DNA from: an uncultured Actinomycetes bacterium
GTDB taxonomy: Bacteria > Actinomycetota > Thermoleophilia > RBG-16-64-13
Assembly (NCBI GenBank): GCA_903873715.1
Contig: CAIQPS010000132.1
Coordinates: 1 to 34,122 of the forward strand
DNA length: 34,122 bases
Direction: 5' to 3'
In this document: positions 1 through 34,122 of the stretch, piece by piece
How positions within the stretch are numbered: position 1 is the first letter of the stretch
How the letters are laid out: each line of letters begins with the position of its first letter
Made by a program: the position numbers and the translations under genes
The notes under the pieces: generated by a model
The model's database searches: none
Told to the model about the DNA's origin: nothing
What the model saw: the letters and a program-made list of their open reading frames with translations, nothing else

Positions 1-357
1 CCGCCCAGTCCGGCGTCACCAAGAAGCTGGGCACCGTGGTCTTGGGCACCGTCCGCGGCGACATCCACGACATCGGCAAGGACATCGTGGGCTTCATGCT
101 GGAAGTGAACGGCTTCGAGGTCTACGACTTAGGGATAGACCAGCCGGAAGACGCCTTCGTCAAGGCCGTGGCCGACCACAAGCCCCAGGTGCTCGCCCTC
201 TCCGGGTTCCTCTCCGTGGCCTTCGACTCCATGAAGTCCACCATCGAGGAAGTGGAGAAAGCCGGTCTGCGTGACGGCCTCAAGGTCATCATCGGCGGCG
301 GCCAGATGGACGACACCGTGCGCAAGTACACCGGGGCCGACGCCTACGGCGACGACG
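1..357 (+). repeat. Left copy of a 357-bp near-identical direct repeat (corrinoid gene)
   Basis: Bases 1-357 align without gaps to 33766-34122. I count mismatches at 26, 79, 131, 206, 269, 272, 273 and 274, that is 8 in 357. Two residues change (Lys to Met and Asp to Thr). The match is cut by both window edges, so the true repeat may be longer. It reflects two paralogous corrinoid genes in the same orientation. Confidence 0.95.
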
Positions 358-404
358 CCATGGCGGCTGTTGCCTTCGCGAAGCAGACGGTAGGGGTGGC
401 CTAG
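1..404 (+). CDS. Corrinoid (B12-binding) methyl-transfer protein, copy A, 5' truncated by window edge
   Basis: This is the C-terminal part of a cognate corrinoid protein of the MtaC/MtbC/MttC type, which carries a methyl group on cobalamin between two methyltransferases in the cytoplasm. The reading frame is open from base 3 to the TAG at 402-404. The cobalamin-binding signature is visible as GDIHDIGKD (lower-axial His), then LSGFLSVAFDSM and IIGGGQ. The helical N-terminal cap domain is missing because the window begins inside the gene. Copy B at 33534 shows what that missing part should look like. The ABC importer and the UROD-type methyltransferase follow on the same strand, so it is probably the methyl carrier of that system. 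Family assignment is secure; the methyl donor is unknown. Confidence 0.95.
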   Translation, partial: AQSGVTKKLGTVVLGTVRGDIHDIGKDIVGFMLEVNGFEVYDLGIDQPEDAFVKAVADHKPQVLALSGFLSVAFDSMKSTIEEVEKAGLRDGLKVIIGGGQMDDTVRKYTGADAYGDDAMAAVAFAKQTVGVA

Positions 405-492
405 CGTCGGCCACCAGGATGGGCATTCGGTCGCCCTCGTGCGGCCTTAGCTGGCGTTCAGGAAAAGGGTTCAAGATTCCAGAGGGGTGACA

Positions 493-1638
493 ATGAAGCA
501 CAAACGTCTTATAGCCATCGGTCTGTTGGTGATAGCCATCTTCGCGATGGCCGCACTGGTCTCCGCCTGCGGCGGTTCCACCACGACCACCACGGCGGCC
601 TCCACGGCCACCACGGCCGCCCCGGCGACCGACACCACGGCCGCCCCGGCGACCGACACCACCGCGGCCTCCACGCCGACCACCGCTGCTATCAACCTCG
701 ACGGCTACAACGCTGCCGACGCGCAGTACATCGGCGCGGGCCTGCCCGAGCCGACCAAGAAGGAAGGCTTCAAGTTCAAAGTCGGCTACCTCGAGCCGTG
801 GGCCGGTGGCCAGGTGCTCTACACCATCGAGAAATCCTGCCAGGCCAAGATCGAAGAACTGGGCGGCGAGTTCATCTCGTACGACGCCGGTCTCGACACC
901 CAGAAGCAGGTCAGCCAGATGGACACGCTGATCAGCCAGAAAGTGGACCTGATCTTCGCGTATCCCGTGACTGAAGCCTCCCTCACCCAGGGCATGGCGG
1001 CTGCCAAGAAAGCCAACATCCCGGTCGTCCTCGTGAACGTGCCTTCCAACTCCGAGACCCCGGTCGACCCGTCGGCCCAGGCCATGGTCGGTATGGCGTT
1101 CGACGCGTATGACTACGCGACCATCAAGTACATCTCCACCGTCATGCCGGGCGCCAAAGTGGCCTTCATCGGCTTCGCCCCGCCGGCTGAGAACCTCATC
1201 CACATCGTCGGCCGCGCCAACTACTGGGCCAACCAGCTCGGTCTGACCAACCTCGGCCAGATCGACGCCGTCGACGCCACCCCGCAGGCCGCTGGTGTCG
1301 CCGCTCAGGCCATCATCGCCAAATACCCGGACGTCCAGGTCATCATCGCCTACAACGACTACGCCACGATGGGTGCTGCTGCTGCCCTCAAGGCCGCCGG
1401 CAAGACCGGTATCCTCGTTGCCACGATGAACGGTGGCCAGGACATCACCGCCGCCGCCATCAAAGACGGCACGGCTCTGTGCGCGTACCGTGACCCGTGG
1501 GAGCAGGTCGGTACTACCGCCGCCATCGCCGGTTACGACATCCTGACCCAGCAGAACCTGCCGCTGCCGAACCGCCTTCTCATCCTCGGCACGCTGGCGA
1601 CCAAAGACAACGTCGACCAGCTGACCTACGTCAAGTAG
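493..1638 (+). CDS. Lipoprotein substrate-binding protein of a ribose-type ABC importer
   Basis: A 381-residue type-I periplasmic-binding-fold protein (Peripla_BP_4, RbsB-like) that would capture the solute outside the membrane. The first 26 residues form a lipoprotein signal with hydrophobic core and lipobox LVSAC (Cys26). A Thr/Ala/Pro-rich linker follows to about residue 60, then the binding domain beginning near FKFKVGYLEPWAGG. ATG 493 is preferred over GTG 487 because the GAGGGG at 482-487 sits 5 nt before the ATG. The ATPase and permease genes follow directly and a corrinoid protein precedes it, so the ligand may be a methylated compound. The exact ligand cannot be read from sequence; the fold suggests a sugar, polyol or similar polar molecule. 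Confidence 0.93.
   Translation: MKHKRLIAIGLLVIAIFAMAALVSACGGSTTTTTAASTATTAAPATDTTAAPATDTTAASTPTTAAINLDGYNAADAQYIGAGLPEPTKKEGFKFKVGYLEPWAGGQVLYTIEKSCQAKIEELGGEFISYDAGLDTQKQVSQMDTLISQKVDLIFAYPVTEASLTQGMAAAKKANIPVVLVNVPSNSETPVDPSAQAMVGMAFDAYDYATIKYISTVMPGAKVAFIGFAPPAENLIHIVGRANYWANQLGLTNLGQIDAVDATPQAAGVAAQAIIAKYPDVQVIIAYNDYATMGAAAALKAAGKTGILVATMNGGQDITAAAIKDGTALCAYRDPWEQVGTTAAIAGYDILTQQNLPLPNRLLILGTLATKDNVDQLTYVK
611..658 (+). repeat. 24-bp perfect tandem repeat in the lipoprotein linker
   Basis: Bases 611-634 and 635-658 are identical. In frame they encode two copies of the linker octapeptide APATDTTA. Slippage here would change linker length by 8 residues without shifting frame, altering only the spacing between lipid anchor and binding domain. 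Confidence 0.9.
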
Positions 1639-1677
1639 TAGTCTGGTCTGACAGTATCTGAAGCATCATCTGGGAAT

Positions 1678-1715
1678 CTGCACCTCCCGGCTCCGCAAGG
1701 GGCCGGGAGGTGCAG
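1678..1715 (+). terminator. Intercistronic hairpin between binding protein and ATPase genes
   Basis: A perfect 14-bp stem pairs 1678-1691 with 1702-1715 around a 10-nt loop. The core arm is CACCTCCCGGC and its complement GCCGGGAGGTG. No T-run follows, so full termination is unlikely. Hairpins in this position of ABC importer operons often protect the upstream message or give partial read-through, so the binding protein is made in excess over the membrane parts. That role is inferred. Confidence 0.75.
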
Positions 1716-1753
1716 CACTAGATGAGGAAATCAAGGAGCGAAGGAGCGCGGAC

Positions 1754-3300
<1,547 letters not shown>

Positions 3301-3304
<4 letters not shown>

Positions 3305-4353
3305 AACGATTCTTCTCCGACACTTGGGCCAGCACGCGCGCGTTCCGCCCGGTGCTGGGCGTGGTCATCTTCCTGTGCATCCTCTTCTCCATCTGGCAGC
3401 CGGGCTTTCGGACCGCGCTGAACATCCAGAACATCCTGTCGTCCATCGCATCGCTGTGGATCGTGTCGATGGGGATGACCCTGGTGCTCGTGAGCGGCGG
3501 CTTCGACCTCTCCGTGGGCTCCATCAGTACCGTGTCCGGCATCTTCCTGGCGAAGGTGGTGGCCACGGGTCACATGCCCGGTCCGTTGGCCATCATCCTC
3601 GCCATCATCGTCGCAGCCGTTATCGGCGGCGTTTTGAACGGCATCTTCGTCGGCGTCTTCAGGCTGTCGGTCTTCGTCGTGACGTTGGCTTCAATGACGG
3701 CCCTTACCGGGGTCGCGCTCATCTGGACGAACACGCAGTCCGTCTACGTCACCAACAGCGCCATCAACGCGATGTCCGTGTCGCGGGTGGGCGGGATACA
3801 GACGCCCATCTTCGTGATGATCGTGGTCTTCATCCTCTTCCTGTTCGTGCAGAAGCGGACGTACTTCGGCCGCGACATCTACGCGACGGGCGGCAGCTAC
3901 ACCGCTGCGCGCCTGTCGGGTATCCGGACCAACCGCACGCTCATTGCGGTGTACGCGGTGGTGGGCGCCTGCGCCGGCCTTGGCGGCGTCATCGCCGTGG
4001 GGCGCACCGGGGCGGCCGTGCCTAACGTCGATCCGAACCTCGCGCTGCAGTCCGTCGCCGCCGTCCTCCTTGGGGGCACGGCTCTCACCGGTGGCTACGG
4101 GAGTGTCGTGGGGACCATCTTCGGCGCGCTGTTCATCGGTATCCTCCAGAACGGCCTGAACCTCATCGGGGTCGGGAGCGCTTGGCAGTACGTGGTCACC
4201 GGCGTCATCCTGCTCGTCTCGGTCCTCGGTGCCCGCGTGGGCGCGGGCCGGGGGCGGGTGGCAGGCAGGCTCATCAAAGCGCTGCAGCAAAGAGGGACGG
4301 CTCCGGAAGCGTGCGCCGTGGACGTTCCTGCCGGCGGCGACTCGGACAAATAG
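3301..4353 (+). CDS. Ribose-type ABC importer permease
   Basis: A 350-residue integral membrane protein of the BPD_transp_2 (RbsC) family that forms the channel for the importer. It has a run of hydrophobic helices from about residue 20 to 330 and the conserved SGGFDLSVGS segment seen in sugar permeases of this class. The start is the ATG at 3301 overlapping the ATPase stop; the frame is open further upstream, but that part lies inside the ATPase gene. Only one permease gene is present, which fits a homodimeric permease. The C-terminal tail is basic and then acidic (ending near GGDSDK). It is followed after 23 bp by the UROD-family methyltransferase, so all are likely on one transcript. Confidence 0.94.
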
Positions 4354-4376
4354 CAATCGTGATCGAAGGGGAAGTC

Positions 4377-5720
4377 ATGCAGCCTGTGGAACGTCCTTGG
4401 TCGCAACTCACGCCTGAAGAGAGGCTCGAGCGGCGCATGGCCAACTTTGTGGACCCCGGCGTACCGTTCGTGAGCGACGAGGCCCGCGAGGAGTACACAG
4501 CCCGCGCCACCAGGGTGAAGAAGGCCATGCTTCTCGAAGGCACTCCCGACCGCGTCCCGGTCGCGGTGCTGGCTCACTTCTACCCCGCCCTGCGGGCCGG
4601 CCTCAGCTTCTACGACGCTATGTACGACTACCGGCGCGCCGCCGACGCCTGGATCGCCTGCAACCGGGAGATCCAGCCGGATACGCTCATCGGCATGACG
4701 GCGTCCGCCATCCCCGGGCGGGCCTTCGAGACCCTGGACGTCAAGCTCTTCAATTGGCCGGGTCACGGCGTGTCGCACGACTCCGGCTTCCAGTACAACG
4801 AGAAAGAGTGGATGCGGGACGACGAGTACGACCTTCTGATCGACGATCCGACCGACTATCTGCTCCACACGTATCTGCCCAGGGCCATCGGCGGGATGGC
4901 GGGCTTTGCCAGCCTGGTATCGCCGCTCGACATGGTGGAGATCTCGGTCTCCGCTCCGTACATCAGCCGCTGGAACCGTCCCGAGGTCGTCAAGTCCATG
5001 GAGTCGATGAGGGCGGCAGGACGTGAGTGCGACGAGTGGGCGGCCATCCAGTTCGGGGCCATCGGGCAACTTGTGACCGAAGGCTTCCCGGGTGCCACGG
5101 GCGCCATGTCCCTGGCTCCGTTCGATTTCATCGGCGACACTCTGCGTGGTACGCGCGGCGTGATCATGGACATGTTCCGCAGGCCCGACGAACTGCTCGA
5201 GGCCTGCGACAAACTCTCGCGCGTTCTGGTGAAGTGGATCACCCGGCGGGCGTTCCCGCAGCAGCCGCCGTGCGTCTTCATCCCGTTGCACAAGGGCGCC
5301 GACGGCTTCATGAGCGACGAGCAGTTCAACACTTTCTACTGGCCGAGCCTGAAGAAGGTCATCCTGGGGCTCGTCGAGGACGGCTTCGTGCCCTACCTGT
5401 TCGCCGAAGGGGCGTATGGCTCGCGTCTGGACATCATCAAGGACCTGCCGGCCGGCAAGACCGTGTGGCAGTTCGACCAGACCGACATGGTGAAGGCCAA
5501 GGAAGCCATGGGCGGCGTGGCCTGCATCCAGGGCAACGTGCCGCTTTCGCTGCTCCAGTTGGGCGAACCCGAGGAAGTGACCGCCTACTCGCGGGACCTC
5601 ATCGAGAAGGTGGGCCCCGGCGGCGGCTTCATCCTAGATGTCGGTGCGGCACCGGACGAGGTCAAGGACGAGAACATCGTGGCGATGATCAAGGCCGCGA
5701 AGGACTACGGCTGGTACTAG
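4377..5720 (+). CDS. Uroporphyrinogen-decarboxylase-family corrinoid methyltransferase
   Basis: A 447-residue cytoplasmic TIM-barrel protein of the UROD superfamily. In corrinoid systems this fold includes MtaA/MtbA/CmuA-type methyltransferases and enzymes that remove methyl groups from O-methyl substrates. Family features include HKGADGFMS (residues 305-313), ACIQGNVPLSLLQLGEPEEV (382-401) and the C-terminal GGGFIL (415-420). The HxC zinc motif of MtaA/MtbA is not seen; the equivalent stretch reads LFAEGAYGSRL (341-351). This makes a substrate-demethylating role more likely than methyl transfer to a thiol cofactor. A true heme-pathway decarboxylase is unlikely given length and context. Start ATG 4377 has AGGGG 5 nt upstream. 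The partner is probably the corrinoid protein at 1-404 or at 33534. Confidence 0.88.
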   Translation: MQPVERPWSQLTPEERLERRMANFVDPGVPFVSDEAREEYTARATRVKKAMLLEGTPDRVPVAVLAHFYPALRAGLSFYDAMYDYRRAADAWIACNREIQPDTLIGMTASAIPGRAFETLDVKLFNWPGHGVSHDSGFQYNEKEWMRDDEYDLLIDDPTDYLLHTYLPRAIGGMAGFASLVSPLDMVEISVSAPYISRWNRPEVVKSMESMRAAGRECDEWAAIQFGAIGQLVTEGFPGATGAMSLAPFDFIGDTLRGTRGVIMDMFRRPDELLEACDKLSRVLVKWITRRAFPQQPPCVFIPLHKGADGFMSDEQFNTFYWPSLKKVILGLVEDGFVPYLFAEGAYGSRLDIIKDLPAGKTVWQFDQTDMVKAKEAMGGVACIQGNVPLSLLQLGEPEEVTAYSRDLIEKVGPGGGFILDVGAAPDEVKDENIVAMIKAAKDYGWY

Positions 5721-5749
5721 ACCCTCGAGGTTGACGGCCTGCTTGTGAG

Positions 5750-5798
5750 CGGGGCCGGTGCGGCGGAGCGCGATGAACGCTCCTTCGCACCGGCCCCG
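5750..5798. terminator. Large hairpin between convergent genes, probable bidirectional terminator
   Basis: A perfect 13-bp outer stem pairs 5750-5762 (CGGGGCCGGTGCG) with 5786-5798. An inner 6-bp stem pairs 5765-5770 with 5778-5783 after a 2x2 internal loop. It lies between the methyltransferase stop at 5720 and the end of the - strand flavoenzyme at 5825, so it can end transcription from both sides. The T-run on the + side is weak (TCGTCTT). Confidence 0.8.
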
Positions 5799-5824
5799 TC
5801 GTCTTACCGGGCTGTGCGGCAGGT

Positions 5825-7768
5825 TCAGATGGTGGCCACTCTCCAAGCGGACTCGAACGCCTGCTTGAGGTCCTTCGCGGTCACGCAGTCGCCCACTTTG
5901 ACGACCTCGGGCGCTATGCCGTCGAACCTGCCTGCGGCGTCCTCGCGGGCCCGAAGACCGAGCGCGAGCACCACGGTATCGGCTTCGAGCAGGGCGGAGG
6001 TGCCTGAGCGCTCGGTGCAGGCCGCCCCGTCCGCGAGGCAGGCGTCGAAGCGGACGCCGGTCCGCACTTCCACCCCCGCGGCATGGAGGCGGTCGGTCAC
6101 CGCCATCACAGCCCAGGGGTTCGTTTCGTCCTTGAGTATCGAATCGAGCATCTCGATGAGCACGACCTTGCGCCCGGGCAGGCCGGCTGCGTAGATGGCA
6201 GTCTCGCAGCCCACTGTGCCGCCGCCCGCGACGACGACCCTGTCACCCACGGTGACGCGGCCCTGCAGGACGTCGTCAGGGAGGAGGTACGCCGGGGCAT
6301 CGGACGCTAGGGCGGGTGGCACGATGTAATCGGAACCGACCGCGACTATGACCGCCTCGGGGGCCTCGGCCCTCACCGCTGCAGCATCCGCTTCGCAGTT
6401 CAGCCGTATCTCCACGCCGCTCTTCTCGAGCCCGGTCTTCAGCCAGTCCAGGACAGGTCGCAGGGCCGACTTGAAGTCCGGGGCCACGGCCTCGAGGAGA
6501 TGCCCGCCCAGTCTGTCCGACCGTTCCATCAGGGTGACCTTATGCCCCCGCGCCGCGGCTACGCGCGCGGCCTCCATCCCCGCGGGCCCTCCGCCGACCA
6601 CGACCACCTTCTTCGGCCGCGCCGCCGGCTGCACGGCCGCCACCCGCGGGTAGAGGATGCAGCGCAGGTCTATCGGCGTTCCGGCCACGATCGCCTGGAT
6701 CATGTCGTCCACACACCGGTTGCAGCGCACACACGGACGGATGTCCTCCGGCCGCCTCTCAGCGACCTTCTTGGGCAGGTCGGGGTCGGCCAGCATGCTG
6801 CGGCCAAAGCCCGCCAGGTCGATCTTGCCGCTGGCGACGGCCTGTGCGGCCGTCTCCACGTTCATCGACCCTCCGCACAGCACAGGGATGTTCACGGCCA
6901 TCTTGATGCCGGTGGCCAAGTGCAGGTTGATGCCTGCGGGCATGTACTCGGTGGGGAACATGTACAGCGGGCTGTCGCCGGTGCCGGAGCTCGTCGAGAT
7001 GTAGTCGCAACCGGCTGCCTCGAGCATCCTCGCGAACCGCAGCACCTCGTCGTAGGTGATGCCGCCCGGCACCCGTTCGTCGGTGCACATGCGGTAGCCG
7101 ATCACGAAGTCGGGGCTCGTCGCCGCCCTCAGCCCCTTCAGGATGTCGAGTACCACTCGTGCCCGGTTCTGGAGCGGCCCACCGTACTCGTCGGTGCGCA
7201 GGTTGACCCTGGGGGAGAGGAACTGCATGAACAACAGATGGTGGGCGCCGTTCAACTCGACCCCATCGAAGCCGGCCTCATGTAGCCGTCTGCCGGCCTG
7301 CACGAAGCTGGCGGCTATCTCGTCGATCTTGGCCTTGTCCAGCGCCTTGGGCATCACACCGCCTGCTTCGGTGGGATTCGCGGATGGGGCGACCGGGTCG
7401 AGCCCCCCGATGATCTCCGGCCTTGTGCTGCCGCCGGCGTGCGCCAACTGGCAGATGATCGCCGCGCCGTGGCTCTTCACCGCTGTCGCCAGCTTTGTGA
7501 GCCCGGGTATGCACTTGTCGTCGTGGACGAGGACCGCTCCCACGGGGAGCACGCGGCTCTCCTTGTCGTCGGGACAGGTCCCTTCCGTGAGCACCAAGCC
7601 GATGCCGCCTTCGGCGTAGCGGACGGTGAACTGCACCAGCGCATCGGTGACGGTGCCGTCAGGGGCCGCCAGACCGGGCCCCATCGGCAACACGGCCATG
7701 CGGTTCTTGAGCGCGAGCGCACCCAGGCTGAACGGAGAATCGAGATGCGCGAGAATCCCGTGATCCAT
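5825..7768 (-). CDS. FAD/FMN/Fe-S oxidoreductase of the 2,4-dienoyl-CoA reductase / trimethylamine dehydrogenase class
   Basis: A 647-residue modular flavoenzyme. Residues 1-340 form an old-yellow-enzyme TIM barrel for FMN and substrate. Cys346, Cys349, Cys352 and Cys370 (CVRCNRC, then C after 17 residues) are placed to bind a 4Fe-4S cluster. Residues from about 386 carry an NAD(P)/FAD Rossmann motif VVVVGGGPAGMEA, and a second dinucleotide motif VVVAGGGTVGCETA is near 500. Such enzymes reduce enoates or oxidise amines. The usual active-site HGYL is replaced here by AHHLL (residues 175-179), so the catalytic Tyr is apparently absent and the substrate is uncertain. Start ATG 7768 has GAGGG about 9 nt upstream. 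It lies 13 bp after a small zinc-ribbon gene on the same strand. Confidence 0.9.
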   Translation of the reverse strand: MDHGILAHLDSPFSLGALALKNRMAVLPMGPGLAAPDGTVTDALVQFTVRYAEGGIGLVLTEGTCPDDKESRVLPVGAVLVHDDKCIPGLTKLATAVKSHGAAIICQLAHAGGSTRPEIIGGLDPVAPSANPTEAGGVMPKALDKAKIDEIAASFVQAGRRLHEAGFDGVELNGAHHLLFMQFLSPRVNLRTDEYGGPLQNRARVVLDILKGLRAATSPDFVIGYRMCTDERVPGGITYDEVLRFARMLEAAGCDYISTSSGTGDSPLYMFPTEYMPAGINLHLATGIKMAVNIPVLCGGSMNVETAAQAVASGKIDLAGFGRSMLADPDLPKKVAERRPEDIRPCVRCNRCVDDMIQAIVAGTPIDLRCILYPRVAAVQPAARPKKVVVVGGGPAGMEAARVAAARGHKVTLMERSDRLGGHLLEAVAPDFKSALRPVLDWLKTGLEKSGVEIRLNCEADAAAVRAEAPEAVIVAVGSDYIVPPALASDAPAYLLPDDVLQGRVTVGDRVVVAGGGTVGCETAIYAAGLPGRKVVLIEMLDSILKDETNPWAVMAVTDRLHAAGVEVRTGVRFDACLADGAACTERSGTSALLEADTVVLALGLRAREDAAGRFDGIAPEVVKVGDCVTAKDLKQAFESAWRVATI

Positions 7769-7781
7769 GCTTTGTTTCCCT

Positions 7782-8048
7782 CTACTTGTCCTCGAGTGTC
7801 TGCTCCACTTCGCACATGCGCCCCTCGGCCAATTCCTTGGAGATGTAGACCTTGCCGCACTTCGGGCAGGCGGGCAGGTCGTGGGAGATGCTGTAGCCCA
7901 TGTAGTCGAGCTGGACCTTCTTGGTGACGAGGTCGCACTGGCAACGGCCGCACTTCCAGACGCGCGGTTTGTCCGGCGCCTGCGCGCCCGCGGTACCCTC
8001 GGGCGTCTGTGCGTCGTCCCGCTCTTCGTTCTCTGTCACGGCCGTCAC
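7782..8048 (-). CDS. Small four-Cys zinc-ribbon/redox protein (DVU_1557-like)
   Basis: An 88-residue protein with an acidic, disordered N-terminus (to about residue 28) followed by a ribbon with WKCGRCQCDL and LPACPKCGKVYI, two CxxC pairs able to bind zinc or act in redox chemistry. It recalls the small DVU_1557-type proteins encoded near aldehyde oxidoreductase genes in Desulfovibrio; that assignment is from memory and not tested. Its start overlaps the end of the upstream 86-residue gene by 4 bp, so the two are translationally coupled. The flavoenzyme follows after 13 bp. It may assist maturation of the Mop-type enzyme or of the flavoenzyme; the function is not known. Confidence 0.8.
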   Translation of the reverse strand: MTAVTENEERDDAQTPEGTAGAQAPDKPRVWKCGRCQCDLVTKKVQLDYMGYSISHDLPACPKCGKVYISKELAEGRMCEVEQTLEDK

Positions 8049-8305
8049 TCCCCTTGGTGGAAACGCATGCGGTGATAGTACGCGCTCAGGACCTCGAACG
8101 TATCCGGTCCGGTCTCCCGGTACTCGACCCAGAGCGTGATGCCGGGCGTGACCATACTGGCGACCCGGACATCGGTCGCCTGCTCGAAGAAGACGTCGCC
8201 GGAGGCCTCCGCCTGACGGACGACCTCCTCGACGTCGGCCACCGAGATGAGCTTCTCGTCGAGCTCCTTCTGCAGGCTTTCGGGAATGATCAGCGTCATG
8301 TTCAT
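8045..8305 (-). CDS. Uncharacterised 86-residue protein upstream of the zinc-ribbon gene
   Basis: A small cytoplasmic protein with no Cys, an N-terminal helical segment (PESLQKELDEKLISVADVEEVVRQAEASG) seen here as a mixed-charge stretch, and a C-terminal half rich in beta-forming residues with ITLWVEYRE and a final AYYHRMRFHQGE. I do not recognise a named family. It overlaps the zinc-ribbon gene by 4 bp and starts 98 bp after the Mop gene end, so it probably belongs to the same functional set. The ATG at 8305 has no Shine-Dalgarno sequence; TATCAT lies exactly 7 nt upstream on the - strand, suggesting a leaderless message. Confidence 0.75.
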   Translation of the reverse strand: MNMTLIIPESLQKELDEKLISVADVEEVVRQAEASGDVFFEQATDVRVASMVTPGITLWVEYRETGPDTFEVLSAYYHRMRFHQGE

Positions 8306-8312
8306 GCCTTCA

Positions 8313-8318
8313 ATGATA
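8313..8318 (-). promoter_or_regulatory. Candidate -10 element for a leaderless transcript
   Basis: TATCAT read on the - strand is followed by 7 nt and then the ATG at 8305, the spacing expected if transcription starts on the A of the start codon. It lies directly after the hairpin at 8319-8362, so the downstream genes can restart after termination of the Mop message. No clear -35 is visible. Confidence 0.55.
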
Positions 8319-8362
8319 CGAGGCCGGCCCCCCGGATGAACGATCCCGAAGAGCCGGCCTCG
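8319..8362 (-). terminator. Hairpin after the Mop gene
   Basis: A perfect 10-bp inverted repeat pairs 8319-8328 (CGAGGCCGGC on +) with 8353-8362 around a 24-nt loop. It lies between the Mop stop (8403) and the 86-residue gene (8305). The - strand sequence after it is TATCATTG, a weak T tract that doubles as a candidate -10. Probable terminator or message-processing hairpin. Confidence 0.65.
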
Positions 8363-8402
8363 AGCCTCATGCTCTATACCGCGCCGACGTGCAGCTTCGA
8401 CC

Positions 8403-11231
8403 CTAGATCGGGTTGGCCTTGATCATCTCCAGTTCTTCCTCGAAATCGGTGCCGAGATACCACTTGGGCGGGGTCAGGTCCTCGCCGCGCTGCAGGGCTT
8501 CCCAGCCCGCCTTGACCTTGTCGGGGGTCGCCGGCAGAGCGTAGACCCGCACGCCGGTCGCGTCGCGGATGGCGTTGATGACCGCCATGTGGTTGGAGCT
8601 CTGGAACACCTCGGAGCAACCGCAGGAACCGTGCGGACCGGCCGGGCGCGGGTTGTCCTGGTAGAAGACCAGCTGGATGTCGTCGGGGATGGCGTCGATC
8701 TGCGGGATGCCGCAGCCGATCATGCTGCCGTGCTTGTCCTGGGCGTCGTAGTTCTCCGACAGCGCGAAGCCGATGGAGTGGGAGAGACCGCCGTAGCCCT
8801 GGCCCTCCACGGAGAGCATGTTGCCCACCACGCCCACGTCGCCCACCCACGTGAAGCGCAGGGTCTGGGTCTTGCCGGTCTTGACGTCCACTTCCACGAG
8901 CGCGATGTTCACGCCGTACATGTAGGTGGGGTTCTTCTCGCCCTCGCCGGTGTTGGGATCGAGTCCCGGCGGCAGGCCGATGTTGAACTGGTCGTAGTGG
9001 CCCACGTACTTGGTGGGGATGCCCGCGGCGACCATCTCGTCGTAGGTGCGGTAGGTGCCGTCTTCCTTGCGCATGGCGCCCATGAGCTTGTTCGCCGCGT
9101 CGAGGGTGGCGTTGCCTCCCATGTAGTGGGAGCGGCTGGCGGCGGCCAGCATGGTGTCGGGGCAGAGCTTGCTGTCGTTCATCACGAGCTTGACCTGGCT
9201 CGGCTTGATGCCCAGGGGCTCGAGCGCCTTCACCGTGTGGGTGAGGGTACCGATGTCGCCGCCCTGGCCCATGTCCTCCCAGGTGTTGAAGTGGGTGATG
9301 GAGCCGTCCTTGTTGAGCTCCAGCGCCACCTCGGCGTGGTCGAACATGCCGATGGTGATGATGAAGCCGCCCATGCTCATGCCCACACCCGCGTGTTTGC
9401 CGGCGGCCCGGAGCTCCTCTGCTTCAGCCTTGTACTTGTCGTAGACGGGCTTGGCCAGTTCCAGCAGCTTGGGATAGATGTAGTCGTGGTACGGGCGGCT
9501 GTTGATGCTCGTGTCGCCCGGACGGGCCGCGTTGAGGTAGCGGAACTCCCACGGGTCCATGCCGGCCTTCTCGGCCGCCATGTCGATGAGGGCCTCGGTG
9601 GCGGTCATGATCTGCGGGGAGCCGAAACCACGATAGGCGGTGTTGAACGCGTGGTTCGTCGAGCCGCCGCGCGCCAGCGCCTTGATATTGGGGATGTTGT
9701 AGCCGTGGAAGCCCACGGATACGAGGTTGTTGAAGATCGGGACCACCTGATAGGCGCCGTGGTCGAGGGCTACGTCGTATTCGGCGGCGATGATCTTGCC
9801 GTTCTCGTCGCAGGCGATGCGGCCGTTGGTGTAGGTGGCCGAGCGCTTGCCGGTGGTGTGGTTGAACTCGTCGTAGCTGAGCTCCATGCTCACCGGCATG
9901 TTGAGGTTCTGCACGGCGGTGACGGCCAGGGCGAAGGTGCTCGAGGCGATGGTGTACCCGAAGGAGCCGCCCACCGTGTTGAGCTGCATCCTGATGTTCT
10001 CGAGCGGGATGCCGCACGCCTGGGCGATGCCCTCGCTGTTCTCGGACAGGTTCTGGCACTTGCACTGGATGGTCATCATGCCGTCGGTGCCCCAGTAAGC
10101 CTGGCAGACGTCGGGCTCGATGGGGAGGTGCGGCTCGTGCTGCGAGTGGAAGCTCCCCTCGGCGACGATCGGGGCATCCTCGAAGAGCTCGGCGGTGTCC
10201 TGCCCCTTGAAGAGCGGCTGCTCCATGTGGAAGTTGGGGATGGTCGCGTGCAGCTGGACGGCGTTCGGCATGACCGCTTCGGGATAGGTCAGGTAGGCCG
10301 GGAGCACTTCCAGGTTCTGCTTGACCGCTTTGGCGGCCTCACGGGCATGCTCGCGGGTGTCGGCGGCCACCAGGGCCACCACGTCGCCGCGGCGCAGGAT
10401 CTTCTTGCCGGCGATGACCGGGAACTCGCGCACGCCGGTGCCCTTGGTGCGCGGCACGAAGCCCTGGACCGGCATGTTGTTGTTGCCCTTGACGTCCTTT
10501 GCGGTCATGACCTTGATGACGCCCGGCATGGCCTCGGCTTCGGAGGTGTCGATGCTGATGATGTTGGCGTGGTGTGTCTCGGCGAGGACGACGGCCAAGT
10601 GAGCGATGCCGTCGGGCATTTGCAGGGTGACGTCGTTGCCGTAGTCGGCCAGGCCGGTGACCTTGGCCAGGGCGGTAGGCCGCGGGTGCCGCGATCCGTA
10701 TATCTCGGTCTCAGCCTCGAAGTCGTAGGTGATGTCGGCCATGGTCTTGTCGCCGCGCACGACCTCCGCGGCGGCCATGACGGCGTCCACGAGCGGTTTG
10801 TAGCCGGTGCACCGGCAGATGTTGTGGTGGTCCTTGAACCACTTGCGGACTTCCTCGCGGGTGGGCGCGGGGTTCTCCGCGAGCAGCCCGTAGGCCGACA
10901 CGATGAAGCCCGGCGAGCAGAAGCCGCACTGGGCGCCACCGTAGGTGATCCAGGCCTGCTGCAGCGGATGGAGGTGCTGCGGGGTGCCGATGCCCTCGAT
11001 GGTGGTGATCTCGCTGTACTCGGGCACGCGCTTCAGTTTCTTGGTGCACGCCCTGACCACTTCGCCGTTCAGGAGGACGGAGCAGGCGCCGCAGACGCCC
11101 GTGCCGCATCCGACTTTGACCCCGGTGAGGCCCAGGCGCCGCAGACCCTCGGCGAGTGTGTCCACTTCCGGGTCGCAGGTGATGAATCTCTCGACGCCGT
11201 TGATCTTGAAGCAGAGCCTCTGTAGCTGCAT
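8403..11231 (-). CDS. mop: Molybdopterin aldehyde oxidoreductase, single-chain Mop type
   Basis: A 942-residue xanthine-oxidase-family enzyme that oxidises aldehydes to carboxylic acids. The 2Fe-2S domains and Mo domain are fused without an FAD domain, as in Desulfovibrio gigas Mop (about 907 residues). The plant-ferredoxin-type cluster is bound by Cys42, 47, 50 and 62 and the second cluster by Cys102, 105, 139 and 141 (CGFC, CRCTGYKPLVDA). The Mo domain shows GGSFGY, AYRGFGSPQ and a terminal GCSE whose Glu874 aligns with the catalytic Glu869 of D. gigas Mop; the usual GVGE is altered to GCSE. A C-terminal extension of about 30 residues follows. Start ATG 11231 has AGGGGGAG upstream and begins where Mop homology begins; the longer open frame to 11435 is not supported. 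No signal peptide, so cytoplasmic. Confidence 0.94.
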   Translation of the reverse strand: MQLQRLCFKINGVERFITCDPEVDTLAEGLRRLGLTGVKVGCGTGVCGACSVLLNGEVVRACTKKLKRVPEYSEITTIEGIGTPQHLHPLQQAWITYGGAQCGFCSPGFIVSAYGLLAENPAPTREEVRKWFKDHHNICRCTGYKPLVDAVMAAAEVVRGDKTMADITYDFEAETEIYGSRHPRPTALAKVTGLADYGNDVTLQMPDGIAHLAVVLAETHHANIISIDTSEAEAMPGVIKVMTAKDVKGNNNMPVQGFVPRTKGTGVREFPVIAGKKILRRGDVVALVAADTREHAREAAKAVKQNLEVLPAYLTYPEAVMPNAVQLHATIPNFHMEQPLFKGQDTAELFEDAPIVAEGSFHSQHEPHLPIEPDVCQAYWGTDGMMTIQCKCQNLSENSEGIAQACGIPLENIRMQLNTVGGSFGYTIASSTFALAVTAVQNLNMPVSMELSYDEFNHTTGKRSATYTNGRIACDENGKIIAAEYDVALDHGAYQVVPIFNNLVSVGFHGYNIPNIKALARGGSTNHAFNTAYRGFGSPQIMTATEALIDMAAEKAGMDPWEFRYLNAARPGDTSINSRPYHDYIYPKLLELAKPVYDKYKAEAEELRAAGKHAGVGMSMGGFIITIGMFDHAEVALELNKDGSITHFNTWEDMGQGGDIGTLTHTVKALEPLGIKPSQVKLVMNDSKLCPDTMLAAASRSHYMGGNATLDAANKLMGAMRKEDGTYRTYDEMVAAGIPTKYVGHYDQFNIGLPPGLDPNTGEGEKNPTYMYGVNIALVEVDVKTGKTQTLRFTWVGDVGVVGNMLSVEGQGYGGLSHSIGFALSENYDAQDKHGSMIGCGIPQIDAIPDDIQLVFYQDNPRPAGPHGSCGCSEVFQSSNHMAVINAIRDATGVRVYALPATPDKVKAGWEALQRGEDLTPPKWYLGTDFEEELEMIKANPI

Positions 11232-11548
11232 GCCTCTTCTCCCCCTTCTATGCCGTCTATCGACCCGCCAGCCGTTCAAGACATGACAAAAATCACCCTG
11301 CACATGCGGCAGTGTGTATCGGCATACTATCGCACCGCGCGCGAACTCCGATGACCTTGCAGCATGGCTCCGTGCGGGGATTCTGAAATGGCATGCCGGT
11401 GGCCGCGGGGCTGTCCGGAGGCCGTGCCCGCCCATCTTCCCGGCGGTCCTTCAATCGAGCGCTCGCTCTACGGACCGGATTGGTGCATAATATGACGCGG
11501 GGATGGCGCCGCATGTGCGCCGGCAAATGAGTTCAAGTAGGAGATCGC
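11232..11548. promoter_or_regulatory. Shared upstream region between mop and the divergent cyclase-family gene
   Basis: This 317-bp interval must hold promoters for both genes. A 10-bp palindrome CGAGCGCTCG lies at 11456-11465, a possible operator. A CATAAT at 11486-11491 could be a -10 for the + strand gene (start 11549), with a leader of about 50 nt; no good -35 is seen. On the - strand, TAGTAT within the stretch 11325-11331 is a weak candidate -10 for mop. SD elements are clear for both genes. Confidence 0.4.
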
Positions 11549-12472
11549 ATGCACGAGTATCCGCTTCCGATAGACAAGATGCCGTACGACGACCGTTCGT
11601 ACACCACGCCGGAACTCGACTACTCCACGCCGGAGAAGAACGAACCGGGCCCGTGGTCCATCAGCAGTGACCTGGTGATGGTGGACCTGTCGCACCCGTG
11701 GGGCAACGACCAGCCCACCTGGCCGGCCGGGGCCCAGCCCTACACCACGCCGGTGCAGTACATGTCCAAGTTCAACCGCCGCACCCAGTTGATGTACGGC
11801 TTCCCGCAGCACGTCTCCACCCACTACGACGCTCCGGCGCACGTGTGCCAGGAGAGCCCGTTCAACGACCAGGTGCCGATCGAGAAGTTCATCGCGCCCG
11901 CCGTCATCTGGGACGTTCCCTGCAAGCCCATGGAGACCATCACTCCCGAGCGCCTCGCCCAGTGCGAGCCCAAGCTGCAGCCCGGCGACTACGCCATCAT
12001 CATCACCGGCTGGCACCGCCTGTACAGCGACTCCGACCGCTACTTCCTCTGGAGCCCCGGCCTGTCCGAGGCCGCCGGCGAGTGGCTGGTGGAGCAGGGC
12101 GCTTCCGGCTTCGGCATAGACACCCAGGCCCTCGACCATCCGTGCGCGTCCTACATGGCCTGCCACGGCCCCGGCCCGCTGGTGCCCCGCGTGATCGAAC
12201 TCTACGAGAACACCTTCTTCCCCGGCCGCAAGGCCAAAGAAGACCATCCCAAATGGGAGCCCGTGCACGAGGTCTTCCTCAAGCGCAACATCCCGGCCTG
12301 GGAGAACGTCGGCGGCGACGTGGACAAGGTCCTCGGCAAGCGCTGCGTGGTCTGCGCCTTCCCGACCCGCTGGCATATGGGCGACGGCTCCATCGTGCGG
12401 ATGGTGGCCTTCATCGACAAGAACGAACTGAACGACGTCCCCACCCGCGTCTACAAGTACGGCGTCTACTAG
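11549..12472 (+). CDS. Cyclase-family metal-dependent hydrolase (kynurenine formamidase-like fold)
   Basis: A 307-residue cytoplasmic protein of the cyclase/KynB family (PF04199-type), whose members hydrolyse amide, ester or lactone-like bonds with divalent metal. The metal site HVSTHYDAPAH (residues 88-98) corresponds to the family HxGTHxDxPxH motif, with Ser replacing Gly. Further family features are VDLSHP (45-50) near the N-terminus and GFGIDTQALDHP in the C-terminal half. It is longer than typical KynB (about 210), with extra segments at both ends. AGGAG at 11539-11543 lies 5 nt before the ATG. It is divergent from mop, so it may supply or remove an aldehyde-linked compound for that enzyme; this is inference. 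The substrate is unknown; kynurenine is not implied. Confidence 0.87.
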   Translation: MHEYPLPIDKMPYDDRSYTTPELDYSTPEKNEPGPWSISSDLVMVDLSHPWGNDQPTWPAGAQPYTTPVQYMSKFNRRTQLMYGFPQHVSTHYDAPAHVCQESPFNDQVPIEKFIAPAVIWDVPCKPMETITPERLAQCEPKLQPGDYAIIITGWHRLYSDSDRYFLWSPGLSEAAGEWLVEQGASGFGIDTQALDHPCASYMACHGPGPLVPRVIELYENTFFPGRKAKEDHPKWEPVHEVFLKRNIPAWENVGGDVDKVLGKRCVVCAFPTRWHMGDGSIVRMVAFIDKNELNDVPTRVYKYGVY

Positions 12473-12515
12473 ACCGGCTCGACAAGACCGGCGCCGGTGA
12501 TATCACGGTGACGAC

Positions 12516-12547
12516 GAGGCGGGCCGCCCCACAGGGCGGCCCGCCTC
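12516..12547 (+). terminator. Rho-independent terminator after the cyclase-family gene
   Basis: A perfect 14-bp stem pairs 12516-12529 (GAGGCGGGCCGCCC) with 12534-12547 around the 4-nt loop CACA, followed by TTGTATCTTCT. It is the strongest terminator-like structure in the window. The start of the next gene is only 16 bp further on. Confidence 0.88.
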
Positions 12548-12550
12548 TTG

Positions 12551-12556
12551 TATCTT
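12551..12556 (+). promoter_or_regulatory. Candidate -10 element for a leaderless radical SAM message
   Basis: TATCTT is followed by exactly 7 nt and the ATG at 12564. There is no Shine-Dalgarno sequence. Any -35 would fall inside the terminator stem, so initiation must rely on the -10 region. This fits a leaderless start of the TANNNT type common in actinobacteria. Confidence 0.55.
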
Positions 12557-12563
12557 CTGCCAC

Positions 12564-13937
12564 ATGAACACCCCCACCTCCGGCGAGCTCGACCGCCTCA
12601 TCCTGGACTCAGCGCAGGAGGCCAACATCCTGCCGATCATCTCGCGATGCGGCGAGGGGTGCGTGTTCTGCAGCCACAAGAACAACCCGCCGGAGATCGC
12701 CGTACATTCGGTGGGGGCGCGCTCGGTCGACGAGGTCGCGCGGACCATCGCGTTCCTCGACCCCGGCAGGGTGATCACCATCGGTGAGTCGGCCACCACC
12801 ATCATCGAGGGGGAGCCCCTGGCTCATCCACGGTTCAGGGAGATCCTGGCTCTGGTGCGGCGCGTCCACCCGGTGGCCCCGGTGGAGGTGACCACCAACG
12901 GGGGGCGGCTCACCGCCGAGATGGTGGAGTTCCTCGAGAGCGTGGGCGACGTCACGGTGAACGTGTCGCTCAACAGCGCCTCGGCACGGGGAAGGCTGCT
13001 GCTCATGGGCGAAGGGCCCGGGCGCGCCGAGCGGGCCATCGAGGGGGTGCGCCTGCTGGGCCGCTCGACGGTCGCCTTCAGCGGGAGCCTGGTGGCCATG
13101 CCGCACCTGGTGGGCTGGGAAGACATCCGGGAGACCGTGGAGTTCCTCGCCGCCAACGGGGCGACGGTGGTGCGGGTGGTGACGCCCGCCTTCTCGGGGC
13201 TCGCGGACGCAGTGTCACTCGCCGCCACCAAGGACCTGTACCCGGAGTTGCGCCGGTTCGTGGAGGGCCTGCCGGACGATCTGCCCTGCCCCGTGCTGCT
13301 GGAGCCGTCCTGCCCCGGAGACCTGGTCCCGCGCGTGAGCGGCGTGCTGAAGGCCTCGCCGGCCTGGGAGGCGGGGGTGAGGCGCGGCGACGTGTTCGAG
13401 AGCGTCGGAGGCCGGAAGCCGCGCTGCCGGGTGGAAGCCTGGCAATGGCTGGCGGCGGCGGGGCCTGTGTCGGCGGTCGTCGATCGGGCCGGCGCCGCCC
13501 GCGCCGTCGCGTGGACCAACCCGGCCGGCGGCGATGCCGGCGTGACCATGGAGTACGACTTCGACCCCGGCAGGATGGAGCGGCTGGCGGAGGTCCTGGC
13601 GGCCGGTCAAGGCCGGTCGCTGCTGCTCACCTCGGTGCTGGGGCACGCGGTCGTAACTGCGGTGCTGAAAGCGCTCGGGTGCGGCCCGGACGCCGCCCAA
13701 GCAGCGGCGGTGACGAACCGGACCTTCGGAGGCACCATAGCGGCCGCCGGGCTGCTCACCGTGGACGACTACCTGGCGGCCTACGAGGAGTGGCGCGCGT
13801 CAGCGCCGCTCGAGGCGCCAGAGCCCGCGCAGATCATCCTGCCTCAGGAGAGCTTCGACCGCCGGGGCTTCGACCTCAAGCGGGTGCACGCGTCTCACCT
13901 GCAGCGGCTCACCGGGGTGCGGGTCCTTCTCAGCTGA
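12564..13937 (+). CDS. Radical SAM protein with PDZ-like and DUF512-like C-terminal regions
   Basis: A 457-residue protein. CxxxCxxC is present as Cys29, Cys33 and Cys36 (CGEGCVFC), the ligands of the SAM-binding 4Fe-4S cluster. A GESATTIIEGEP segment (74-85) and VEVTTNGG (107-114) are typical SAM-barrel strands. Residues about 255-318 (KASPAWEAGVRRGDVFESV) look like a PDZ domain. Residues about 350-440 (TSVLGHAVV, TFGGTIAAAGLLTVDDY, IILPQESFD) resemble the DUF512 domain of clostridial and actinobacterial radical SAM proteins, but the domain order appears changed. The reaction is unknown. Its last 8 bases overlap the convergent C_GCAxxG_C_C gene. The start is the ATG 16 bp after a terminator, with no SD. 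Confidence 0.85.
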   Translation: MNTPTSGELDRLILDSAQEANILPIISRCGEGCVFCSHKNNPPEIAVHSVGARSVDEVARTIAFLDPGRVITIGESATTIIEGEPLAHPRFREILALVRRVHPVAPVEVTTNGGRLTAEMVEFLESVGDVTVNVSLNSASARGRLLLMGEGPGRAERAIEGVRLLGRSTVAFSGSLVAMPHLVGWEDIRETVEFLAANGATVVRVVTPAFSGLADAVSLAATKDLYPELRRFVEGLPDDLPCPVLLEPSCPGDLVPRVSGVLKASPAWEAGVRRGDVFESVGGRKPRCRVEAWQWLAAAGPVSAVVDRAGAARAVAWTNPAGGDAGVTMEYDFDPGRMERLAEVLAAGQGRSLLLTSVLGHAVVTAVLKALGCGPDAAQAAAVTNRTFGGTIAAAGLLTVDDYLAAYEEWRASAPLEAPEPAQIILPQESFDRRGFDLKRVHASHLQRLTGVRVLLS

Positions 13938-14385
13938 GGATCTCTCCAAGCCGGTCGATGGTCCACTCCACGAACAGCGGGCAGCGGGTGAGGGCCTGGG
14001 TCTTCTTGGCTTCGCGGAAGCCCTTGTCGGTACTGATGTCGCAGCCCAGCAGGCCCTTGCAGGTGACGGCGCCGAACTGCTCCTCGAAGTCGCGCATGAG
14101 CTGCTGCATCGGGTCGAAGCCGGTGTTCTTGGGGGTGTCCGCAGGCGCGCTGAAGTCCCTCAGACCAAGGGCGATCGCCGCCCCGGTGAGCGCTCCACAG
14201 GTCTGGCCCATGCGGACCATGCCGCCGCCGAAGTAGTTGGCCGCGTTGGCCATGGCGGGGTTCGCCTGCGTGGCCAGGAGGGCGCTGGTGAGCACCGCCT
14301 GCGCACAGTTGAGGTGGTTGGGGCCCGGGTCGAGATAGCCGGCCATCGCTTGGGCTTTGGCCTGTTCGCGCAGTTCGGGTGTCAC
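13930..14385 (-). CDS. C_GCAxxG_C_C family redox protein
   Basis: A 151-residue protein of the C-GCAxxG-C-C family (TIGR01909-like). Conserved Cys are at 27 (LNCAQAV), 63 (GQTCGALTGA), 109, 115 (CKGLLGC) and 135, and the glycine-rich FGGGMVRMG precedes the second. Family members are thought to bind a metal or redox centre and are frequent in anaerobes; DVU_1555-type members are linked with aldehyde oxidoreductase loci (from memory). The start is GTG 14385 with AAGGAG 5 nt upstream. A TACTAT on the - strand at 14415-14420 could be its -10. It converges on the radical SAM gene with an 8-bp overlap, and both may serve the nearby mop system. Confidence 0.88.
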   Translation of the reverse strand: MTPELREQAKAQAMAGYLDPGPNHLNCAQAVLTSALLATQANPAMANAANYFGGGMVRMGQTCGALTGAAIALGLRDFSAPADTPKNTGFDPMQQLMRDFEEQFGAVTCKGLLGCDISTDKGFREAKKTQALTRCPLFVEWTIDRLGEILS

Positions 14386-14476
14386 GTGGTCTCCTTGGGT
14401 AGCGGGACCAGGAAATAGTACACAATCGGTAGACCATTCGCCGACCCGCGTCGTGCCGGGGGCCGGCGGTCCGCGC

Positions 14477-15967
14477 CTACCAGTCGAGAAGCCGCCGCTG
14501 CCCCTGCAGCGCCCGGATATTGGTGACGTCCTGGACCGTCTCCAGCACGCCCCGGTAGGCGCCCTGCCCGTCGCGCAGCGCGAAGTAGCGGATGTGTACG
14601 AACTTCGCTCCCACCTGGATCCAGAACTCGGCCATGTCCTTCTCGCCCGCGCGGAAGGCGTCCACGATCTCCTGGACTTTATGCACGCTCGCCGGCGGGT
14701 GGCAGTTCTGCACCCGGCGCCCCACGACGCCCGGGGACCTGGGGAACACCCGCTCCCCTTCGGAGTAGAAGCGGACCTCGTCGTTCTCGTCCACGAACGT
14801 CATGTCCAGCGGGAGCGCGCCCAGGAGCATGTCGATCTGCTCCAGGCTGAGGGAGCCGGTATGCAGGGGCATGAGGCCGGGGCTCGCCGGCGCCGCGGGG
14901 GATGCCGCCGGGGCTGCGCCGGTCACTGCTGCCGGGGCCGCTTCTCCGGCCGCCCACTCCGGCACCTCGCCGATGAGGGTGTAGCCGATCTCGTCCTCTC
15001 CGGCCTTGATCTGCCGCCACTCCTCTTCGGAGAGCACGTCGAGGGCCATCGGGAACAGGACCTTCTCCTCTTTGTTGATCATGTCGTCGACCATGGTGGT
15101 CACCTCGTCGACGGCGTGGATGCTGGCCTTGCGGTCGTCCGCGGCCAGCGCGCGGCCGAGGCCTTTCACTACGACCCGGATGTCGTCATGCAGCGCCCAC
15201 ATCACTTTGGTCGGTCCCTCGACGCCCCGCTTCTCGAGGAAGGGGAAGAGCTGGTTCTCCTTGCGCACGTAGTGCCGCTCGAAGTCCCTCATCTGCTCGA
15301 ACGCCGCCGTCAGAGCCGGCCTGCCCGGCCAGTCGCCGCCGGTGCCCGCCGCCGCTTCGGCCGTACCGGCCTCCGCGGCCGCGCGCCGCATGGCCGCGGT
15401 CACTTCGAGCGCGGCCTTGTTCTCCCGCTGGTAGCTGTCTATGGGATGGCCCGCCGGCACGCGCAGTCCGGGGTTCGCCTCCAGTGCCTCCTGGAAGACC
15501 TTCATGTGCACGTCGCACAGCCGCTTCACCTCGGTGTCCGGAAGGCCCTCGGAGATGAGCGCCTGTTCCATCGCCGCGATCTCGGTGGCTTCGATGTCCT
15601 GTATGAGCGCCTCGAAGCGGGGCTTCACCTCGTCCGCGGTCTTGCCGGCGTGGAGTTCGCCGATGATGGACTTCAACTCTTCCTGCCGCGCCGGGTCGAC
15701 GCCCGCCGCCGCGGAAGCGCCGGTCTGCGGCACCGTGCCCGTCTGCCGGCCGATCTCCGCCGCTATGTCCTTCAACAGGCCGGCCACCGGGATGCCCGCG
15801 GTATCCGCGACCCTCTGCAGGGTGGCGAAGCGCCCAACCGTCTTGCGGGCCACAGGGTTGGTGAGCTTCTTGAACTCCGGGTGGTATCCGGCCAGATAGT
15901 CGAGCAGGAAGGGATGGGCATCCAGGAGCGTGCCGATGGTCGTCTTGGGCGTGAGAGTGATTGCCAT
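14477..15967 (-). CDS. DUF1858-DUF438-hemerythrin-PAS protein
   Basis: A 496-residue cytoplasmic multidomain protein. An N-terminal DUF1858 domain (about 1-65, TIGTLLDAHPFLLDYLAGYHPEF) is followed by a DUF438 helical region (about 90-160), a hemerythrin-like region (FERHYVRKENQLFPFLEKRG, WALHDDIR, MINKEEKVLFPMA), an Ala/Pro-rich linker, and a PAS domain (about 370-490, MTFVDENDEVRFYSEGERVFPRS) like those that bind heme or flavin. Such proteins are found in anaerobes and are suspected of sensing O2, NO or redox stress. Start ATG 15967 is chosen for GGAGGAG 5 nt upstream; the frame stays open further upstream without support. It is divergent from a two-component gene pair, so it may feed that signal path. 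Confidence 0.9.
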   Translation of the reverse strand: MAITLTPKTTIGTLLDAHPFLLDYLAGYHPEFKKLTNPVARKTVGRFATLQRVADTAGIPVAGLLKDIAAEIGRQTGTVPQTGASAAAGVDPARQEELKSIIGELHAGKTADEVKPRFEALIQDIEATEIAAMEQALISEGLPDTEVKRLCDVHMKVFQEALEANPGLRVPAGHPIDSYQRENKAALEVTAAMRRAAAEAGTAEAAAGTGGDWPGRPALTAAFEQMRDFERHYVRKENQLFPFLEKRGVEGPTKVMWALHDDIRVVVKGLGRALAADDRKASIHAVDEVTTMVDDMINKEEKVLFPMALDVLSEEEWRQIKAGEDEIGYTLIGEVPEWAAGEAAPAAVTGAAPAASPAAPASPGLMPLHTGSLSLEQIDMLLGALPLDMTFVDENDEVRFYSEGERVFPRSPGVVGRRVQNCHPPASVHKVQEIVDAFRAGEKDMAEFWIQVGAKFVHIRYFALRDGQGAYRGVLETVQDVTNIRALQGQRRLLDW

Positions 15968-16164
15968 GTTCGCTCCTCCGGCAGGGCGAAGTCGATAGGG
16001 CATATGCTTGAGACACATAGGATATCTCTTGCCCGTGGGTCCAAACATTGCATTTTGGTTACGATTGCGGTAATCAATAACTCGTAGACGTCAATGTCCA
16101 GCGGCAGTGGACACCACCTGATGTCGACTCGGAAAGCCGCATTCCGGGTACTCGGGTCCGCACT
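15968..16164. promoter_or_regulatory. Divergent promoter region, locally A/T-rich
   Basis: This 197-bp interval separates the DUF438 gene (-) from the HD-GYP regulator (+). Around 16045-16085 the composition becomes A/T-rich, unlike its surroundings. On the - strand TATCCT at about 16018-16023 is a plausible -10 for the DUF438 gene. On the + strand TTGCAT near 16048 may be a -35. No clear operator was found. Confidence 0.35.
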
Positions 16165-17238
16165 ATGACGCTCGGTTCGGTCGAGACAGCTCGAGTCATC
16201 GTGGTCGACGACGAGGAGCCCATCATCAGGCTCGTCGTCCGCGCGTTGACGAACGACGGGTACCAGAACGTCACCGGCACCACCAAGCCCGGTGAGGCCA
16301 TGGACCTGCTCACCCACGGCGATGCCGACCTGGTCATCTCCGACATCCGCATGCCCGGCATCGACGGCTTCGAGATCATGCGCAGCGTCGCCGCAGCGCG
16401 CACGGAGGACACCTACCTTCCGGTGCTCGCCATGAGCGCCCTCGGGGACATCGACTCCAAGCGCATCGCCATGTCGCTCGGTGCCAAGGACTTCCTCGTG
16501 AAGCCGTTCAGCATGGACGAACTGTTGCTTAGAGTGCGGTCGCTCCTCGAGACAAGGCTGCTCAACGTCACCCTGGCCCGCCACCGCGACAAGCTCGACG
16601 AACTCGTGAACGAGCGGACCGCGGAACTGGAGCAGTCGTACGCCGAGATGCTCGAGCGCCTCTCCCGGCTGGCCGAACTGCGTGACGACGCGACCTCGCT
16701 GCACACGGTGCGGGTGGCCGACATAAGCCGGAGCATCGCGGAAGAGCTGGAGCTCCCCTCCGACGAGACCGAGATGATCGCGCAGGCGGCCCCGCTCCAC
16801 GACCTCGGCAAGGTCGCCATGCACGACTCAATCCTGCTCAAGCCCGCCGGCCTGGCCGAGCACGAACGCGCCGAGATGCAGAGACACGCCAGCATCGGCG
16901 CCGCGGTCCTCAGGGACGGCCGCACGCGGCTCATCCGCATGGCGGAGTCCGTGGCCCGGCATCATCACGAACGCTGGGACGGCAGCGGTTATCCGGAGGG
17001 CCTGGCCGGCGAGGACATCCCGCTGGCCGCGCGGATCGTCTGCGTCGCGGACGCCTTCGACGCGATGGTCAACGAGCGTCCCTACAGCAGCGCCCGGGCG
17101 GTCCCTGACGCTCTCGCGGAACTTCGCCACAACGCCGGGTCCCAGTTCGACCAGAACGTGGTGAACGCTCTCGAACGCGCGGTCCAACGGGGACGCATCG
17201 CGGCACCGCGACCGGTCGTGCGAGATGCGGAAGCCTGA
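16165..17238 (+). CDS. Response regulator with HD-GYP output domain
   Basis: A 357-residue protein. The receiver domain (about 8-125) has the acidic pocket VVDDEE, phosphoacceptor Asp60 (LVISDIRMPG) and Lys113 (LVKPF). A coiled linker (about 140-170) leads to an HD-GYP domain with HDLGK (212-216), HHHERWDGSGYP (266-277) and RIVCVADAFDAM (290-301). HD-GYP enzymes hydrolyse cyclic di-GMP (or related cyclic dinucleotides), so phosphorylation likely controls second-messenger breakdown. No SD is visible before ATG 16165. The histidine kinase begins inside the last codons of this gene and is its probable partner. Confidence 0.93.
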   Translation: MTLGSVETARVIVVDDEEPIIRLVVRALTNDGYQNVTGTTKPGEAMDLLTHGDADLVISDIRMPGIDGFEIMRSVAAARTEDTYLPVLAMSALGDIDSKRIAMSLGAKDFLVKPFSMDELLLRVRSLLETRLLNVTLARHRDKLDELVNERTAELEQSYAEMLERLSRLAELRDDATSLHTVRVADISRSIAEELELPSDETEMIAQAAPLHDLGKVAMHDSILLKPAGLAEHERAEMQRHASIGAAVLRDGRTRLIRMAESVARHHHERWDGSGYPEGLAGEDIPLAARIVCVADAFDAMVNERPYSSARAVPDALAELRHNAGSQFDQNVVNALERAVQRGRIAAPRPVVRDAEA

Positions 17239-18826
17239 TCCGGACGATCCCACCCTGTTCTCTTGGCCCGACGGCGACGCGGAGACCTTCTCCGACGGTG
17301 ACCGCCGCTTCGGGGCCGTCTTCGAGAACGGCGCACTGGGCATCGCTTTGTGCGACCTGCGCGGGCGGATACTGAAGGCGAACCACGCCTTTGCCACCCT
17401 CTGCGGATACGCGCCGGACGACCTGGTCGGCGTCTACTGCCTGCGGCTGACGCACCCGGACGACGTAGAGCGGGAGCGGCCTCTGATGGAGGCGCTCTTC
17501 GCCGGAAGGACGGAGCACTACCAGCTCGAGAAGCGCATGGTGCGCTCGGACGGCACGCCGTTCTGGGTCCTCATGGCGCGCTCCCTCGTGCGGGACAAGG
17601 CAGGGACGCCCCAGTACGCCATCGTCATGCTGATCGATATCAACGAGCGCCGAGAGGCCGAGGCTCTTCTCCGCGAGCGGGACGAGCAGTTGCAGCGGGC
17701 CCAGAGGCTCGAGGCGGTGGGCCAGCTGGCCCGGGGCATCGCGCACGACTTCAACAACCTGCTCATGCCCATCATCGGCAATGCCACGCTGCTCCTCTCC
17801 GAGCTCCCGCCCGGGCATCCAGACGCCGAGATGCTCACCGACATCAAGGAAGCCGGCGAGAGGGCCGCCGTGCTCACCAAGCAGATCCTCGCCTTCTCGC
17901 GGGGACAGACCCTGGACGTCTGGCCGGCGCAACTCAACGACATCGTCAGCGGCCTGGAGCCGATCCTCCGGGGTGTGTTGGGCGCGGACGTGGAGTTGGA
18001 GCTGTCCCTGCAGGCCGGTCTGCACGAGACCAAGCTGGACAGGCACGAGATGGAGCAGGTGCTGGTCAACCTGGCCGTCAACTCCCGGGATGCCATGCCC
18101 GACGGCGGCCGGTTCACCGTCGAGACCACCGAGGTGCGGCTGCAGGGGCAGGCCCGGGATCTGCCGGAACTCCTTCCCGGAGACTACGTGCGGATCACTG
18201 TGGCCGACACGGGCACGGGGATGGACGAGGACGCCCTCAAGCACGCGTTCGAGCCGTTCTACACCACCAAGGAGGTGGGGAAAGGCACCGGGCTGGGGCT
18301 TGCCACCGTGTTCGGCATCGTCAAGCAGAGCGGTGGCGCCATCACGGTCACGAGCGAACCGGGGAAGGGGACGACCTTCCACATCTATCTGCCGGTCGAC
18401 ATGCAGGCCGGTGACCCCGCCCGGCCCGAGGGCGGGCCCGCAGGCGATCCTGTCCGTGCCCTCAAGATCCTCGTACTCGAAGACGAGGCGAAGGTCAGGA
18501 ACCTCGTCGGCCGGGTGCTCCGCGGAGCCGGCTACGATGTCTTCGAAGCCGGCTCCTGGTCCGAGCTGGACGAAGTCATCCCGCGCGTCCCCGGTACGCC
18601 CGACCTGCTGCTCACCGACGTCGTGCTCCCCGGCGGCCGCAACGGGCGTCAGGTGGCTGCGGGGATACGCGAGCGGTTCCCGGGCATCCCGGTGGTGTAC
18701 ATGTCCGGCTACAGCCGGGAATCGGCCGTGGATTCGCAGTTCGAGGCGGGAGCGGAGATCCTCGAGAAGCCGTTCGCCCCGGACGCGCTCCTCGAACGGG
18801 TGAAGGCGGCGCTGGGCACGGCGTGA
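17225..18826 (+). CDS. Hybrid histidine kinase: PAS, kinase core and C-terminal receiver
   Basis: A 533-residue protein with no membrane segment, so a cytoplasmic sensor. A PAS domain spans about 28-145 (FENGALGIALCDLRGRILKANHAF as its core, ending at DINERREAEA). His174 in the H box (IAHDFNN) is the phosphorylation site, with the ATPase domain at about 270-392 (N box VNLAVNSRDA, G boxes ADTGTGMDE and GKGTGLGLA). The receiver at about 413-530 has Asp465 (LLLTDVVLPGG) and Lys515. This layout resembles sensory proteins with a terminal receiver used for feedback or relay. ATG 17225 overlaps the HD-GYP gene by 14 bp and has no own SD, implying coupled translation. Confidence 0.93.
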   Translation: MRKPDPDDPTLFSWPDGDAETFSDGDRRFGAVFENGALGIALCDLRGRILKANHAFATLCGYAPDDLVGVYCLRLTHPDDVERERPLMEALFAGRTEHYQLEKRMVRSDGTPFWVLMARSLVRDKAGTPQYAIVMLIDINERREAEALLRERDEQLQRAQRLEAVGQLARGIAHDFNNLLMPIIGNATLLLSELPPGHPDAEMLTDIKEAGERAAVLTKQILAFSRGQTLDVWPAQLNDIVSGLEPILRGVLGADVELELSLQAGLHETKLDRHEMEQVLVNLAVNSRDAMPDGGRFTVETTEVRLQGQARDLPELLPGDYVRITVADTGTGMDEDALKHAFEPFYTTKEVGKGTGLGLATVFGIVKQSGGAITVTSEPGKGTTFHIYLPVDMQAGDPARPEGGPAGDPVRALKILVLEDEAKVRNLVGRVLRGAGYDVFEAGSWSELDEVIPRVPGTPDLLLTDVVLPGGRNGRQVAAGIRERFPGIPVVYMSGYSRESAVDSQFEAGAEILEKPFAPDALLERVKAALGTA

Positions 18827-18853
18827 TAGTGCGCACAGCCTCTCCGGATAGCG

Positions 18854-18859
18854 TATCCT
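18854..18859 (+). promoter_or_regulatory. Candidate -10 element for the LssY_C gene
   Basis: TATCCT lies 20 nt before the GTG start at 18880, leaving room for a short leader that includes the AAGGAG at 18870-18875. It would let the LssY_C gene be expressed apart from the kinase. No convincing -35 is present. Confidence 0.4.
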
Positions 18860-18879
18860 TGGCACGAACAAGGAGTGCT

Positions 18880-19917
18880 GTGCCACAGATCTACTCGAGG
18901 CCCTATCCGGGGCCCCGCACAACTTCAGCGATAGCGCCCAAAGCCGCCGGCGAGCTTGCTCTGGAAGCCGCTCCCGGCCGTCGCTGGCCCCTCTGGATAG
19001 CCCGTTTCCTGTTCTGGGTGCTGATGGTCGCCGTCCCGCTCCTGCTGGTGATGGGCATGAACGACGTCGAGGGGCGGGAGATCATCTTCATGTCGGCCCT
19101 TGCCGCCGCCGTGCTCGCCACCATCTTCTTCATGTGGGCGCACGAGACCATCAACAAGGCCAAGAAGGAACCGCGCACCCGGCTCATGAGGGCCGCCATG
19201 ACCGTGGCCGCCTCGTGCGTGTCCATCTGGATGTTCTTGCGGGGCAGCCAGGCCGACTCCGCACACATGCACGGCAAGCGCCGGCCGATCACCTGCGAAC
19301 TGTCCGGCGTGCTGGACGACGAGGCGGGCCTCGCCATCCACGACGACCACGTCGCGTCTCTGCCGCGCTTCACGGCGCGCATGACCGGCGCCTCCCAGGC
19401 TCCCATCAGCCTGATCTTCCTCGGCAGCGGCCTCGAGCTCTTGGAGACGTTCCAGGAGGCGGGCTGGCACGCGGCCGACCGCATAACGGTCAAGAACGCC
19501 CTGCGCGCCTTCGGCCGCGGGGTCATGAACCGCCCGTACCACTGCGCCCCGGTGTTCCCGAGCTTCCTGGACGGACGGCTCAACGACATCGCCTTCCAGC
19601 AGACCACCCCGGGCGGGACCTCCCGCAAGCGGCACCATGCCCGCTGGTGGCTCACCCATTATTCCTGTGAAGGCAAGCAGGTCTGGGTCGCCACGTGCTC
19701 GTACGACGCGGGTGTGGGCGTGGGGCGGTTGTTCCCGATGCCCATCCACCACATCGATCCCGATATCGATACCGAACGGGACTACATCGCCCGCTCTCTC
19801 ACCGCGTCCGGCCGGGTCAGGCTCACGCAGGAGATCAAGGTGACCGATCCCATGACCGGCCGCAACTCCGCGGGCGATTGTTTCTACACGCGAGGGAAGG
19901 CGTTCGTCCTGGCCTGA
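18880..19917 (+). CDS. LssY_C-domain membrane protein
   Basis: A 345-residue protein with three N-terminal hydrophobic segments (about 38-58, 67-87 and 103-120) followed by a soluble LssY C-terminal-type domain: PISLIFLGSGLELLETFQEAGWHAADRI, then HHARWWL and SYDAGVGVG. LssY_C domains occur in membrane proteins, some fused to PAP2 phosphatases, but their role is unknown. GTG 18880 is preferred because AAGGAG lies 4 nt upstream; the open frame extends back to 18823 without an SD. The RNB ribonuclease gene follows after 40 bp on the same strand. Confidence 0.82.
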   Translation: MPQIYSRPYPGPRTTSAIAPKAAGELALEAAPGRRWPLWIARFLFWVLMVAVPLLLVMGMNDVEGREIIFMSALAAAVLATIFFMWAHETINKAKKEPRTRLMRAAMTVAASCVSIWMFLRGSQADSAHMHGKRRPITCELSGVLDDEAGLAIHDDHVASLPRFTARMTGASQAPISLIFLGSGLELLETFQEAGWHAADRITVKNALRAFGRGVMNRPYHCAPVFPSFLDGRLNDIAFQQTTPGGTSRKRHHARWWLTHYSCEGKQVWVATCSYDAGVGVGRLFPMPIHHIDPDIDTERDYIARSLTASGRVRLTQEIKVTDPMTGRNSAGDCFYTRGKAFVLA

Positions 19918-19957
19918 GCGGCGGCATCGGTGGCACCGGAAGACGACGGGAGGGGCC

Positions 19958-21442
19958 GTGACGCCTGACAACGAGCGGGATCGCGTGGTGCTCGAACGCA
20001 TCGCCCACAGGGTGATGCAGGAGAGAGGGCTGGAGCCGGACTTCACCCCGGCTGCTCTGGCCGAACTGGCCGCTCTGCGGACCGCGGCGGTCGTCTCCCC
20101 GGACGAGCAGGCGGACGTCCGCGACCTGCGCCACCTGTCGTGGTGCTCCATCGACAACGACAGTTCGCTCGACCTCGACCAGTTGACGGTGGCGGAGGCC
20201 CTCCCGGACGGCACCGCCCGGATCCTGGTGGCCATCGCCGACGTCGACGCCCTGGTGAAGAAGGCGGGCGCCATCGACGCCCACGCCGCGTACAACACCA
20301 CATCGGTCTACACCGCCGCCCGCATCTTCCCGATGCTGCCCGAGAAGCTCTCCACCGGGCTCACGTCGCTCAACGCGGCCGAGGAGCGGTTGGCGGTCGT
20401 GTTCTCGATGGTGGTGGCCACGGACGGGTCCGTGCAGGGCTCGGAGGTCTACCGCGCCCTGGTCGCGAGCAAGGCGAAGCTGGCCTACAACAGCGTGGCT
20501 GCGTGGTTGGACGGGACCGGGGAGGAGCCGCGCGGCATCGGCGCGGTGCCGGGGTTGGCCGACGACCTGCGCCTGCAGGACCAGGTGGCCCAGGCCATGC
20601 AGAACTACCGGCACGTGCACGGAGCCCTCAGCCTGGAGACCATCGAGGCGAACCCGGTCTTCGACGGGGACCTCATCAGCGGCATAGAGACCGAGGAGAA
20701 GAACCGGGCCAAGGGCATCATCGAGGACTTCATGATCGCGGCCAACGGGGTGGCGGCCCGGTTCCTGGCCGCCAAAGGGTCGCCATCCATCCGCCGGGTG
20801 GTCCGCACGCCCAAGCGCTGGGACCGCATCGCCGAGATAGCCGCCGAGCACGGCACCCGCCTGCCCGGCGCCCCCGATCCCGTGGCCCTGGAAGGCTTCC
20901 TCACCAAAGCGAAGGCCAAAGACCCACTGCGCTTCCCCGACCTGTCTCTGGCCGTCATCAAACTGCTGGGGCCCGGCGAGTACGTGGCCGAGATGCCCGG
21001 GCAGTCCGCGGACGGGCACTTCGGGCTGGCGGTCAGGGACTACGGGCACTCGACGGCGCCCAACCGCCGCTTCACCGACCTTGTGACCCAACGGCTCATC
21101 AAGGCCGCGTTGGCGGGGCGGCCGTCGCCGTACCTCACCGACGAACTGAGCGACCTGGCCACCCACTGCACCAAGCAGGAGGACGCTGCCAACAAGGTGG
21201 AGCGGCAGGTGAACAAGTCTGCGGCGGCGCTGTTCCTGAGGCCGCGCGTGGGCCAGCAGTTCGACGGCATGGTCACCGGCGCGGCCGACAAGGGCACCTG
21301 GGTGCGGTTGTTGGGGCTGCCCGTAGAGGGCCGGGTCGTCGAAGGGTTCAGAGGCCTGGATGTCGGCCACAGGGTGCGGGTGCAACTCGTGGGCGTGGAC
21401 GTCGACCGCGGCTACATCGACTTCAAGAGGGTCGGGCGTTGA
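19958..21442 (+). CDS. RNB-domain exoribonuclease (RNase II/R superfamily, short form)
   Basis: A 494-residue 3'-to-5' exoribonuclease, shorter than E. coli RNase II (644) and RNase R because N-terminal cold-shock domains are lacking. The catalytic segment SIDNDSSLDLDQ keeps Asp66, Asp72 and Asp74; the position of the fourth Asp of RNase II (Asp210) is Gln75, a variant seen in this subfamily as far as I recall. The RNA-clamp segment is HSTAPNRRFTDL. The C-terminus (about 430-494) looks like an S1/OB fold. GTG 19958 follows GGGAGG. It overlaps the next gene by 4 bp (TTGA), so an RNA-processing or translation-related pair is suggested. Confidence 0.9.
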   Translation: MTPDNERDRVVLERIAHRVMQERGLEPDFTPAALAELAALRTAAVVSPDEQADVRDLRHLSWCSIDNDSSLDLDQLTVAEALPDGTARILVAIADVDALVKKAGAIDAHAAYNTTSVYTAARIFPMLPEKLSTGLTSLNAAEERLAVVFSMVVATDGSVQGSEVYRALVASKAKLAYNSVAAWLDGTGEEPRGIGAVPGLADDLRLQDQVAQAMQNYRHVHGALSLETIEANPVFDGDLISGIETEEKNRAKGIIEDFMIAANGVAARFLAAKGSPSIRRVVRTPKRWDRIAEIAAEHGTRLPGAPDPVALEGFLTKAKAKDPLRFPDLSLAVIKLLGPGEYVAEMPGQSADGHFGLAVRDYGHSTAPNRRFTDLVTQRLIKAALAGRPSPYLTDELSDLATHCTKQEDAANKVERQVNKSAAALFLRPRVGQQFDGMVTGAADKGTWVRLLGLPVEGRVVEGFRGLDVGHRVRVQLVGVDVDRGYIDFKRVGR

Positions 21443-22227
21443 CGGAGGAGGAACCCTTCGCGGACGACGCGGACGACGCGGCCGCCTCGGCGGCGGCCGG
21501 TACCCGTCCTGCCGCCGGCGCCCTTCCGTTCGGCCCGGCCGAGGGCCCGCTCAGGACCCTCTTCGCATGGAGCAGCGGCAAGGACAGCGCCTACGCGCTC
21601 TGGACGCTGCAGCAACGGCCCGACATCGAACTGGTGGGGCTGCTCACCACCACCAACGAGTCCGTCGACCGGGTGGCCATGCATGGCGTGCGCCGTTCGG
21701 TGCTGGAAGCCCAAGCGCGGGCCTGCGGCCTGCCTCTCCACGTGGTGCCTCTGCCGGACCCCTGTACGGAAGAGCAGTACCGGGAGCGCATGGCGACGGC
21801 CGTCGAGCGTGCGCTGGCCGACGGGGTGCAGGCGATGGCCTTCGGCGACCTCTATCTTGCCGACGTGCGCGCCTACCGCGAAGCCCAGATGGCGGGCACG
21901 GGCATCACCCCGTTGTTCCCTCTGTGGGGGCGGCCGACCCGCGAGCTCGCCCGGCAGATGGTGGCGGACGGCTTCGAAGCGATCGTCACCTGCGTGGACA
22001 CCGAGCAACTGGACCGAGGCTTCGTCGGGCGGACGTTCGACGCGCCGCTGCTCGACGACCTGCCGGCCGACATCGACCCATGCGCGGAGAACGGCGAGTT
22101 CCACACGGTCGCCGTCGCCGGACCGGTCTTCTCAGCGCCGCTGGGCGTGGAGCTTGGGGAGATCGTGGAGCGGGGCCGGTTCGTCTTCGCGGACGTCCTC
22201 CCGAGGGACGAGCGAGGCGGCCGCTAG
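21439..22227 (+). CDS. Diphthine-ammonia-ligase-family ATP pyrophosphatase
   Basis: A 262-residue N-type ATP pyrophosphatase of the DUF71/TIGR00290 family. After an acidic, Ala-rich tail of about 37 residues comes the PP-loop WSSGKDSA (44-51), then FGDLYLADVRAYRE and the terminal family block DPCAENGEFHT. Archaeal and eukaryotic relatives amidate diphthine on elongation factor 2; bacteria lack diphthamide, so the real substrate here is unknown. TTG 21439 is chosen as it overlaps the RNB stop (TTGA) with AGAGGG upstream; no ATG occurs before the PP-loop. Its last 96 bases overlap the end of the convergent transporter gene. Confidence 0.88.
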   Translation: MTEEEPFADDADDAAASAAAGTRPAAGALPFGPAEGPLRTLFAWSSGKDSAYALWTLQQRPDIELVGLLTTTNESVDRVAMHGVRRSVLEAQARACGLPLHVVPLPDPCTEEQYRERMATAVERALADGVQAMAFGDLYLADVRAYREAQMAGTGITPLFPLWGRPTRELARQMVADGFEAIVTCVDTEQLDRGFVGRTFDAPLLDDLPADIDPCAENGEFHTVAVAGPVFSAPLGVELGEIVERGRFVFADVLPRDERGGR

Positions 22228-24075
22228 CCGCTGCGGTCCGTGCTCGAGGGGCACCGGGACGCTCATCGCCACCACCCAGGGGATGCGCAGCAGAGCGGCT
22301 TTGAGCCTGAGCGCCGCCTGGTTGTGGAGCGCGTTCTGCCAACCGTGTTCGACCACCAGTTCCGGGACGATGACGACCACGTTGTGGTGGGGGCTTGGGG
22401 TCAGCGAGCGCACGTACTGTAGCGCCGTGGCCACGAACCGTCCGGAATCGTCGGGTATCACCTCGAGGGGCACGTCCACACCCAGAGCCTGCCAGTCCGA
22501 GCGCAGCCGCGCGACCCTGGCCTCGTTGTTGGACACGGTGACGGCTACGAACCGATCGGATTGGAGTGAGGAGCCGATCGCCAGGGAGCGGGCGCTGAGT
22601 TCGTTCACCTGGGAGACGAACATCACCACGGTGGTATGCATGGGGCCTTGTGCGGAGGCGATCATCGCCCGAAGGGCGGAGTCACCTGGCGGTTCGAGCG
22701 CCTTGGCGATCCGGCGGTAGTGGCGATCGAGGTAGCCGAAGAAGAGCATGAGGATCATCGCTGCGACGAACACGATGTATGCGCCTTGCAGGAACTTCGT
22801 GGAGAGGACGACAGCGAGGACCACGCCGGTGAGCAGCGAACCGAAGCCGTTCATCACAGCCTTGCTCCTCCACCGGGCGCCGCGCACCCGGAACCAGTGG
22901 ACCACCATCCCGGCCTGCGAGAGGGTGAAGCTGCAGAACACCCCCACGGCGTAGAGGGGGATCATCCGGGTCACATCGCCAGAGAAGACCACGATGACCA
23001 CGATCGAGAGCGCCGCAAGGCCGATGATGCCGTTCGAGAACGCCAGCTTGTCGCCTCTGTTCATGAACTGCCGGGGCATCAGCCCGTCGCGGGCCAGGAT
23101 CGAGGAGAGCCTTGGGAAGTCCGCGAAGCTCGTGTTGGCGCCCATGAAGAGGATGGCCATGGTCGCGAACTGCAGGGCGAAGTAGAGGACGGTGCCGTTC
23201 CCGAAGACCGAGCGGGCGACCATGCTCAGGACGGTCTCGCTGCCGTCCTTGACCGGGCCTATCTGCAGATGTTGGGCGAGGGCCGTGACTCCCAGAAGGA
23301 AAGCGCCGAGGATCCCGGCCATGATGCCCAGGGTCAAGCCGGCGTTGCGGGCCTCCGGCGGCTTGAACGCGGGGACGCCGTTCGAGATAGCCTCAGTACC
23401 TGTCATGGCGGAACAGCCGCCGGAGAACGCCCGCAACACGAGATAGAGGGTCAGACCTCCCTGCGCGGCCACCTGGGGTGCCGAGACGACCGGATGGAGG
23501 CTGCCCGTGAGCCATCTGAACATGCCGACGAGGACGAGCCCACCGCACAGGATGATGAACGAGTAGGTGGGCAGGGAGAAGATGCGCCCCGAGTCCTTGA
23601 GGCCGCGCAGGTTCGCGAGTGTCATCACCACGACGATGGCCACCGAGATGATGACCCTGTAGCCGTGTAGCGACGGGAAGGCGGAGTCGATGGCGGCCAC
23701 TCCTGCCGCCACGCTCACCGCGACCGTCATCACATAGTCGATCATCAGGGAGGAGGCGGCCAACATGCCGGATTTCCGGCCCAGGTTGGCGGTGCTGACT
23801 ATGTATGAACCTCCACCTGAGGGATAGGCATGGACCGTCTGCTGGTAGGAGATGGCGACTATGGCCAGCAGCCCGGTCACCGCGATGCTGAGCGGGAACG
23901 CCCATTTCAGCGAGGCGGCGCCGGCCACCATAAGGACGAGGAGGATCTCTTCCGTGGCGTAGGCGGTGGAGGAGATGGCGTCTGACGAGAACACGGACAG
24001 GGCCAGCCACTTGGGCAGTCTGGCGTGCATCTCTTGGGCGGTGGCCACCGGTCTTCCGAGCACCACCCGTTTCAT
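22132..24075 (-). CDS. KimA-like potassium transporter (KUP/APC family)
   Basis: A 647-residue inner-membrane protein of the APC fold. The N-terminal region (LGRPVATAQEMHARLPKWLALSVFSSDAISS as its opening) and segments AYPSGGGSYIV, LMIDYVMTVAVSVAAG and SGGCSAMTGTEAISNGVPAF match KimA (YdaO) of Bacillus subtilis closely. KimA imports K+ with H+ and is controlled by c-di-AMP. About 12 hydrophobic helices precede a soluble C-terminal domain (from about 450) ending in LHNQAALRLKAAL, then a 30-residue extension not usual in the family. The next gene on the other side is a KdpDE-like pair, which supports a K+ role over amino-acid transport. ATG 24075 has a weak GAGAAG upstream; ATG 24090 is also possible. 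Confidence 0.87.
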   Translation of the reverse strand: MKRVVLGRPVATAQEMHARLPKWLALSVFSSDAISSTAYATEEILLVLMVAGAASLKWAFPLSIAVTGLLAIVAISYQQTVHAYPSGGGSYIVSTANLGRKSGMLAASSLMIDYVMTVAVSVAAGVAAIDSAFPSLHGYRVIISVAIVVVMTLANLRGLKDSGRIFSLPTYSFIILCGGLVLVGMFRWLTGSLHPVVSAPQVAAQGGLTLYLVLRAFSGGCSAMTGTEAISNGVPAFKPPEARNAGLTLGIMAGILGAFLLGVTALAQHLQIGPVKDGSETVLSMVARSVFGNGTVLYFALQFATMAILFMGANTSFADFPRLSSILARDGLMPRQFMNRGDKLAFSNGIIGLAALSIVVIVVFSGDVTRMIPLYAVGVFCSFTLSQAGMVVHWFRVRGARWRSKAVMNGFGSLLTGVVLAVVLSTKFLQGAYIVFVAAMILMLFFGYLDRHYRRIAKALEPPGDSALRAMIASAQGPMHTTVVMFVSQVNELSARSLAIGSSLQSDRFVAVTVSNNEARVARLRSDWQALGVDVPLEVIPDDSGRFVATALQYVRSLTPSPHHNVVVIVPELVVEHGWQNALHNQAALRLKAALLRIPWVVAMSVPVPLEHGPQRLAAASLVPREDVREDEPAPLHDLPKLHAQRR

Positions 24076-24285
24076 CGTGTGACTTCTCATGTCGTAAGGC
24101 GCCCCGCGCGCCCGATCGTTCCTGGTGTATACAAGAAGCGTGCCATTGCGGGCGTAGAGGCCGGGTGGAGATGCGGGGGCGGGGTATATAGAAGTCGTAT
24201 ATATCCGGCCGGACGGCGCTCCGCAGCGGACAGGAGGGCCCGCGCACCATCCCGTGGCTCGGCGGCCGGGAGTACACTTCGGGCT
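24076..24285. promoter_or_regulatory. Divergent control region between kimA-like and kdpD-like genes, with repeated GTATA motifs
   Basis: The 210-bp interval holds A/T-rich motifs in GC-rich surroundings: GTATACAAGAAGCG at 24127-24140, GTATATAGAAGTCG at 24184-24197 and GTATATATCC at 24197-24206. The first two agree at most positions and lie 57 bp apart; the second and third are 13 bp apart. They are candidate KdpE binding sites, or in part -10 elements. TACACT at 24273-24278 is 7 nt before the kdpD-like ATG, a leaderless-type -10. Confidence 0.5.
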
Positions 24286-26250
24286 ATGGAATCGGGAACT
24301 GACAGGCTGCTCGTCTGCATAGGTCCCAGCCCCACGTCGGCCAAGGTCATCCGGACGGCCGCGCGGATGGCGGCCTCCCTGGGCGTCCCCTGGACGGCCG
24401 CCTCGGTGGAGACGGGCCGTACGCGCGCACTCAGCGCAGGCGCCCGGGACGCCCTGCTCGAGAACATCACCCTCGCAGAACGGTCCGGCGCTGAGACCGT
24501 GACCCTCTCGGGCTACGACGTTGCCGACGAGATCCTGGCGTACGCCCGGGCCCACTCCGTCGGCCGCATCATCATCGGGAAGTCCAGGGAGCGCGGCTGG
24601 GAGGCCCTGGTCCGCGGCACCATCGTCGACAGGCTTCTGCGGGCGAGCGGGGACATCGATATCTACGTGGTGCAGGGGGCCGCCGAACCCAGACCGGCGC
24701 CGCAGGCCTCCGGCCGGCGGCGCCCAGACCGGCGCGGCTACCTCATCGCCCTGGCCGCGGTCATCGCCGCGTCGCTGGTGGCCTGGCTGCTTCACAGGGC
24801 GGGTCTCTCCGAGGCGAACCAGTCGGTGGTGTTCATCCTTGCCGTCATCGCCGCCGCGATCTGGGGCGGACTGGGGCCGGGGATAGCCGCCGCGGTCCTC
24901 TCCGTGCTCGCGTTCGACTACTTCTTCGTGCCCCCGTACCTGACCCTCGCCGTCGGGGACGTGCAGTACGTGGTGACCCTGCTCGTGCTCGCGGTCGTGG
25001 CTCTGCTCGTCGGGACGCTGGCCGCGAGGCTGCGAAGGCAGGTGGAGACGGCCCGCATGCGAGAGCGGCGCCTCGAGTCGCTGTACCGGCTCAGCGAGGC
25101 CCTTTCCGGAGCGTCCGGTGTGAGTGCCCTCGCCCTCGCCGCCGAACGGGAGCTGGCCGGCATATTCGAATCACCCGTGGCGGTGTACGTCCCGGGCGAG
25201 GACGGCGCGCTTGGACTCGCGCGCGCGCCGGAGCCGCAGAGCGGTCCGCGAGAGCCGGAAGCCGCCGCTTGGGCGTTCGCCAACGGCATGGTGGCCGGCG
25301 ATGGGGCCGGAGCCTTCCCTTCCGCCGGCGCTCTCTACGTCCCGATGGGCACCGCCCACGGGACGATCGGGGTCCTCGCGGTGAAATCGCCCAGGGCCGG
25401 GGCCCTTGCTTCGCCGGAGAACCGGCAACTGCTCGCCACGGCGGCCACCCAGATCGCGACGGCCATAGAGCGCGAGTTCCTGGCGGTGCGCACCCGAGCC
25501 TCGGCCCTCGAGGCGGAGACCGAGCGCATGCGGAGTTCGCTGCTCAGTTCCGTGTCCCACGACCTGAGGACGCCTCTCGCGGTGATAGCCGGCACCACCG
25601 GCACGCTCCTGGGGCTCGGCGAGGGTGCTGACCCTTCCACCCGGCAGCAGTTGCTCACGGAGGTGTCCGAAGAATCCGACCGCCTGGCCCGCCTGGTCGA
25701 GAACCTGCTCGCGATGACCCGCCTGGATTCTGGGCGGATCACTCCCGCGAAGGAATGGTTCCCCCTGGAAGACGTAATCGGGTCGGCGCTTGGGCGCTTG
25801 AAGAAGCAGGCGCGGGGCCGGAAGATCGACAAACACATCCCCGCGGACCTCCCGCCGGTGCCGCTCGACGGGGTCATGATCGAGCAGGTGCTCTTCAATC
25901 TCGTCGACAACGCTCTCAAATACTCGCCCGTCGATGCGCCGGTGGAGATCTCGGTGTCGGCGGGGGCGGACGAGGTGGTCATCGAGGTGGCCGACCGTGG
26001 TCCCGGCCTGGCCGCGAACGAGACCCGCGCGGTGTTCGAGAAGCTCTATAGGGGGACGGCGGCCGCCGGGAACGCGCGCGGAGCCGGGTTGGGGTTGGCC
26101 ATAGCCCAAGCCATCGTCCAGGTGCATGGCGGGAGGATCTGGGCGGCCAACCGCCCGGGAGGCGGTGCGGTGTTCACGTTCACCCTGCCGCTCGGGGCCC
26201 CTCCGGCCGACCTGGGGGCCTTCGACGACGGTCCGCTCGAGGAGGAGTGA
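24286..26250 (+). CDS. KdpD-like sensor kinase lacking the N-terminal KdpD domain
   Basis: A 654-residue membrane histidine kinase against about 890 for full KdpD. It begins directly with the USP-like domain (7-130, RIIIGKSRERGWEALVRG), then the four-helix DUF4118 membrane block (152-248), a GAF-like region (about 270-395), His425 in SSVSHDLRTPLAV, and an ATPase domain (N box VLFNLVDNALKYS, G boxes VADRGPGLA and GAGLGLA). The N-terminal ATP-binding KdpD domain (GxxPGVGKT) is absent and is not encoded upstream, because the transporter gene diverges there. ATG 24286 has no SD but a TANNNT 7 nt upstream. It likely senses K+ or turgor and controls the transporter next to it. The kdpE-like gene overlaps its stop. 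Confidence 0.9.
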   Translation: MESGTDRLLVCIGPSPTSAKVIRTAARMAASLGVPWTAASVETGRTRALSAGARDALLENITLAERSGAETVTLSGYDVADEILAYARAHSVGRIIIGKSRERGWEALVRGTIVDRLLRASGDIDIYVVQGAAEPRPAPQASGRRRPDRRGYLIALAAVIAASLVAWLLHRAGLSEANQSVVFILAVIAAAIWGGLGPGIAAAVLSVLAFDYFFVPPYLTLAVGDVQYVVTLLVLAVVALLVGTLAARLRRQVETARMRERRLESLYRLSEALSGASGVSALALAAERELAGIFESPVAVYVPGEDGALGLARAPEPQSGPREPEAAAWAFANGMVAGDGAGAFPSAGALYVPMGTAHGTIGVLAVKSPRAGALASPENRQLLATAATQIATAIEREFLAVRTRASALEAETERMRSSLLSSVSHDLRTPLAVIAGTTGTLLGLGEGADPSTRQQLLTEVSEESDRLARLVENLLAMTRLDSGRITPAKEWFPLEDVIGSALGRLKKQARGRKIDKHIPADLPPVPLDGVMIEQVLFNLVDNALKYSPVDAPVEISVSAGADEVVIEVADRGPGLAANETRAVFEKLYRGTAAAGNARGAGLGLAIAQAIVQVHGGRIWAANRPGGGAVFTFTLPLGAPPADLGAFDDGPLEEE

Positions 26251-26966
26251 TGACGAACGATCAGGGCGTCCCATCCAACGTGCTCGTGATCGAGGACGAC
26301 GTGCCGATGCGCCGTTTCCTGCGGGCGGCCCTGGAGAACGAGGGCTACCGGGTGACCGAGGCAGGCAAGGCGCGGGAGGGCATGACCATGATCCTCGGCC
26401 ATCCCCCCGACCTCATCCTGCTCGACCTGGGCCTGCCGGACGCCGACGGCATGACCGTCCTCCGCCGGGTGCGCGAATGGTCGCAGGTACCGGTGCTCGT
26501 GCTGTCTGCCCGCGGGCAGGAGTATGACAAGGTCGAGGCGCTCAACGAGGGCGCGGACGACTATCTCACCAAGCCGTTCGGGGTCCCCGAGTTGCTCGCC
26601 CGGGTCCGCGTAGCCCTGCGGCATTCGGCGCGCATCAAAGCAGGGGCCGGAGAGGGCGCCGCCCGGTTCGAGTCCGGCGACCTTACCGTCGACCTGGGGG
26701 CCCGGCGGGTGACCGCCAAGGGCGCCGACGTCCATCTGACCCGGACGGAATACCGCCTGCTCGCCCTGTTCGTGCGGAACGCCGGAAAGGTGTTGACGCA
26801 CCGCTACCTGCTGCAGGAGGTCTGGGGGCCGGGCTGCGAGTTGCAGACCCACTACCCGCGGATGTACGTGGCGGCCTTGCGGCGTAAGCTGGAGGAAGAC
26901 CCGGCCGACCCGAAGTATCTGCTCACCGAGCAAGGGGTGGGCTACCGGTTCACCGAGGGGACCTAG
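26250..26966 (+). CDS. kdpE: KdpE-like response regulator (OmpR/PhoB class)
   Basis: A 238-residue DNA-binding regulator. The receiver domain has VIEDDVPMR, phosphoacceptor Asp59 (LILLDLGLPD) and LTKPFGVPELLARVR. The winged helix at the C-terminus contains LTRTEYRLLALFVRNAGKVL-type residues and ends GVGYRF, typical of KdpE. ATG 26250 shares its A with the kdpD-like TGA stop, with AGGAGG 4 nt upstream. No KdpFABC genes are in view, so its likely local target is the divergent KimA-like gene. Confidence 0.92.
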   Translation: MTNDQGVPSNVLVIEDDVPMRRFLRAALENEGYRVTEAGKAREGMTMILGHPPDLILLDLGLPDADGMTVLRRVREWSQVPVLVLSARGQEYDKVEALNEGADDYLTKPFGVPELLARVRVALRHSARIKAGAGEGAARFESGDLTVDLGARRVTAKGADVHLTRTEYRLLALFVRNAGKVLTHRYLLQEVWGPGCELQTHYPRMYVAALRRKLEEDPADPKYLLTEQGVGYRFTEGT

Positions 26967-26974
26967 GAGGGAGC

Positions 26975-27262
26975 ATGCCCGCATACGTCTTCGCCAACAT
27001 CCGAGTGGACGAGCCCATCGCCTACCAGCGGTACGTCCAGTTGGTCCCCGGGACGATAGAGAAGTACGGCGGGCGCTACCTGGCCAGAGGGGGACGCGTC
27101 GAGGTCCTCGAGGGCGACACGCAGCCGGGGCGCACCATCATCATCGAGTTCCCCACCTTCGAGGATGCCCAGCGCTGGTACACCTCGCCCGAGTACTGTG
27201 CGGCCAAAGACGTCCGTCACGCCTGCGCCCGCGCGGACCTGGTGATCATCGACGGGGTCTGA
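26975..27262 (+). CDS. DUF1330 family protein
   Basis: A 95-residue dimeric alpha-beta-barrel-type protein of the DUF1330 family: PAYVFANIRVDEPIAYQRY at the N-terminus, KYGGRYLARGG in the middle and EFPTFEDAQRWYTSPEY near the C-terminus. Function unknown; relatives include possible small monooxygenases or binding proteins. AGGAGG lies just upstream of ATG 26975 and the gap to the kdpE-like gene is 8 bp, so it is probably co-transcribed with the kinase and regulator. Confidence 0.88.
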   Translation: MPAYVFANIRVDEPIAYQRYVQLVPGTIEKYGGRYLARGGRVEVLEGDTQPGRTIIIEFPTFEDAQRWYTSPEYCAAKDVRHACARADLVIIDGV

Positions 27263-27296
27263 AGGCCGGCGGCACGCCCGGCCGCGCCGGCGAGCG

Positions 27297-27314
27297 GCGG
27301 CGCCGCGGCGCCGC
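27297..27314. repeat. 18-bp perfect palindrome downstream of the DUF1330 gene
   Basis: GCGGCGCCGCGGCGCCGC is its own reverse complement. It lies in a very GC-rich stretch 35 bp after the DUF1330 stop. It could fold into a hairpin that ends the kdpDE message, though no T-run follows, or be a protein site upstream of the ornithine carbamoyltransferase gene. Confidence 0.5.
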
Positions 27315-27371
27315 ACCCCGTGCGGAACGCCCGCCGGCGCTCACGCCATCTCTGCTGACGGCCCGGCGGTG

Positions 27372-27403
27372 GTGACTATCCCGGCGCGGGCTGGCACTAT
27401 AGG
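27372..27403 (+). promoter_or_regulatory. Candidate promoter of the ornithine carbamoyltransferase gene
   Basis: GTGACT at 27372-27377 and CACTAT at 27395-27400 are 17 bp apart; a TATAGG at 27398-27403 is an alternative -10 with a 20-bp spacer. The start codon at 27461 would have a leader of about 50 nt. Confidence 0.35.
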
Positions 27404-27460
27404 AGACGGACCTCACGGGCGGCGGGACGTCCCGCCGGCCCGGACCAGGAAGGGGAGACC

Positions 27461-28471
27461 ATGGGACACGATCTGCGCGGGCGCAATTTTCTCAAGCTGC
27501 TTGACTTCACGCCGGATGAGATCCGCTACCTGCTGGACCTCTCGGCTGAGCTGAAGCGCGCCAAGCGCGCCGGCCGGGAGCAGCAGCGCTTGCGCGGCAA
27601 GAACATAGCCCTGATCTTCGAGAAGTCCTCCACCCGCACGCGGACGGCCTTCGAGGTCGCCGCGTACGACCAGGGCGCCCACGTCACCTACCTGGATCCG
27701 TCGGGCTCTCAGATGGGCCACAAGGAATCGGCGAAGGACACGGCCCGGGTGCTCGGTCGCATCTACGACGGCATCGAATACCGGGGGTTCTCCCAGCAGA
27801 CGGTGGAGACCCTGGGCGCCTACGCCGGCGTCCCGGTGTGGAACGGCCTCACCGACGAGTTCCATCCCACACAGGTCCTGGCGGACGTCCTCACCATGCA
27901 GGAGCACTCGGACAAACCGCTCGGGCAGATCTCGTTCTGCTACCTGGGCGACGCCCGGAACAACATGGGCAACTCGTTGATGGTGGGCGGCTGCAAGCTC
28001 GGTATGGACGTCCGGCTGTGCGCGCCCGCGGACCTGTGGCCGTCGGAAGACCTGGTCGCCACCTGCCGGAGCATCGCAGCGGAGACGGGCGCGCGGCTGA
28101 CGCTCACGGAGAGCGTCCCGGAAGGGGTCGCCGGCGTGGACTTCCTCTACACGGACGTGTGGGTCTCGATGGGCGAGGACCCCTCGGTGTGGGAATCGCG
28201 CATCCGCGCACTCAAGCCCTACCAGGTCAACATGGACGTGGTCCGCCTCACCGGCAACCCGGACGTGCGGTTCCTGCATTGTCTGCCGGCCTTCCACAAC
28301 CGTGAGACCAAGATGGGCGAGGACATCTTCCGCCGCTTCGGCCTCGACGGGATGGAAGTGACGGAAGACGTGTTCGAATCCGCGCACTCGATCGTGTTCG
28401 ACGAGTCGGAGAACCGCATGCACACCATCAAGGCGGTCATGGTCGCGACCATGGCGGGCGCGGCCTCGTAG
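27461..28471 (+). CDS. argF: Ornithine carbamoyltransferase
   Basis: A 336-residue cytoplasmic enzyme making citrulline from ornithine and carbamoyl phosphate, either for arginine synthesis or, in reverse, for arginine breakdown. The carbamoyl-phosphate loop [10 protein letters not shown] (from residue 56), HPTQ (135-138), the ornithine-side DVWVSMGE and HCLPAFH are all present. Full length for the family. ATG 27461 has AGGGGAG upstream. No other arginine genes are nearby, so anabolic versus catabolic use cannot be settled here. Intact and conventional. Confidence 0.95.
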
Positions 28472-28500
28472 CGGCGCCGGCGGTCCGGCGGTCCGGCTAC
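28468..28500. terminator. Short inverted repeat between the convergent argF and epimerase stops
   Basis: GTAGC at 28468-28472 pairs with GCTAC at 28496-28500 around a GC-rich interior containing repeated GGCGGTCC units. The arms include the TAG stop codons of the two convergent genes. A weak bidirectional terminator is possible. Confidence 0.35.
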
Positions 28501-29480
28501 AGCATCCCGTTCTTGCGGAACCAGCGGACGGCGTCCTCGACGGTCTCCCGGAAGGGGCGGGGCTGGTAGCCCAGTTCCCGCGCCGCCTTCTCGTTGTCCA
28601 TCTCGCAGCCTGACGAGATCGTGTCGAGGCTGTACTTCGTGAACAGCGGTTTCTCCCGGATGGCCCAGTAGTAGGCCGGGAACAGGAAGCTGATGGACTT
28701 GAGCAGGCCTATGGGCACCTTCATGCGGGGCGCCGGGGTGCCGGTCACGGCCTCGATGGTCTGCAGCAGGTCCTTCACCGTGACGTTGTTGCCCGCCAGG
28801 ATGTAGCCGGACCCCCGGGTGCCCCTTGCCGCCGCTGCCAGCATGCCCGCGGCCACGTCGCGCACGTCCACGAAGTTGTAGGCCCCGTCGACGAACGCGG
28901 GGATGCGCCCGCGGGTGGCCTGGAGTATCAGTTCTCCCATCGGCGAGGGCCGGAAGTCGTAGGGCCCGAGGATCCCGGTGGGGTGGACCATGACGGCGTC
29001 CAGGCCCTCGGCCGCCGCCTGGCGGACCAGCAGGGTGGCCTCCGCCTTGCTCTTGTCGTAGGAGCCCGTCGACCGGGCCGGGTCCACCGGGGTCTCCTCG
29101 TCGATGCAACCGCCGCCCGGGGGCACCGCGAACGCGTGTATCGAACTGCAGTACACCAGCCGCCGCACGCCGGTCTCCCGCGCCGCCGCGAGCACGTTAC
29201 GGGTGCCTTCGACGTTGATCTCCCGGAGACGGGCCAATCCTCCCCGGGTGATGGAGACCATGCCGGCCACGTGGTACACGGTGTCCGCACCGGTGAAGGC
29301 GGCGGCCAGGGACGCCGGGTCGTTGATGTCGCCGTGGACGATCTCGGTATCCAGACCGGCGAGGGAGAGGGGGTCGGACGTGGGCCGCAGGAGAGAACGC
29401 ACGGGGCCTTCGCCGGCGTCCAGGAGCGCGCGCACCAGAACATTGCCCATGAAGCCCGCTGCCCCTGTCACGACGAGCAT
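28497..29480 (-). CDS. NAD(P)-dependent epimerase/dehydratase-family (extended SDR) protein
   Basis: A 327-residue Rossmann protein similar to dihydroflavonol-reductase-like and nucleotide-sugar epimerase-like extended SDRs. It has the N-terminal TGAAGFMG, DINDPASL, YHVAGMVS and the catalytic pair YDKSK. Near the C-terminus there is a hydrophobic stretch (LLKSISFLFPAYYWAI) that could touch the membrane. The substrate cannot be predicted; hopanoid or sterol-like and sugar-nucleotide relatives are both possible. ATG 29480 is selected with GGGGG 6 nt upstream, where the Rossmann strand begins. It is divergent from the protease-like lipoprotein gene. Confidence 0.88.
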   Translation of the reverse strand: MLVVTGAAGFMGNVLVRALLDAGEGPVRSLLRPTSDPLSLAGLDTEIVHGDINDPASLAAAFTGADTVYHVAGMVSITRGGLARLREINVEGTRNVLAAARETGVRRLVYCSSIHAFAVPPGGGCIDEETPVDPARSTGSYDKSKAEATLLVRQAAAEGLDAVMVHPTGILGPYDFRPSPMGELILQATRGRIPAFVDGAYNFVDVRDVAAGMLAAAARGTRGSGYILAGNNVTVKDLLQTIEAVTGTPAPRMKVPIGLLKSISFLFPAYYWAIREKPLFTKYSLDTISSGCEMDNEKAARELGYQPRPFRETVEDAVRWFRKNGML

Positions 29481-29543
29481 CGCCGTCCCCCTTTTCCGCG
29501 ACCCGACTGTCGACCGTCCCCGATGATACAACCGGGCACGCTG

Positions 29544-29549
29544 TACAAT
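29544..29549 (+). promoter_or_regulatory. Candidate -10 element for a leaderless lipoprotein message
   Basis: TACAAT lies 6 nt before the ATG at 29556, which lacks an SD sequence. The spacing fits transcription starting at or next to the start codon. Confidence 0.5.
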
Positions 29550-29555
29550 CGGCCG

Positions 29556-30470
29556 ATGAAACGCGCCTCCTGGCCTCTTTTCAAGCTGGCGTTGGCCCTG
29601 GCGCTCGTGGCCTTCGTCCTCTCAGCCGTCCTCGGTGGCTGCACGCTGAGGCCGTCCTCTCCCCGCGCGACCTCCACCGTCACGACGCTGTCGGCGTCCA
29701 CCACGGTCGCGGAGAGCACCACGACCACCAAGCCGGTCAAGCGGCCCACCAGCACGTCCGACTGGCGCAGCACCACGACCGTCTCCGAGTCGACGAGCAC
29801 CACGTCGGGGGAAGCGCATCCCACCACGGGCGACGCCAAGGCCATCGCCGCGGGGTTCAAGTCGAGCGTCGTCCTGGTCACGGCCATCGCCGAGACCAAC
29901 GCCACCGGATACTTTCAACTGCAGGGCACCGGGGTGGTGTTCGAGCAGTCCGGTTCCTACGCTTACATTGTCACCAACAACCACGTGATAGAGCGCACCG
30001 ACGGCAAGGCATCCACCCGCATCCGGGTCACGCTGCCGTCGGGCTCGACGGTCACGGGCACGCTCATCGGGCGGGACTCCAGTTGCGACCTGGCGGTGCT
30101 GCGGGTGAAGTCCAAACGGGTGGTGGCGGCCACGTTCCGCACCGACCTGTCGGAACTGCGGGAGGGCGACTTCGTCGTGGCCATCGGGAAGCCGAAGATG
30201 CTCAAGCACCCGGTGGTGAGCGGCAACGTCATCCGCATGGGGCCCGCGTCCCAGATCGTGCAGTTGGACGAGACCCTCTCGGGCATCGAGGACGTGATCG
30301 ACAGCTCCGCCCCGGTGGTGGAGGGGTTCTCGGGCGGGCCTCTGCTCGACTACAAGGGCAGGGTGATCGGCATCAACATGGCCAAACTGGTAGACCATCC
30401 TGGCGACATCTCGTTGCCGGCCGATTTCGTCATGGAAGTGGCGCAGCGGTTGTTGGACGCTGCCAAGTAG
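29556..30470 (+). CDS. Trypsin-like serine protease lipoprotein without PDZ domain
   Basis: A 304-residue exported protein. Residues 1-29 are a lipoprotein signal with lipobox VLGGC (Cys29). A Thr/Ser-rich linker runs to about residue 92. The rest is a trypsin-like (S1C-type) domain with the full triad: His143 (TNNHVIE), Asp178 (SCDLAVL) and Ser259 (GFSGGPLL). It lacks the PDZ domain of HtrA/DegP proteases, so regulation must differ. It probably acts at the outer face of the cytoplasmic membrane in protein quality control or cleavage of a specific target. The next gene follows after a hairpin and 42 bp. Confidence 0.92.
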   Translation: MKRASWPLFKLALALALVAFVLSAVLGGCTLRPSSPRATSTVTTLSASTTVAESTTTTKPVKRPTSTSDWRSTTTVSESTSTTSGEAHPTTGDAKAIAAGFKSSVVLVTAIAETNATGYFQLQGTGVVFEQSGSYAYIVTNNHVIERTDGKASTRIRVTLPSGSTVTGTLIGRDSSCDLAVLRVKSKRVVAATFRTDLSELREGDFVVAIGKPKMLKHPVVSGNVIRMGPASQIVQLDETLSGIEDVIDSSAPVVEGFSGGPLLDYKGRVIGINMAKLVDHPGDISLPADFVMEVAQRLLDAAK

Positions 30471-30473
30471 TGA

Positions 30474-30494
30474 GCGCCCGGCTGCGCCGGGCGC
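30474..30494 (+). terminator. Hairpin after the protease gene
   Basis: A perfect 8-bp stem pairs GCGCCCGG (30474-30481) with CCGGGCGC (30487-30494) around a 5-nt loop, just after the TAG at 30468-30470. No T-run follows; partial terminator or 3' stabiliser. Confidence 0.6.
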
Positions 30495-30512
30495 CGGAAC
30501 TAGGGGGGAGAC

Positions 30513-30923
30513 ATGCGTTACGTAGCCATCTGGTTCGCGGCGTTCTTCGGGCTGAGCGCTCTGGACGCGCTCTGGCACTTCGGCATCTTCGGGTGGGCGT
30601 ACGGCCCGGGATTCCGGCTGGTGGCCAAGACGAAAGACGGCAAGCGGGCGCTGGAGCCCATACCGGGGCTCGTCTCGCAGATCCTGGTGGTCAGCGCGCT
30701 CATGGTGCTGGCCGTCCTCAGCGTGCGGGCCGGCCAGGGCTACCCGCTCAACCTGCTGGTGGGAGCCATGGGCGGGGTGCTGGGCATCAGCGTCTACGGA
30801 CTGGTGAACCAGGCGCTCATCAAGGACTGGGGATGGCGGCTCACCCTGCTCGAAGTGGTGTGGGGGCCCATCATCGGGGCGGTGGCCGGGCTCTTCATCG
30901 GGTGGCTCTACCGGGCGATATAA
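30513..30923 (+). CDS. DUF2177-like small membrane protein
   Basis: A 136-residue protein with four likely membrane helices (about 3-22, 52-72, 78-98 and 112-134). The N-terminal segment GLSALDALWHFGI and the C-terminal WGWRLTLLEVVWGPIIGAVAGL resemble DUF2177 proteins, whose function is unknown. ATG 30513 has AGGGGGGAG upstream. Its stop codon lies inside a TATAAT sequence that may be the -10 of the next gene. Confidence 0.8.
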   Translation: MRYVAIWFAAFFGLSALDALWHFGIFGWAYGPGFRLVAKTKDGKRALEPIPGLVSQILVVSALMVLAVLSVRAGQGYPLNLLVGAMGGVLGISVYGLVNQALIKDWGWRLTLLEVVWGPIIGAVAGLFIGWLYRAI

Positions 30924-30924
30924 T
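30919..30924 (+). promoter_or_regulatory. Candidate -10 element for the DUF1385 gene
   Basis: A perfect TATAAT lies 8 nt before the ATG at 30933, and no SD precedes that ATG. The element overlaps the TAA stop of the upstream gene. A weak TTCATC about 19 bp upstream is the only -35-like match. Confidence 0.5.
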
Positions 30925-30932
30925 CGCCCTGT

Positions 30933-31745
30933 ATGACTGGCGCGGCAGAACCTCCCGTTCGCGTCGGGGGCATGGCCTTCGGCAACGGGGTCCTCATGCG
31001 CGGCCCTCACTACTGGGCCTGGGCCACTGAGGACCGAGAGGTCGCCCACGCTCCCGTGCGCTCCCTGCTCCACCGCGGTCGTATCGCCCGCATCCCCATC
31101 CTTCGCTCTGTCATCACGTTGGCCGAGATGGTCGTGCTCATGGTGTCGGTCCACCGTCGTAACGGGGCCCGGAGGGGTGCCCGCTTCGCCGCGTTCCTCC
31201 TGGGGGCCCTCGCCCTGGACATGGGCCTGGGATTCCTGCTGGTGTACCTCATCCCCAACGAACTCGCCGGCAACATCGTCTCAGGCGTCCTGATCTTTAT
31301 CCTGGGTATCCTGGCGATGCGGCTGGGTCTGGGCCGTGCCGTGTGGCGGTACCACGGGGCGGAGCACAAAGCAGTCAACGCGTATGAAGGCGGGGCCGAT
31401 CTGGAAGACCTCGAGCAGGTCGCCCGCTACAGCCGGGTGCACGACCGGTGCGGCACCAATCTCGCGGTCATCGCGCTGCTCATGAGCCTCGTGAGCTACC
31501 TCGTGCTGCAGTACCTACCGCTGGTGCTGGGCGGGGTCTACTCGCTCCTCGTGATCGCCGTGGCCCTCGAGTTCTTCCGTCTCATAGGCCGCAAGCCCAC
31601 CTCTCGGGCGAGCAGGGCGTTCCTCGCGGGCGGCCGGGCGCTCCAACGCTCCATCACCACCGCCGAGCCGGGCCCCGAACATCTCAAGCTCGCGTGCGAC
31701 GCGCTGCGCTGCGTGCTCGACCTGGAGGCCGGTATCCGTCAGTAG
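30933..31745 (+). CDS. DUF1385 family membrane protein
   Basis: A 270-residue protein with the DUF1385 signatures: GGMAFGNGVLMRGP near the N-terminus, WRYHGAEHKAVNAYE in the middle and HDRCGTNL shortly after. It has about four membrane helices (pairs near 90-130 and 175-210). The HGAEHK and RCGTN blocks suggest a metal or catalytic site at the membrane face. Function unknown, though the family is widely kept in Actinomycetota and Firmicutes. In other genomes it often neighbours translation genes (prfA, rpmE), which are not seen here. Confidence 0.92.
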   Translation: MTGAAEPPVRVGGMAFGNGVLMRGPHYWAWATEDREVAHAPVRSLLHRGRIARIPILRSVITLAEMVVLMVSVHRRNGARRGARFAAFLLGALALDMGLGFLLVYLIPNELAGNIVSGVLIFILGILAMRLGLGRAVWRYHGAEHKAVNAYEGGADLEDLEQVARYSRVHDRCGTNLAVIALLMSLVSYLVLQYLPLVLGGVYSLLVIAVALEFFRLIGRKPTSRASRAFLAGGRALQRSITTAEPGPEHLKLACDALRCVLDLEAGIRQ

Positions 31746-31798
31746 TCCCCGGTCCCGCTCGCCCGTCTCCGTGCCGGACACGTAGGCCGGCCGCCCCG

Positions 31799-32470
31799 TC
31801 AGAGAGCGCGCGCCTTGGCCACCAGGTCCTGGCAGATACGGACACCCTCCATGGCATCCGTGCTCCACGAATCGGCCCCCGCGTACTGGCACACTCTGCC
31901 GTCGATAACCGACCCACCCAAGACGATCGGCGGCCGGTAGCCGAGCCTCTTCTCCTGGTCCCGGAGCAGCTCCACGGTGGCCTTCATGCTCTCGAAGGCC
32001 AGCATGATGAGCCCCGACATGCACACCACGTCCGGGTGATGCCGTTCGGTCTCCGCCAGGAACCGCTCCGGCGGCACGTCCACGCCCAGGTCGATCACCT
32101 TGAACTCGAACCCGCGCAGCGACGTCGAGAACATGTTCTTGCCGATGTCGTGGATGTCTCCGGCCACGGTCCCGAGCAGGATGGTGCCCGCCTGGGTGGC
32201 CCCGGCGGAGCCCAGGTCGGCGCGCTCGTCCGGCTGCTGCACGAGGTCGAGGACCTCCTTGAACAGCTCGCCCGCCATGATCAGCCCGGAGATGAAGTAT
32301 TCCTGCCGCTCATAGCGCTCGCCCACCACCTTGAGTGCCTGCTGGCAGGCGTTGAGGATGGACATGGGGGCGACGCGGCCCTGCTCCACCAATCTGTGGG
32401 TGAGATCGAGCGTGCGGTCCTCGTCCAACTCGATCATCGCCGACCGCAGTTCTTCGAGCGTCGTGGCCAC
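31799..32470 (-). CDS. Corrinoid methyl-transfer protein, divergent paralogue
   Basis: A 223-residue full-length corrinoid protein. The N-terminal helical cap (1-90) is followed by the cobalamin domain with GDIHDIGKN (His107), CMSGLIMLAFESMKATVE and IVLGGSVID. It is clearly more distant from copies A and B than they are from each other. GTG 32470 has GGAGGG 5 nt upstream, located just past the end of the GntR-type regulator gene, so the two form an operon. It probably accepts methyl groups from a different methyltransferase, or is controlled separately. No methyltransferase follows it within the window on this strand. Confidence 0.94.
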   Translation of the reverse strand: MATTLEELRSAMIELDEDRTLDLTHRLVEQGRVAPMSILNACQQALKVVGERYERQEYFISGLIMAGELFKEVLDLVQQPDERADLGSAGATQAGTILLGTVAGDIHDIGKNMFSTSLRGFEFKVIDLGVDVPPERFLAETERHHPDVVCMSGLIMLAFESMKATVELLRDQEKRLGYRPPIVLGGSVIDGRVCQYAGADSWSTDAMEGVRICQDLVAKARAL

Positions 32471-32480
32471 TCGTGCCCTC

Positions 32481-33293
32481 CTATTCGGCGCCCAGCCGGG
32501 CGCGCAGCCGGAAGAGTTCGGCCCGGAGCAGGAAGCGGCCCCAGCTGACAGGAGTGAGGTCCCGCTCCTGGAAGAGGTGCTCCAGACACAGCGCCAGCGC
32601 GCCTTCCGGCTCGCCCAGCACCTGCGCGCTCTCTGCGTCGAGCTTGACCGCCGTGACCGTGAGCTCCCCCTTCGGGAACCGCTGCGCCCCGCCTGAATCG
32701 AGGAACGCGTGCAGCGAGGTGAGCTGCAATTGCGACTCCACCAGCGGCCGGCGCGGGTCGTAGATGATGAACTCTGTGTGGTACATCGCAGGGATGCCCT
32801 TGGAGAGCACCAGCCTGCGCAGGTGGATGACCTTCTTGCCGGGCGCGACGTGGAGCATGTCCGCCACGTGGCCGTCGGCTTTGGTCATGGACGCGGAGAG
32901 TATGCGGATCTCCGCGGACTGGTCCAGCCATTCGCCGCTCGAGGAGTCGAGGCGGAACACCGAATCGGCGAGGTCGCGGGACCGGGCGTAGATGCCCCTG
33001 CCCTTGACGCCGGTGACCAGGCCCTGTTGTTCCAGCAACGAGAGAGCGCGCCGCACCGTCATGGGACTGACCCCGAACTCGGCCTGGAGCTCCGACCCCG
33101 ACGGCAGACGGCCGCCTGCGGGGTATTCGCCGGAATCAACACGTTCGGCCAGCGTCTGGGCGATGTGGAGGTAGGCAGGCACCTGCCCCTCGTCCTCACG
33201 CGCCACAGGCGTCGCAGAGGAGAGCCCTGAAATCCCCAGATCTGTCGCGGGTCGTGTCCGCATCCCCCATCCCATAGCAAATGGTAATGCCAC
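32481..33293 (-). CDS. GntR/HutC-type transcription regulator with UTRA effector domain
   Basis: A 270-residue regulator. The winged helix (about 40-105) contains LPSGSELQAEFGVSPMTVRR and LEQQGLVTGVKGRGIYA. The UTRA domain (about 125-265) includes HLRRLVLSKGIPAMYHTEFI, typical of effector binding. UTRA regulators usually respond to small metabolites such as sugars, amines or phosphonates. The start is uncertain: GTG 33293, ATG 33275 or ATG 33263; none has a strong SD. It heads an operon with the divergent corrinoid protein and faces corrinoid copy B, so it likely controls both directions in response to the methylated substrate. Confidence 0.9.
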   Translation of the reverse strand: MALPFAMGWGMRTRPATDLGISGLSSATPVAREDEGQVPAYLHIAQTLAERVDSGEYPAGGRLPSGSELQAEFGVSPMTVRRALSLLEQQGLVTGVKGRGIYARSRDLADSVFRLDSSSGEWLDQSAEIRILSASMTKADGHVADMLHVAPGKKVIHLRRLVLSKGIPAMYHTEFIIYDPRRPLVESQLQLTSLHAFLDSGGAQRFPKGELTVTAVKLDAESAQVLGEPEGALALCLEHLFQERDLTPVSWGRFLLRAELFRLRARLGAE

Positions 33294-33352
33294 CGCCGTC
33301 CCATGCTTTTCATCGGAGTGGCTAGATATTTGCCTACCGGCACAATACCATG

Positions 33353-33422
33353 CTGTCTATACAGGTAGCTTGTGGCTGGGGGCCGGCACTTGTATAGTCA
33401 GGGGGAAAGTGACAGGTGTCAC
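33353..33422 (+). promoter_or_regulatory. Promoter of corrinoid copy B flanked by two palindromes
   Basis: TTGTGG (33370-33375) and TATAGT (33393-33398) are 17 bp apart, a good sigma-70-type promoter with a start near 33405. Upstream lies CTGTCTATACAG (33353-33364, arms CTGT/ACAG). Downstream, over the expected start, lies GTGACAGGTGTCAC (33409-33422), a 14-bp site with perfect 6-bp arms. CTATACA (33357) and TGTATAG (33391) also form an inverted pair. These are candidate operators for the divergent GntR/UTRA regulator. Confidence 0.6.
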
Positions 33423-33533
33423 GGTTCCGGTCTCTCCGGGTGCTGTTAGGGGGCAGCCGTACAGAGGGGGGCCGCATCACAGTTTTTTCGCATTCCTTCG
33501 CTCTGCAATCTCGTCTTCAAAAAGGAGCCTGAA
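33423..33533 (+). other. 5' leader of corrinoid copy B
   Basis: If transcription starts near 33405 the leader is about 129 nt. It holds a T6 run at 33483-33488 and the AAAGGAG SD at 33521-33527. A short GCTG/CAGC stem may form near 33440-33455. I could not find the B12-box or other hallmarks of a cobalamin riboswitch, nor a strong stem before the T6 run. Confidence 0.4.
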
Positions 33534-34122
33534 GTGGCCCACGAACTCGTAGAAGCCATGGCGAACATGAAGGAGAAGGAAGCCCTTCAGATCGTCGACG
33601 ACCTGCTCGCCAAAGGTGAGGACCCCAACAAGATCCTCGACCTGTCCTCCGAAGCCATGCAGGTGGTAGGCCAGCGCTACCAGGAAGGCACCTACTTCCT
33701 GCCCGAGCTCATCATGTCCGGCGAGATGCTGCGCAAGATCGGCGAGATCCTCAAGCCCCTTCTGGCCGCCCAGTCCGGCGTCACCAAGAAACTGGGCACC
33801 GTGGTCTTGGGCACCGTCCGCGGCGACATCCACGACATCGGCATGGACATCGTGGGCTTCATGCTGGAAGTGAACGGCTTCGAGGTCTACGACTTGGGGA
33901 TAGACCAGCCGGAAGACGCCTTCGTCAAGGCCGTGGCCGACCACAAGCCCCAGGTGCTCGCCCTCTCCGGCTTCCTCTCCGTGGCCTTCGACTCCATGAA
34001 GTCCACCATCGAGGAAGTGGAGAAAGCCGGTCTTCGCACCGGCCTCAAGGTCATCATCGGCGGCGGCCAGATGGACGACACCGTGCGCAAGTACACCGGG
34101 GCCGACGCCTACGGCGACGACG
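33534..34122 (+). CDS. Corrinoid (B12-binding) methyl-transfer protein, copy B, 3' truncated by window edge
   Basis: The first 196 residues of a corrinoid protein almost identical to copy A. GTG 33534 has AAGGAG 6 nt upstream; ATG 33558 is an in-frame alternative. The N-terminal helical cap (1-85) is complete here. The cobalamin motif reads GDIHDIGMD (His100) where copy A has GDIHDIGKD, a Lys-to-Met change beside the B12 His. Near the end of the visible part, Asp of copy A is Thr (GLRTGLKV). It is expressed away from the GntR-type regulator. What follows lies outside the window; by analogy with copy A it could be another importer or methyltransferase set. Confidence 0.95.
   Translation, partial: MAHELVEAMANMKEKEALQIVDDLLAKGEDPNKILDLSSEAMQVVGQRYQEGTYFLPELIMSGEMLRKIGEILKPLLAAQSGVTKKLGTVVLGTVRGDIHDIGMDIVGFMLEVNGFEVYDLGIDQPEDAFVKAVADHKPQVLALSGFLSVAFDSMKSTIEEVEKAGLRTGLKVIIGGGQMDDTVRKYTGADAYGDD
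33766..34122 (+). repeat. Right copy of the 357-bp near-identical direct repeat (corrinoid gene)
   Basis: Aligns without gaps to bases 1-357 with 8 mismatches. Both copies are in the same orientation and separated by about 33.4 kb, so recombination between them could delete or amplify everything in this window. Confidence 0.95.

Follow-up and report, generated by a model that had tools for sequence, protein, structure and literature searches.

This locus raises the question of what the repeated GTATA motifs in the gap between the divergent genes kimA and kdpD are for, and whether the neighboring response regulator KdpE uses them as a binding site. The window, i.e. the whole stretch of DNA that was analysed, comprises 34,122 bp with a GC content of 67%. 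Its plus strand contains five GTATA copies, three of them within the kimA/kdpD gap, and the longer form GTATATA has no plus-strand copy in the window outside this gap. The following features are needed for the analysis:

22132..24090, minus strand: kimA, K+/H+ symporter of the APC/KUP type (Pfam, phmmer)
24091..24285, no strand: divergent control region, 195 bp between kimA (minus) and kdpD-kdpE (plus)
Start 24127, plus strand: GTATACAAGAAGCG, GTATA copy 1
Start 24184, plus strand: GTATATAGAAGTCG, GTATA copy 2, 57 bp past copy 1
Start 24197, plus strand: GTATATATCC, GTATA copy 3, 13 bp past copy 2
24286..26250, plus strand: short kdpD, 654 aa, with Usp, DUF4118 membrane domain, GAF, HisKA and HATPase
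26247..26966, plus strand: kdpE, OmpR-type response regulator, 239 aa, overlapping the end of kdpD

The first-pass annotation had described two similar 14-mers 57 bp apart and a follower at 13 bp as good candidates for KdpE boxes, and the exact positions of all three elements could be confirmed. The two 14-mers at 24127 and 24184 are identical at 9 of 14 positions without gaps. The 20-mer GTATATAGAAGTCGTATATA occurs a single time in the 3.33-Mb genome, with up to 3 mismatches allowed, and is therefore not a repeated genomic element.

The gene names given in that annotation were correct as well. The kimA product matches Pfam AA_permease_2 (6.5e-30), and its residues 4-602 match the solved KimA of B. 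subtilis (6s3k) with a phmmer E value of 1.1e-127. This homology spans the membrane and the cytosolic parts and identifies the protein as KimA; an NCBIfam match for the product was not obtained. As read from the sequence, translation may start at ATG 24090 or at ATG 24075, the latter with a Shine-Dalgarno-like GAGAAG ahead. By domain and model matches the opposite gene pair is KdpD/KdpE-like. KdpD of the window keeps the C-terminal Usp-DUF4118-GAF-HisKA-HATPase architecture, and PF02702, the N-terminal KdpD domain with the Walker A/B motifs, is missing from it and gave zero hits genome-wide. The NCBIfam KdpD model accordingly aligned only from model position 250, with 483 bits at a cut-off of 1123. 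For KdpE the best NCBIfam model was KdpE itself (265.8 bits, below the equivalog cut-off of 325). An alignment to 4kny placed R, R and T at the positions of R193, R200 and T215, the DNA-contact residues of E. coli KdpE (PMC3264566), and assigned the protein to the OmpR/PhoB type. A DUF1330 gene is located immediately 3' of kdpE (26975-27262, plus strand).

KdpA gave no hit in the genome of the window (3.33 Mb, 96.9% complete); judged by this search, KdpFABC appears to be missing. Among 18 family genomes searched, KdpA was detected in four (G004, G005, G006 and G009) and PF02702 over the cut-off in five, namely the same four and G011. PMC11018627 describes the N-terminal domain of KdpD as a serine kinase with KdpB as its substrate, so that the loss of this domain would fit the loss of the pump. 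The Usp domain of the window KdpD shows no match to the c-di-AMP motif (A/G/C)XSXSX2N reported for KdpD of Firmicutes (PMC8214093), and c-di-AMP sensing by this protein is therefore not assumed.

From the sequence we propose that 24091-24285 is a shared promoter, in which the adjacent KdpE probably binds 24184-24204 and switches on kimA, with KdpDE re-assigned from KdpFABC. Scarce K+ would activate the short KdpD, which would phosphorylate KdpE. KdpE would then bind 24184-24204 as one diverged operator made of the GTATATA pair, and the bound regulator would raise kimA. KdpDE would thus have moved from the P-type pump KdpFABC to the KimA symporter, and the missing serine-kinase domain of KdpD is consistent with such a re-assignment. 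Two sites in the gap come into question:

24184..24204, minus strand: candidate KdpE box ATATATACGACTTCTATATAC, oriented towards kimA
24127..24147, minus strand: weak second candidate AATGGCACGCTTCTTGTATAC

In E. coli the KdpE half-sites are TTTATA and TTTACA with 5 bp between them, and the footprint extends from -72 to -50; both half-sites begin with TTTA, and dinucleotide mutants of TTTA lost binding (PMC3264566). The candidate box reads ATA-TATACG-ACTTC-TATATA-C on the minus strand, with the half-sites TATACG (24201-24196) and TATATA (24190-24185) in an 11-bp phase. In each of them TATA replaces TTTA, the defining feature of the E. coli sites, which the candidate box lacks. Because TATATA has a period of two bases, the visible 13-bp repeat masks the 11-bp phase.

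The KdpE reading was first judged wrong on the basis of a strict test, in which matches to TTTTAC-N5-TTTTAC were counted (maximum 12) and compared with 500 shuffles per region. The gap of the window reached 7 of 12, a chance-level result that 266 of 500 shuffles also reached. The same test yielded 10 for kdpF of G006 (2/500) and 11 each for kdpF of G004 (1/500), the loci L039 and L060 (both 0/500) and E. coli (5/500); the regions of G005, G009 and G011 were not outstanding.

This rejection was overturned by a 21-bp profile. The first version was built from 12 KdpE boxes (eight Rokubacterial boxes at quarter weight, the kdp boxes of G006 and G004, L060 and E. coli), and the window was left out of all KdpE-box profiles. 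The site 24184-24204 (minus) ranked first of the 68,204 positions in the window with 13.5 bits and 24127-24147 (minus) third with 10.2 bits. Permutations of their own letters reached these scores in 55 and 31 of 20,000 cases, respectively, and A/T-matched stretches of other loci in 10 of 5,798 and 22 of 95,900. When 24076-24285 was shuffled in blocks of 20 nt, the best score was reached in 2 of 400 shuffles and both scores in 0 of 400. The ranks of the two sites vary with the training set: they were 1 and 41 with Rokubacterial boxes only, 6 and 51 with the G006 and G004 boxes only, and 1 and 3 both without the Rokubacterial and without the family boxes. In leave-one-out runs the known boxes ranked first in L168, L169 and E. 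coli and second in L060. The profile without Rokubacterial boxes placed the box first in eight of nine Rokubacterial loci; the ninth, L255, has none.

For a refined profile six boxes were added (G004 kimA, L216, L083, L088, G011 and G009), most of them noticed via the first profile. The 24184 site now scored 18.4 bits, the next site in the window 11.4 bits and the 24127 site 9.6 bits (rank 5). Of 400 simulated windows, 3 had a site reaching 18.4 bits, as did none of 5000 block-shuffled versions of the gap; all boxes that build the refined profile score higher (19.6-35.3). The 18.4-bit figure is partly circular because the added sites were partly found by the first version, whereas the 13.5-bit figure is not. 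Within 243,335 bases from 29 GC-rich loci, nine rows exceeded 18.4 bits, corresponding to eight places since one was fetched twice; most belong to the training set, and L215 and L214 lie outside it. A degenerate KdpE pattern gave one match genome-wide, at an unrelated place near a moeA-like start, equal to the control. A sequence-only covariance model of the boxes was too short to be informative: at E <=10 it found no match in four genomes, despite its own training boxes in G004, G006 and G011, and none in the window.

The idea of KdpE boxes in the gap thus gains partial support at 24184-24204, the top site of a profile that does not contain the window, but not in the visible 13-bp GTATATA register. 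At 24127 there is at best a weak lone half-site, and the resemblance to KdpE boxes is limited to the second half-site TGTATA (24133-24128).

Conservation was assessed indirectly, in family relatives from outside the genus. KdpE of G004 is 71% identical to KdpE of the window, and the recognition-helix stretch HYPRMYVA is common to KdpE of the window, G006 and G004. One kimA operon of G004 is preceded by the box ATTGTTACGTTTTCTATACAG, which matches 24184-24204 at 14 of 21 positions and likewise has TATA in the second half-site. Permuted letters reached this match in 57 of 200,000 cases, and the position 33344 (plus) in the window likewise scores 14 against the G004 kimA box. The kdp boxes of G004 and G006 match the 24184 site at 11 and 10 of 21 positions and do not pick it out. 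G011 likewise has kimA and kdpDE in divergent orientation, there with a full-length KdpD and a weaker box between the two genes. The kimA genes of G006 (L151), the other kimA pair in the genome of the window (L155) and G035 (L217), where the kdp genes and kimA share one contig, showed no box. In G004 an ORF of at most 159 aa that resembles the cytosolic C-terminal part of KimA was observed (L156:6104-6615, G004:C146); it lies on the same strand ahead of a full kimA and is itself preceded by a KdpE-like box.

A GTDB genome scan with the short KdpD as query, from which 80 loci were kept, revealed a divergent APC transporter before a PF02702-less KdpD in two of them. In L039 (titled Rokubacteria) the transporter is a KimA with 45% identity, in L060 (titled Herminiimonas) an APC protein with 26% identity. 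Neither of the two genomes, whose completeness is not given, yielded a KdpA hit. KdpD of L039 has neither PF02702 nor Usp. In L060 a second strong KdpE-like site at 7490-7510 (minus, 24.0 bits) scores above the site located between transporter and kdpD. Within the phylum-level group to which L039 belongs, matches came from 48 of 95 genomes, and 30 loci were fetched. kimA is divergent from a short kdpD in nine of these (L227-L233, L239 and L255), the locus of L039 included; in L250 it lies upstream of the short kdpD on the same strand. A box of the ATTTTTACGnnnTTTTTACGG type is present in eight of the nine loci, at a distance of some 55-57 bp from the start of kimA. Between box and kdpD, the kdpD-side operon of L227 and L228 starts with a small ORF (105 and 107 aa, respectively); the two ORFs resemble each other and contain hydrophobic stretches, but no consistent counterpart was seen in the other six loci.

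The Rokubacterial loci resemble the window in the divergent kimA and the PF02702-less KdpD, and eight of the nine have a box in the gap, where the window has its candidate. They differ in that their boxes are near the consensus and lie on the kdpD-facing strand, whereas the candidate box of the window faces kimA, and in that the window KdpD has the Usp domain that KdpD of L039 lacks. Whether KdpDE switched from KdpFABC to KimA at least twice, in the lineage of the window and in the Rokubacterial clade, we regard as evenly balanced; in this scenario genomes with no KdpA hit would have lost the serine-kinase domain of KdpD, and a KdpE box in the shared kimA/kdpD promoter would stand in place of c-di-AMP riboswitch control at that kimA copy.

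Such a riboswitch (RF00379) precedes kimA in four of the 12 kimA loci scanned from relatives and the genome itself, i.e. in L153 of G011, L160 of G012, L161 of G003 and L167 of G004. No riboswitch was found at kimA of the window even at E <=5, and RF00379 was absent from the whole window, the thirteenth source scanned; the window has the same transporter as the riboswitch-controlled loci but not this element. In 24091..24285 no Rfam element at all was found at this threshold. The same genome contains two more kimA genes in tandem (L155, G000:C75:9000-18500), which are 57-60% identical to kimA of the window; neither riboswitch nor KdpE-like box was found at this pair.

Consensus scans detected neither a promoter nor a terminator, including a sigma-70 promoter in 24091..24285, and consensus and hexamer scans revealed no clear -35/-10 for kimA of the window. 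On the kdpD side, the sequence and the hexamer scan suggest one element:

24273..24278, plus strand: TACACT, possible -10 of a leaderless kdpD transcript

TACACT has no good -35 partner, and the putative leaderless start would be ATG 24286. On the other side, TATACA (24131-24126, minus) could be an alternative -10 of kimA. This leads to the explanation that the A/T-rich motifs are simply core promoter, with TATACA as the -10 of kimA and the TATATA pair as part of further -10 or UP-like elements of either gene, and that KdpE is not involved. A divergent promoter must lie where the TATA-type hexamers are, and TATACA has four of six -10 matches and would give a leader of about 45 nt to ATG 24075. 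However, the candidate hexamers within the GTATA motifs all lack T as their sixth base, the best -35 partners reach 1-4 of 6 matches, and the consensus scan found no promoter. As this explanation also leaves the profile match and the 14/21 match to G004 unaccounted for, we consider it unlikely.

Even less probable is an operator for another regulator, e.g. a dimeric repressor acting on TATATA-N7-TATATA or on the TGTATACA palindromes. The 13-bp repeat is unfit for KdpE phasing, and both TATATA and TGTATACA are self-complementary, which makes a dyad reading as natural as a direct-repeat reading. However, the 20-mer has no second genomic copy, no known factor was identified, and the 11-bp KdpE reading beats the composition controls. 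It is very improbable that the motifs are a chance A/T-rich island with no specific function. The low strict-consensus score might suggest this, as might the fact that among the other kimA genes of the family only G004 and, weakly, G011 showed a similar site. On the other hand, none of 300 simulated windows (first-order Markov) had three GTATA copies as close as 80 bp, and the best-scoring profile site in the window falls into the sole region named beforehand.

The preferred reading, activation of kimA by KdpE, resembles the kdpFABC/KdpDE system of E. coli in the OmpR-type KdpE with conserved DNA-contact residues and in the candidate A/T-rich direct-repeat half-sites with an 11-bp phase beside a K+ importer gene. 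It differs in that the target would be KimA instead of KdpFABC, in the TATA instead of TTTA half-sites, in the KdpD without N-terminal serine-kinase domain and in the divergent rather than operonic layout. The elements are already known; their combination is new. The literature searched mentioned an action of KdpDE on kimA neither in titles and abstract openings nor in passages of PMC10117811 and PMC9945522. Recent work (PMC11018627) showed that KdpD has two roles, one as a sensor for transcription and one as a serine kinase by which the KdpB pump is shut off. If our reading is true, a KdpDE system without pump or serine-kinase domain opposite kimA would represent a natural separation of these two functions; the histidine-kinase half would work alone and could be handed another transporter. 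The site 24184-24204 would then be a testable candidate KdpE box outside kdpFABC.

Shortened KdpD proteins exist elsewhere. The survey part of PMC11018627 describes KdpD chains with only the histidine kinase (TM/GAF/DHpCA), which are paired with a separate serine-kinase chain; it is restricted to species in which a Kdp pump is annotated, and almost all of these retain the serine-kinase domain. In the genome of the window, in contrast, both KdpA and the serine-kinase domain are missing. The short KdpDs of family f6 were rejected as parallels, since in them PF02702 is retained and it is the kinase part that is missing. In this family (L209-L214), neither the histidine-kinase part of KdpD nor KdpE was matched, and KdpD with PF02702, Usp and DUF4118 is located next to kdpAB.
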